Part shown: in pieces, positions 1 through 43,713 of the stretch
Position numbering within the stretch: position 1 is the stretch's first letter
Layout: every line of letters begins with the position of its first letter
Assembly: GCA_019084435.1 (NCBI GenBank)
Contig: JAHRFV010000100.1
Location: 1 to 43,713 of the forward strand
Source: Dethiosulfatibacter sp.
GTDB taxonomy: Bacteria; Bacillota_A; Clostridia; Tissierellales; Dethiosulfatibacteraceae
Reading direction: 5' to 3'
Length of the DNA stretch: 43,713 nt
Notes under the pieces: model-generated
Told to the model about the DNA's origin: nothing
Database searches by the model: none
Seen by the model: the letters and a program-made list of their open reading frames with translations, nothing else
Translations under genes and position numbers: made by a program

Positions 1-148
1 GAATAGCAGCAACATAGCCACTGACATGGGTAAACGCACAGGCATGTATCATATCATGAAGCCGATGAGGGGTATTGGCTGACAGCGTTTGGCGTAGCGA
101 ATCATTCACGATGACAAAGGGATCATGATAGCATTTAAGGCATTGCAT
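1..148 (-). CDS. Partial hypothetical ORF, cut by the window edge
   Basis: An open frame starts at ATG (complement of 146-148) and stays open to the window edge, about 49 codons. It begins MQCLKCYHD, so it has a CxxC pair near the N-terminus that could be half of a zinc ribbon. An in-frame stop lies just upstream of the ATG, which fixes the furthest start, but no good ribosome binding site is visible. I do not recognise the family. It could be the 5' end of a real gene or a chance frame. Codon choice is richer in CGN and CTG than in the downstream genes. Confidence 0.3.
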   Translation of the reverse strand, partial: MQCLKCYHDPFVIVNDSLRQTLSANTPHRLHDMIHACAFTHVSGYVAAI

Positions 149-170
149 GTTCTTTTACCATGCCTTTTTT
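137..170 (+). terminator. Possible terminator hairpin
   Basis: AAGGCAT (137-143) pairs with ATGCCTT (160-166) and a T run follows to 170. It would end a + strand transcript entering from outside the window. It overlaps the start of the reverse open frame, so only one of the two readings may be right. Confidence 0.35.
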
Positions 171-350
171 GCAAAGAGTCATGCTCCCAGAGGCTCATTG
201 TCAATGACAAACGGAGGGTGTTGGAAAAACCGTCACACTTTCTCGTTAAAATATGCTAAAGTGAAAATCAGTAAATCTATCTTAACAAGAGGGATTAGTC
301 TATTCTTCTTTTTCCTACAGTAAACTAACGCAACCTTGTTGTTGTTCTAG

Positions 351-378
351 TTTGCATTTTTGGGTCTTTTGTTATATC
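351..378 (+). promoter_or_regulatory. Possible promoter for the parvulin gene
   Basis: TTTGCA (351-356), 16 bases, then TATATC (373-378), with the gene start 34 bases downstream. The match to the sigma-A consensus is moderate. The rest of 171-411 shows no gene; it holds a small inverted repeat, TTGTCA-a-TGACAA, at 198-210. Confidence 0.35.
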
Positions 379-411
379 ATATCTTGAATAAAAAAATAAA
401 GGAGTATTATA

Positions 412-1155
412 GTGGATAAAAAAATATTAGCAAAAGTAGACGGCAAAGAGATTACACAAGAGATGTTTGACAGCATTATGAGAAACCTTCCTGAAAACCA
501 TGCAGCTCAGGCCGCCACAGAAGAAGGTCAAAAAAGGTTGCTGGACGAGATTATATCAGGAGAGCTGCTCTATATAGATGCGATGGCTAAAAAAATGGAC
601 GAAGAAGAGAACTTCAAAGCTATACTGGAAGAGGCTAAGAAGAATTTGTTGCAAAGATTCGCCATTGAAGATTTGATTTTGAATGCAGATGTTTCGGATG
701 AGGATGTGTTGACATATTACAGTGCTAATTCAGGTCAATTTGCAAAAAATGAAGAATTGACAGCCAGTCATATTCTTGTTTCAACAAAAGAAGAGAGCGA
801 AAGGATTGCCAAAGAAATAATTGAAGGCCTAGAATTCTCTGAAGCTGCAAAAAAATATTCAACCTGTCCATCAAAAGAGGTAGGTGGAAATCTTGGAACA
901 TTTGAGAAAGGCAGAATGGTGCCAGAGTTTGAAAAAGTTGCATTTTCTCTTCCTGTCGGAGTTGTTAGTGAACCGGTAGAAACACAATTTGGTTTTCATC
1001 TTATCAAAGTAGAAGATAGGAGCGAACCAGGTGTTGCAGAATTTGAAGAGGTTAAAGACTCTATCAAAACACAGATGATCAACCAAGTGCAGTATGACTT
1101 GTATACCAATAAAATCAATGAATTAAAAGATAAGTACTCAGTTGAATTGCTGTAA
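412..1155 (+). CDS. Cytoplasmic PpiC-type (parvulin) peptidyl-prolyl isomerase
   Basis: A 247-residue protein starting at GTG, with AAAGGAG at 398-404 seven bases upstream. Residues about 1-110 form a helical SurA/PrsA-like N-terminal part. Residues about 112-205 are a parvulin domain (ASHILV, then GGNLGTF, FEKVAFSLPVG and FGFHLIKV), followed by a helical tail. Parvulins catalyse cis-trans isomerisation of prolyl bonds and often act as chaperones. There is no signal peptide or lipobox, so unlike PrsA this one should work in the cytoplasm. The GIY-YIG gene follows after 7 bases, so the two are probably co-transcribed. Confidence 0.9.
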   Translation: MDKKILAKVDGKEITQEMFDSIMRNLPENHAAQAATEEGQKRLLDEIISGELLYIDAMAKKMDEEENFKAILEEAKKNLLQRFAIEDLILNADVSDEDVLTYYSANSGQFAKNEELTASHILVSTKEESERIAKEIIEGLEFSEAAKKYSTCPSKEVGGNLGTFEKGRMVPEFEKVAFSLPVGVVSEPVETQFGFHLIKVEDRSEPGVAEFEEVKDSIKTQMINQVQYDLYTNKINELKDKYSVELL

Positions 1156-1162
1156 GTAAGAG

Positions 1163-1414
1163 ATGTGTTTTGTATATATTCTCAAATGCGCTGATGGAAC
1201 ACTGTATACTGGGTGGACCAACAATCTGGAAAAGAGAATGGATAAACACAATGCCGGAAACGGTGCGAAGTATACCAGAGGTAGATTACCTGTTGAGATG
1301 GTTTATTTCGAAGCATATGAAACCAAAGAAGAGGCAATGAGCCGGGAATTTAAGATTAAGCGCATGAATAGAAGTCAGAAGATTGAACTAATAAAAAAAT
1401 CATCAGTGAAATAA
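1163..1414 (+). CDS. GIY-YIG nuclease domain protein (YhbQ/UPF0213-like)
   Basis: An 83-residue single-domain protein. VYILKC and LYTGWT are the two halves of the GIY-YIG motif, with the conserved Arg in LEKRMDKHN and the metal-binding Glu in SREFKIKR. The length is normal for the stand-alone UPF0213/YhbQ family, which is linked to nuclease activity on damaged or branched DNA, though the role in Clostridia is not settled. The ribosome site is weak (AAGTAAGAG), so translation may depend on the parvulin gene just upstream. The stop codon lies inside the terminator hairpin. Confidence 0.85.
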   Translation: MCFVYILKCADGTLYTGWTNNLEKRMDKHNAGNGAKYTRGRLPVEMVYFEAYETKEEAMSREFKIKRMNRSQKIELIKKSSVK

Positions 1415-1432
1415 TAACTGATGATTTTTATT
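1394..1432 (+). terminator. Terminator after the parvulin/GIY-YIG operon
   Basis: AATCATCAGT (1398-1407) pairs perfectly with ACTGATGATT (1417-1426) and T-rich sequence follows. A-rich sequence on the left arm means it could also end transcripts arriving from the opposite strand gene at 1473-1682. Confidence 0.8.
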
Positions 1433-1449
1433 TAGCAGGGCGTAAAATA

Positions 1450-1458
1450 TGGTATAAT
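1450..1458 (+). promoter_or_regulatory. Extended -10 promoter candidate, antisense to the next gene
   Basis: TGG-TATAAT at 1450-1458 is a good extended -10 element with no clear -35. It would transcribe rightward through the reverse gene at 1473-1682 toward the peptidase gene at 1783. Confidence 0.35.
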
Positions 1459-1472
1459 AGAGAACAATGATT

Positions 1473-1682
1473 TTATCTTTTGATTTTGGGCAGTATAACA
1501 GATAAAGCAAAATATAGAACGCACAGAGCGATAGAGATGTAAATCTCCGCACTGAAGGTTGAAATGGGGCATGCTCCTGGTGGTAGTCCTCTGCGGGTGA
1601 GATATATGCGTGCCAAGGTATATCCTGAAAAGCCCACTGCCAATATAAATAGGATATTCAAGTACTTTTGATAGTTTTTCAT
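1473..1682 (-). CDS. Small two-helix membrane protein, unknown function
   Basis: A 69-residue protein. Two hydrophobic helices (about residues 8-25 and 47-64) flank a short loop containing RRGLPPGACPI and one cysteine, and the C-terminus is basic. The start is supported by AAAGGA upstream on the reverse strand. I recognise the general pattern of small clostridial membrane proteins with an LPPGxCP loop but know no function for them. It stands alone on the - strand, between a terminator and the divergent peptidase gene. Confidence 0.65.
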   Translation of the reverse strand: MKNYQKYLNILFILAVGFSGYTLARIYLTRRGLPPGACPISTFSAEIYISIALCVLYFALSVILPKIKR

Positions 1683-1730
1683 GTTAATCTGTCCTTTCTT
1701 TATGATCTTGATTGATACAAAATGATATCA

Positions 1731-1757
1731 TTGAATGGACAAGTAGTCCAGTAGAAT
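1731..1757 (+). promoter_or_regulatory. Weak promoter with internal palindrome before the M3 peptidase
   Basis: TTGAAT (1731-1736) and TAGAAT (1752-1757) are 15 bases apart, short for sigma-A. The spacer contains the inverted repeat TGGAC-aagta-GTCCA (1736-1750), a possible operator. Confidence 0.3.
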
Positions 1758-1782
1758 AAAAAAATAACAATGAGAGGTGCAT

Positions 1783-3477
1783 ATGAGATTTGAGGATTTT
1801 GAATACACTAGAGTGGACATGGATGATTTTGAAAAAGAGTTTAAAGAATTGTTGGAGAGATTCAGAGTAGCAGATAGCTTCGAGAAACAAGATGACATCA
1901 TGACCCAGATTAATGATAAGAGAAACAGCTTCGAGACAATGCATACTCTTGTCAGCGTCAGGCATTCAATCGATACAAATGATGAGTTCTATGACAAGGA
2001 AAATGAGTACTACGATAATGCATCTCCAATATATCAGGGACTGATAGACACCTTTTATAGGGAGCTAGTATCATCAAATTTCAGGAAAGAACTCGAAGAC
2101 AAGTGGGGGAGACTGCTATTTACAATAGCAGAAACAGCCTTAAAGACCTTCGATCCAGCAATCATTCCGGATTTGCAAGAGGAAAACAAGCTGACTAGCC
2201 AATATGGAAAGCTACTTGCTTCTGCTAAAATCGAGTTTGACGGGAAAATCAACAACCTTTCTCAAATGGCACCCTATACACAATCAATGGACAGGAAGAC
2301 TAGAAAAAGTGCAAGCGAAGCAGTCACAGGTTTTTTCGAGGACAATGAAAAGGAATTAGATGAGATTTATGACAAACTGGTTAAGTTAAGACACCAAATG
2401 GCTTTGAAACTGGGTTACGAAAACTATGTCAGATTGGGATACTTGAGACTGGGAAGATCTGAATACGGTCCTGAAGAAGTCGCTGTTTTTAGAAAACAGG
2501 TAGAGAAAAACCTAGTGCCTATTACCATCAAACTGAGAAAGAGACAGGCTGACAGACTTGGAATAGAAAAAATGATGTATTACGATGAAAATCTAGAATT
2601 TAATTCCGGAAATGCCACTCCTAAAGGTGACAGAGAGTGGATGGTTAAACATGCCAGTACTATGTATTCTGAACTGTCTCCTGAAACCAAGGAATTTTTT
2701 GATTTCATGGTTGAAAAAAATCTATTGGATCTTGACAGCAAGCCAGGGAAAAGAGCCGGAGGATATTGCACCTACATAGCAGATTATAGGTCACCTTTTA
2801 TATTTGCTAATTTCAACGGAACATCACACGATGTTGACGTTCTGACCCATGAAGCGGGACACGCTTTCCAGGTTTACTCCAGCAGACAATACCAAGTGCC
2901 TGAATACATGTGGCCAACACTGGAGGCCTGTGAAATCCATTCAATGTCCATGGAGTTTCTCACATGGCCATGGATGAATCTATTCTTTGAAAACGATGAG
3001 ACAAAATACAAGTTCAGTCATCTGGCTTCAGGTGTCCTGTTTATACCCTATGGCGTGACGGTAGATGAATTTCAACACTTCGTTTATGAAAACCCTGATG
3101 CAACCCCTGAAGAAAGAAAAACAAAATGGCGTGAAGTTGAAAAAAAATACTTACCAACAAAAGATTATGAAGATAGCAAATTTTTAGAGAAAGGTGGATT
3201 CTGGTTTAGGCAAGGCCACATATTTGGGAATCCTTTCTATTACATCGACTACACCCTTGCACAGATATGCGCTTATCAATTTTGGATCAAATACAACGAG
3301 AATCCAAAAGAAGCCTGGCAGGATTATCTAAGGCTTTGTCAAGCGGGAGGAAGTCAACCGTTTTTGGAGTTGGTAAAATACGCTAAACTGAAAAGCCCAT
3401 TTGAAGAAGATACTATCAATTTTGTAGCAGAACCTATCAGAGCCTGGTTGGATAAGATTGATGATAAAAAGATGTGA
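1783..3477 (+). CDS. M3 family oligoendopeptidase (PepF-like)
   Basis: A cytoplasmic zinc metallopeptidase of about 564 residues. The HEAGH zinc motif lies at residues 356-360, with a downstream EACEIHS segment that supplies the third ligand (Glu). The helical N-terminal region and the C-terminal YxxDYxLA-type segment fit the M3B oligoendopeptidase fold, and the length is typical. The family cleaves short peptides. I chose ATG 1783 because AGAGGTG lies just upstream; the GTG six bases earlier is inside that ribosome site. The next gene begins within 15 bases of the stop, so they form an operon. Confidence 0.9.
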   Translation: MRFEDFEYTRVDMDDFEKEFKELLERFRVADSFEKQDDIMTQINDKRNSFETMHTLVSVRHSIDTNDEFYDKENEYYDNASPIYQGLIDTFYRELVSSNFRKELEDKWGRLLFTIAETALKTFDPAIIPDLQEENKLTSQYGKLLASAKIEFDGKINNLSQMAPYTQSMDRKTRKSASEAVTGFFEDNEKELDEIYDKLVKLRHQMALKLGYENYVRLGYLRLGRSEYGPEEVAVFRKQVEKNLVPITIKLRKRQADRLGIEKMMYYDENLEFNSGNATPKGDREWMVKHASTMYSELSPETKEFFDFMVEKNLLDLDSKPGKRAGGYCTYIADYRSPFIFANFNGTSHDVDVLTHEAGHAFQVYSSRQYQVPEYMWPTLEACEIHSMSMEFLTWPWMNLFFENDETKYKFSHLASGVLFIPYGVTVDEFQHFVYENPDATPEERKTKWREVEKKYLPTKDYEDSKFLEKGGFWFRQGHIFGNPFYYIDYTLAQICAYQFWIKYNENPKEAWQDYLRLCQAGGSQPFLELVKYAKLKSPFEEDTINFVAEPIRAWLDKIDDKKM

Positions 3478-3491
3478 ATCATGGAGAAAGT

Positions 3492-4715
3492 ATGATTTAT
3501 GATGTGATTATTATAGGTGCTGGAGCAGCAGGTTTATTTGCAGCTACCAACCTATCATCTGATTTCAAAGTCTTGGTTCTGGAAAAAAAAGACAGACCTG
3601 GGATCAAACTGTTGATGACAGGAGCCAACCAATGCAATATCACTAACAATGAAAATATAAAAGACTTTATCAAGAGATATAACAATCCGCGAGTTGCCAG
3701 AAAAGTGCTATATAGTTTCAACAATAAAATGCTGATGGATTACTTTGAAGGATTGGGACTCAAACTCATTGCTAGAGAGGATGGCAAGGTGTTTCCAGAG
3801 AGCCTAAAATCTAAGGATGTGCTAGATCTGCTGTTAAGAGAAATCAAAAATAAGGGTCACCAAATCAACTGTAATGTAACTATTACAGATATCAAGTGGC
3901 AGGAATCTCTTGGACTGTTTTCAGTTGTGACAGATAAGCTCAAGTATACAGCCAAAAAAGTTATGGTGGCAACAGGGGGACAATCATACCCTAAGAGTGG
4001 ATCAGATGGAAGCTTCTTAGCTGTTTTATCAAAAATCGGTATTAAACTCAATAGCTTTGAGCCAGCACTTACATCAGTAAAAGTAGTTCAATATCGATTC
4101 AAGGATCTTTCAGGAGTTGCTCTACCAGATGTCAAAATGTCAATCAAGAGAGATAGCAAAATAGTTTTAAAGACTTCAGGAGACTTGTTGTTTACCCATG
4201 ATTCGTTCTCTGGACCTGTTGTATTGAATTCTTCGAGAAGTATCTGCATCCATGACAACTTGGTTTTCGACTTCATTCCTCAATTAACCGAAAATAGTTT
4301 GTTGCAGGAAATGACAGAACAAATCAATATCAATTCAAGAAAAGAGATCAAAACAATAGTTGAAGATATCGTACCACTTCCAAAACGGTTGACTGAAGTA
4401 TTGTTGGAGATCACAGCCATCGATAAAAGAAAAAAATCTTCTGAAGTATCAAAAAAAGACATGCAGCGGTTCATAAGAAACTGCAAGCATTACGAAGCTA
4501 CTGTAAAATCAAAACAGGGATTTGAAAATGCGATGGTATCGGCAGGTGGTGTTAGCATTGAAGAAATCAATTTTGACAATATGTCTTGGCTTCAAAATAG
4601 TAGTCTGATCTTCATTGGAGAAGTCATCGACATAGATGGAGAAACAGGTGGTTACAATATGCAATTTGCATTTTCATCCGCTAAAAAAGCGGTTTCAGGT
4701 TTATTATTTGACTAA
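3492..4715 (+). CDS. HI0933/BaiN-like FAD-dependent oxidoreductase
   Basis: A 407-residue flavoprotein. The dinucleotide motif GAGAAG is at residues 9-14, followed by the family signature GIKLLMTGANQCNITN, a second nucleotide-binding segment ATGGQSYPKSGSDG, and a C-terminal GETGGYNMQFAFSSA segment. These define the HI0933 (BaiN/YhiN) family, whose members include flavin reductases of bile acid intermediates; the substrate here is unknown. ATG 3492 is preferred because GGAGAAAG lies upstream; an in-frame GTG at 3474 overlaps the previous stop. It is coupled to the M3 peptidase. Confidence 0.88.
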   Translation: MIYDVIIIGAGAAGLFAATNLSSDFKVLVLEKKDRPGIKLLMTGANQCNITNNENIKDFIKRYNNPRVARKVLYSFNNKMLMDYFEGLGLKLIAREDGKVFPESLKSKDVLDLLLREIKNKGHQINCNVTITDIKWQESLGLFSVVTDKLKYTAKKVMVATGGQSYPKSGSDGSFLAVLSKIGIKLNSFEPALTSVKVVQYRFKDLSGVALPDVKMSIKRDSKIVLKTSGDLLFTHDSFSGPVVLNSSRSICIHDNLVFDFIPQLTENSLLQEMTEQININSRKEIKTIVEDIVPLPKRLTEVLLEITAIDKRKKSSEVSKKDMQRFIRNCKHYEATVKSKQGFENAMVSAGGVSIEEINFDNMSWLQNSSLIFIGEVIDIDGETGGYNMQFAFSSAKKAVSGLLFD

Positions 4716-4736
4716 TTCACAAAAAAATGTTACAAT
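4708..4736 (+). promoter_or_regulatory. Sigma-A promoter of the TetR gene
   Basis: TTGACT (4708-4713), a 17-base spacer and TACAAT (4731-4736). It overlaps the last codons of the flavoprotein gene. Confidence 0.75.
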
Positions 4737-4763
4737 TAAATCAAAAAAAGAATGGTGGTTCAA

Positions 4764-5369
4764 ATGCCTCAAGTATTAAAGAAAGAAGTTAGAAATAGTA
4801 TATTGAATGCAGCCATAAAGGTTTTTAGGGAAAATGACTATAGCAAGGCTTCAATGAACAACATAGCTGAAGAAGCGAATATATCTGTTGGGAACATATA
4901 CAGGTATTTCCAAAACAAAGAGGACTTGTTTGATGTTATTGTTAAAGATCTGGCTGAAAGAATCATGTCCATTATGGACAAGTGTAAAAACGGTGAAACA
5001 ATCGACGAGATTTTTGAAGGGCTCAAGTGTTGTATAGATGAGTTTGTCGATTTGTATACAGAACAGCAGGAAGTATTTATCATCTTGATTAAAACAACAG
5101 GAAATGTCAAATCAAGATACAACATAGAAAAATCAATGGTTGCTTATATGGCAGGCAATCTAAATGCCATAGCAACTAGAGTTTGCAGCAAGAACGACAT
5201 TTCTAAAGAAGATTTGGAAAATCTATGTATGGCCTTGTCTGTTTCTGTAACAAAAGGTGTTAACTACATTATCCTTTCAGAAGGTCCTGTGGAAAAGATG
5301 AGAAATAGACTCAACAATTACTTGGATTTTATGAGAATTGGGTTTATTGAAAACATTAAGCTTCACTAA
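4764..5369 (+). CDS. TetR/AcrR family transcriptional regulator
   Basis: A regulator of about 201 residues. The N-terminal helix-turn-helix (ASMNNIAEEANISVGNIYRYF, then NKEDLF) is a textbook TetR DNA-binding domain; the rest is the helical ligand-binding and dimer domain with three cysteines in its middle. ATG 4764 is preferred over the in-frame ATG at 4752 because GGTGG lies just before it. The gene has its own promoter and a strong terminator. The EamA exporter directly downstream has an almost identical promoter (TTGACT and TACAAT), so local control of that exporter is likely but not shown. Confidence 0.9.
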   Translation: MPQVLKKEVRNSILNAAIKVFRENDYSKASMNNIAEEANISVGNIYRYFQNKEDLFDVIVKDLAERIMSIMDKCKNGETIDEIFEGLKCCIDEFVDLYTEQQEVFIILIKTTGNVKSRYNIEKSMVAYMAGNLNAIATRVCSKNDISKEDLENLCMALSVSVTKGVNYIILSEGPVEKMRNRLNNYLDFMRIGFIENIKLH

Positions 5370-5394
5370 AAAAGTGCTTCGGCACTTTTTTTTA
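5368..5394 (+). terminator. UUCG-loop terminator after the TetR gene
   Basis: AAAAAAGTGC and GCACTTTTTT close a TTCG tetraloop (5378-5381), followed by more T. It starts at the TetR stop codon. Confidence 0.93.
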
Positions 5395-5398
5395 TTTG

Positions 5399-5426
5399 TT
5401 GACTTTTTTTGCTAAAACTATACAAT
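5399..5426 (+). promoter_or_regulatory. Promoter of the EamA transporter gene
   Basis: TTGACT (5399-5404), 16 bases, TACAAT (5421-5426). The hexamers match those of the TetR gene promoter. Confidence 0.7.
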
Positions 5427-5454
5427 ATTTAGGAGAGACAGAAGGTAGGTAATC

Positions 5455-6342
5455 ATGAAAACTTTAACGTCCAAACAAGCAGATCTGGTCATGCTGGTTG
5501 TGGCATTTATATGGGGAAGTGGATTTGTTGTTACAAAAAACGCCCTTGATTCTTTATCGCCCATGCAGATCATGGCCTATAGATTCGTCGCTGCATCTAT
5601 CATATCAGCGATTTTTTTCAGAAAAAAAATAAGAAGAATAAACTTTGACTATATCAGAAGTGGAAGCGTGATGGGTCTTTGTTTGTCGTTGGGATTTGTT
5701 TTTCAGACCATAGGACTTCAATATACAACAGCGGGCAATAATGCCTTTCTGACCAGCACTGCAGTTGTTATGGTGCCATTTATCTATTGGTTGACTGTCA
5801 AAAGGAGACCTAAATTGAACAATATCGTAGCTGCCTTCATGATGCTGATCGGAATATTTTTTCTGACTGTGGATTTTGAAAACTTTGGCGATTTAAACAT
5901 AGGTGATATGTTGACATTGATTGGAGCTATATTTTTTGCGCTACACATTGTTTCAACTGGATATTTTGTGGAAAAAAGGGACCCAATTACCTTGAGTACT
6001 GTGATGATATTTTTTTCAGCCATATTTTTTGTTATTGCACTCACATTTGACAAGAACATGAAAGAAGTAACGCTCACTAGTTTATGGGGGGCTATGTATC
6101 TTGGTCTTTTTAGTACATTTATCTGTTTTGCATTGCAAACAACTGCGCAAAAATTCACATCAGCTTCACATGCGGCGATTATTTTGAGCCTTGAGTCTGT
6201 GTTTGGAAGCATATTAGCTGTTCTATTATTAAAAGAAGGTTATAATCCAATCATGGTAATTGGATTTGTAGTCATATTCTTTTCGGTTCTAATGGCCGAA
6301 ATAGGAGAAAAATATTTTGAAAGGTGGGAGGCCAATGTATAG
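5455..6342 (+). CDS. EamA/DMT superfamily transporter
   Basis: A 295-residue inner-membrane protein with ten predicted helices arranged as two EamA repeats (about residues 10-140 and 150-285). Signature pieces include FIWGSGFVVTKNAL near the start and LESVFGSILAVLLLKE in the second repeat. Members export metabolites, amino acids or drugs; the substrate is unknown. The ribosome site is AAGGTAGG. It lies downstream of the TetR gene with its own promoter, which suggests an inducible exporter. The gene ends about 38 bases before the glmS ribozyme, so read-through into glmS is possible. Confidence 0.88.
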   Translation: MKTLTSKQADLVMLVVAFIWGSGFVVTKNALDSLSPMQIMAYRFVAASIISAIFFRKKIRRINFDYIRSGSVMGLCLSLGFVFQTIGLQYTTAGNNAFLTSTAVVMVPFIYWLTVKRRPKLNNIVAAFMMLIGIFFLTVDFENFGDLNIGDMLTLIGAIFFALHIVSTGYFVEKRDPITLSTVMIFFSAIFFVIALTFDKNMKEVTLTSLWGAMYLGLFSTFICFALQTTAQKFTSASHAAIILSLESVFGSILAVLLLKEGYNPIMVIGFVVIFFSVLMAEIGEKYFERWEANV

Positions 6343-6378
6343 AGACAGCAATTGACCCTGCTGGTATTATTATAATTA

Positions 6379-6512
6379 TAGCGCCCGAACTTAAATGGGG
6401 TCGTGTCATACATTTAAGTTGACGAGGATGGGGAGTATCGAGAGTTCGGCGGATGCCCCACGGTAAAGAGATATCGTAAGATGCCAATAAAATCGGGAAG
6501 TGATTTCCGACA
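6379..6512 (+). promoter_or_regulatory. glmS ribozyme-riboswitch
   Basis: The leader carries the glmS ribozyme core. The cleavage site is before G6381 in TATA-GCGCCC. ACTTAAATG (6389-6397) pairs with CATTTAAGT (6411-6419), followed by TGACGAGGATGGGG, GTTCGGCGGATGCCCCAC, and a final stem TCGGGAA/TTTCCGA (6493-6510) closed by a GTGA tetraloop. This RNA cuts itself when it binds glucosamine-6-phosphate, lowering glmS mRNA. A TATAAT-like box lies directly before the cut site, so the true start of transcription, or read-through from the EamA gene, is uncertain. Confidence 0.95.
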
Positions 6513-6596
6513 CAGAAAAAGCATCCTTCTCATAAAATCGCAATCAAGATTGTTTTAAAGACTATTTAGGTTGCTGAAATACAGGAGGACACGAAA

Positions 6597-8387
6597 ATGT
6601 GTGGAATAGTAGGATATATAGGCAATGAAGACGTTAAGGAAACAATACTTTCAGGCCTTGAAAAATTAGAGTACAGAGGTTATGACTCAGCCGGAATAGC
6701 TATATTAAATGGCAATGGCTTACACGTTTATAAAGACAAAGGCAGAATCTCTCATCTGAGAGAGATTGTCGATTTTAGCATAAGTGGTACCTTGGGAATT
6801 GGGCACACAAGGTGGGCTACCCATGGAAAACCAAACCAAATCAACTCACACCCGCATCAAAGCTCAACCAAACGGTTCACGCTTGTACACAATGGAATCA
6901 TCGAAAATGAAGAAGAGTTGATTAAGGAAAATCTCAGTGACGCCACATTTGAAAGCGACACTGATACAGAAGCCATCGCACAGTTGATTCAAAAATTCTC
7001 TGATGAAGGGAACAGCACAGACAGAGCTATCCGATACACTTTGGGATTGCTTGAAGGATCATATGCCCTAGCAATCATAGATAAGGAGAACCCGGATGTA
7101 ATCTACGCCGCTAAGAATAAGTCACCATTATTGTTAGGTAAAGGGAATGGATTCAACATGATCGGCAGTGATGCAATGGCGATGATACACCATACAAACG
7201 AGTTTTTTGAATTGCAGGATAAAGAATATGCCATCATTACACGTCAGGATATCTCCATCTATAATCTTTATGGAATGAAGATTGATAGAGAAACATATTT
7301 TGGAGAATTGGATGCCACAGACATTGAAAAAGGCACATATCCTCACTATATGATCAAAGAAATCGACGAGCAGCCATTCGTTATCAGAAGACTGATAGCG
7401 GCATACCAGGATGAGCAAGGCGATCTCAAAGTAGAAGAAGAAATCTTGAACCAAATCAGAGAATGTGACAGGATATTCATCATAGCATGTGGCACAAGCT
7501 ACCATGCAGGCATGGTGGGTAAATTTCTGTTCGAGAAAATAACTAAGAAACCGACAGAAGTTCACATATCCAGTGAGTTTGTCTACAATACACCAATCAT
7601 CAGCAAAAAACCACTTTTTTTGTTTATTTCCCAAAGTGGTGAGACAGCTGACAGCAGGGCAGTTCTAGTAAAGGTTTCAAAAATGGGTTATCCGACAATA
7701 GCCATGACAAATGTTAAGGGATCAACCCTTTACAGAGAAACCGATTATCAGTTGCTACTCCATGCAGGGCCAGAAATAGCCGTGGCGTCGACCAAAGCAT
7801 ATACAGCTCAGATTGCTGTGCTGGCAATAGTTGCCCGAGCTGCCTCAGATGATTGTCACTTCGATCTGCTCAACGAGTTATCTATTGTTGCGAATGTTAT
7901 GGAAGCATTATGCGACAGCAGAGAACTCTATAATGAGCTAGCTGAGGAATTCCTAACAGATAAAAAGAGCTGTTTCTACATCGGGCGACATGTAGATTAC
8001 TATACCTGTCTTGAAGCCGCTCTGAAGCTTAAAGAAATCTCATATATACAGACAGAGGGATTTGCGGCTGGTGAGCTAAAACATGGAACCATAGCGTTGA
8101 TAGAAGAAGGCACACCTGTCATTGCAATCATCACCCAGGAACAGATCAATCTGAACACCAGAAGCAACATCAGAGAAGTAAGGGCTAGAGGGGCAGCGGT
8201 TATAACCATGTCGCTCAAGCGCATCAGCAGTGAAAAAGATCAGATTGTAATCGACAATGTCCATGAGTATCTAACGCCTTTGGTCACCGCCATACCGGCT
8301 CAGTACCTGTCTTATTACGCTGCTTTGCAGAGAGGTTGTGACATCGATAAGCCGAGAAATCTAGCTAAATCGGTTACGGTTGAGTAG
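6597..8387 (+). CDS. glmS: Glutamine-fructose-6-phosphate aminotransferase (isomerizing)
   Basis: A 596-residue enzyme that makes glucosamine-6-phosphate from fructose-6-phosphate and glutamine, the first step to UDP-GlcNAc and the cell wall. Cys2 of MCGIVGYIG is the glutaminase nucleophile; the class II amidotransferase domain spans about residues 1-220 (GHTRWATHG, HNGIIEN). Two SIS sugar-isomerase domains follow (ACGTSYHAG, SQSGETADS, STKAYTAQ, LKHGTIALIE), and the C-terminus NLAKSVTVE is the conserved active-site tail. AGGAGG sits eight bases before ATG. Product feedback acts through the upstream ribozyme. Confidence 0.98.
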   Translation: MCGIVGYIGNEDVKETILSGLEKLEYRGYDSAGIAILNGNGLHVYKDKGRISHLREIVDFSISGTLGIGHTRWATHGKPNQINSHPHQSSTKRFTLVHNGIIENEEELIKENLSDATFESDTDTEAIAQLIQKFSDEGNSTDRAIRYTLGLLEGSYALAIIDKENPDVIYAAKNKSPLLLGKGNGFNMIGSDAMAMIHHTNEFFELQDKEYAIITRQDISIYNLYGMKIDRETYFGELDATDIEKGTYPHYMIKEIDEQPFVIRRLIAAYQDEQGDLKVEEEILNQIRECDRIFIIACGTSYHAGMVGKFLFEKITKKPTEVHISSEFVYNTPIISKKPLFLFISQSGETADSRAVLVKVSKMGYPTIAMTNVKGSTLYRETDYQLLLHAGPEIAVASTKAYTAQIAVLAIVARAASDDCHFDLLNELSIVANVMEALCDSRELYNELAEEFLTDKKSCFYIGRHVDYYTCLEAALKLKEISYIQTEGFAAGELKHGTIALIEEGTPVIAIITQEQINLNTRSNIREVRARGAAVITMSLKRISSEKDQIVIDNVHEYLTPLVTAIPAQYLSYYAALQRGCDIDKPRNLAKSVTVE

Positions 8388-8412
8388 GTAAAAGTTAAGA
8401 AAATTTGAAATT

Positions 8413-8455
8413 AATCACCCATCATGTTTATTAGAATGATTGGGTGATTTTTTAT
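8413..8455 (+). terminator. Terminator after glmS
   Basis: AATCACCCA (8413-8421) pairs with TGGGTGATT (8441-8449) and an inner CAT/ATG adds to the stem; TTTTTTATTT follows. Confidence 0.9.
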
Positions 8456-8553
8456 TTGCTTTTAAGATTGATAATACCATTCATTATGGATACTGGTTGA
8501 ACAACAGCCCGCAACCCCTTATATTAGAACGTTTCGATTTGAACTTATTATTG

Positions 8554-8602
8554 TTGAATTTTATGAATAATAGCTGTAAGATGTATTTGAACATGTTCAA
8601 AT
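8554..8602 (+). promoter_or_regulatory. Promoter with an 18-base perfect palindrome
   Basis: TTGAAT (8554-8559), 17 bases, TAAGAT (8577-8582), then ATTTGAACATGTTCAAAT (8585-8602), a perfect palindrome at the expected transcription start. This is the usual layout of a self-repressed TetR-type promoter, and a TetR-like fragment starts 20 bases downstream. Confidence 0.6.
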
Positions 8603-8621
8603 TTGAAAAAATGGAGGAAAG

Positions 8622-8747
8622 ATGACAAACACATCAGCTGTCAAAGATCACATATTAAAAACGACTATTGATATGATTGAAAGCGGATTTGATAAGTATC
8701 CCAGATATCATAGACAAGCATTTAAATACACTTGGATAAAAGATTAA
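8622..8747 (+). pseudogene. 41-codon ORF, possible TetR N-terminal fragment
   Basis: ATG with GGAGGAAAG directly upstream, 41 codons, ending in TAA at 8745. Residues 7-22 (VKDHILKTTIDMIESG) look like the first helix of a TetR regulator, but the helix-turn-helix and the ligand domain are absent and the remaining 19 residues (YPRYHRQAF...) do not match that family to my eye. The good ribosome site, promoter and palindrome show it was or is expressed. It could be a decayed regulator or a genuine small protein. Confidence 0.45.
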
Positions 8748-8775
8748 AAAACAAAAAAAGCGAGGAAATTTACTA

Positions 8776-8976
8776 ATGAAAATATTGATTAATACTATGT
8801 CTGCTGCTACTATACTTATGATTTTTTCCACCATGATCTGCGGGTTATGGATAAAATCGAATCAAGTTGTTGAGGCAAGTTCTATAAGATTTCATACAAC
8901 TATAGGGTTTATAACAGCGGCGTTTACGGTGTCGCTAATAGTTTTGGTGTTATTTGTGTTGAAAGGAAAATTGTAG
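8776..8976 (+). CDS. Small membrane protein with two helices
   Basis: A 66-residue protein with two hydrophobic segments (about residues 5-26 and 43-62) joined by a loop containing KSNQVVEASSIRFHTT. The ribosome site is GCGAGGAAA, about ten bases before ATG. It follows the TetR-like fragment by 28 bases and probably shares its promoter and palindrome. I do not recognise a function. A single histidine at the start of the second helix is the only polar feature of note. Confidence 0.6.
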   Translation: MKILINTMSAATILMIFSTMICGLWIKSNQVVEASSIRFHTTIGFITAAFTVSLIVLVLFVLKGKL

Positions 8977-9113
8977 AACTGTTACAATATCTTTTTAAAT
9001 CCTTTAGGTTTGTGGTCGTTATTAAGGTTTTTCAAAAACAACATTTACATGGAAGATAAACCGTGTTAAAATAAATTTAAATTAAACTAAAACTGAGAAG
9101 TCTCTCTCCTCTC

Positions 9114-9170
9114 GATAGAGACCATAACGCAAGTATAAACATTAGAAATGAAGGTATGCGTATGTTGTAA
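9114..9170 (+). pseudogene. tnpB: C-terminal remnant of TnpB
   Basis: The frame reads DRDHNASINIRNEGMRML and then TAA (9168-9170). DRDxNASxNI is the last RuvC motif of TnpB, with its catalytic Asp, and NEGMRML-stop is the usual end of the protein. Upstream in frame, recognisable TnpB sequence stops at about 9114 and a stop codon occurs at 9078. The nuclease is therefore gone. Confidence 0.85.
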
Positions 9171-9315
9171 GCATAAATTACGAAAGAACCGTGGGGCACA
9201 CGGGGATAGCTCGCTTATGTAGGTGGTTAACACAAGCATTAGTGCTTGTGTTACGACCAGTGCTGTAGCCGTTAGGCTACTCGAACGAGAAACCCCCACT
9301 TCTATAAGTGGTGGG
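9171..9315 (+). ncRNA. omegaRNA-like scaffold of the tnpB relic
   Basis: Downstream of the tnpB stop are GTGGGGCACACGGGGATAG, a perfect 10-base-pair hairpin AACACAAGCA-ttag-TGCTTGTGTT (9229-9252), the hairpin GTAGCC-gtta-GGCTAC, then CTCGAACGAGAA and the right-end hairpin. This order is typical of the 3' region of IS605-type tnpB genes that yields the guide RNA. The stems are intact although the nuclease gene is lost. Confidence 0.65.
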
Positions 9316-9433
9316 AGTATGTCACTAGATCTCCGAGCATTCTAACCTCTGTGGTTTCCACGTGGTTTCTGTGCCGATAGGGTTTGATTGGAAACGATCA
9401 GGCCTCCCGATGGAAAGGAGAATATTGCAATCA

Positions 9434-9467
9434 ACAGCATTCCATTGGACATGCTGTATATTTTTTT
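9434..9467 (+). terminator. Terminator between the IS relic and the structured repeat
   Basis: ACAGCAT (9434-9440) pairs with ATGCTGT (9451-9457), and TTTTTTT follows at 9461-9467. The 9323-9433 stretch holds small hairpins (GTGG-ttt-CCAC; GTTT-gattg-GAAAC) but no gene. It might end the relic RNA or be an attenuator in the leader of the SLH cluster. Confidence 0.7.
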
Positions 9468-9495
9468 GCAACTTCCCATGTGCTTGAAGATTTAT

Positions 9496-9626
9496 CCGAT
9501 GACTAACAGTGCTAAGACTCCCACTTCAATAAGTGGGAGATAAGCACTGTAGAGTCCCTGGATAACGGTTTCTAAGGTTCAGATGGCGTTTGAAACACCA
9601 CCTGAACCCAAGAACCCTGTTAATAA
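9496..9626 (+). repeat. Structured repeat, full-length copy, in the SLH gene leader
   Basis: Three stems are visible. ACAGTGCT (9506-9513) pairs with AGCACTGT (9543-9550), enclosing CTCCCACTT-caat-AAGTGGGAG (9518-9539). GGTTCAG (9576-9582) pairs with CTGAACC (9602-9608), with inner TGG/CCA and GTT/AAC. AACGGTTTCT (9564-9573) pairs imperfectly with AGAACCCTGTT (9611-9621). Both ends recur in reverse orientation at 35926-35984, where the middle is deleted. It is either a mobile structured element or a cis-acting RNA; the SLH gene starts 28 bases downstream. Confidence 0.65.
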
Positions 9627-9653
9627 TACAACTTAAAAAAGGAGAATGAAATT

Positions 9654-10781
9654 ATGTTTACAAAAAGAACAAAAGGATTTGTGTTATTATTGGTATTGGT
9701 ATTAATCTTGTCTCAATTATCAGCATTTGCAACTGAACATGAAAACCATGCAGTCATGATTACAGGAGAGGGAGTTACTTCAGAATTACATCTTACCATA
9801 GAAGACATGAAGGCTATGCCTGCAGAGGCTCAGATTGACGAAGCCTATATTTACAACAGCAAAGCCGGCGAGAAATCAGTACACGTAAAAGGCGTAAGTC
9901 TTGCCTACGTATTGACTGAATTAGCTGGTGTAACTGCGGACAATGCTGAAGTTTCTTTCACAGCTTCTGATGCATATCCCATAGACCCTCAGATGCTTCA
10001 AGACGTTTTAAATCCTGAACTCAAGTATGTGTTGGCTTACGAAATCGATGGGGAAGCAGTAGATAATGATGATATTATGGACAATGAGGAAATAGTGGTC
10101 TATAGAAAATTAAAAGAAGCTGGCGAGTTCGGTACTGTCTTTAAAATGGTGGTGACAATATCAGTTGGGGAAGCGATTGAAGCACCGGTTGATCCTGAAC
10201 CTGAGGAAGAGGGAGAAGCCATTGAATTCACAGATATTACTGAAGAGTTTTCATATGCTGAAATGGCTATTCAGGAACTGGCTAAAAAAGGCATCATCAA
10301 CGGCATAGGAAATGGACTGTATGCTCCGGCTGGGAGCCTTACCAGAGCTCAAATCTCCAAAATCATGGTTGAGTCTTTAGGATATGAGCAAGCTGAATAC
10401 AAAGGCGGTTTCAGTGATGTGGACGCATCAGATTGGTTTGCAGGCTATGTGCAAGCTGCTGTTGACGCAGGCATATTTGTCGGATATCCTGATGGCACTT
10501 TCAAACCGGATCAAGTCATCAGCAGACAGGAAATGGCAGTTGTAGCTGTCAGAGGCGCGATTGACATGGAACTGGTCACGCCTGAAAGAGTAGCCAAGTT
10601 TGTCATGGAGAAATCCGCATATCTAGACAAGGATGCAGTACCTGAATGGGCGGCCAATGAGGTGGCATGGCTGGAAGCAGAAGGTGTTTTTGTCGAGATA
10701 GCAGTTGAGAACTTTGAACCGGTTAAAGTTGTTAATCGAGCAGAAGCGGCTGTGACCGTTTATAATACACTATTCAAGTAA
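9654..10781 (+). CDS. SLH surface protein with a Moco-fold-like domain
   Basis: A 375-residue exported protein. The signal peptide (basic start, hydrophobic core, cleavage near AFA) ends at about residue 27. Residues about 35-175 resemble the sulfite-oxidase molybdopterin-binding fold (VHVKGVSLAYVL, then VSFTASDAYPID, YVLAYEIDG), but the mature protein has no cysteine at all, so the Moco ligand is missing. After an acidic linker (EPEEEGEA) come three SLH repeats (about 195-375), which would anchor it to cell-wall polymer. It opens the five-gene surface cluster; a hairpin before the next gene may reduce read-through. Confidence 0.8.
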   Translation: MFTKRTKGFVLLLVLVLILSQLSAFATEHENHAVMITGEGVTSELHLTIEDMKAMPAEAQIDEAYIYNSKAGEKSVHVKGVSLAYVLTELAGVTADNAEVSFTASDAYPIDPQMLQDVLNPELKYVLAYEIDGEAVDNDDIMDNEEIVVYRKLKEAGEFGTVFKMVVTISVGEAIEAPVDPEPEEEGEAIEFTDITEEFSYAEMAIQELAKKGIINGIGNGLYAPAGSLTRAQISKIMVESLGYEQAEYKGGFSDVDASDWFAGYVQAAVDAGIFVGYPDGTFKPDQVISRQEMAVVAVRGAIDMELVTPERVAKFVMEKSAYLDKDAVPEWAANEVAWLEAEGVFVEIAVENFEPVKVVNRAEAAVTVYNTLFK

Positions 10782-10813
10782 CATTTGATTTCATGAATAT
10801 GTAGCATTTATAT

Positions 10814-10850
10814 AAATGAGTGACGGCACTAGCTTTCACTCATTTTATCA
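10814..10850 (+). terminator. Hairpin between the two SLH genes
   Basis: AAATGAGTG (10814-10822) pairs with CACTCATTT (10837-10845), and the T run is short. It is probably a partial terminator that lets the first SLH gene be expressed above the rest. Confidence 0.55.
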
Positions 10851-10865
10851 ATCGGGGAGGGTAGT

Positions 10866-13800
10866 ATGAATATCAGTAGACAAAGAGTGGTTATTTTTAT
10901 AATAATTGCAATGATGTTTTTTTCAAACGGATTTCATTTCGCTGTTGATGCAGATGCGACAACGGTAGAATTGCTTATAACAGGGACAGGTGTAAATCAG
11001 GAAGTCAGTATTTCAACCTCGGACTGGGCCCATTACACCTTAAGAGAAAGGACTTATTCAACAAACAACAGTTTAAATTTCCACAAGATTATCAAAGCTA
11101 AAGGATATGACCTATTTGAACTGATTGGCATAAACAATCTGAAAACAGATATTGATTATGTGGTCAAATTCACTTGCGCTGATGGCTTTGAGTTTACCAA
11201 AACCATCAGTGAGTTAAAAAACACTTATTATTACAGTGATTTTTCAGAATCCAGCAAGGTTCAAGTCAACCCTATGATAGCAAAATACTCAGCGGTATTG
11301 GCTGATTTTCCGCCAAACAGTTTTTCACCTCCAGTACAGTGGACTGACAGGAACCTGACTGAGAGTGACCTAGATAAAGATTTTCCAAAGCTTGTATTTG
11401 GACAGACAGGTATAGATGACATGAATATGTCAAAATGGGGAAAAGAGGTTATCAGAATAACAATAGGTGATAGTCTGCCTGTCGATTCAGATGGATTGGA
11501 TTCGCCGTTCAAACATATCAGCTATGAAGGCGCTCCGTACAATGTTGACGCGATAACCAGCGCTACACTGACAATAGAGGGTCCTGCAGTTGAGGGTTAC
11601 AGGGCAATTTCCCTAAGACAGATCGAAGAAGATTTGACTGGACAGGAACAGGTTTCCGTCTATGAAAATCTCAATGGGGAAATATTACTGAACACCTTTG
11701 AGGGAATAAATGTCGAGTACCTAATTGACAATTATGTCAAAGTAAAAGAGAACGCAGGTAATATGGTCTTTAAGAATAATTCCCGTCAGACCATATTGTC
11801 AGTGCCTGTGGAAGATGCTTCAAAGTATACCATTGCTTATGGCATCAATGATGTTCCTCTGGTTTATTTAGATTCTGATGTAGGTTACAATCCTTCAAAA
11901 AACAACGACGGCGGTTGCTTTAAGCTGGTTTATGAGCAAAGCCGATCAACAGCGAAAGCATTTTCAAATGTTGCCTATATCTACATAGAAGAAAAAGATG
12001 CCAAAAATATTTTTGAGCATACCTATGCGCCCTACAATGATCCCAAATATGTGGATTATGAAATCATCATTCATGGGAATAAGATGACTGAGGAAGTCAG
12101 ATACAAGGTATCTGACATTGAGTCGATGACCAATATCCATTATGAGAATGAATATAGCTTGTCAAATAGTGAGTATTTCTGGTATTACAATCGATACAAA
12201 GGTGTGAAATTATGGGATTTGCTTCTTCGAGCAGGCTTGGATCCAGAGATTGATGAGTCGACAAGTATCCAGTTTATTGCAGCAGACAACTACAATTTCG
12301 CTCCTATGACCATCAAGGAAATAAAGGATAACAGTCTGTACGGCTATTATGAAAAGGATGCAACAGATTTGGGTGATGGCAATTTCGATGGAAATGGTGT
12401 CAAGCCACTTCATACCGGCATGCCAATCCTTGTTACATATGGTTTCAATGGATATCCCTATGTCATCAGGCCAACAGATGCGGGATTCAATCCTGGATTG
12501 GGCAATGATGGTGGTCCCCTTAGAGTCATTTTTGGCAAAACAAACTACAACGATACCAACGGATCCAATCAAGTGCAGTTTTTGAAAGAAATTATTATTG
12601 GTGGCGGCGACCCTGTATCAACAGGCTCAAGTGGAACAGGCGAGGGAGAAACCACACATCAGGATATAGACAAGAGCACATCATGGAACCATAATCGCGG
12701 TGTTTACAAAGACTACCTGGATACGCCAGTGCTTAGAGTTACAGGGTCTCAGGTTAAGGAACCGATGACTTTTACCCTTCGACAGGTAGAATCCATGATA
12801 GAATTTGGTGTCAGAGACATCTATACGGGGGACGGTGTTCATGAGTTTGAGGGCATTGTTTTATGGGATCTGATTTCCGAGTTTGTCGGACTTGAGGAAG
12901 GCGTTGAAACCCCTAATATTCGTGTTTTTGCCGGACAAAATTACAATCAGATATTAAGAAGTCCTGATCAGGTCATTAATGGGGTCTTGAATTCCCAAGG
13001 GAATCTGAAAAAGATAATCTTAGCATATGCCATTAATGGACACCCGCTTGTTCCAAACGAAGGCAGCGTTGGATATACCAACAACAATGCCTATGGACCT
13101 CTAAGACTAATCATGGAGGAGAGCAAGTCCATGTGGGTCAAATGGGTGGATTGCATAGTAGTGGGAACAGGTGATTATGAAGCGCCTGAGATGAAAGATG
13201 TGAAAGAACTGGATCTGCCTGACCTTGAAGATCTTGAAACATCAACAGAATCAGGTACAGGAAAAATCTGGCTAACCTATCAGAACAGTACCGGAAAGGA
13301 AATGACGGAAGCCAGTGTCAGAAGTATGGCATTCGATCAGGAAGGCAATCTTTGGATTGGCACCAATAATGGTGGGTTATCAGTTAGGACAGTCGATGGG
13401 AAATGGTCTAATATCAAAGAGATTGAAACTGACAATGCAGGATTCGTCAAATTGGACACGACCTACGCCATTGTTCAGAGAGAAAACGGTGAGCTTTGGA
13501 TGACTCTTGGAAGCCCTGTAAATCCACAGGGAATACTTGTCAGAACCAATAGCATTTGGAAACTACTGAATACTGAAAACTCGCTGCTGCCTGGCTTATT
13601 TGCTCAGGAGTTGGCGTTAGATGGCAATGGAGGTCTATGGATTGGGACACAAAGCGGAGCAGTCCATGTTGATAAGGACGACAACTGGAGTGTTTATACA
13701 TCCAACCAAGGTCTGCTGCCCTATTCAGTCGATGCCATAGAACCGGATGGTCAAGGTGGCGCATGGATCGGTTACTATCCTGCGACAGTTGGTAGCGATG

Positions 13801-14813
13801 CTAATCCAATATATAAAGGAGGCTACCAGCATCTGGCTGCCGATGGGAAAATAACAACTTATGAAGGATTCAACGATTCCAACTTCAATCTCAATTGGGT
13901 TAGAAGCATATCCATGGATTCAAAAGGTGGTGTCTGGGTTGTCAGGTCTGGAAATGCGCCAGGTTTAGGACAAGGTGAGATGGATTATATCATCGATGGA
14001 GAAAGAACGGTCTATCAGGCAAAGGATTTATATCCGTCTATTTCTGATGGAGATGATATACGGCTTGTCATGATTGACAGAGAAGATGAAGATGCGATGT
14101 ATATCGCCACATTGGCTAGCGGATTGCTGAAGGCTGATGGAATTGGAAATGTTACTGATAGTTTCGATGCAACATCTCCATTCCCAACCAGACAGTGGAA
14201 CAATGTTTTCTTTATGGATATTGCTGAAGAAGGACTTTTGATAGGAACTAACGGCGGTGCAGCCGTATATGCGCATGCAAGGACATTTAAAGATATTTCG
14301 TCCCATTGGGCGAAAAATGATATTGAAATGATGGCGACTATGGGTTACATTAAGGGAAGTGATGGACAATATCATCCGGACAATAGCATTACCCGTGCCG
14401 AGTTCGTGGCTATGATGGTCCGAATTCTTGGACTGTCATCGAGTGACATCAGCAACCTTCCATTCACAGATGTAAAGCAGACGGATTGGTTTGCAGGAGA
14501 GTTGGCTGCAGCAGCTGGAAATGGATTGATTAAAGGCTACTCAGACAATACCTTTAAACCCAATGCATATATCAACAGAAATGAAATAGGGAGCATTATT
14601 GGAAATCTGCTGGACAGCAATCTGACCTCTTTACAAATCACTGAAGCTTTGGACGGATTCACAGATGACATTCCTCAGTGGGCAAGAGATGCGGTGGCAG
14701 CAACTGTCAACGCAGGAATCATCAAAGGATTTCCGGACAGGTCATTTGGTGGGACCCACAATGCAACAAGAGGTCAAGCAGCGACCATTTTACTGAGATT
14801 CTTAAAATACTGA
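10866..14813 (+). CDS. Large SLH protein: four Moco-fold-like repeats and a propeller
   Basis: A 1315-residue exported protein with a signal peptide at about 1-30. Four Moco-fold-like repeats lie at about 35-215, 240-385, 395-580 and 620-770; clear pieces are YKGVKLWDLLLRAG, FIAADNYNFAPM, GPLRLIMEES and WVKWVDCIVVG. Around residue 230 DAITSATLT resembles an FMN-attachment motif with Ser in place of Gly. Residues about 795-1130 hold LWIGT-type beta-propeller repeats, and about 1140-1315 hold three SLH repeats. GGGGAGGG precedes ATG. I infer a wall-bound scaffold, possibly for electron transfer or sensing; the function is unknown. Confidence 0.78.
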   Translation: MNISRQRVVIFIIIAMMFFSNGFHFAVDADATTVELLITGTGVNQEVSISTSDWAHYTLRERTYSTNNSLNFHKIIKAKGYDLFELIGINNLKTDIDYVVKFTCADGFEFTKTISELKNTYYYSDFSESSKVQVNPMIAKYSAVLADFPPNSFSPPVQWTDRNLTESDLDKDFPKLVFGQTGIDDMNMSKWGKEVIRITIGDSLPVDSDGLDSPFKHISYEGAPYNVDAITSATLTIEGPAVEGYRAISLRQIEEDLTGQEQVSVYENLNGEILLNTFEGINVEYLIDNYVKVKENAGNMVFKNNSRQTILSVPVEDASKYTIAYGINDVPLVYLDSDVGYNPSKNNDGGCFKLVYEQSRSTAKAFSNVAYIYIEEKDAKNIFEHTYAPYNDPKYVDYEIIIHGNKMTEEVRYKVSDIESMTNIHYENEYSLSNSEYFWYYNRYKGVKLWDLLLRAGLDPEIDESTSIQFIAADNYNFAPMTIKEIKDNSLYGYYEKDATDLGDGNFDGNGVKPLHTGMPILVTYGFNGYPYVIRPTDAGFNPGLGNDGGPLRVIFGKTNYNDTNGSNQVQFLKEIIIGGGDPVSTGSSGTGEGETTHQDIDKSTSWNHNRGVYKDYLDTPVLRVTGSQVKEPMTFTLRQVESMIEFGVRDIYTGDGVHEFEGIVLWDLISEFVGLEEGVETPNIRVFAGQNYNQILRSPDQVINGVLNSQGNLKKIILAYAINGHPLVPNEGSVGYTNNNAYGPLRLIMEESKSMWVKWVDCIVVGTGDYEAPEMKDVKELDLPDLEDLETSTESGTGKIWLTYQNSTGKEMTEASVRSMAFDQEGNLWIGTNNGGLSVRTVDGKWSNIKEIETDNAGFVKLDTTYAIVQRENGELWMTLGSPVNPQGILVRTNSIWKLLNTENSLLPGLFAQELALDGNGGLWIGTQSGAVHVDKDDNWSVYTSNQGLLPYSVDAIEPDGQGGAWIGYYPATVGSDANPIYKGGYQHLAADGKITTYEGFNDSNFNLNWVRSISMDSKGGVWVVRSGNAPGLGQGEMDYIIDGERTVYQAKDLYPSISDGDDIRLVMIDREDEDAMYIATLASGLLKADGIGNVTDSFDATSPFPTRQWNNVFFMDIAEEGLLIGTNGGAAVYAHARTFKDISSHWAKNDIEMMATMGYIKGSDGQYHPDNSITRAEFVAMMVRILGLSSSDISNLPFTDVKQTDWFAGELAAAAGNGLIKGYSDNTFKPNAYINRNEIGSIIGNLLDSNLTSLQITEALDGFTDDIPQWARDAVAATVNAGIIKGFPDRSFGGTHNATRGQAATILLRFLKY

Positions 14814-14864
14814 CAAGACACCTAAAGGAACACCAACATAATCTTGATGGAGGAAACGACAAAA

Positions 14865-15638
14865 ATGATGAAAAAATATAGCAACGTAATGATTTTACTG
14901 TTAGTGTTGATCTTTATGCTATCAGCATGTGGCACAAAAGCAACAGATATCCAGACAACGACACAAGCAAACCAAGAGATTGCGAGCAGCTCTGATGAGA
15001 CATCAGCTAGCAACACAACCCAGGAGGTCTCTACCGAAGAGACCTCTGGTGTAACTGATCCAACTATGACAGAAACCACAGAACCAACTCAAACCGAGTC
15101 AATCGGGACAACCACAATAGCGACACAGACATTAGCTTCACAAGCCACAGCCACAGAGACAACAATTCCGGAGACAGAAGCATCAGCTTTGAATGCTTTG
15201 AAAATAACGGGAAAGGTCACATATGAAATGACCATAACTCTTGATGAGCTTAAGTCATTGGACGACATTATTGTCGAGGAAGACTACTATTCTGTAAATA
15301 CCTTCGGAACAAAAGGACACACTCGGTTTAAAGGTGCGAACCTGTGGTATTTGTTGGATCAATATGCCGGGATTGAAGAGGATGCCAGCAGCATTACAGT
15401 CTTGGCTACAGACGGATATAAGGTCAAGTTCACCATAGAACAGATCATGAAACAGGATTATATTGATGAGACAGACCCAAACAAGAAATTGCCTGTGATC
15501 ATAGCATGGGAAGAGAATGGCGTCGCGTATGATCCTGAAGATGGCGCGCCGTATAAACTAGCAATCGGTCAGACTGCACCTGGCGATTTGAACAAACCCC
15601 AATGGGTATCAATGATTGACAGTATAATAATCGAATAA
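14865..15638 (+). CDS. Lipoprotein with one Moco-fold-like domain
   Basis: About 257 residues. The lipoprotein signal ends in LSAC, with Cys22 the lipid-anchored residue and the only cysteine. Residues about 25-110 are a Thr/Ser/Glu-rich linker suited to spanning the wall. Residues about 115-257 are a single Moco-fold-like domain (FKGANLWYLLDQYAG, VLATDGYKVKFT, VIIAWEENG). ATG 14865 is chosen because GGAGG lies upstream and the signal peptide then starts cleanly. DNA for the linker carries the inverted repeat AGGTCTCT/AGAGACCT (15025-15045). It sits between the large SLH gene and the FMN-binding gene. Confidence 0.78.
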   Translation: MMKKYSNVMILLLVLIFMLSACGTKATDIQTTTQANQEIASSSDETSASNTTQEVSTEETSGVTDPTMTETTEPTQTESIGTTTIATQTLASQATATETTIPETEASALNALKITGKVTYEMTITLDELKSLDDIIVEEDYYSVNTFGTKGHTRFKGANLWYLLDQYAGIEEDASSITVLATDGYKVKFTIEQIMKQDYIDETDPNKKLPVIIAWEENGVAYDPEDGAPYKLAIGQTAPGDLNKPQWVSMIDSIIIE

Positions 15639-15651
15639 GGTAAGTGATGAG

Positions 15652-17232
15652 ATGAAGAAAAGAAGAATTTACTTATTGATGATGGCATTGATCATCATTG
15701 TGGTTTTAGTTGCCTTTATGCTAAACAACACGGCATCAGATGAAGAAAAGAAGGTTAGAGCTTTTTATCCTGAGGCAAACAAAATAACCTTGGTCAAGGA
15801 TATCGTTGATGATTCGTTTATCACCATCAATATGCCTGCCGTCAGAAGGGCCTACGAGGTCGATGGCGTAGTCAAGGCTTATGTGGTCAGTTGTATGGGC
15901 TATATAGGTCCTGTTGAGTTGCTTGCGGCTATAGATGACAGCAATGGTGAACTGATTGGCATAGAAATACTGGAACACACAGAAACACCCAGCTATGCGG
16001 ACCACATTGAAGATGAATGGTTTCTGGAGAGGTTCAAGAATATCCTGATTGACAAGTATCTGAATCTGGTTGTCCTGGACAAGGAAAATCCTGAGGATAT
16101 CATTCAAGTCACAGGCGCTACAATCAGTTCACAGGCGGTTGTCAATGCGGTCAATGCAGCAATCGGTGCTTATCAGTATCAACAAAATGGCCTTAAAATG
16201 AGCCGAGTCTCAGACGTGGTTCCAAGAGAGATGTGGCAGCAGGATGTCAACAGCTTTGCCATAAATTGGGAAGAGAGCAGTTTCAGAGTCAACACGGACT
16301 CAATCAAGGAGTATGAACAGCTAGAAGCAGATGTCACACTGATAAACACGACTGGAACAGAAAACTCCATGAGAGTCAAAGGCCCAACCTTACGACATGT
16401 TCTTGAAAAAGAGGGTTTGGATCTAGCGGAGTATGAAGGAATTGGCATAACGGGCCGAGATGGCTACTATACATTGGTTGACAGAGAGAAGCTTATAAAC
16501 AATGATGTTATATTGGTCTGGGAAGTCAACGGTAAACCGATTAGAGACGAAGATAAGCCTATGAGAATCGCCATGCCAAATGAGTTGGGTCCTTATTGGG
16601 TGAAAATGGTTTCCAATATTGACCTCTACAAGACCATATCACCAAAAAACATTGATAAGGTTCATATGTTTGACGCTTTGACACGCGATATCGAACCCTA
16701 CTACTACGAGTATTACGGCAGCAAAGATAAGTCAGTTGAAATCGGGAAAATACTGATGAAGTTCGATGAGATAGATGATAAAGGTTTCTTTACAATGGGT
16801 GCAACAGATGGATTGGTCAAAAATGAGACAATCTCCATGGTAAGACAAAGGTATTTTATCAAGATTGAGGGTGAAAATGCCCCTATGAATATAGCACCTA
16901 CCTTTAAGCTTGGCATGAATGTCAAGTTCATGACTTATTTCTCAACTACCAAAGATGCTGTTATTTTTCCGGAACAAATTCAGAAGGTTGTCAGAACACA
17001 AGAGATTGCCGGAAAGACAGGTATGTTTGTAGAGGATGTACTTCTCGATGTCGGCATGAGCTGGAATGACGATACTGTTTTCAATGTAGTAGGGATTGAT
17101 CATATTCAGCAATACGAGATAAGTTCCAAGGACCTGATGATGTATCATTTAATTTATGAAAATGGCAATGTGGACCTTTACCGTAATCAAAGCATTGTAT
17201 TGTATGACGTCTTAAGGATTGAGAAGCCATGA
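15652..17232 (+). CDS. Membrane-anchored FMN-binding protein with Moco-fold-like domains
   Basis: A 526-residue protein anchored by one N-terminal helix (about residues 6-24). Residues about 35-180 form an RnfG/NqrC-like FMN_bind domain (GYIGPVELLAAID, ILEHTETPSYAD), with the flavin-attachment motif VTGATISS; Thr157 would carry FMN through a phosphoester bond made by an ApbE flavin transferase, which is not in the window. Residues about 205-320 are one Moco-fold-like domain (MRVKGPTLRHVLEKEG, ILVWEVNG), and 330-526 may be another diverged one. The stop overlaps the next start (ATGA), so both are translated together. Confidence 0.8.
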   Translation: MKKRRIYLLMMALIIIVVLVAFMLNNTASDEEKKVRAFYPEANKITLVKDIVDDSFITINMPAVRRAYEVDGVVKAYVVSCMGYIGPVELLAAIDDSNGELIGIEILEHTETPSYADHIEDEWFLERFKNILIDKYLNLVVLDKENPEDIIQVTGATISSQAVVNAVNAAIGAYQYQQNGLKMSRVSDVVPREMWQQDVNSFAINWEESSFRVNTDSIKEYEQLEADVTLINTTGTENSMRVKGPTLRHVLEKEGLDLAEYEGIGITGRDGYYTLVDREKLINNDVILVWEVNGKPIRDEDKPMRIAMPNELGPYWVKMVSNIDLYKTISPKNIDKVHMFDALTRDIEPYYYEYYGSKDKSVEIGKILMKFDEIDDKGFFTMGATDGLVKNETISMVRQRYFIKIEGENAPMNIAPTFKLGMNVKFMTYFSTTKDAVIFPEQIQKVVRTQEIAGKTGMFVEDVLLDVGMSWNDDTVFNVVGIDHIQQYEISSKDLMMYHLIYENGNVDLYRNQSIVLYDVLRIEKP

Positions 17233-18413
17233 GGTCAGGAACCAGAAGCCGCATCCAATTCACTGCGACTGTTCTAGTCATATTGAGTACAATTATATAT
17301 TTCCTTTACATCAATGACATACTGGATTTCAAAATTCTTTCAATAGGAGATCTCAACCCTTACGGAGGATGGAGCGCACTTAAGTCTACTTTTACTGATG
17401 TATCCTACCGGTGGGGTGGGATAACACGTTCCATAGCACTGACTATTTCTATCACACTGACAGCTTTGTTGCTAGGCAGGTTTTTTTGCGGGTTTTTATG
17501 TCCAGTTGGTTCATTGCAGGATGGCATTAGATTTTTGGCTGGAAAGCTTGGCGTAAAAAAGAAAAAGCTTCCTTCGATTCGAATAGTAAAGCCGGAGTCG
17601 ATCAAGTATGTTGTTCTGATTGCACTAATCATATTAAGCACAATCGGCCTAGGCAGCAGAGCCTCAGCTGTTTCTCCCTGGTTGGCGTACTTGAACGTTT
17701 TTGCCGGATTTCGGATTCATACCGGCCTAATTATTTTGGTTTTGATTGTCTTGTTTTCCGTATTTTTCAATCGAGTGTTTTGTCGATGCTTTTGTCCACT
17801 GGGAGCGTTCCAAGCGCTTCTCAACGCTATAAGTCCGCTAAAAATAAGCAAGGGTAAAAGCTGTAATGGTTGTCAGTTGTGTCTCAAGGATTGTCCGGTT
17901 GATATAATAGCGGATAATGAAGAAACAATTTCTCCGGAATGTGTTAATTGCTTGAAATGTACAGAGGCATCCTGCATCAAAGGCTCACCCGGTTATCAAG
18001 TGGTTTTTGCAGGAAAAGCAATTAGAAATAAGACCTATTTAATAGCCAGCCTGCTTCTGTTTTTAGTACTGTTTATTATGCTACCGCTATCTGGAAACTA
18101 CAAATCAGCTCAAGGAGCAATGGATCTGGGTCAATTGAAGGATGGTATCTATCAAGGGATTGGAGTTGGGTTTGGTGGTAGTATAACCATCAGCACAACA
18201 GTTATAGATAACAGAATCAGTAATATTGAAATCACAAGTCATAGAGAAACACAGGGGTACTACGAGGAAGTATTTAAAACCATGACAAAAGAAATCATTG
18301 AAACACAAAATCTGAACATTGACGCCATAAGTGGTGCGACTGTTACAAGCAGAGGATATTTAGGTGGGGTCAAGAGCGGGGTTGGCATGGCTATGGAAGA
18401 TGATGACAACTAA
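17229..18413 (+). CDS. NosR/NapH-like polyferredoxin with C-terminal FMN_bind domain
   Basis: A 394-residue membrane protein. It has several helices, two CxxxCP motifs of the NosR/NapH/CcoG type (CGFLCPVG and CRCFCPLG), a pair of [4Fe-4S] motifs (CNGCQLCLKDCP and CVNCLKCTEASC), another helix, then an extracytoplasmic FMN_bind domain (about 300-390) with the consensus motif DAISGATVTS, Thr371 being the likely flavin site. Such proteins pass electrons from the cytosolic side to exported redox partners. Known NosR has its flavin domain at the N-terminus, so the order here differs. It is the last gene of the cluster, before a terminator. Confidence 0.87.
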   Translation: MRSGTRSRIQFTATVLVILSTIIYFLYINDILDFKILSIGDLNPYGGWSALKSTFTDVSYRWGGITRSIALTISITLTALLLGRFFCGFLCPVGSLQDGIRFLAGKLGVKKKKLPSIRIVKPESIKYVVLIALIILSTIGLGSRASAVSPWLAYLNVFAGFRIHTGLIILVLIVLFSVFFNRVFCRCFCPLGAFQALLNAISPLKISKGKSCNGCQLCLKDCPVDIIADNEETISPECVNCLKCTEASCIKGSPGYQVVFAGKAIRNKTYLIASLLLFLVLFIMLPLSGNYKSAQGAMDLGQLKDGIYQGIGVGFGGSITISTTVIDNRISNIEITSHRETQGYYEEVFKTMTKEIIETQNLNIDAISGATVTSRGYLGGVKSGVGMAMEDDDN

Positions 18414-18435
18414 ATAAAAAATTGATTAACAAAAG

Positions 18436-18467
18436 ATCCACTCTTCAATTAAGGGTGGATTTTTTTG
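18436..18467 (+). terminator. Terminator of the SLH-FMN cluster
   Basis: ATCCACTCTT (18436-18445) pairs with AAGGGTGGAT (18451-18460), one G-U pair included, and seven T follow. Confidence 0.9.
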
Positions 18468-18486
18468 AAAAAAATGTAAAAAGGTA

Positions 18487-18515
18487 TTGACAAATATATC
18501 GGCAGCCGATATTAT
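18487..18515 (+). promoter_or_regulatory. PadR promoter with palindromic operator in the spacer
   Basis: TTGACA (18487-18492), 17 bases, TATTAT (18510-18515). The spacer contains ATATCGGC-a-GCCGATAT (18496-18512), a perfect palindrome where a bound dimer would block RNA polymerase. This is the expected arrangement for autorepression by the PadR protein encoded next. Confidence 0.85.
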
Positions 18516-18526
18516 ATACATGTAAT

Positions 18527-18571
18527 CGATATAACGGATAACGATATAACATTTAACGATATAACGGAGGA
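18527..18571 (+). repeat. Three 15-base direct repeats in the padR leader
   Basis: CGATATAAC occurs at 18527, 18542 and 18557, exactly 15 bases apart. The third copy runs into the GGAGG ribosome site (18566-18570). Each unit contains CGATAT, which is also half of the operator palindrome upstream. Confidence 0.85.
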
Positions 18572-18578
18572 AGATGTA

Positions 18579-18908
18579 ATGGGAGATAATAGGGACAATA
18601 TGGTTCTTACTGAGGCTGTGTACTACATACTGCTATCACTATGGCAACCACTGCATGGATACGGAATAATGCAAAATGTAATGACATTAAGTGATGGCAG
18701 GGTCAATCTTGCGGCAGGCACGCTTTATGGTGCAATCAATACTATGTTGGAGAAGGGACTAATAAGATCTGTAGAAAGTGATGAAAATTCTAGAAAAAAG
18801 GAATATATTATCACTCAAAGTGGAAAAGATGCAATCCAAAACGAATTGGTAAGATTAAAAGAACTAATAAGAAACGGTGAGAATATTATTGGAGGGTTAC
18901 AACAATGA
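18579..18908 (+). CDS. PadR family transcriptional regulator
   Basis: A 109-residue winged-helix protein. LTEAVYYILLSLWQPLHGYGIMQ and LAAGTLYGAINTMLEKGLI are the family's recognition core, followed by the wing (KKEYIITQSGK) and a C-terminal dimer helix, the length of the short PadR-s2 subfamily. GGAGG lies upstream. PadR proteins repress their own operon until a ligand or a partner releases them. The DUF2812 gene overlaps its stop codon (ATGA), the usual PadR pairing in Firmicutes, and the operator palindrome lies in its promoter. Confidence 0.93.
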   Translation: MGDNRDNMVLTEAVYYILLSLWQPLHGYGIMQNVMTLSDGRVNLAAGTLYGAINTMLEKGLIRSVESDENSRKKEYIITQSGKDAIQNELVRLKELIRNGENIIGGLQQ

Positions 18909-19447
18909 AGCATACGACATACAAATTATTCTGGGCTTGGGAGTTTGAAAAAGAAGAAAAATGGCTGAACGAGATGTCTGCTAAAGGCTTTCAACTTGTT
19001 GCGGTAGGACCTTTCAGATATGTGTTTGATGATACAATAAAAGGACAATACGAATACAAATTGGAGCTTTTGGATAACCTGCCTTCAAGCTATAAGAGCG
19101 TTGAATATATTCGTTTTCTAGAAGAAACGGGTGTGGAGCATGTGGGGTCCATGCTGAGATGGGCTTATTTCAGAAAAAAAGCCAGTGAAGGAAAATTTGA
19201 GCTATATTCTGATATTGACTCCAAAATAAAATATTATAAACGTTTTATCTTCTTGTTTTTAGGCATTAGTCCACTGATGATTGTCAATGTGATCAATAAC
19301 TTCGTCGCTTACACGAATCACAAGCTCTCAATCAATCTGATAGCTGGTTTATTATCGGTAATAATGGCAACTTTGATAGGTAAAGGCATATTTACCATCT
19401 ATCAAAAAATCCAACAACTAAAAAAAGACAAATACATTAGAGAATAA
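18905..19447 (+). CDS. DUF2812 membrane protein
   Basis: A 180-residue protein. Residues about 1-100 form the DUF2812 domain (YKLFWAWEFEKEEKWLNEMSAKGF, then VGPFRYVFD and YRFLEETGVEHVGS-like pieces). Two membrane helices follow at about 112-133 and 142-162, with a basic cytoplasmic tail. The family has no proven activity; members nearly always sit next to a PadR regulator, and some are thought to sense envelope stress or antimicrobials. Translation is coupled to padR by a four-base overlap. Confidence 0.87.
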   Translation: MKHTTYKLFWAWEFEKEEKWLNEMSAKGFQLVAVGPFRYVFDDTIKGQYEYKLELLDNLPSSYKSVEYIRFLEETGVEHVGSMLRWAYFRKKASEGKFELYSDIDSKIKYYKRFIFLFLGISPLMIVNVINNFVAYTNHKLSINLIAGLLSVIMATLIGKGIFTIYQKIQQLKKDKYIRE

Positions 19448-19457
19448 CAGATGATTT

Positions 19458-19505
19458 AAAAGCTCTTCTGATATCAACTTGGTGATATCAGAAGAGCTTT
19501 TCTGT
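19458..19505. terminator. Bidirectional terminator with a perfect 19-base-pair stem
   Basis: 19458-19476 (AAAAGCTCTTCTGATATCA) pairs perfectly with 19483-19501 around a 6-base loop. A run on the left and T run on the right let it end the PadR operon and the reverse small gene at 19513-19656. Confidence 0.93.
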
Positions 19506-19512
19506 GTTATGA

Positions 19513-19656
19513 CTATTTATATTTATTTTTGACAAAATAACCTAAAACGCCCATTATTACAATTGCAACCGCCGCGACGGTGAAAAGCGGAAATTCGCTG
19601 CTGTCGCCAGCAGTTGATATAGTTGATAACGTCATTATTAATTGGATGTGTGTCAT
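19513..19656 (-). CDS. 47-residue membrane protein resembling a wall-anchor tail
   Basis: A reverse-strand ATG with GGAGG nine bases upstream opens 47 codons. Residues 16-24 read AGDSSEFPL, followed by one hydrophobic helix (about 25-42) and a basic end KNKYK. This order resembles the sorting tail of sortase substrates (TGDSS, helix, positive tail), but there is no LPXTG and no body in front of it. It lies between the bidirectional terminator and the divergent macrodomain gene. The function is unknown; the small size and good ribosome site argue that it is real. Confidence 0.6.
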   Translation of the reverse strand: MTHIQLIMTLSTISTAGDSSEFPLFTVAAVAIVIMGVLGYFVKNKYK

Positions 19657-19793
19657 GTGATCAATCCTCCAAAGCTCATTTCATTAATTATACAGTATAG
19701 ACAAACATATGTCATCAATAAATGATATCTCATTATGATTTACGCTATGATATAATAAGAATAGCATTTATAAATTAATTGGGGGTAACATCT

Positions 19794-20807
19794 ATGCCAT
19801 TTGATATCATTAGAAACGACATCACAAAAATGAGAGTTGACGCTATTGTCAACGCGGCCAACAACAAGCTGAAAATGGGCGGGGGTGTTTGTGGTGCTAT
19901 TTTTGCAGCAGCAGGACCGGAGAATCTTCAGGCAGAGTGCGACCAGATCGGTGAATGTCCCGTGGGGGAAGCTTTTATTACAAAAGGATACAAGCTTTAT
20001 GCAAAATATGTGATCCATGCTGTCGGACCAATTTGGCAAGGTGGAAATAATGGCGAGGCTCACCATCTGAGAAGCGCCTATCTAAACTCTCTACATCTTG
20101 CATTAGATCATAAATGTAAGTCAATAGCTTTTCCCTTGATATCATCAGGAATCTATGGTTATCCCAAAGAGCAGGCATTGCAGATTGCTGTTGCGACCAT
20201 CAGTGAATTTTTGCTCCAGCATGAGATGAAAGTCTATCTAGTAGTGTTCGATAAAAAAGCGTTCATGCTAAGTGAGAAGCTTTTTGATTCAATAGAAAAA
20301 TATATAGATGACAACTATGTTGATGATAGACGTATTATTAACAGTCAAAGAAACATAGAGAATTACGAATTTCAAAAGATGAGTGAAGTCAGGGAGGCAT
20401 CATATTCTCCAGCACCTGACATCAAAGGAAAGAAAAAGCGAAGCCTCAAGGATATAGTTGGACAGTTAGACGAGACATTTTCCCAGATGCTGCTGAGACT
20501 GATCGACGAAAAGGGCATGACAGATGTGGAGACCTATAAACGAGCTAATGTTGACCGAAGGCTTTTTTCCAAGATACGTAGCAAAGATGACTATAATCCC
20601 AGCAAAACAACCGCATTGGCCTTTGCAATTGCTCTTGAACTGAATCTGGATGAGACCCGTGATCTGTTGAACAAGGCTGGATATTCCTTGTCAAATAGCC
20701 ACAAATTTGATCTGATCATCGCCTACTTTATAGAAAACAGCAACTATAATATTCATGAAATCAATGAGGCCTTGTTTGTCTACGACCAGATTTTACTCGG
20801 TGCTTAA
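19794..20807 (+). CDS. Macrodomain protein with C-terminal helical domain
   Basis: A 337-residue cytoplasmic protein. Residues about 1-165 are a macrodomain that binds or hydrolyses ADP-ribose derivatives (DAIVNAANNKLKMGGGVCGAI, AAGP, then SSGIYGYP). After a charged linker (about 195-215) comes a helical domain (about 220-335: YKRANVDRRLFSKIRSK, ALAIALELNLDETRDLL-like) seen fused to macrodomains or alone in Firmicutes, with a helix-turn-helix look. ATG 19794 follows GGGGGT. The promoter has an extended -10, TGA-TATAAT (19748-19756). It is followed after 76 bases by a von Willebrand A gene. Confidence 0.87.
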   Translation: MPFDIIRNDITKMRVDAIVNAANNKLKMGGGVCGAIFAAAGPENLQAECDQIGECPVGEAFITKGYKLYAKYVIHAVGPIWQGGNNGEAHHLRSAYLNSLHLALDHKCKSIAFPLISSGIYGYPKEQALQIAVATISEFLLQHEMKVYLVVFDKKAFMLSEKLFDSIEKYIDDNYVDDRRIINSQRNIENYEFQKMSEVREASYSPAPDIKGKKKRSLKDIVGQLDETFSQMLLRLIDEKGMTDVETYKRANVDRRLFSKIRSKDDYNPSKTTALAFAIALELNLDETRDLLNKAGYSLSNSHKFDLIIAYFIENSNYNIHEINEALFVYDQILLGA

Positions 20808-20883
20808 TTGTCGCTTTAGAAACGACCAACAGACATGTCATAAATGTTATCCTCTAAATATCAAATAGATGGAGGTAACAAAG

Positions 20884-21534
20884 ATGAACAGAAACCTAAC
20901 AGAAATAGTTTTTATACTGGACAGAAGCGGTTCCATGTCAGGATTGGAAAGCGACACAATTGGTGGTTACAATGCCATGCTGAAGAGACAACAGGAAGAA
21001 AATGGAGAGGCCATCGTCACAACAGTGCTTTTCGATGACGAGTACCAATTACTCCATGACAGGTTCAACATCAACTGGATTAAACCCATCACAGAAAAGG
21101 AATACTTTGTGGGCGGATCTACAGCTTTGTTGGATGCCATGGGCAAATCGATACAGAAAATCATCAATGTTCAAAAACACACGTCAGACGATCAAAAAGC
21201 GGATAAGGTCCTTTTTGTAATCACCACTGATGGTATGGAAAACGCAAGCCGTGAGTACTCTAATGGTAGAATCAAAAAAATGGTTGAGCATCAAAAGGAA
21301 AAGTACGGATGGGAGTTTATATTCCTAGGTGCTAACATCGATGCGGTCCTCACAGCTGAAAGATTCGGAATCGCACATGACAGGTCTGCCAACTACCATG
21401 CGGATGGTGAAGGTACCAGATTGAACTTTGAAGCAGTCAGCAAGGTGGTTAGTGAGATTCGATCCAGCAGACCAATATCGAAGGACTGGAAGGAAAGCAT
21501 AGATAAGGATTTCCAACGAAGACAAAAGAAATAG
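20884..21534 (+). CDS. von Willebrand factor A domain protein (TerY-like)
   Basis: A 216-residue cytoplasmic vWA protein. It has a complete metal-ion-dependent adhesion site: DRSGS at residues 13-17, the Thr in GGSTALLDA, and the Asp of TTDGMENAS. The C-terminus is rich in Lys and Arg. ATG 20884 is chosen because GGAGGT lies seven bases upstream; an earlier in-frame ATG at 20869 overlaps that site. TerY-like vWA proteins occur in tellurite and stress operons and with ADP-ribose enzymes, which fits its macrodomain neighbour. The exact role is unknown. Confidence 0.85.
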   Translation: MNRNLTEIVFILDRSGSMSGLESDTIGGYNAMLKRQQEENGEAIVTTVLFDDEYQLLHDRFNINWIKPITEKEYFVGGSTALLDAMGKSIQKIINVQKHTSDDQKADKVLFVITTDGMENASREYSNGRIKKMVEHQKEKYGWEFIFLGANIDAVLTAERFGIAHDRSANYHADGEGTRLNFEAVSKVVSEIRSSRPISKDWKESIDKDFQRRQKK

Positions 21535-21540
21535 AAGGCT

Positions 21541-21627
21541 ATAGGAGAACAAGAATTAAAGACTAAGCAGTCAATTGACCATATGCTTGATGGATAGAAG
21601 CTGAGGTTAGATGGCTGCCTTTTATTT
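21541..21627 (+). repeat. Hairpin repeat, copy 1
   Basis: GCAGTCA (21567-21573) pairs with TGGCTGC (21612-21618), one G-U pair included, enclosing GCTT-n9-AAGC and a conserved GAGGTTAG; CTTTTATTT follows. A related copy lies at 22945-23028. Copy 1 sits upstream of the TMEM165 promoter, so its likely job is to terminate the macrodomain-vWA transcript. Confidence 0.65.
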
Positions 21628-21635
21628 GATAAGTA

Positions 21636-21664
21636 TTGACTTTGATTTCAACATTGTGTTAAAT
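21636..21664 (+). promoter_or_regulatory. Promoter of the TMEM165-type gene
   Basis: TTGACT (21636-21641), 17 bases, TTAAAT (21659-21664). The -35 is good and the -10 is weak. Confidence 0.5.
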
Positions 21665-21692
21665 AGATTAGTATATTGATATTGGAGACAAA

Positions 21693-22823
21693 ATGATAAT
21701 ACAAGAGATTTTTCAGGCATTCATATTAATCTTTATAGCGGAAATGGGAGATAAAACACAAATTCTCGCATTGGCTTTTGCGACTAGATATCCAGTTAAG
21801 AAAGTAATTTTTGGGATATTCATAGGATCATTATTAAACCATGGACTGGCAGTGGCTTTAGGAAGCTACATATCAAATTTTCTACCAATGGATGCGATCC
21901 AAATCATAGCCGGATTCGCATTTGTAGTCTTTGCATTATGGACGTTGAAATCAGATGATGATGGCGATGAAAAGTTAGAACAAAAAACTGCCTTTGGACC
22001 TGTCCTAACAGTTGCACTTGCCTTTTTTATCGGGGAATTGGGAGACAAAACTCAATTGACTGCTATTACATTGGCAGCCAATGCATTGTTCCCCTTTGCG
22101 GTTGTTATAGGCACAGTATCAGGCATGATTGTAACTGGAGGCTTAGGGATTTATATCGGTAAAAAGTTAGGAGATAGAGTTCCTGAATTTGCCATCAAGA
22201 TAATTGCTGCCTCTATTTTTATGCTATTTGGAGTTTTGAAACTATATCAATCATTGCCAAGTGAATATTTGACGATACAAAATACAGCTCTATTCGTTGG
22301 GATACTGTCTGTTATGATATTTATCTTGTTAAGAATAATGGTTATCAAAAGAAAGCAAGGCATTCAATCAGCTTTTATGAGAAAATCTAAAGAGTTAAAT
22401 GAATACTATAAGCATATGAAAAAGGACATAGATAGAATATGCTTAGGTTTAGAGGCATGCAAAGATTGTCAAGGAGAGCATTGTGCTGTTGGTTATGCAA
22501 AAGAGATTGTTCAGAATCAACTGTCTAATCGCGATTCGATGCCAAAAACCTTTGTTCCGAGTGATGAGACCTTAGACAAGGTATTTGACAAAGGATATGT
22601 TATAGACACGTTAGTGGACACAATCAGAATTCTGGAAAAAGAACCCGCTGAGAATGAAATTAAGGCTATAAATGATATCAGAAAGCAACTAGAATTATTA
22701 TTGTTCAAGAAAAGCATTGATACCATGGAAGACCTGGAAACATATAGAAGAGATTTGGAAAATATAGACTTAAATACAGCGAAACAAATATTTGAAACAT
22801 TGAGTCCAAAGAATGACAAATGA
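21693..22823 (+). CDS. TMEM165/GDT1 (UPF0016) cation transporter with Cys-rich tail
   Basis: A 376-residue membrane protein. Two copies of the family motif ExGDKT occur at residues 17-22 (EMGDKT) and 115-120 (ELGDKT), each in the first helix of a three-helix repeat. The family moves Mn2+ or Ca2+ out of the cytoplasm, here probably by exchange with protons. Usual members have about 190-230 residues; this one adds a further helix and a cytoplasmic extension of about 140 residues with Cys250, Cys256, Cys259 and Cys264 and a coiled-coil-like end. The ribosome site is GGAG. It lies between the two copies of the hairpin repeat. Confidence 0.88.
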   Translation: MIIQEIFQAFILIFIAEMGDKTQILALAFATRYPVKKVIFGIFIGSLLNHGLAVALGSYISNFLPMDAIQIIAGFAFVVFALWTLKSDDDGDEKLEQKTAFGPVLTVALAFFIGELGDKTQLTAITLAANALFPFAVVIGTVSGMIVTGGLGIYIGKKLGDRVPEFAIKIIAASIFMLFGVLKLYQSLPSEYLTIQNTALFVGILSVMIFILLRIMVIKRKQGIQSAFMRKSKELNEYYKHMKKDIDRICLGLEACKDCQGEHCAVGYAKEIVQNQLSNRDSMPKTFVPSDETLDKVFDKGYVIDTLVDTIRILEKEPAENEIKAINDIRKQLELLLFKKSIDTMEDLETYRRDLENIDLNTAKQIFETLSPKNDK

Positions 22824-22859
22824 CAAAAGTAAAAGATAATTCCATAAAGATTTCAGATA

Positions 22860-22868
22860 TGCTATAAT
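22860..22868 (+). promoter_or_regulatory. Extended -10 promoter before the HNH gene
   Basis: TGC-TATAAT at 22860-22868, without a clear -35. A transcript from here would contain the 36-codon frame and the repeat copy 2 before reaching the HNH gene. Confidence 0.5.
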
Positions 22869-22922
22869 TTGAGTAAGGTTTAAGAACAAAGATTTCTTGC
22901 AAGGGAATATTCGGGGGATAAT

Positions 22923-23033
22923 ATGAATTTCACCAACAGGAAAGAGAACACGAATCAAAAACAAAGCAGTCAACTGACTAAATGGCTTGAGATACAGGAG
23001 CCGAGGTTAGGGTGGCTGTTTTTTTGTGGGTGA
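22923..23033 (+). CDS. 36-codon ORF overlapping repeat copy 2
   Basis: ATG preceded by GGGGGA opens 36 codons that end in TGA at 23031-23033, directly touching an in-frame ATG of the HNH gene. Its second half (SSQLTKWLEIQEPRLGWLFF) is encoded by the repeat hairpin. In copy 1 the same frame is broken by a one-base difference and there is no ATG, so the repeat is not conserved as protein. It could be a leader peptide whose translation opens the terminator, or chance. Confidence 0.35.
   Translation: MNFTNRKENTNQKQSSQLTKWLEIQEPRLGWLFFCG
22945..23028 (+). repeat. Hairpin repeat, copy 2, terminator-like
   Basis: GCAGTCA (22976-22982 region) pairs with TGGCTGT (23012-23018 region) and seven T follow. 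Inside are GGCT-n11-AGCC and GAGGTTAG. Compared with copy 1 the inner stem changes on both sides (GCTT/AAGC to GGCT/AGCC), which keeps pairing. It ends about 12 bases before the HNH start codon. Confidence 0.65.
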
Positions 23034-23039
23034 ATGGGA

Positions 23040-23921
23040 ATGGATTATGAAAAATGGTATCAGTATATAAGGGACACAAAAATTGATAAAAGTCACGGTA
23101 TAAAAGTATATAAACATGTACTACTTCTTGCTATGCTTCAACGAGGACCAAACGATTGGTGGAAGCCCATTACTCCTATTCAAGCCGCCCCGTTTTTCCA
23201 TCAAATAATGACAGACAATGAGAATGTAAGAGATCTATCGTTTGCTGATAAAGGCAAAATAAAGCATTGGTATCATTATTATGAAAAACCTATAGCCACT
23301 CTTATCAAAAACAATCCAATGAAATACTGGGGTGATTATAGTCAGTATGCAAAAGGAAAATTTTCGTTCGATTTGTTTATACCAGAAAACAAAAGAGAAG
23401 AAGTGTTTGAACAAACACAGTTGGAATGTATTAAACGGATTAATCAAGAACTAGGGACTGAAATTGATTTTCGAATTGATCTCAGGGATGAATATAATTA
23501 TTTATACGACCAATTAAATCATGGATTTGTCTCAGAAAGCGAGAAAGAAAGCTATGTTAAAGTAAGATTAACACAAGGCAAGTTTAAAAATAGGTTAATG
23601 GAAAAGTATGATAACTGCTTGATTTGTAGCATAGAGAACCCTAAGATATTGATAGGATCCCATATAAAACCGTGGAGAGTGAGCGACAACTATGAAAGAG
23701 TGGATGTTAACAATGGATTACTTTTATGCCCCAATCACGATAAATTATTTGACAGGGGATTAGTTTCATTTAATGGCGAGGGAAGGATAATGTTTTCTCC
23801 TACGTTGGAGAAATATAATGATAATAAACAATTATTATTGGATAATATTGATCACATTGAAGTTTTCAGCGACAGTTATCAATATTTGAGTTACCACAGA
23901 AAAAATGTTTTTGTTAGATAA
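23040..23921 (+). CDS. HNH_2 endonuclease
   Basis: A protein of about 293 residues. The C-terminal third is an HNH_2 nuclease domain: CLIC zinc pair, GSHIKPWR with the first His, VDVNNGLLLCPNHDKLFDRG with the central Asn and final His, and FNGEGRIMFS. The N-terminal two thirds are helical and may bind DNA; I see no named domain. HNH_2 proteins are usually restriction or homing-type nucleases. The start at 23040 follows GGGTG; ATG 23034 is also in frame. It precedes a PLD-helicase protein, suggesting a shared defence role. Base composition is more AT-rich than in the upstream genes. Confidence 0.83.
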   Translation: MDYEKWYQYIRDTKIDKSHGIKVYKHVLLLAMLQRGPNDWWKPITPIQAAPFFHQIMTDNENVRDLSFADKGKIKHWYHYYEKPIATLIKNNPMKYWGDYSQYAKGKFSFDLFIPENKREEVFEQTQLECIKRINQELGTEIDFRIDLRDEYNYLYDQLNHGFVSESEKESYVKVRLTQGKFKNRLMEKYDNCLICSIENPKILIGSHIKPWRVSDNYERVDVNNGLLLCPNHDKLFDRGLVSFNGEGRIMFSPTLEKYNDNKQLLLDNIDHIEVFSDSYQYLSYHRKNVFVR

Positions 23922-24006
23922 TGAAATATTGTTAAAATCTTTTAAACGATACTAAAACAAATAACCACTAAAGTACTAAAAATACATTAAATTAATGGAG
24001 TGTAAA

Positions 24007-27000
24007 ATGTCTAATACAAGCTTCTACGAATCTCCCATCACGAAAGCTCTTAAAGAAAAATTAGAAAAATTACTCATTGATCATGAGATCATAAAAGAAC
24101 AAATGGATGGTACAGAAGCGTCATCGGTGTTAGCTTTATATCTAAAAAAAGCCTTAGAGTATGGGTTACGACATTATTCAAATCCAGAAGAGTTGACAAA
24201 ACAACTGGATATTACAAATATACTGATTGGTAATATTATGAATTTGACAGAAGATGTAAGTTTAGAGAAATGGCAGATTGTAGAACCTTTTTTACTACGA
24301 GCTATAGCAAAAAAACCTATAGAAAAATCACTATTAAGAGATAAAATTCCACGAACTTCAATATCTAAAAGCAGTCTTTTCACAGGAAATCAGCATGAAC
24401 CACAAGTATATCGTGAACTTAAACGTGAAATTGCATCTGCGGAAAAGGTTGATTTGTTGGTATCATTCATAAAGCATAGTGGTTTAAGACTCATATATGA
24501 TGATCTTGTGGAGCATACGCGCACGAAACCACTTCGCGTTATCACGACTAGCTATATGGGGGCAACCGACGTAAAAGCAATTGAAATGCTTGCAGCGCTC
24601 CCAAACACGGAAGTTAGGATTTCTTATGATACAAAACGTACGAGATTACACGCAAAAGCTTATTATTTTGAGAGGGAATCGGGTTTTAGTACAGCGTACA
24701 TTGGTTCTTCAAATCTATCAAAAGCAGCACTAAGCGAAGGAACTGAATGGAATCTAAAGGTTTCTGAATATACATCTCCAGACATTTTATCAAAATTTAG
24801 AATTACATATGAAACTTATTGGCATATGAGTGAGTTTGAAACATATCATGCAGATTGTGAAATAGATAAAGAAAAACTTTATCATGCGCTCATGTCTGAG
24901 AGGCAGACAGATGATTCTCAGCAATTCTTTTTTGATTTAAAGCCATATGCCTATCAACAAGATATCTTGGAGCAACTTGAAATTGAACGATTCGTTCATG
25001 GATCGTATAAAAATTTATTAGTAGCAGCGACAGGAACTGGTAAAACGATGGTTGCAGCCTTTGATTTCCTGCGACTTTTTCGAGAAAAACCAGATATAAA
25101 ATTGCTTTTCTTAGCACATCGTGAAGAAATTCTAAAGCAAAGTTGTCGAACGTATCGCGCAGTCTTGAAAGATAATAATTTTGGTGAGTATTGGGTTGGT
25201 GGAGTGGTGCCACGAAAATATGATCATGTTTTTGCTTCTATCCAAACGATTAACGCAGGTTCAAAATATTTAGAATTACCTAAGGACCATTTTGACGTTA
25301 TCGTCCTTGATGAAACGCACCACAGTGCTGCAAATAGTTACAAACGTATAATCGAACATTTTATACCAAAAGTACTATTAGGTTTGACGGCTACACCTGA
25401 ACGGATGGACGGCAAGTCAATTTTATCAGATTTTAATGAGCGTATAGCCTATGAAATTCGTTTGAATCAAGCTATTGAACAAAACCTTTTGTGTCCTTTC
25501 CACTACTTTGGGGTAACTGATGAAACTGATTTGGAAAACGTAAAATGGCAATCAGGTCGGTACGACAATAGGGATTTAAGTTCGACATATATTGGTGATT
25601 ATGCTCGCGACCGTTCAATTTTAAATGCAGTAAATAAATACATAAGTGATATACAGAATGTTAAAGGACTTGGTTTTTGTGTAGATCAGGAACATGCAAA
25701 GCATATGGCTTCTATCTTTTCAAAGGCTGGTATACCTAGCGAATCACTTGATGCTAACTCTCCGCGACAAATGAGGGAGACAATTCAGAATAGATTATTT
25801 AAAGGCGAAATAAAATTTATATTTGTAATTGACTTGTATAATGAAGGTGTTGATATTCCATACATTAATACCGTTCTATTCTTGCGTCCTACTGAGTCAG
25901 CAACTGTTTTCGTACAACAGCTTGGACGTGGCCTTAGACTATATGAAAACAAAGAAGTCCTTACAGTTTTGGATTTTATTGGTCAAGCAAATAAGAATTA
26001 TGATTATCGTATGAAGTTTCAAAAACTTGTTGGTCAAACTCGTCATTCTGTGAAAACTGAAGTAGAAATGGCATTTCCATCTGTTCCTCGTAACTGCTTT
26101 ATTCAACTTGAGAGGTTGGCTCAAGATTATGTGCTTAGAAATTTAAAACAGGGTCAAACTAATCTTAGAAAACTAAGACAAATGCTATTATCTTTTAAAA
26201 CTGATGCTCAACTGTCTTTAACGCTTAGGCATTTTTTAAGCTATTATGACATAAAACCTAAAGACTTATATAAAAGCATATGCTTATTTGAATTGCTTGA
26301 TGAACATATAAATTGGTCCATAAGAAATGCTTTTCTCGAAAAGGTGAATTTGAGCAACGTATTTTACCGAATGTCTCAAATTGATGATGTTGCTTTTATT
26401 CAGTTTACCCTTAGGTATTTAGAGTCACCAGCACTTAATCCTTTTGGATCACTATCATTGATTGAGCAGCGAAGGGTACTCATGCTTTACTATACATTTA
26501 TGGATCGAGAACCCATAATATCGATTGAAAGATTCTTTGAAATTTTGAAATCAGACGTTCATGAAGTATACGAGGAACTAATTGAACTACTTCAGTATAA
26601 TTTGAACACAATTAATCATATTCCTAAACCTATTGAGCTTCCAAGTATTCCACTTGAACTTCATGCAAATTATAGTACTTCTCAAGTGCTTTCAGCTTTC
26701 GGGATCAATACGGTTAAGAAATTAATGCCCTTTAGAGAAGGTGTTAAATACATGTCAAATGATAAAGTCGATGTTTTCTTTATCACACTCAAAAAGTCAG
26801 ATAAGCACTTCTCGGAGACAACTCTATATGAAGACTATGCTATAGACTCATTATTGTTCCACTGGCAATCACAGAGTCGCACCACGATATCAAGCTTAAC
26901 TGGACAAAGATATATTAACCAAAGAACCAATAATAGCAAAGTAATGTTGTTTGTACGTGAAGAAAGAAATGATCTTAACAATAAAACAGAGGTATACACT

Positions 27001-27126
27001 TGTCTTGGTTTTGCAGATTATACAAGTCATAAAGGAAGTGCACCTATTAGTATCATCTATAAGTTGCATGAAAAAATGCCGGTTAAGCTATTAAAAGTTT
27101 CAAATAGATTCGTAGATTTAGGGTAG
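24007..27126 (+). CDS. PLD nuclease - SF2 helicase - DUF3427 protein
   Basis: A 1039-residue protein. A phospholipase-D-type nuclease domain (about 130-290) has HAK at 215-217 and GSSN at 233-236. The helicase core follows: ATGTGKT (341-347), DETHH (435-439), TATPER, and QLGRGLR, then a long DUF3427 region to the C-terminus. This layout is typical of ATP-driven DNA-processing nucleases in restriction and phage-defence islands. ATG 24007 follows GGAG by six bases. Arginine is often CGT, CGA or CGC here, whereas neighbours prefer AGA, a sign of transfer. It follows the HNH_2 gene by 85 bases. Confidence 0.87.
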   Translation: MSNTSFYESPITKALKEKLEKLLIDHEIIKEQMDGTEASSVLALYLKKALEYGLRHYSNPEELTKQLDITNILIGNIMNLTEDVSLEKWQIVEPFLLRAIAKKPIEKSLLRDKIPRTSISKSSLFTGNQHEPQVYRELKREIASAEKVDLLVSFIKHSGLRLIYDDLVEHTRTKPLRVITTSYMGATDVKAIEMLAALPNTEVRISYDTKRTRLHAKAYYFERESGFSTAYIGSSNLSKAALSEGTEWNLKVSEYTSPDILSKFRITYETYWHMSEFETYHADCEIDKEKLYHALMSERQTDDSQQFFFDLKPYAYQQDILEQLEIERFVHGSYKNLLVAATGTGKTMVAAFDFLRLFREKPDIKLLFLAHREEILKQSCRTYRAVLKDNNFGEYWVGGVVPRKYDHVFASIQTINAGSKYLELPKDHFDVIVLDETHHSAANSYKRIIEHFIPKVLLGLTATPERMDGKSILSDFNERIAYEIRLNQAIEQNLLCPFHYFGVTDETDLENVKWQSGRYDNRDLSSTYIGDYARDRSILNAVNKYISDIQNVKGLGFCVDQEHAKHMASIFSKAGIPSESLDANSPRQMRETIQNRLFKGEIKFIFVIDLYNEGVDIPYINTVLFLRPTESATVFVQQLGRGLRLYENKEVLTVLDFIGQANKNYDYRMKFQKLVGQTRHSVKTEVEMAFPSVPRNCFIQLERLAQDYVLRNLKQGQTNLRKLRQMLLSFKTDAQLSLTLRHFLSYYDIKPKDLYKSICLFELLDEHINWSIRNAFLEKVNLSNVFYRMSQIDDVAFIQFTLRYLESPALNPFGSLSLIEQRRVLMLYYTFMDREPIISIERFFEILKSDVHEVYEELIELLQYNLNTINHIPKPIELPSIPLELHANYSTSQVLSAFGINTVKKLMPFREGVKYMSNDKVDVFFITLKKSDKHFSETTLYEDYAIDSLLFHWQSQSRTTISSLTGQRYINQRTNNSKVMLFVREERNDLNNKTEVYTCLGFADYTSHKGSAPISIIYKLHEKMPVKLLKVSNRFVDLG

Positions 27127-27153
27127 AATGAACTGAAACCACAGGAGGCCAAG

Positions 27154-27879
27154 ATGTTTACAATTGAAGCATTGAATATTAAAATAATTAAAGACGGAAT
27201 AGAACAAATCGTCAATCCTACAATCATTTATAATGATGATGAAATGATTCTTGTCGATTGTGGTTATCCAGATACCATTGATCAATTTGAATCTGAAGCT
27301 AAAAGATTGGATATTGATTTGAATCGATTGAACAAGATTGTGATTACACACCATGATTGGGACCACATAGGTAGTCTTCGAGATTTCAAGGAACGATATC
27401 CAAACGCTCAAATCATATCATCTGAAATCCAAGCTAAGTATATTTCCGGAGAAAAGCCTTCTTTGAGATTGGAATCTTTAATGGCGAAAATTAACACCCT
27501 GGAAGGAAAAGAAAAAGAGTTCGCAGCACAGAGGATTGAGATTATTCAAGGAGTTGAAAGTTGCAAGATTGACTATTATGTGGAAGACAATGAGGCAATA
27601 TCAGACGATGGCAATGTTGTATGTATTGATACGCCGGGCCATATGCCGGGACATATTTCAGTCTATGTCAAATCATCTAAGACCCTGATTGCAGGAGATG
27701 CCATGAATGTCACTGGACATGAGTTAAGTGGGGCAAATCCTTTATTTACATTCGATATGGAAGAGGCTGCTCGTTCAATCAAAAAAATGTCGGATTTGGA
27801 TATTGAGAGGATTATCTGTTATCATGGTGGGGAATACAAAAACGATAGTCAATCAGCAACGAAGCGATTGGCGAATTAA
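27154..27879 (+). CDS. MBL-fold metallo-hydrolase
   Basis: A 241-residue metallo-beta-lactamase-fold enzyme. The metal motif reads THHDWDHIG, i.e. HxDxDH rather than HxHxDH, a variant common in this superfamily. Further ligands are in DTPGHMPGH, the Asp of IAGDAMN, and the His of CYHGGE. Length and motifs fit small hydrolases of thioesters, lactones or phosphodiesters; the substrate cannot be told. AGGAGG precedes ATG. The homoserine dehydrogenase gene follows by 28 bases. Codon use returns to that of the general genome after the helicase gene. Confidence 0.85.
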   Translation: MFTIEALNIKIIKDGIEQIVNPTIIYNDDEMILVDCGYPDTIDQFESEAKRLDIDLNRLNKIVITHHDWDHIGSLRDFKERYPNAQIISSEIQAKYISGEKPSLRLESLMAKINTLEGKEKEFAAQRIEIIQGVESCKIDYYVEDNEAISDDGNVVCIDTPGHMPGHISVYVKSSKTLIAGDAMNVTGHELSGANPLFTFDMEEAARSIKKMSDLDIERIICYHGGEYKNDSQSATKRLAN

Positions 27880-27907
27880 CATGCTTAAAGTATAGGAAGG
27901 AGCATCT

Positions 27908-28948
27908 ATGGACAAGAGATTTAATTTGTGTTTGATAGGATTTGGAAATGCAAGTCGGGCATTTTGTAAAATTTTATTGGATCACCATGATTCAGTGAAA
28001 AAAATGACGGGGTATGATGTAAGAGTCACTGCAATAGCTGCAAGATCTAAGGGATCTTTAATTGATAAAGATGGGATAAACCTAGAAAATGCTCTGTCGT
28101 GCATCGAAAATAATCAAAAGATTCATGAAACTGAATCACTTGATTTGGATACCCTCTCATTGATCGAACAATCGGGAGCGGATGCGTTGATAGAAATGAG
28201 CGCTTTGTCCATAAACGATGGACAGCCGGCAATCAGTTATATTGAAAAGGCATTCGACTTGGGAATGCATGTGATCACAGCGAATAAGGGACCTATAGCA
28301 TGGAAGTATAGGACACTTAAAAAGATGGCTGAAGATAAGAATCTCCAGTTTCTTTATGAGACAACGGTAATGGATGGGACACCTGTATTCAATCTGGTGA
28401 AGTATACCTTACCGGGATGTCAGGTTAAATCTTTCAAAGGGATTCTCAATTCGACCACCAATTTTGTCATAGAAGAGATGGAAAAAGGGAATGATTACGA
28501 GAGTGCCATCAAGCAAGCCCAGCTTGAGGGATTTGCTGAAGCTGATCCTTCTATGGATATAGATGGTTGGGATGCGGCTGCAAAGACGACTGCATTAGCC
28601 AATGTTCTGATGGGTGGTGATTTGACACCGCTCGATATCGACCGAACAGGAATCGGGCACATAACAGCAACAGATGTGAACGATGCGCTTAAAGAGGATA
28701 AAAAGATTAAATTGATATGTGAGGGCTACTTCGAGAATGGTCAGGTCAAAGGAAAGGTCTACCCACAACTGGTTAATAGAAGTGATATCTTTGCAACCAT
28801 AGATGCAACCTCGTCATTGGTTTCCATAACCACCGATTTGATGGGAGAAATATTAATTATAGAGAAGAATCCTGAGATTCAACAGACAGGTTATGGCATC
28901 TACAGTGACTTGCTGACGATGTTAAGTGATCTCAATAAATCAATCTAG
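27908..28948 (+). CDS. hom: Homoserine dehydrogenase, short form without ACT domain
   Basis: A 346-residue NAD(P)-dependent enzyme reducing aspartate semialdehyde to homoserine on the way to threonine and methionine. The nucleotide motif is GFGNASRAF (residues 12-20); TANKGP, GILNSTTNF and GFAEADPSMDIDGWDAAAK are catalytic-domain signatures. The C-terminal ACT domain that gives threonine feedback in longer forms (about 430 residues) is absent, so this enzyme should lack that control. GAAGGAG precedes ATG. A threonine synthase-like gene lies 8.5 kb downstream. A homoserine dehydrogenase-like enzyme with another substrate cannot be excluded. Confidence 0.85.
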   Translation: MDKRFNLCLIGFGNASRAFCKILLDHHDSVKKMTGYDVRVTAIAARSKGSLIDKDGINLENALSCIENNQKIHETESLDLDTLSLIEQSGADALIEMSALSINDGQPAISYIEKAFDLGMHVITANKGPIAWKYRTLKKMAEDKNLQFLYETTVMDGTPVFNLVKYTLPGCQVKSFKGILNSTTNFVIEEMEKGNDYESAIKQAQLEGFAEADPSMDIDGWDAAAKTTALANVLMGGDLTPLDIDRTGIGHITATDVNDALKEDKKIKLICEGYFENGQVKGKVYPQLVNRSDIFATIDATSSLVSITTDLMGEILIIEKNPEIQQTGYGIYSDLLTMLSDLNKSI

Positions 28949-28959
28949 CGACGGTGAAC

Positions 28960-29844
28960 ATGAAAAAAACAATTACTCTAATTATATGTCTGGCAATGAT
29001 ATTAACGGGCTGCCAGAGCAACAGTGCATTAACTAAAACGACTAATGGCAACACCACTGCTGTTATTAACGAACCAGCTCCCATAGTCAATCTATTAAAC
29101 AAAGAGGGCATGACTGTAGCTGAAAGATACCTGACGCCTCCAGGATATGACAGGACAGATGTGGAACCGGTCAGCTTCGGAGCTTTTTTAAGGCATCAGC
29201 GACTTAAACCTTATGGTGAGAAGGCATTGTATTACGACGGAAGACAAAAGAGAGCAGAGGGTGTTTATGATAGTGTGTTCAATGTTGACATAGGAGATAG
29301 AGACCTTCACCAATGTGCTGATGCGATTATGCTCTTACGCGCCGAGTATTTATACGCTCAAAGAAGATACGATGAGATAGCTTTCAATTTCGTATCTGGA
29401 TTTTCAGCCGAATACAGCAAGTGGATGGATGGCTATCGGATTAGAGTTGAAGGCAATGATGTTAGCTATTATGAAGCCACAGATCCATCAGACACATATG
29501 AGTCTTTCAGAAAGTACATGGATATGGTTTTTGCCTATGCCAGCACCTTATCTTTGGAAAAGGAGTTAGTGTCTGTTAATGTCAACGATATGAAGATTGG
29601 TGATGTCTTTATCATCGGAGGTAGTCCGGGACATGCTGTCATAGTGGTGGACATGGCTGAAAACCAAAATGGAGATAAAATATTCATGCTTGCCCAATCC
29701 TATATGCCTGCTCAACAGACTCAAATACTAATCAATCCTAATGATGCACACATAAGCCCTTGGTACTCATTGGAAGGGATTGAGCAGCTCAGAACACCCG
29801 AGTGGACATTTGATCTGGACAGATTAAAAAGATTTGAAATCTGA
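28960..29844 (+). CDS. DUF4846 lipoprotein
   Basis: About 294 residues. The lipoprotein signal ends in LTGC at about residue 20. The body matches DUF4846: TPPGYDR, SFGAFLRHQRLKPYGE, YDGRQKR, then VDIGDRDLHQCADAIMLLRAEYLY, and later GDVFIIGGSPGHAVIVVD and MLAQSYMPAQ. The GHAVIVVD stretch with a conserved His recalls NlpC/P60-like folds, but no activity is established. ATG 28960 gives a clean signal peptide; an in-frame GTG lies six bases earlier. It is 11 bases after the homoserine dehydrogenase stop, so both probably share a transcript. Confidence 0.82.
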   Translation: MKKTITLIICLAMILTGCQSNSALTKTTNGNTTAVINEPAPIVNLLNKEGMTVAERYLTPPGYDRTDVEPVSFGAFLRHQRLKPYGEKALYYDGRQKRAEGVYDSVFNVDIGDRDLHQCADAIMLLRAEYLYAQRRYDEIAFNFVSGFSAEYSKWMDGYRIRVEGNDVSYYEATDPSDTYESFRKYMDMVFAYASTLSLEKELVSVNVNDMKIGDVFIIGGSPGHAVIVVDMAENQNGDKIFMLAQSYMPAQQTQILINPNDAHISPWYSLEGIEQLRTPEWTFDLDRLKRFEI

Positions 29845-29851
29845 ATTGGAA

Positions 29852-29897
29852 CCTCCATTTGATAGCTTTCGTCTAATGTGAAAATAAGCTTTGGAGG
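29852..29897 (+). promoter_or_regulatory. Hairpin that can cover a ribosome binding site
   Basis: CCTCCA (29852-29857) pairs with TGGAGG (29892-29897), the ribosome site of the next lipoprotein gene, with an inner AGCTT/AAGCT. It could limit translation. Confidence 0.35.
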
Positions 29898-29906
29898 CTA
29901 TACAAG

Positions 29907-30635
29907 ATGAGAAGAAAAAAGATGTGGACAATCATGCTGCTTGTACTGACATTTGCTGTGGTTGGCTGCAGTCCCGATAGCAATACTGGTGACAAATTTG
30001 ATTTCGAGTTTGATTTCTCTGAAAGTGATCAGGGATGGCAGGTAGACTATACCGATTATCCCGTGAACTATGACCCTGATATTTATGAACTGGAAAACGG
30101 ACATATGGAATTGCCAGAGGAACTCGATAGACCTGGTAAAGGTATCATGGTTCAAGGTCATAATCGAAGCGATGACATATTTATGTATCTTAGAAAAGAA
30201 TTGACCGGTTTGAAACCCAACACATCCTATAATATTGTAATCGAGGTTGAATTTGCAACCGATGCACCTGCTGGAGCCTTTGGCATAGGAGGACCTCCCG
30301 GGGAAGCTCTTTTTGTGAAGGTAGGTGCTTCAACCGAAGAACCATTGCCTATAGAGGGAGATATTGCAGGAGAACCAAATTATTTTCTGAATGTGGACAA
30401 GGGTGGACAAAGTGAAGGCGGCGAGAATGCCATAGTCGTAGGCGATGGCGCTAAGTTGGAGAATGACGAATTCGAGGTCTATGAATTCAAGACTCTAAAT
30501 AATGAAAGCCAACCTTTGGAAATCAAATCAGACAAAAATGGCAATCTGTGGGTTTTTGTAGGAACAGATTCTGGATTTGAAGGAAAAACTGTACTATATT
30601 ATACAAATGTGACAGTCAATCTTATTGAAAAATAG
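29907..30635 (+). CDS. Uncharacterised lipoprotein
   Basis: A 242-residue lipoprotein. Signal peptide with lipobox VVGC at about residues 18-21, then an acidic stretch and a beta-rich body with GWQVDYTDYP, DIFMYLRKELTGLKPNTSYNI and FGIGGPPGEALFVKVG. The LKPNTSYNI phrase and strand pattern suggest a jelly-roll or carbohydrate-binding-like sandwich, which is inference. No catalytic motif is seen. The ribosome site GGAGG can pair with sequence upstream. A strong terminator follows, so it ends the operon that starts with the MBL gene or homoserine dehydrogenase. Confidence 0.7.
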   Translation: MRRKKMWTIMLLVLTFAVVGCSPDSNTGDKFDFEFDFSESDQGWQVDYTDYPVNYDPDIYELENGHMELPEELDRPGKGIMVQGHNRSDDIFMYLRKELTGLKPNTSYNIVIEVEFATDAPAGAFGIGGPPGEALFVKVGASTEEPLPIEGDIAGEPNYFLNVDKGGQSEGGENAIVVGDGAKLENDEFEVYEFKTLNNESQPLEIKSDKNGNLWVFVGTDSGFEGKTVLYYTNVTVNLIEK

Positions 30636-30646
30636 ATTAATTTGGG

Positions 30647-30682
30647 ATAGCTCCTGGTTCGAATCAGGAGCTATTTTTTTTT
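30647..30682 (+). terminator. Terminator after the lipoprotein gene
   Basis: ATAGCTCCTG (30647-30656) pairs with CAGGAGCTAT (30665-30674) around an 8-base loop; the T run reaches 30682. Confidence 0.95.
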
Positions 30683-30739
30683 CAGCTTATCCGTGGTATG
30701 ATAAGGGTCAATAAAGCACTGGCGGGAAGGTGAAACAAA

Positions 30740-31561
30740 ATGAAAATGTTAAAAACATTTGCTATGACAATTATGATTGTAGCAATAACCGTTAACAGCT
30801 CAGGATGTGGTTCAAATAATGAGTCTAATACTGAAACATCTCAAACAATCAATGGAACAATCGCTTCTGATTCAGATAAACAGGAATATGAAGTCAAAAA
30901 TGATACAATAACAATAGTCCTCGACCCTGGTCACGGCGGAGAGAATACTGGAGCAAAGGCTGATGTGAACGGAGATGGTGTCATTGATTTAGAAAAAGAT
31001 TTGAATATGGTTGTGGCCAGTCATATGATAGAAATATTGAACAATTATGGAAGCCTTCATGTAGAATTGACGCGATATGGCGATGAAGAGCTTAGTCATG
31101 CTCAAAGGGCGGCTATAGCCAAATCATTCGCTAAGGAGACGTTAAGTAAAACCGTCATACTAATCAGTATCCACAACAACGCAAATCCGTATGCACAGTT
31201 AGAGGGTGTAGAAGCTTATGTCTCTGTTTATGATGAGCGTTATGACTGGATCGCCACTGATTTAGCGTATGAGATGGTTGATAACATTTCGGAAAACTTC
31301 GAGCTTTTGAATAGAGGTGTCCTCACCAGAGTGGGCAGACGCCACAACGACTGGTATGGCATCATCCGAAATGGAATCGTGCGAGATATTCCTACCATAA
31401 TTTTAGAACAATGTTTCATGGATAATCCTGACGATGCGTTAAAAGTACTATCAGACGATGAAAAACTGTATAAATTGGCAGAGACAAATGCCTATGCAAT
31501 TGTGGAATTCTTTGACTTGGAATTGAAGAAGGAATTTCAGACAATCAACACTATTGAATAA
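30740..31561 (+). CDS. N-acetylmuramoyl-L-alanine amidase (Amidase_3), lipoprotein
   Basis: A 273-residue cell-wall hydrolase that would cut the amide between MurNAc and L-alanine. The lipobox SSGC (about residue 23) indicates anchoring to the outer face of the membrane. The catalytic domain (about 57-265) has VLDPGHGGENTGA with the first zinc His, the Glu of LEKDLNM, SIHNNA with the second His, and LEQCFMDN with the catalytic Glu. An insertion with DVNGDGVID, like an EF-hand or dockerin calcium loop, sits between the first His and the Glu. GGGAAGG precedes ATG. Confidence 0.88.
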   Translation: MKMLKTFAMTIMIVAITVNSSGCGSNNESNTETSQTINGTIASDSDKQEYEVKNDTITIVLDPGHGGENTGAKADVNGDGVIDLEKDLNMVVASHMIEILNNYGSLHVELTRYGDEELSHAQRAAIAKSFAKETLSKTVILISIHNNANPYAQLEGVEAYVSVYDERYDWIATDLAYEMVDNISENFELLNRGVLTRVGRRHNDWYGIIRNGIVRDIPTIILEQCFMDNPDDALKVLSDDEKLYKLAETNAYAIVEFFDLELKKEFQTINTIE

Positions 31562-31605
31562 AAAAATCCCCATAAGCTATTGAACGATCAATCCGCTATG
31601 GGGAG
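31562..31605 (-). terminator. Terminator of the reverse 26-codon gene
   Basis: On the reverse strand CCCCATAGC pairs with GC-tt-ATGGGG and ends in ATTTTTTT. It directly abuts the amidase stop codon, so it also separates the convergent transcripts. Confidence 0.75.
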
Positions 31606-31624
31606 AGGTGGTAGTAGTCCATTC

Positions 31625-31705
31625 CTATCTTCTGAAACGTGTATAACCAAATCCACCAAAGATTAACACTAAAACGATAATTATAATAAGTGTATTAGTA
31701 CTCAA
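31625..31705 (-). CDS. 26-residue hydrophobic peptide
   Basis: A reverse-strand TTG start preceded by a perfect GGAGGG (31712-31717) opens 26 codons: a few polar residues (MSTNT), one helix of Ile, Leu and Val (about 6-16), then GGFGYTRFRR and TAG. A terminator follows 20 bases later. The full gene layout (ribosome site, frame, terminator) supports a real small membrane peptide. It could be a type I toxin-like or regulatory membrane peptide; nothing shows which. Confidence 0.6.
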   Translation of the reverse strand: MSTNTLIIIIVLVLIFGGFGYTRFRR

Positions 31706-31973
31706 TTTAATCCCTCCTTAGGAAAATATTGATTTATCGAAACAATCGCAAAATATTATCTACAGCATATTTTTTTTTACTTAATCTGGATATTTGCTTA
31801 ATTTATTATAACATTAATATAAACAAAAAGTATACATATATATGTCATAATATATAAATGTATATGGTGAACTATAAATTAATTTCAATTAACTGGATTT
31901 TTTTATCATTATGGTATATACTAGGTTAGTTGATTCCCTGATTCATTGAGTTAGGAAACAATGGAGGTAAATC
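31706..31973. other. AT-rich divergent intergenic region
   Basis: This region separates two small divergent genes. It is very AT-rich, with the alternating stretch ATACATATATATGTCATAATATAT near 31827-31855 and a -10-like TATACT at 31917-31922 for the rightward gene. No frame or strong hairpin is seen. Confidence 0.5.
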
Positions 31974-32132
31974 ATGTCAACAAAAAATGTTGAAGGTATG
32001 AAAAAAATAATTGCAGATAAGAAAAAAATGAGTGCACAGCAGTGTCTTAATGGTGAAAAACCCAATCAAAAAATGTCAAGCCAGTGGAAAGCATTTAAAA
32101 ACACAAAAACTGGTGGAGTATTCGATAAATAA
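31974..32132 (+). CDS. 52-residue basic small protein
   Basis: ATG preceded by GGAGGT opens 52 codons. The product is rich in Lys and Gln with one cysteine and ends in KAFKNTKTGGVFDK. No signal or membrane helix is present, so it is a small cytoplasmic basic protein, possibly nucleic acid-binding. I have an impression of similar short clostridial proteins with a KNTKTGGxFDK end, but no named function. A terminator follows within 24 bases, making it a monocistronic gene ahead of the DEAD-box helicase. Confidence 0.65.
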   Translation: MSTKNVEGMKKIIADKKKMSAQQCLNGEKPNQKMSSQWKAFKNTKTGGVFDK

Positions 32133-32155
32133 ATGGACCCTGAAGTCTGATATTT

Positions 32156-32186
32156 AAAGAACGCATTTGATGCGTTCTTTATTTTG
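32156..32186 (+). terminator. Terminator after the 52-codon gene
   Basis: AAAGAACGCA (32156-32165) pairs with TGCGTTCTTT (32171-32180) around TTTGA, then ATTTTG. It lies 33 bases before the helicase start, so it could also attenuate that gene. Confidence 0.88.
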
Positions 32187-32218
32187 CAATTATAATTTGA
32201 ATTAAAGGAGAACAAATA

Positions 32219-33475
32219 TTGTTATTTAAAAAGTTAAACATCATTGAGCCTATTCTGAAGGCTTTAAAAGCAGAAGGATACACAGAACCAACCCCAATAC
32301 AAACAAAAGCCATCCCATCCCTATTAGAGGGTAGAGACCTTTTAGGTTGCGCACAAACGGGAACTGGCAAGACAGCAGCATTTGCCATCCCCATATTGCA
32401 GGACCTAGCAGAGGAATATAGAAATATTAAGGGTAAAAGACAGATAAAAGCGCTTATTCTAGCACCAACTAGAGAATTGGCAATACAAATAGGTGACAGT
32501 TTCAAAGCATATGGCAAATACTTGAATCTGAAGACACTAGTTGTCTATGGAGGCGTCTCACAACATCCCCAGACTAGATCACTAACAAGTGGGGTTGATA
32601 TATTGGTGGCCACTCCCGGCAGATTGCTGGACCTGGTCAACCAAAAATATATTCGATTGAATCAGGTGACTCATTTTGTTCTGGATGAAGCGGATATGAT
32701 GCTTGATATGGGCATGCTACCTGATGTCAAAAGGATCATTAAATTGATACCTGAAATCAGACAGACCATGTTTTTTTCAGCTACGATGCCTGATGAAATT
32801 GCGAAACTGTCCAGCTCGATATTGAAAAATCCAGTCACGGTCTCCATAACACCTGTTTCGTCAGCTGTCGAGGTTATTGAGCAAACTGTATATCAGGTTG
32901 ATAAAGGAAACAAGATTAATCTATTGATTCATTTGCTGAAAGATAAAGCGATTGTTTCGGCTCTGGTCTTTTCCAGAACAAAACATGGAGCGGACAAAAT
33001 TGTAAAGGCTCTTGAAAAGGCTGGTCTTCAAGCACAGGCTATCCATGGCAACAAATCACAGAATGCCAGACAGCTTGCTTTGAGCAATTTCAAGGAAAGA
33101 AAGACAAGAATTCTGGTTGCTACAGATATTGCAGCCCGTGGTATTGATATCGAAGAACTGTCACACGTCTTCAATTTTGATTTGCCTGAGGTTCCGGAGA
33201 CATATGTTCACAGAATTGGAAGAACAGGACGTGCAGGACTGGGTGGCATTGCAATCGCATTTTGCGATCAAGAAGAGAAGCTGCTGCTTCGTGACATTCA
33301 AAAGCTCACTTCAAAATCAATTGAGGTTATGGGAGATCATCCATTTCCATGGAACGAAAAGTTGCAGTTTTCAACATCTAAACCTGTTCCACCGCGTGCC
33401 AGAAGCACTAAAAAAACAAGCTACTCAAAAAGTAATGTAGGGAAAAAAGAAAAATCTTATTGGAAGAGTCGCTGA
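32219..33475 (+). CDS. DEAD-box ATP-dependent RNA helicase (RhlE-like)
   Basis: A 418-residue RNA helicase. All motifs are in place: Q motif (FKKLNIIEPILKAL, then PTPIQ), AQTGTGKT, PTRELAIQ, TPGR, DEAD, SAT, ATDIAARGIDI and HRIGRTGRAG. The C-terminal tail of about 45 residues is basic with many Ser and Lys, typical of RhlE/CshA-type RNA-binding tails. Such enzymes help ribosome assembly and mRNA decay, often in the cold. The start is TTG at 32219, eight bases after AAAGGAG; no ATG fits better. Confidence 0.95.
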   Translation: MLFKKLNIIEPILKALKAEGYTEPTPIQTKAIPSLLEGRDLLGCAQTGTGKTAAFAIPILQDLAEEYRNIKGKRQIKALILAPTRELAIQIGDSFKAYGKYLNLKTLVVYGGVSQHPQTRSLTSGVDILVATPGRLLDLVNQKYIRLNQVTHFVLDEADMMLDMGMLPDVKRIIKLIPEIRQTMFFSATMPDEIAKLSSSILKNPVTVSITPVSSAVEVIEQTVYQVDKGNKINLLIHLLKDKAIVSALVFSRTKHGADKIVKALEKAGLQAQAIHGNKSQNARQLALSNFKERKTRILVATDIAARGIDIEELSHVFNFDLPEVPETYVHRIGRTGRAGLGGIAIAFCDQEEKLLLRDIQKLTSKSIEVMGDHPFPWNEKLQFSTSKPVPPRARSTKKTSYSKSNVGKKEKSYWKSR

Positions 33476-33531
33476 TTCAGTTATATAATGGTGGTAGCAG
33501 CATTATAATGAACTGAAAAGGGGACTGTAAA

Positions 33532-34413
33532 ATGTATATGGTCAATAACATCAAAGACGTTGCGCTTATATTTGAGGGCGGCGGGATGCGTGCCAGCTAT
33601 ACAGCGGGCATCGTGAACAATTTGCTGGAGAATGAGATATACTTTGATTATGTAGCGGGTATTTCTGCGGGGGCTAGCCTTAGTGTCAATTATCTGTCCA
33701 GAGACATCAATCGAACTAAGCGGTCTTTTGTAGATTTGGTTCTTGACGAAGAATTTGGTGGATGGAGATCATTTCTAAAAGGGGAAGGATTCTTTCGTTC
33801 CCATTACATATACGAAGAAACACCTAAATCAGACGCATCACTACCCTTTGACTGGCAGACATTTTCTGCTAACCCAGCGCAACTTAGAATAGGGGCCTAC
33901 AAACGGGATGAAGGTGAAATGGTGTACTTCAATAAAAATGATATGCAAAGCATGCAGGAATTGATGAAAATTGTTCGTTCCTCGTCATCTTTGCCTATTT
34001 TTATGCCTCCAACCTACTTTCAGGGGGAGTATTATATCGATGGTGGCGTCAATGGTGGTATCGCTCTTGATATTGCAAAAAAAGACGGCTTTGAGAAATT
34101 CTTTGTTGTATTGAGTCAAGAAAAGGGATATAGAAAAAGTCCCGTAAAATCTAAAAACTTCATCAGATTATATTACAGAAAATATCCTTGTGCCGCTGAG
34201 GCTATGCTCAAACGCCATATCATATACAATGAAACCCTGGAAGAATTGGAAGAACTGGAAAGACAAGGCAAAGCTTTTCTGGTTTATCCGGACGAGATGC
34301 CAGTTTCCAACAAAGAATTGAATTATGAGAGATTATCTGAAAGCTATAATAAGGGATATGAACAGGGGAAAAGGGATTTGTTCAAATGGAAGGAGTTTTT
34401 AGAAATCGAGTAA
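33532..34413 (+). CDS. Patatin-like phospholipase
   Basis: A 293-residue serine hydrolase. The oxyanion-hole motif FEGGGMR is near the start, the nucleophile Ser45 is in GISAGAS, and the dyad Asp170 is in DGGVNGG. There is no signal peptide or membrane helix, so it acts in the cytoplasm or on the inner membrane leaflet. The layout fits the bacterial YjjU/RssA-like patatin group that releases fatty acids from lipids. The ribosome site is AAGGGG. A TATAAT-like box lies at 33504-33509. The SelO gene begins 14 bases after its stop, so they are co-transcribed. Confidence 0.92.
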   Translation: MYMVNNIKDVALIFEGGGMRASYTAGIVNNLLENEIYFDYVAGISAGASLSVNYLSRDINRTKRSFVDLVLDEEFGGWRSFLKGEGFFRSHYIYEETPKSDASLPFDWQTFSANPAQLRIGAYKRDEGEMVYFNKNDMQSMQELMKIVRSSSSLPIFMPPTYFQGEYYIDGGVNGGIALDIAKKDGFEKFFVVLSQEKGYRKSPVKSKNFIRLYYRKYPCAAEAMLKRHIIYNETLEELEELERQGKAFLVYPDEMPVSNKELNYERLSESYNKGYEQGKRDLFKWKEFLEIE

Positions 34414-34427
34414 GAGGAGAATGATCA

Positions 34428-35915
34428 ATGTCACATAAGAATAATTTTGATATAAACAAAAAAACACCGGGTTGGAGATTTGACAACAGCTATCTTGATC
34501 TTCCCGAGATATTATATACACAGGTATTGCCGACAAAAGTATTTTCACCCGAACTGGTTATGTACAACAAAAATCTTGCCGAGTCACTAGGTTTAAGCAG
34601 CGATTCTTTGAATGGCGAGTTGGGAGCGGAGATATTCTCCGGCAATCATATTCCAGAAGGAGCAGAGCCTATTGCTCAAGCATATGCTGGACATCAGTTC
34701 GGTCACTTCACATTTCTTGGTGATGGCAGGGCGATACTGCTTGGAGAGCATGTCACACCAAGTGGCAAACGGTTTGATATCCAACTGAAAGGCTCTGGCA
34801 TCACACCTTATTCCAGGAGGGGTGATGGTCGTGCTGCATTGGGGCCAATGATTAGAGAGTATATCATCAGCGAAGCCATGCATAACTTGGGAATACCGTC
34901 CACAAGAAGCTTAGCTGTAACAACAACAGGTGAATCTGTTTCAAGAGAGAAAAGACTCTCAGGTGCCGTTTTGACCCGTGTGGCAGCAAGTCATATCAGA
35001 GTTGGAACCTTTGAATATGTAGCACAGAAGGGATCTTCAGAGGATCTTAAAAGGCTTGCAGATTATACAATTAATAGACATTATCCAGGATTGAAAAATT
35101 TTGTAAATCCTTATCAGCAACTTCTTAAATCTACAGTTAAAAGGCAAGCGAAACTAATTGCCAAATGGCAGCTGGTTGGATTTATTCATGGTGTGATGAA
35201 CACAGACAACATGACGATTAGCGGTGAGACGATCGACTACGGACCATGCGCTTTTATGGATGCATACAATCCCGACACTGTTTTCAGCTCAATCGATAAC
35301 TATGGACGTTATGCATATGGCAATCAGCCGAAAGTAGCTATCTGGAATCTTGCCAGGTTTGCTGAGACCCTATTGACTCTTTTGCACGAGGATCCAACAA
35401 AAGCAATAGAAATAGCAGAAGCAGAATTAACCGAGTTTTCATCACTTTACCAGGCTTATTGGATGGATGGCATGCGTTCAAAGCTTGGAATTTTCAATGA
35501 AGAAGATACAGATAAAGAAATGTTCGATCATCTTCTTCATATCATGCATCAAAACAACGCTGATTATACCAACACCTTCCTGGAACTGACGCATATGCGC
35601 AAACCTCAAGGTGAGATGGAAGACAATAAGGATTTTTTGAAATGGTATATCCTGTGGCGAGATAGGCTAAGCCGGCAAAGTCAATCAAAAACCCAATCAA
35701 TACAACTGATGAAAGATTCTAACCCTGCTGTAATACCCAGAAATCATCAGGTAGAAAAGGCGTTAAAGGCAGTAGAAGAGAAGAATGATTACAACATTCT
35801 TTTTGATTTGTTAAAGGTTTTAGAGAAGCCTTATGCACATACAACCGACCAGCAACCCTACTCCAAACCTCCATCAACAAAAGACAAGCCTTATGTCACC
35901 TATTGTGGAACGTGA
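34428..35915 (+). CDS. selO: Protein adenylyltransferase SelO (YdiU)
   Basis: A 495-residue pseudokinase-fold enzyme that transfers AMP from ATP to Ser, Thr or Tyr of target proteins, linked to redox stress. Signatures are [41 protein letters not shown], the active-site region [19 protein letters not shown] and [12 protein letters not shown]. The C-terminus reads YCGT: Cys is third from the end, where selenoprotein O carries selenocysteine, so this is the cysteine form. AGAGGAG precedes ATG. It follows the patatin gene in one transcript. Confidence 0.95.
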
Positions 35916-35925
35916 AAGTTAGGTT

Positions 35926-35984
35926 TATCAACAGGGTTCTTGGGTTCAGGTGGTGAGCGAGTCTTAGCATTGTTAGTCATCGGA
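35926..35984 (-). repeat. Structured repeat, internally deleted copy
   Basis: On the reverse strand this reads CCGATGACTAACAATGCTAA, then GACTC, a 3-base junction, and CACCACCTGAACCCAAGAAC followed by CCTGTTGAT. Both ends match the repeat at 9496-9626 almost base for base, but about 75 bases between GACTC and CACCACC are missing, removing one arm of each stem. It lies between selO and the next promoter. Confidence 0.75.
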
Positions 35985-35989
35985 AAACG

Positions 35990-36018
35990 TTGTTATATGG
36001 GGTTTATTTTGGTACAAT
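35990..36018 (+). promoter_or_regulatory. Promoter of the DUF1540-like gene
   Basis: TTGTTA (35990-35995), 17 bases, TACAAT (36013-36018). It starts just after the deleted repeat copy. Confidence 0.6.
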
Positions 36019-36054
36019 AATAGTGTGTGGATAATATAAGTAGAGGAGTTCATT

Positions 36055-36543
36055 ATGGAAAGATATGAAATGGAAATTCTAATCAGACAAGCCGAGGGAT
36101 TTGGTTTGGGATTTACTTATTATACAGAAGGCAAAGAGGATGGTCCCGTGACAGGGATGATTTACGAAAAGACATTTAGTGATATAAATGCATCTGATGA
36201 TGAGATTATCGATCTGCTCTCAACAGGTTTCAACTACCATTCTGACAATCATCGTAGAGTGGATGCGATTAATTCTATTCTTGACTATTGGGAACTGCCT
36301 GCGTTGGATAAAACCCCTGATAGTTTACCAGTGTTTGACAGCTACAAGGATGCTATTGCAGCATTTGATAAAACAAAGGATTTTTTTGTTTTTAAGTTAA
36401 AAACACACAGCATTAGCAAACCTAACAGACCCAAAAGGAAGTTTCAGCCCTGCGGAGTGGTTACGTGCATTCACAATGCCAATGAAATGTGTATGATTGA
36501 TGAGTGTGACATGCATATTAGAATGTTCAGACAAGAGGGTTAA
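36055..36543 (+). CDS. Unknown protein with a DUF1540-like Cys tail
   Basis: A 162-residue cytoplasmic protein. Residues about 1-120 are acidic and show no named domain. The last 35 residues contain CGVVTC, then IHNANEMCMIDECDMHI, i.e. four cysteines and two histidines with the spacing of the short DUF1540 metal-binding motif. ATG is preceded by AGAGGAG. It has its own promoter and no close partner. A metal- or redox-sensing role is possible but is only inferred from the cysteines. Confidence 0.6.
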   Translation: MERYEMEILIRQAEGFGLGFTYYTEGKEDGPVTGMIYEKTFSDINASDDEIIDLLSTGFNYHSDNHRRVDAINSILDYWELPALDKTPDSLPVFDSYKDAIAAFDKTKDFFVFKLKTHSISKPNRPKRKFQPCGVVTCIHNANEMCMIDECDMHIRMFRQEG

Positions 36544-36620
36544 AAAAAGTAAAACAAATTGTCTAATATGTGGTAAAATCAGAGTTAGGTTAATAACATA
36601 AAATTATTCGGAGAATGATT

Positions 36621-37403
36621 ATGCTAAGAAAAACATACTGGTATTCCTTAGGTTGGGTTTATCTCATAGTGACCTATCCGATGCTGTGGGTGGTCAGATT
36701 TTATGGTCGGGTTGGGAAAATAGACAAAAAAAACTATCTAGCCGATAAGATGTCATCACGGATCTGCAGAGTTCTGTTTTATCTGTCAGGATCAAAAATA
36801 ACAATAAACGGTCTTGAAAATGTTCCCAAAGAGGGTGCTGTGATATTCGTCAGCAACCATCAAGGCCACTTCGATGGCCTGGTGATTCATGGCTTTATTG
36901 ATAAGCCAAAAGGCTTTGTTTCCATTGTTGAAGCTTCAAAAGCACCGGTCATTAGCACTTGGATGAGAGAAATGGATAGCGTCTTTATGGATCGGAAGGA
37001 TATACGTCAATCCTTGGCTTGTATCAATCAAGCCATTGAGCTTCTCAAAAAAGGTCACTCCATGGTTGTTTTCCCTGAGGGAAAACTGAGTGCAAGCGCA
37101 GTACCTAATGAGTTCAATCGCGGATGGTTAAAACTGGTTACAAGAAGTGGTGTGCCGATTGTACCGATTTCGATAGATGGCACATACAAAGCATTTGGAA
37201 AGAACGGCGAATGGGTAAAACCGGCACATGTGAAATGTATGGTTTCCAAACCAATATATATTGGTGATATAAAGAAAGCGGATGAAAATGCATTTGTGAG
37301 TAATCTTAGATTAAATATCATGAGTCATGTTTCAGGTTCCGGATTTGAGATAGTCAACCAATCAGAAGCAATTGAAGATAACCCTTTGGAAAGTTTGAAT
37401 TAA
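36621..37403 (+). CDS. plsC: 1-acyl-sn-glycerol-3-phosphate acyltransferase family protein
   Basis: A protein of about 260 residues, bound to the membrane by an N-terminal helix (about 8-25). The catalytic HxxxxD is NHQGHFD (His80 to Asp85), and the acceptor motif is FPEGKLS. PlsC adds the second fatty acid to lysophosphatidic acid in phospholipid synthesis; other acyltransferases of the same fold exist, so the substrate is not certain. ATG 36621 is preferred because GGAG then lies seven bases upstream, while ATG 36615 is too close. A weak TGG-TAAAAT -10 occurs at 36571-36579. Confidence 0.88.
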   Translation: MLRKTYWYSLGWVYLIVTYPMLWVVRFYGRVGKIDKKNYLADKMSSRICRVLFYLSGSKITINGLENVPKEGAVIFVSNHQGHFDGLVIHGFIDKPKGFVSIVEASKAPVISTWMREMDSVFMDRKDIRQSLACINQAIELLKKGHSMVVFPEGKLSASAVPNEFNRGWLKLVTRSGVPIVPISIDGTYKAFGKNGEWVKPAHVKCMVSKPIYIGDIKKADENAFVSNLRLNIMSHVSGSGFEIVNQSEAIEDNPLESLN

Positions 37404-37440
37404 GGTATGGACACAAACATATAAGTGATTGGGAGGTTTC

Positions 37441-38565
37441 ATGCAATTCATTTACACTTGCAACCAATGTGGCAAAATCTATAATCCTGATATTCAAATA
37501 TTTAGATGTAGCTGTGGTGGATTATTAGATATCGTAAAAAATGATTATAGATTCTCAAAAAGCGACATATTGACTTCGGAATGGAGTATTTTCAGATACC
37601 TGAAGTCCATGCCTTTTAATGAGAATTTTGATATCTGGAAGGATATTACCATGGGTGAGGGGTTAAGCCCATTGGTTATGCTAGACAAGGAGTTTCCCAA
37701 TGTAATGGTAAAAATGGATTATATGATGCCAACGCTTTCTTTTAAGGATCGAGGTGCTGCGGTTTTGATCTCAAAAGCCAAGGAACTAGGAGTCAAGAAG
37801 GTAATACAAGATAGCAGTGGCAATGCAGGCACATCAATAGCAGCTTATGCTGTCAGAGCAGGCATAGCTTGTGATATTTATGTACCTGAAAATACTTCAG
37901 CAAAAAAAATTAGCCAGATAGCTTATCACGGTGCTCATGTTCATTTGATAGAAGGTTCACGCGAGAACACAGCAAATGCAGCTCTGGAAGCAGTAGAAAG
38001 AGGAGACGGGTTTTATGCGAGTCATGTGTATAATCCTTTTTTTTATGAAGGAACGAAAACATTTGTTTATGAGATCTTTGAACAACTCGATGGTATTATG
38101 CCAGATGCATTGGTTATACCGACAGGGAATGGAACATTGTTACTAGGTGCATATTATGGATTAAGAGAGCTTATAGCTATGGAGTTGATTGATAAAATGC
38201 CCCGAATCATAGCAGTACAGTCGGAGAATTGTGCCCCCATATTCAAGGCTTTCAAGAACGGTTTGTTGAATGTAGAAAGTGTAGCAAATTCTGGAACAAT
38301 AGCAGAAGGAATCGCGATAGCTGAACCTAAAAGAGGTAAACAGATACTGGAGGCAATCAGGGCAACAGGAGGAGAAGTCATTACAGCACCTGAGAACAAG
38401 ATTGTTGCAACTAGAAAATATCTGGCCAAGAAGGGTTTCTATGTGGAACCGACCACAGCGGCAACATTTGCAGCTTTTTTTGAATACTATAATAAATCAG
38501 ACAAAACACGAAATGAGACATTTATTATTCCTTTTTGTGGAGCTGGTTTAAAAGCCGGAACTTAA
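37441..38565 (+). CDS. thrC: Threonine synthase-like PLP enzyme
   Basis: A 374-residue fold-type II PLP enzyme converting O-phosphohomoserine to threonine. It starts with a zinc ribbon (Cys7, Cys10, Cys23, Cys25), as in the clostridial and archaeal form. The cofactor lysine is Lys102 in SFKDRG, followed by DSSGNAGTS, the phosphate loop PTGNGTLLLG and a C-terminal PTTAATFAAF. GGGAGG lies just before ATG 37441. Together with homoserine dehydrogenase in this window it serves threonine synthesis, though the two are not adjacent. A related lyase activity cannot be ruled out. Confidence 0.88.
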   Translation: MQFIYTCNQCGKIYNPDIQIFRCSCGGLLDIVKNDYRFSKSDILTSEWSIFRYLKSMPFNENFDIWKDITMGEGLSPLVMLDKEFPNVMVKMDYMMPTLSFKDRGAAVLISKAKELGVKKVIQDSSGNAGTSIAAYAVRAGIACDIYVPENTSAKKISQIAYHGAHVHLIEGSRENTANAALEAVERGDGFYASHVYNPFFYEGTKTFVYEIFEQLDGIMPDALVIPTGNGTLLLGAYYGLRELIAMELIDKMPRIIAVQSENCAPIFKAFKNGLLNVESVANSGTIAEGIAIAEPKRGKQILEAIRATGGEVITAPENKIVATRKYLAKKGFYVEPTTAATFAAFFEYYNKSDKTRNETFIIPFCGAGLKAGT

Positions 38566-38598
38566 TTGCAGCTCAATTTTGCAAAACACTTAAAAATC

Positions 38599-38647
38599 GA
38601 ATGTCAATAATTATTTATCGTTTAACGTTAAATAATTATTGACATTC
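38599..38647. promoter_or_regulatory. 19-base perfect inverted repeat overlapping a -35 box
   Basis: 38599-38617 pairs perfectly with 38629-38647 around an 11-base loop, itself containing TTTAACGTTAAA. The right arm includes the TTGACA -35 box of the next promoter. It may be both the terminator of thrC and an operator for the XRE regulator encoded downstream. Confidence 0.8.
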
Positions 38648-38667
38648 ATATTTTTTGATGCTATAAT
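38639..38667 (+). promoter_or_regulatory. Consensus sigma-A promoter of the DUF2975-XRE operon
   Basis: TTGACA (38639-38644), 17 bases, TATAAT (38662-38667): a perfect match to both hexamers and to spacing. Such a strong promoter normally needs a repressor. Confidence 0.95.
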
Positions 38668-38699
38668 CCGGTTAACACAAACAAAAGGAGATAGTTTAA

Positions 38700-39302
38700 A
38701 TGGATAAAGAAAAGAGTAATCAAAAAATAAAGAAGATGGCACGAATAGTCAGAATGGTATTTAAGATAACTTTCTGGATATCAGTTATTGCGATTGTAGT
38801 CTTACCATTGATTTATGTGGCAGTACAATTTTTACCAGAAGAATATCTGATGAGCTCACAATTTGAAAAGGGTAGTTTCTACCTGACGCTGGATGGTCTG
38901 TTGAGGTATCGTGTTCCAGAGAACATGACAGTTGATATATCTGTCAAACCTGTTATTGATGCAATACTACTAATGGCCACAGTTATGAGTGTAGGTTTTG
39001 CAATTTTGAGCCGTAAGATGATTCAAATACTCAAAACTGTAGAAAGTGACAGCCCCTTTGAAATGGAGAATGCAAATAGGTTGTCAGCCTTGGGTTGGCT
39101 TCTGATCATAGGATCGTTTGTCTATCAGATTGCCAATGCATACGTTGCGATGGCAATGATTGACACATTTGCAATCTATGATTTAGATGTTGTGATAGGT
39201 GTTGACAATGCCATGATTATAACAGGTTTTATTCTTTTGATACTGTCAGGAGTGTTTAGATATGGCAGTTATCTTCAGGATGAATATGATTCAACACTTT
39301 AA
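38700..39302 (+). CDS. DUF2975 membrane protein
   Basis: A 200-residue protein with four membrane helices (about 20-45, 85-107, 125-150 and 165-188) and a loop containing SDSPFEMENANRLSALGWLL, the DUF2975 signature (SPF..EN..RL). The function is unknown; members nearly always sit next to a small XRE regulator (YozG type), as here. AAAGGAG precedes ATG. The operon has a consensus promoter overlapped by a long inverted repeat, so tight repression is likely. The XRE gene follows after 14 bases. Confidence 0.88.
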   Translation: MDKEKSNQKIKKMARIVRMVFKITFWISVIAIVVLPLIYVAVQFLPEEYLMSSQFEKGSFYLTLDGLLRYRVPENMTVDISVKPVIDAILLMATVMSVGFAILSRKMIQILKTVESDSPFEMENANRLSALGWLLIIGSFVYQIANAYVAMAMIDTFAIYDLDVVIGVDNAMIITGFILLILSGVFRYGSYLQDEYDSTL

Positions 39303-39316
39303 ACGGGGGTGAAATT

Positions 39317-39562
39317 GTGGCAATAATTATAAGATTAGATAGAGTTTTGGCTGACCGTAAAATGCAGCTTGGTGATCTAGCTGAGCAGGTAGGTATCACA
39401 ATCGTCAATTTGTCAAACTTAAAAACAGGAAAAGTCAAAGCCATCAGATTTTCAACTTTAAATGCAATTTGTAGAGTACTCGATTGTCAACCGGGTGATA
39501 TCATGGAGTATGAGTATTCAGAAAACGATGAGGAATTAGTTGAGAGACCTTCTTTGGAATGA
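39317..39562 (+). CDS. XRE/Cro family regulator (YozG-like)
   Basis: An 81-residue helix-turn-helix protein: LADRKMQLGDLAEQVGITIVNLSNLKTGKVKAIRFSTL followed by AICRVLDCQPGDIMEYE is the short Cro/CI type usually paired with DUF2975. The C-terminus is acidic. The start is GTG at 39317 after GGGGGTG. It probably represses its own operon through the inverted repeat at 38599-38647. The stop codon lies inside the terminator hairpin. Confidence 0.92.
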   Translation: MAIIIRLDRVLADRKMQLGDLAEQVGITIVNLSNLKTGKVKAIRFSTLNAICRVLDCQPGDIMEYEYSENDEELVERPSLE

Positions 39563-39580
39563 AGGTCTCCTTCTTTTTTT
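39544..39580 (+). terminator. Terminator of the DUF2975-XRE operon
   Basis: GAGACCTTC (39544-39552) pairs with GAAGGTCTC (39561-39569) around TTTGGAAT, followed by CTTCTTTTTTT. Confidence 0.93.
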
Positions 39581-39605
39581 GTTTGGGAACAAAAATTCAA
39601 ATAAA

Positions 39606-39668
39606 TCAGTCTAAATGACTGAAAGTAAATATTAGATATAAATAGATGTAATCATGTTTTAGATTACA
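39606..39668 (+). promoter_or_regulatory. Two small hairpins before the 67-codon gene
   Basis: TCAGTC-taaat-GACTGA (39606-39622) and TGTAATC-n8-GATTACA (39647-39668). Neither has a T run, so they are possible operator or mRNA structures rather than terminators. Confidence 0.35.
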
Positions 39669-39698
39669 ACTGAGTTTGATTAAGGAAAGGATACTAAA

Positions 39699-39902
39699 AT
39701 GTACAAAGTGAAAGAAGAGTTTTTTAAAGCCGTCTGTGGCAAAAGTCTTAAGGAAGTAAAAAATATCAATGCTTCAGTTGAGAAAGAGGAAGATGAAATC
39801 GTGACTGTCAAACTGACCGAAAAGGTACCCTACTTCAAACAAATGACAGATAGTTTTCAAATACCCAAAATTGATTTTCAAAACTGGTTTTTTCAAAACT
39901 GA
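39699..39902 (+). CDS. 67-residue hypothetical protein
   Basis: A small soluble protein with many Lys and Glu, one cysteine (AVCGKS, residue 13) and an aromatic end, FQNWFFQN. It has no signal, no membrane helix and no domain I recognise. AGGAAAGG precedes ATG. It is monocistronic, between the XRE operon terminator and the magnesium riboswitch. Its codon use resembles that of the neighbours, so I take it as a real gene. Confidence 0.55.
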   Translation: MYKVKEEFFKAVCGKSLKEVKNINASVEKEEDEIVTVKLTEKVPYFKQMTDSFQIPKIDFQNWFFQN

Positions 39903-39938
39903 GCAAGAAAAGTGCTGATAAGAAATCTCAATTAACAC

Positions 39939-39967
39939 TTGAAATAAAAAGTATATAGGTTTATAAT
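39939..39967 (+). promoter_or_regulatory. Promoter of the mgtE leader
   Basis: TTGAAA (39939-39944), 17 bases, TATAAT (39962-39967), about 17 bases before the M-box begins. Confidence 0.8.
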
Positions 39968-39983
39968 TATTTTGAACTGAAAA

Positions 39984-40140
39984 TCTTTGTTAGGTGAGGC
40001 TACTATATAGAAATATGCTTCTGCCCGGAAACATCGAGAGATGCCAATGGGTCAACAGGCTTTATCGGATTAAGGTATAGCTTAACGGAGCTGTTTTTAA
40101 AACTTACGCTATATAGAGCTAAAACTCAACGAGTGAAAGA
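39984..40140 (+). promoter_or_regulatory. M-box (ykoK) magnesium riboswitch
   Basis: The conserved core is visible in order: GTTAGGTGAGGCTACTATAT, CTTCTGCCCGGAAACATCGA, GAGATGCCAATGGGTCAACA, GGCTTTATCGG, TTAAGG, GCTTAACGGAGC, then CTAAAACTCAACGAG. Start and end can pair (CTTTGTT with AACGAG/AAAG). Folding with Mg2+ favours the downstream terminator, so mgtE is made when magnesium is low. Confidence 0.95.
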
Positions 40141-40166
40141 TATTATGGCTATTTTTGTGTACTTGT

Positions 40167-40199
40167 AAGAGTCTTTTATTTGTTGAAGACTCTTTTTTA
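40167..40199 (+). terminator. Riboswitch-controlled terminator
   Basis: AAGAGTCTT (40167-40175) pairs with AAGACTCTT (40186-40194), and a T run follows. It is the expression platform of the M-box. Confidence 0.88.
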
Positions 40200-40227
40200 A
40201 TTTTTAAATAAGGTGGGTGGTAAAGCA

Positions 40228-40314
40228 ATGGATTCGGGTCCTTTATGCAACACAACTACAAAATCAAAAAATAATTCGATTCAAGAGCTTAGCTACCATA
40301 TTATGGAGTTATAG
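40228..40314 (+). other. Possible 28-codon leader ORF upstream of mgtE
   Basis: ATG after AGGTGGGTGG opens 28 codons ending in TAG at 40312-40314, inside a second hairpin. It lies after the riboswitch terminator, so it would be translated only on read-through transcripts. It could be a regulatory leader peptide or a chance frame. Confidence 0.3.
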
Positions 40315-40321
40315 CTCTTAA
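40284..40321 (+). promoter_or_regulatory. Second leader hairpin directly before the mgtE ribosome site
   Basis: AAGAGCT pairs with AGCTCTT, with an inner CCAT-att-ATGG, right before AAAGGAGGG. It has no T run, so it would act on translation or mRNA stability. Confidence 0.5.
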
Positions 40322-40333
40322 AGGAGGGCTATA

Positions 40334-41668
40334 ATGATCAAAAGAGCAATTGATTTAATTGAAGAAGGTAAATTTACCGAAGCCAGAAAAGCAATTCTGG
40401 AGATGAATTCGGTTGATATCGCCGAGGTTTTCGAAGAGCTTGATACTGAAAAGTTATTGGTGATGTTTAGATTGCTGCCAAAAGAAACAGCTGTTGATGT
40501 TTTTTCATACATTTCAGCAGATCTTCAGGAGTATCTGATTGAGGCCATAGCTGACAATGAAATCCAAACGATTATGGATGAGCTTTTTCTGGATGATACG
40601 GTGGATTTGCTTGAAGAAATGCCAGCTAATATAGTTAAGAAAATACTGAAGAACACGAGTAAAGACAAGCGCGATCTGATCAATCATTTACTGAAGTACC
40701 CTGAGAATTCAGCAGGGAGCATCATGACCATTGAATATGTTGATCTAAAAAAGGAAATGACAGTCAGAGAGTCCTTAATGAACATCAAAAAAGTAGGGGT
40801 CGATAAAGAGACAATCAACACCTGTTATGTCATCGATGAAAACCGAAAGTTGGAGGGTATCGTATCCCTTCGAAAACTGATTATCAATGAAGATGAAACA
40901 GTTATAAAAGACATCATGCAGACTAATATCATTTCAATCAATACCCACATGGACCAGGAGGAAATCGCCAGCATAATCAAGAAATATGATTTGCTTGTCG
41001 TTCCTGTCGTAGACAACGAAGGAAGACTCGTGGGAATCATCACCATTGATGATGTGGTTGACATAATTGATCAGGAAAATACAGAAGACTTCCAAAAGAT
41101 GGCAGCAATGCAACCATCAGATGAAGAATATCTAAAAACGGGCATATTTACATCAGCTAAACATAGGGTGGGCTGGCTTCTGGTGTTAATGATTTCTGCG
41201 ACAATCACAGGCAATATCATCAAACAATATAATGACATATTACAATCAGTCGTCATACTGGTTTCATTTATTCCAATGCTCATGAATACGGGAGGTAATT
41301 CCGGCTCACAATCGGCTACACTGGTCATTAGAGGACTGGCATTGAATGAGATACAGATGAGAGATGTATGGAAGGTGCTTTGGAAGGAATTCAGGGTCAG
41401 TATAGTTGTCGGTTTTGTTTTGGCTAGTGTCAACTTCATAAGGATTTACTTTCTTGAAAGAACAGACCTTTACGTGGCTATTACGGTATGTGTAAGTCTT
41501 TTCATAACTGTCATAACAGCTAAGCTGGTAGGAGGAATACTTCCTATCATAGCAAAAAAAATGAAGCTGGACCCCGCGATTATGGCCAGCCCACTTGTTA
41601 CAACCATAGTGGACGCTGTCGCACTTGTGACTTATTTCAGTATAGCAACTGTGTTGATGAATATATAA
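40334..41668 (+). CDS. mgtE: Magnesium transporter MgtE
   Basis: A 444-residue Mg2+ channel of the inner membrane. The order is a helical MgtE_N domain (about 1-125; AEVFEELDTEKLLVMFRLL), a CBS pair (about 130-255; LEGIVSLRKLI and LVGIITIDDVVDII) that senses cytosolic Mg2+, a plug helix, and five membrane helices (about 275-444) with the pore signature NTGGNSGSQSATLVIRGLAL. The length is normal. AAAGGAGGG precedes ATG. Expression is under the M-box upstream, so control by magnesium acts both on the mRNA and on the channel. Confidence 0.97.
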   Translation: MIKRAIDLIEEGKFTEARKAILEMNSVDIAEVFEELDTEKLLVMFRLLPKETAVDVFSYISADLQEYLIEAIADNEIQTIMDELFLDDTVDLLEEMPANIVKKILKNTSKDKRDLINHLLKYPENSAGSIMTIEYVDLKKEMTVRESLMNIKKVGVDKETINTCYVIDENRKLEGIVSLRKLIINEDETVIKDIMQTNIISINTHMDQEEIASIIKKYDLLVVPVVDNEGRLVGIITIDDVVDIIDQENTEDFQKMAAMQPSDEEYLKTGIFTSAKHRVGWLLVLMISATITGNIIKQYNDILQSVVILVSFIPMLMNTGGNSGSQSATLVIRGLALNEIQMRDVWKVLWKEFRVSIVVGFVLASVNFIRIYFLERTDLYVAITVCVSLFITVITAKLVGGILPIIAKKMKLDPAIMASPLVTTIVDAVALVTYFSIATVLMNI

Positions 41669-41677
41669 TCAAATATA

Positions 41678-41718
41678 GATATATCAAAAGCAGATCTTTG
41701 ATCTGCTTTTAATATATC
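41678..41718. terminator. Bidirectional terminator between mgtE and fetB
   Basis: AAAAGCAGATC-ttt-GATCTGCTTTT (41686-41710) extended by GATATAT/ATATATC on both sides. It serves the convergent genes mgtE and fetB. Confidence 0.92.
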
Positions 41719-42520
41719 ACGATTTGGTCTCTGTTGATTCAATCACCATCTGCGCCTTTTGATTGAAAAAGGTTTTATAACCCAACTGAAGAAAGAGGAT
41801 TACTGTAAAGGCAACACTACCCAGTATACCGAGCATTATGGCTATCTGGTATTCAATGGCTGTGACAGGTGATACTCCAGATAAAATCTGACCTGTCATC
41901 ATACCTGGAAGAAAAACAATACCCATACCCACCATAGAGTTGATAGTTGGAAGAATAGCGGAATCAAAAGCATTATCTACAATCTCTTTAGATGCCATTT
42001 TGGGTGTAGCACCCAGCATTAGAGATGATTCCACCAAATGCTTCTGTGTGTTCATATCATTTACCAGTCGACTGACACCCAGTGAGATTCCGGTCATGGA
42101 ATTTCCGATTAGCATACCGGATATTGGAATGAAATATCTTGGATTGAACCAAGGCCTCAAGCCTATGACAATTATGATGAAATATAAGAGGCAGGTTACT
42201 GTTCCTGTCACCATAGAAAACGCTATGATTTTCTTAAGCTTATTAGAAATTTTCACATTCACTCGTCTAAAAATATTATTTATGGCAAATATTTCCATGA
42301 CAGACAAAACCAGCAGTGTCAGTACCCAGCTTTCATTATCAAAAAGATACATCAAAATATAGCCTGTTAGGATCAGTTGAAGGGTCATTCTGACAGAGGA
42401 TATTAGGATTTCTTTCTCACGTTTGATGCCCCTGTATTTAACAAATGCCAATAGTATCAGAATAAAAATGTAAGCAGCAGCCAATTGCCATATTTGAATT
42501 TCAATTACATTTGTATTCAC
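41717..42520 (-). CDS. fetB: ABC transporter permease FetB (UPF0014)
   Basis: A 267-residue membrane protein with about six to seven helices. The family signatures are SVRMTLQLILTGYIL and, in the second half, GNSMTGISLGVSRL, LMLGATP and FLPGMMTGQILSGVSP. It pairs with FetA; in E. coli FetAB lowers free iron under oxidative stress, and a wider metal-export role is possible. Its start overlaps the end of fetA by four bases (ATGA), so translation is coupled. It converges on mgtE at a shared terminator. Confidence 0.92.
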   Translation of the reverse strand: MNTNVIEIQIWQLAAAYIFILILLAFVKYRGIKREKEILISSVRMTLQLILTGYILMYLFDNESWVLTLLVLSVMEIFAINNIFRRVNVKISNKLKKIIAFSMVTGTVTCLLYFIIIVIGLRPWFNPRYFIPISGMLIGNSMTGISLGVSRLVNDMNTQKHLVESSLMLGATPKMASKEIVDNAFDSAILPTINSMVGMGIVFLPGMMTGQILSGVSPVTAIEYQIAIMLGILGSVAFTVILFLQLGYKTFFNQKAQMVIESTETKS

Positions 42521-43158
42521 AGCGTTACCTCCTCATTGACGACTCTACCCTTGTCTATTCGGATAATCAAATCCGAATAGGTGCTTGCTACCTTGTTGGA
42601 ATGAGTGACCATAATGATTGACTTGGAATTCTTTTTACATTGAGCAACTAGATTTTCGATAATAATCCTCTCGGTTTCTTCATCAAGAGATGCAGAAGGC
42701 TCATCTAATAGAAAAACATCAGGACTCAATAACAGTACTCTAGCTAATGCCAATCGTTGTTTTTCGCCACCAGAGAGATTATCAATTGACTCGTCCAGTT
42801 TCTTGTTAAGCCTGGCTGACTGGAGTGATGATAAAAGCATGTCTTCATTTTCCATAGTTTTTTCTGAAAACTTCAATCCTATTAGCAGGTTATCCTTGAC
42901 AGTACCATTGTATATTGCAGGATTCTGTGGAAGCATAATGACTTTTCTTCTGTGATTTATTGAGTCCATTTCTTCAAGTGGTGTATCCAAGTAAAAGATT
43001 TCTCCGGAATCAGGACTGATCATTTTATTCAATAGTTTAAGCAATGTGGTTTTTCCACCACCACTTTCACCAGTAATGCAGACTATTTGATTGCTGGGTA
43101 TTGTAAGTGATTTGATATCTATGATATCTTTAAACAATACATCTTGAAATCTGAACAT
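42517..43158 (-). CDS. fetA: ABC transporter ATP-binding protein FetA
   Basis: A 213-residue ATPase. Walker A is GESGGGKTT (residues about 31-39), the Q-loop is MLPQNP, the signature is LSGGEKQR, Walker B is VFLLDEPSA, and the switch His is in VTHSN. It energises FetB in the same operon. AAGGAGGT precedes the reverse-strand ATG. The promoter is read leftward from 43196-43224, face to face with the PAS sensor promoter, and its spacer holds an inverted repeat, so metal- or stress-dependent repression is plausible. Confidence 0.93.
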   Translation of the reverse strand: MFRFQDVLFKDIIDIKSLTIPSNQIVCITGESGGGKTTLLKLLNKMISPDSGEIFYLDTPLEEMDSINHRRKVIMLPQNPAIYNGTVKDNLLIGLKFSEKTMENEDMLLSSLQSARLNKKLDESIDNLSGGEKQRLALARVLLLSPDVFLLDEPSASLDEETERIIIENLVAQCKKNSKSIIMVTHSNKVASTYSDLIIRIDKGRVVNEEVTL

Positions 43159-43195
43159 TTTTACCTCCTTAGATGCTCAAAAGATTAACTACTTT

Positions 43196-43224
43196 AATAT
43201 ATCAAAAAATATGATATATAACAA
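43196..43224 (-). promoter_or_regulatory. fetA promoter with operator-like inverted repeat
   Basis: On the reverse strand TTGTTA (43224-43219), 17 bases, TATATT (43201-43196). The spacer and edges contain ATATATCA-n7-TGATATAT (43197-43219), a perfect 8-base inverted repeat suited to a repressor dimer. Confidence 0.55.
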
Positions 43225-43241
43225 CAGACTTGACAAACAAG

Positions 43242-43270
43242 TGAACAAACATTCTGAAGTATGCTATAAT
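43242..43270 (+). promoter_or_regulatory. Promoter of the PAS sensor gene
   Basis: TGAACA (43242-43247), 17 bases, and an extended -10 TGC-TATAAT (43262-43270). Confidence 0.6.
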
Positions 43271-43306
43271 AAACACATACGGCAAGTTAGTGAACTGGAG
43301 AAAGTT

Positions 43307-43713
43307 ATGAATAACGAAAACCAGGATAAATTAAACAAAACAATAGAATCGGTTTTTAGAATAAAGCCCGGCAAAGAATCCCTAAAGTTCTTGATTGTCT
43401 ATCTTGTTGTTGGGTTTGCCTGGATTCTTTTTTCTGATAGTATTCTAGATTTTCTGATTGATGACATGACAGTAATAATGCGATTTCAGACCTACAAGGG
43501 TTGGCTTTATGTCTTAGTTACAGGGATTATATTTTATCTGATTATCAGAAGCAAGCTTAAGTTGCTTGATAAGAATAGGCAATCATTGGAAAATAGTGAA
43601 GAGCGCTATAGATTGGTTGTTGAGGGGTCCAATGATGGGATATGGGATTGGAATATAATCAAAGGAAACTATTTTTTCTCTATAAAATCAAAGCCGATGT
43701 TTGGTTATGATGA
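43307..43713 (+). CDS. Membrane sensor with PAS domain, partial
   Basis: ATG 43307 follows CTGGAG. The visible 135 codons run off the window. Two membrane helices (about residues 26-50 and 64-84, with FAWILFSDSIL and FQTYKGWLYVLVTGIIFYL between and within) form a short sensor hairpin, then SEERYRLVVEGSNDGIWDWN begins a PAS domain. This N-terminus is common in diguanylate cyclases and phosphodiesterases (GGDEF/EAL), and also in histidine kinases; the output domain is outside the window. It is divergent from fetAB. Confidence 0.85.
   Translation, partial: MNNENQDKLNKTIESVFRIKPGKESLKFLIVYLVVGFAWILFSDSILDFLIDDMTVIMRFQTYKGWLYVLVTGIIFYLIIRSKLKLLDKNRQSLENSEERYRLVVEGSNDGIWDWNIIKGNYFFSIKSKPMFGYD

What the first reader, a model, noticed from the sequence alone, without database searches (positions are those of the whole stretch)
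9654..18413. Candidate envelope electron-transfer system: polyferredoxin, flavin domains and SLH-anchored Moco-fold proteins
Seen: five same-strand genes end at one terminator; two encode SLH proteins, one a lipoprotein, one a membrane-anchored FMN_bind protein (VTGATISS), one a NosR/NapH-like polyferredoxin with FMN_bind (DAISGATVTS). Known: S/TGAT motifs are flavinylated by ApbE, and NosR/Rnf/Nqr and the Listeria EET system move electrons out through such domains. Inferred: electrons pass from cytosolic donors through the membrane protein and flavins to S-layer-held Moco-fold domains, perhaps for an extracellular acceptor. I know no described system with this gene set.
Basis: partly seen in the sequence, partly recalled or inferred. 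Interest (0 to 1): 0.8.

Follow-up and report, generated by a model that had tools for sequence, protein, structure and literature searches.

The report
Candidate tungsten-cofactor scavenging surface system
Five neighbouring bacterial genes under a cofactor-sensing RNA switch look like part of a cell-surface machine that captures, reduces and helps take up the pterin cofactor of tungsten and molybdenum enzymes, which would be a kind of uptake system not yet described in bacteria.

Summary
Five co-directional genes (9654-18413) encode two SLH proteins, a lipoprotein, an FMN_bind protein and a NapH/NosR-like FMN_bind polyferredoxin. It precedes gene 1 in 17 of 17 relatives that hold gene 1 with its upstream sequence. 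Its wiring (predicted OFF with ligand, 18 of 18) resembles that of tungstate-uptake/cofactor-synthesis operons and differs from aldehyde:ferredoxin oxidoreductase operons (predicted ON in 11 of 19). The 'Moco-fold' domains lack the Mo-ligating Cys; their closest solved relatives include PruR, a Cys-less periplasmic pterin-binding protein. In 18 of 25 relatives the genes run on into an ECF transporter S component, usually with a nucleotide-pyrophosphatase lipoprotein, EcfA/A'/T and MobB; in G008, a close relative, that half sits at a second riboswitch locus. Best reading: envelope capture, flavin-driven reduction and ECF import of tungsto-/molybdopterin. Gene set, regulation and fold rest on computation; substrate and direction are inferred. 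Plain extracellular electron transfer is a weaker rival.

The parts
9319..9436 (+). Moco/tungsten-cofactor riboswitch aptamer (RF01055), without the P3 stem
   Evidence: cmscan 65.1 bits, E 1.9e-15 on the stretch; P3 positions deleted in the printed alignment
9434..9457 (+). Predicted riboswitch terminator hairpin, followed by a U-rich run; its 5' arm UUCCAU (9440-9445) is complementary to aptamer AUGGAA (9410-9415), giving a predicted antiterminator
9494..9625 (.). 132-bp insertion between terminator and RBS of gene 1, absent from relative L002; holds long palindromes
   Evidence: palindromes read by eye
9654..10781 (+). g1: secreted SUOX-like (PruR-like) domain + 3 SLH; no cysteine
10866..14813 (+). 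g2: about four SUOX-like repeats (cut by eye; Pfam reports one stretch), Reg_prop propeller, 3 SLH; flavinylation-like motif TSATLT at 11556-11573
14844..15638 (+). g3: lipoprotein (lipobox Cys29) with one SUOX-like domain
15652..17232 (+). g4: N-terminal TM anchor, RnfG-like FMN_bind (TGATIS 16111-16128), SUOX-like domain about aa 196-330, conserved C-terminal region
17229..18413 (+). g5: NapH/NosR-like membrane polyferredoxin with C-terminal FMN_bind (SGATVT 18330-18347)
18435..18466 (+). Terminator-like hairpin with U-run at the end of the operon

Best explanation
The operon is the envelope half of a tungsten/molybdenum-pterin cofactor acquisition system. When tungsten cofactor is scarce the riboswitch lets transcription through. 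Cys-less SUOX-fold domains held on the S-layer (g1, g2), as a lipoprotein (g3) and on the membrane (g4) bind extracellular metallopterin or its pterin part reversibly, as PruR binds pterins. Gene 5 passes electrons from a cytosolic or quinol donor across the membrane to its own FMN, then to the FMN of g4 (and perhaps a flavin on g2), to keep or make the bound pterin reduced. A nucleotide-pyrophosphatase lipoprotein would trim dinucleotide forms such as MGD, an ECF transporter with a PF09819 S component would import the product, and MobB would feed guanylylation; in most relatives these genes follow the five, in the close relative G008 they lie at a second riboswitch locus. Shown by computation: gene set and conservation, riboswitch, wiring prediction, fold, Cys loss, linkage to ECF/NPP/MobB, co-occurrence with AOR. 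Inferred: ligand identity, binding, flavin loading, direction of transport, order of electron transfer, that the window's organism has the second locus.
For: Riboswitch before gene 1 in 17 of 17 relatives holding gene 1 with its upstream sequence, and in the window. Wiring (hairpin rule with P1 placed by Rfam coordinates): terminator separate from P1 in 18 of 18 five-gene RNAs with a complementary 5' arm (mean match 6.4 nt against 3.7 in stem-shuffled controls, 0 of 1000 as high) and in 10 of 11 tup/moe RNAs (5.4 against 3.8, 0 of 1000); P1 inside the terminator in 11 of 19 AOR RNAs. Cys replaced. PruR among the best fold and PDB-sequence matches; PruR binds pterins without the Cys (PMC13259868, section 7). 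ECF_S adjacent in 18 of 25 close and 8 of 18 distant loci; 16 of 18 ECF_S regions from a class sample are strong matches and all 16 have EcfT and a SUOX-like gene, 14 MobB, 14 NPP. Of 291 class genomes, 17 of 19 with ECF_S have AOR against 26 of 272 without, and 18 of 19 have RF01055 against 24 of 272 (not corrected for kinship). G189 and G252 keep AOR and the complete importer operon without MoaA, MoaC or MoeA hits. G127 has Moco RNA - PF09819-like gene - ORF - MobA-like gene, divergent from genes that include an MGD-type enzyme, and none of the three.
Against: No ECF, NPP or MobB gene was recognised in the window, and no genome is held for it. Most genomes with the system also have MoaA/MoaC/MoeA (24-25 of 32); completeness of those lacking them is unknown and the missing genes often form one operon. 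PruR's site is described as too small for Moco, with Trp in place of Cys, whereas here it is N/S/T. The AOR contrast was 5 of 5 in the first sample but 6 of 14 in RNAs tested later (5 separate, 3 unassigned). For ECF-locus RNAs 9 of 11 are separate but their complementarity is not beyond controls (110 and 75 of 1000). An earlier, looser caller put P1 inside the hairpin for 12 of 18 five-gene RNAs. Two RF01055 RNAs head what look, by eye, like ordinary aldehyde dehydrogenases (L003, L084), so a target need not serve acquisition. ECF transporters can also export (PMC9973259). PDB-sequence matches to PruR are weak (E 0.02-0.68). L010 has the ECF genes but no MobB hit in the 3.4 kb that follow; L005 has 7.6 kb after g6 without an ECF_S hit.
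Confidence: 0.48

Rival explanations
1. Extracellular electron transfer as a tungsten-scarcity alternative. When tungsten cofactor is low and AOR cannot work, the cell switches on a flavin and bound-pterin wire through the S-layer to dispose of electrons on an extracellular acceptor; the ECF transporter would export pterin to load the wire.
For: Two canonical flavinylation motifs plus a third in the SLH protein in 17 of 24 g2-like relatives; gene set resembles NapH-like flavinylated systems, and SLH proteins occur in some flavinylation clusters (PMC8238504 passages); one host is named Geosporobacter ferrireducens; a FAD_binding_2+FMN_bind reductase-like gene ends the locus in several relatives; Moco RNAs also head aldehyde dehydrogenases by eye, possible isozyme swaps.
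Against: Does not explain MobB, the nucleotide pyrophosphatase, or loci with ECF/NPP/MobB/SUOX-like genes and no flavin-gene hit in the stretch held (L085, L090, L134, L135); no cytochrome domain among the Pfam hits of the five proteins.
Confidence: 0.2
2. Cofactor export for extracellular tungsten or molybdenum enzymes: the ECF transporter sends out cofactor and the SUOX-fold proteins are loaded after Sec export, bypassing Tat; flavins supply or remove electrons for catalysis.
For: TatC found in 4 of 14 genomes; export by an ECF complex is known for FAD (PMC9973259 passages).
Against: Mo-ligating Cys lost in the aligned domains; predicted OFF wiring, unlike the AOR enzyme operons; the S component is PF09819, not the FAD exporter EetB family PF07456.
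Confidence: 0.1
3. Tungstate capture or mobilisation: the surface proteins bind or reduce tungsten oxyanions or their thio forms to make the metal available under scarcity.
For: Predicted co-regulation with the tungstate transporter tupABC.
Against: A dedicated tungstate transporter is already present in many of these genomes; MobB, NPP and the pterin-binding-like fold are not explained.
Confidence: 0.08
4. Pterin signalling only: the surface domains sense extracellular pterins as PruR does, without transport.
For: Fold and weak sequence relation to PruR.
Against: No GGDEF/EAL or sensor-kinase partner was noticed in the operon or its extension (not searched for as such), and an ECF transporter is linked.
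Confidence: 0.05

Closest known systems
NapH-like flavinylated electron-transfer systems (Meheust et al. 2021, PMC8238504; passages seen)
   Same: Fer4_5 membrane polyferredoxin with FMN_bind and a second FMN_bind protein; extracytosolic
   Different: Here FMN_bind is C-terminal, partners are Cys-less SUOX-fold SLH proteins under a Moco/tungsten-cofactor riboswitch; 'molybd', 'sulfite oxidase' and 'PF00174' have no occurrence in the main text of that paper
PruR pterin-binding protein of Agrobacterium and others (PMC13259868; section 7 and passages seen; PDB 7kos, 7kom, 7kp2, 7rkb)
   Same: Extracytosolic SUOX fold without the Mo-ligating Cys; PruR NDY aligned by HMMER to our DGY
   Different: Single-domain regulator with DcpA/DTB partner; Trp replaces Cys; in the passages seen not linked to a transporter or riboswitch
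Moco/Tuco riboswitch regulon (Regulski et al. 2008, PMC2408646; sections 5, 6 and 11 read)
   Same: P3-less RNA; operons for uptake, synthesis and W enzymes; [quoted passage not shown]
   Different: Cys loss, flavin system, ECF transporter and MobB linkage are not described in those sections
Listeria EET locus and EetB-FmnA ECF exporter (PMC9973259; passages seen)
   Same: ECF transporter linked to flavinylated extracytosolic proteins
   Different: Different S-component family (PF09819 here, PF07456 there); no MobB, NPP or SUOX-fold proteins mentioned in the passages seen
Rnf complex subunit RnfG
   Same: FMN_bind half of g4 is RnfG-like (below NCBIfam cut-offs; PDB 7zc6_G)
   Different: No other Rnf subunit among the five; fused to a SUOX-like domain

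Membership tests
RF01055 Moco/tungsten-cofactor riboswitch | Covariance-model score above the curated threshold | tested here: met
   65.1 bits against 36
RF01055 Moco/tungsten-cofactor riboswitch | P3-less form proposed for tungsten cofactor | tested here: met
   P3 positions deleted in the alignment; correlation from PMC2408646 section 11
RF01055 Moco/tungsten-cofactor riboswitch | Ligand-dependent gene control | not testable with these tools
   Only sequence logic of terminator and antiterminator
NapH-like flavinylated system | Fer4_5 (PF12801) gene in a cluster with FMN_bind | tested here: met
   g5 and g4
NapH-like flavinylated system | ApbE in the genome | tested here: met
   14 of 14 relative genomes; the window's own genome is not held
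NapH-like flavinylated system | Covalent FMN on the motif Thr | not testable with these tools
   Motif in 24 of 25 g4 and 24 of 24 g5 relatives scoring above 300 bits
Sulfite-oxidase family Mo enzyme | SUOX fold | tested here: met
   g4 and g3 models
Sulfite-oxidase family Mo enzyme | Mo-ligating Cys | tested here: not met
   N, S or T in that column against Cys in a true relative from G014; repeat g2d has a gap there; g1 has no Cys
Sulfite-oxidase family Mo enzyme | Tat export | tested here: not met
   No twin-arginine pattern in five N-termini; TatC in 4 of 14 relative genomes
PruR-type pterin-binding protein | Extracytosolic SUOX fold without Mo-Cys | tested here: met
PruR-type pterin-binding protein | Trp in place of the Cys | tested here: not met
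   N/S/T here; Trp stated in PMC13259868
PruR-type pterin-binding protein | Pterin-contacting Tyr and Trp | tested here: inconclusive
   PruR NDY aligns with our DGY; the Trp was not mapped residue by residue
PruR-type pterin-binding protein | Pterin binding | not testable with these tools
   needs protein
ECF transporter | S, A, A' and T subunits in one operon | tested here: met
   In relatives, not in the window
EetB-type FAD exporter | S component of PF07456 | tested here: not met
   PF09819 is the only Pfam hit of the S components scanned from L004, L085 and L136; PF07456 from the paper

The most novel reading that the evidence does not exclude
A bacterial salvage pathway for the tungsten/molybdenum pterin cofactor: S-layer-held, PruR-like proteins catch cofactor released by other cells, covalent flavins keep it reduced, an outside nucleotide pyrophosphatase trims it, a dedicated ECF transporter imports it and MobB/MobA re-charge it, all switched on by a riboswitch when the cofactor runs low, so that some AOR-bearing species may live without making molybdopterin.
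Probability: 0.4. Interest if true: 0.92.

Novelty: categorically new. Interest (0 to 1): 0.8.

Why it matters
I found no described bacterial importer for molybdopterin or its metal forms in the open-access library searched (listings); [quoted passage not shown] If true, cofactor exchange would be a hidden layer of anaerobic communities, use of AOR and formate dehydrogenase could be decoupled from making the cofactor, many genes now annotated as molybdopterin-dependent oxidoreductases would be pterin carriers, and ON and OFF tungsten-cofactor riboswitches in one genome become testable.

Tried and rejected
Own genome: not held, so relatives were used throughout. Viral contigs: no relative.

Wiring test, all versions. 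The first caller allowed long imperfect hairpins and placed P1 inside the hairpin (3 nt or more) for 12 of 18 five-gene RNAs. On checking I saw that four AOR RNAs already fetched had been left out, so I fetched ten more and ran the same hairpin limits with P1 placed by Rfam coordinates instead of the motif. Overlap/separate/unassigned: five-gene 0/18/0; tup/moe 1/10/0; AOR, first five 5/0/0, left-out four 2/1/1, new ten 4/4/2; ECF-locus 1/9/1 of 11; SLH-gene-headed 1/3/0; ALDH 0/2/0; others (L077 twice, L089) 0/3/0. Complementarity exceeds controls for five-gene, tup/moe, SLH-headed and others (0, 0, 4 and 6 of 1000), not for ECF-locus (110 and 75 of 1000), AOR separate ones (776 and 352) or ALDH (979). 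So the OFF call for the five genes stands; the ON call for AOR is a tendency, and that for ECF loci is weak.

The idea of true Mo/W enzymes was rejected on the missing Cys. The FAD-exporter reading of the ECF was set aside on family and on loci without flavin-gene hits beside it. Molybdopterin auxotrophy as proof was not accepted: MoaC is missing in 7 of 32 genomes and in 12 of 31 in a second set, two of them shared, but completeness is unknown and the four complete or near single-contig genomes recognised (G001, G004, G193, G198) have MoaA, MoaC and MoeA. ECF_S against PDB sequences: no match. The g3 profile against PDB gave mostly low-complexity hits. L015 breaks the pattern (no gene 1, no RNA). 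L025 has g4 in two ORFs and L006 has Ns in g1. ECF_S was not searched for elsewhere in G013 (L005). The small ORF of L136 is called SUOX-like by eye only; Pfam does not call it. The g4 model is of middling confidence (mean pLDDT 62.7) and residues 328-434 are unreliable, so no fold is claimed there.

Not followed: the FAD_binding_2+FMN_bind genes and the APH/Bud32-like genes at the end of the loci.

Full report
1. Observation. The five ORFs are present as described. g1 (375 aa): secreted, SLH x3, PF00174 just under the cut-off. g2 (1315 aa): SLH x3, two-component-regulator propeller, PF00174. g3 (264 aa): lipoprotein, PF00174. g4 (526 aa): membrane anchor, FMN_bind of RnfG type, PF00174. g5 (394 aa): Fer4_5, NapH/NosR-like (below NCBIfam cut-offs), with C-terminal FMN_bind. 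A hairpin with a U-run ends the unit at 18466; a PadR-type regulator gene follows.

2. A Moco/tungsten-cofactor riboswitch (RF01055) lies at 9319-9436, before g1. It lacks stem P3. Regulski et al. (PMC2408646, sections 5, 6 and 11 read; [quoted passage not shown]

3. Conservation. A homology search with g4 gave 224 proteins among the 7996 candidates scored; a scan of one genome per species for 84,980 species gave 43 loci. Of 25 loci with a close g4 (L001-L025), 17 hold all five genes in order, 7 are cut by contig ends, and L015 lacks g1 and has a shortened g2. All 25 were scanned with Rfam: the 17 that hold g1 with its upstream sequence have RF01055 just before it; L015 has none. Of the 18 more distant loci (L026-L043), 17 were scanned (L034 left out for length) and 9 have RF01055. 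ApbE was found in 14 of 14 genomes searched; TatC in 4 of 14.

4. The rest of the system. In 18 of 25 close loci the five genes are followed by a small SUOX-like protein and an ECF S component; then come, as far as contigs allow, a PF01663 (type I phosphodiesterase/nucleotide pyrophosphatase) lipoprotein (17 of 18), a second small SUOX-like protein, EcfA, EcfA', EcfT and MobB (14 of 18; L007, L012 and L013 end too soon, L010 does not). Of the other seven, L001 and L020 end at once, L008 and L014 end within 1.6 kb of the small SUOX-like gene, L005 runs 7.6 kb on without an S-component hit, and L002 and L019 lack the extension. In the genomes of the last two, G008 (g4 85% identical to the window's) and G010, it lies at a separate locus headed by its own Moco RNA (L090, L085). 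The S component is PF09819, the family that holds YkoE (link recalled; a YkoE crystal-structure paper is in the listing). To test the link without the five genes, I searched 291 genomes of the class of G002 for the S component alone: 19 have it, G002 included. Of 18 fetched regions, 16 hold strong matches (147 bits or more); all 16 have EcfT and a SUOX-like gene, 14 have MobB and 14 the pyrophosphatase. In the same 291 genomes AOR is in 43 and RF01055 in 42; among the 19 with the S component the numbers are 17 and 18 (Fisher p about 4e-14 and 3e-16, kinship not corrected). 15 of 19 S-component genes have a same-strand Moco RNA within 15 kb, 12 of them upstream.

5. Wiring. Other Moco RNAs in the same genomes head, among others, tungstate transporter (TupA family) plus moe/moa operons and aldehyde:ferredoxin oxidoreductase operons. 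With the final rule the terminator of the five-gene RNAs is a separate hairpin after P1 in 18 of 18, and its 5' arm matches the 3' side of the aptamer over 5-8 nt; the mean match is 6.4 nt against 3.7 in controls that shuffle the stem (0 of 1000 as high; the 18 are related sequences). The tup/moe RNAs behave alike (10 of 11 separate; 5.4 against 3.8, 0 of 1000). In AOR RNAs the 3' strand of P1 is the 5' arm of the terminator in 11 of 19 (5 of 5 in the sample from which the rule was made, 6 of 14 tested later; 5 are separate, 3 unassigned), and the separate ones show no such match beyond controls. ECF-locus RNAs are separate in 9 of 11, with complementarity not beyond controls. The simplest reading is OFF with ligand for the five genes and for tup/moe, and ON with ligand for a good part of AOR. 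Looser callers gave another picture, as told under Tried and rejected. So the operon is wired like acquisition, not like use of the cofactor.

7. Electrons. The flavinylation motif is in 24 of 25 g4 and 24 of 24 g5 relatives above 300 bits; g2 has a DAITGATFT-like motif, canonical in 17 of 24 g2-like proteins listed, with Ser for Gly in four (L002, L003, L023, L035) and in the window, and not found in three (L001, L015, L020).

8. Salvage clues. Of 32 genomes, MoaA and MoaC are both missing in 7 (G008, G010, G014, G070, G127, G189, G252) and MoeA too in 6 of these, all but G010. Five of those six have AOR, G008 with 11 hits, some partial. G189 and G252, 86% identical over about 2.2 kb, are two related genomes with the whole importer operon, one RF01055 match each in the filtered search, and one AOR hit each. 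G127 has a Moco RNA, with a P3 stem by eye, at the ribosome-binding site of a PF09819-like gene (24.6 bits, just under the cut-off) followed by an unassigned ORF and a MobA-like gene, divergent from genes that include a molybdopterin-dinucleotide enzyme. These are what salvage predicts, but genome completeness is unknown.

9. Verdict. What is firm: a conserved, riboswitch-headed envelope system that joins flavin electron transfer with PruR-like, Cys-less SUOX domains and, in relatives, a dedicated ECF transporter, a pyrophosphatase and MobB. What is inferred: that it imports tungsto-/molybdopterin. I put 0.48 on that mechanism. Novelty rests on the searches named under Why it matters, in an open-access library only.

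Noticed in passing
window 9494-9625 and about 9100-9320: A 132-bp insertion with palindromes separates the terminator from the RBS of g1, and the stretch before the aptamer differs from relative L002; both resemble IS200/IS605-type ends (recalled, not tested), so expression in this strain may be altered.
   Followed up: partly
window 6369-6535 and 39979-40145: glmS ribozyme before a glmS-like gene (by eye) and M-box riboswitch before an MgtE-family gene: ordinary.
   Followed up: no
L003:18842-18962; L084: RF01055 RNAs before genes that look by eye like ordinary aldehyde dehydrogenases, perhaps metal-free substitutes for AOR; their expression platforms fit neither pattern.
   Followed up: partly
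L136 (G127): Minimal cassette Moco RNA - PF09819-like gene - unassigned ORF - MobA-like gene, divergent from genes that include a molybdopterin-dinucleotide enzyme.
   Followed up: partly
L089 (G011): RF01055 before an SLH/Big_5 protein and a FecCD/BtuF-like ABC transporter (by eye), a possible further tungsten or cofactor transporter.
   Followed up: no
L140 (G301): RF01055 before a FecCD-like ABC transporter and a MobA-like gene (by eye).
   Followed up: no
L018, L006, L011, L017, L024: A FAD_binding_2 + FMN_bind reductase-like gene closes the extended locus (Pfam for L018; phmmer for the others).
   Followed up: no
L035:1-6963; L041:13378-19191; L131:11080-18237: Very large proteins (2320, 1937 and 2385 aa) with g2-like stretches in distant relatives.
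   Followed up: no
L138 (G014:C38): A lipoprotein of PF00174 that keeps the Mo-type Cys, in a genome without a TatC hit.
   Followed up: no
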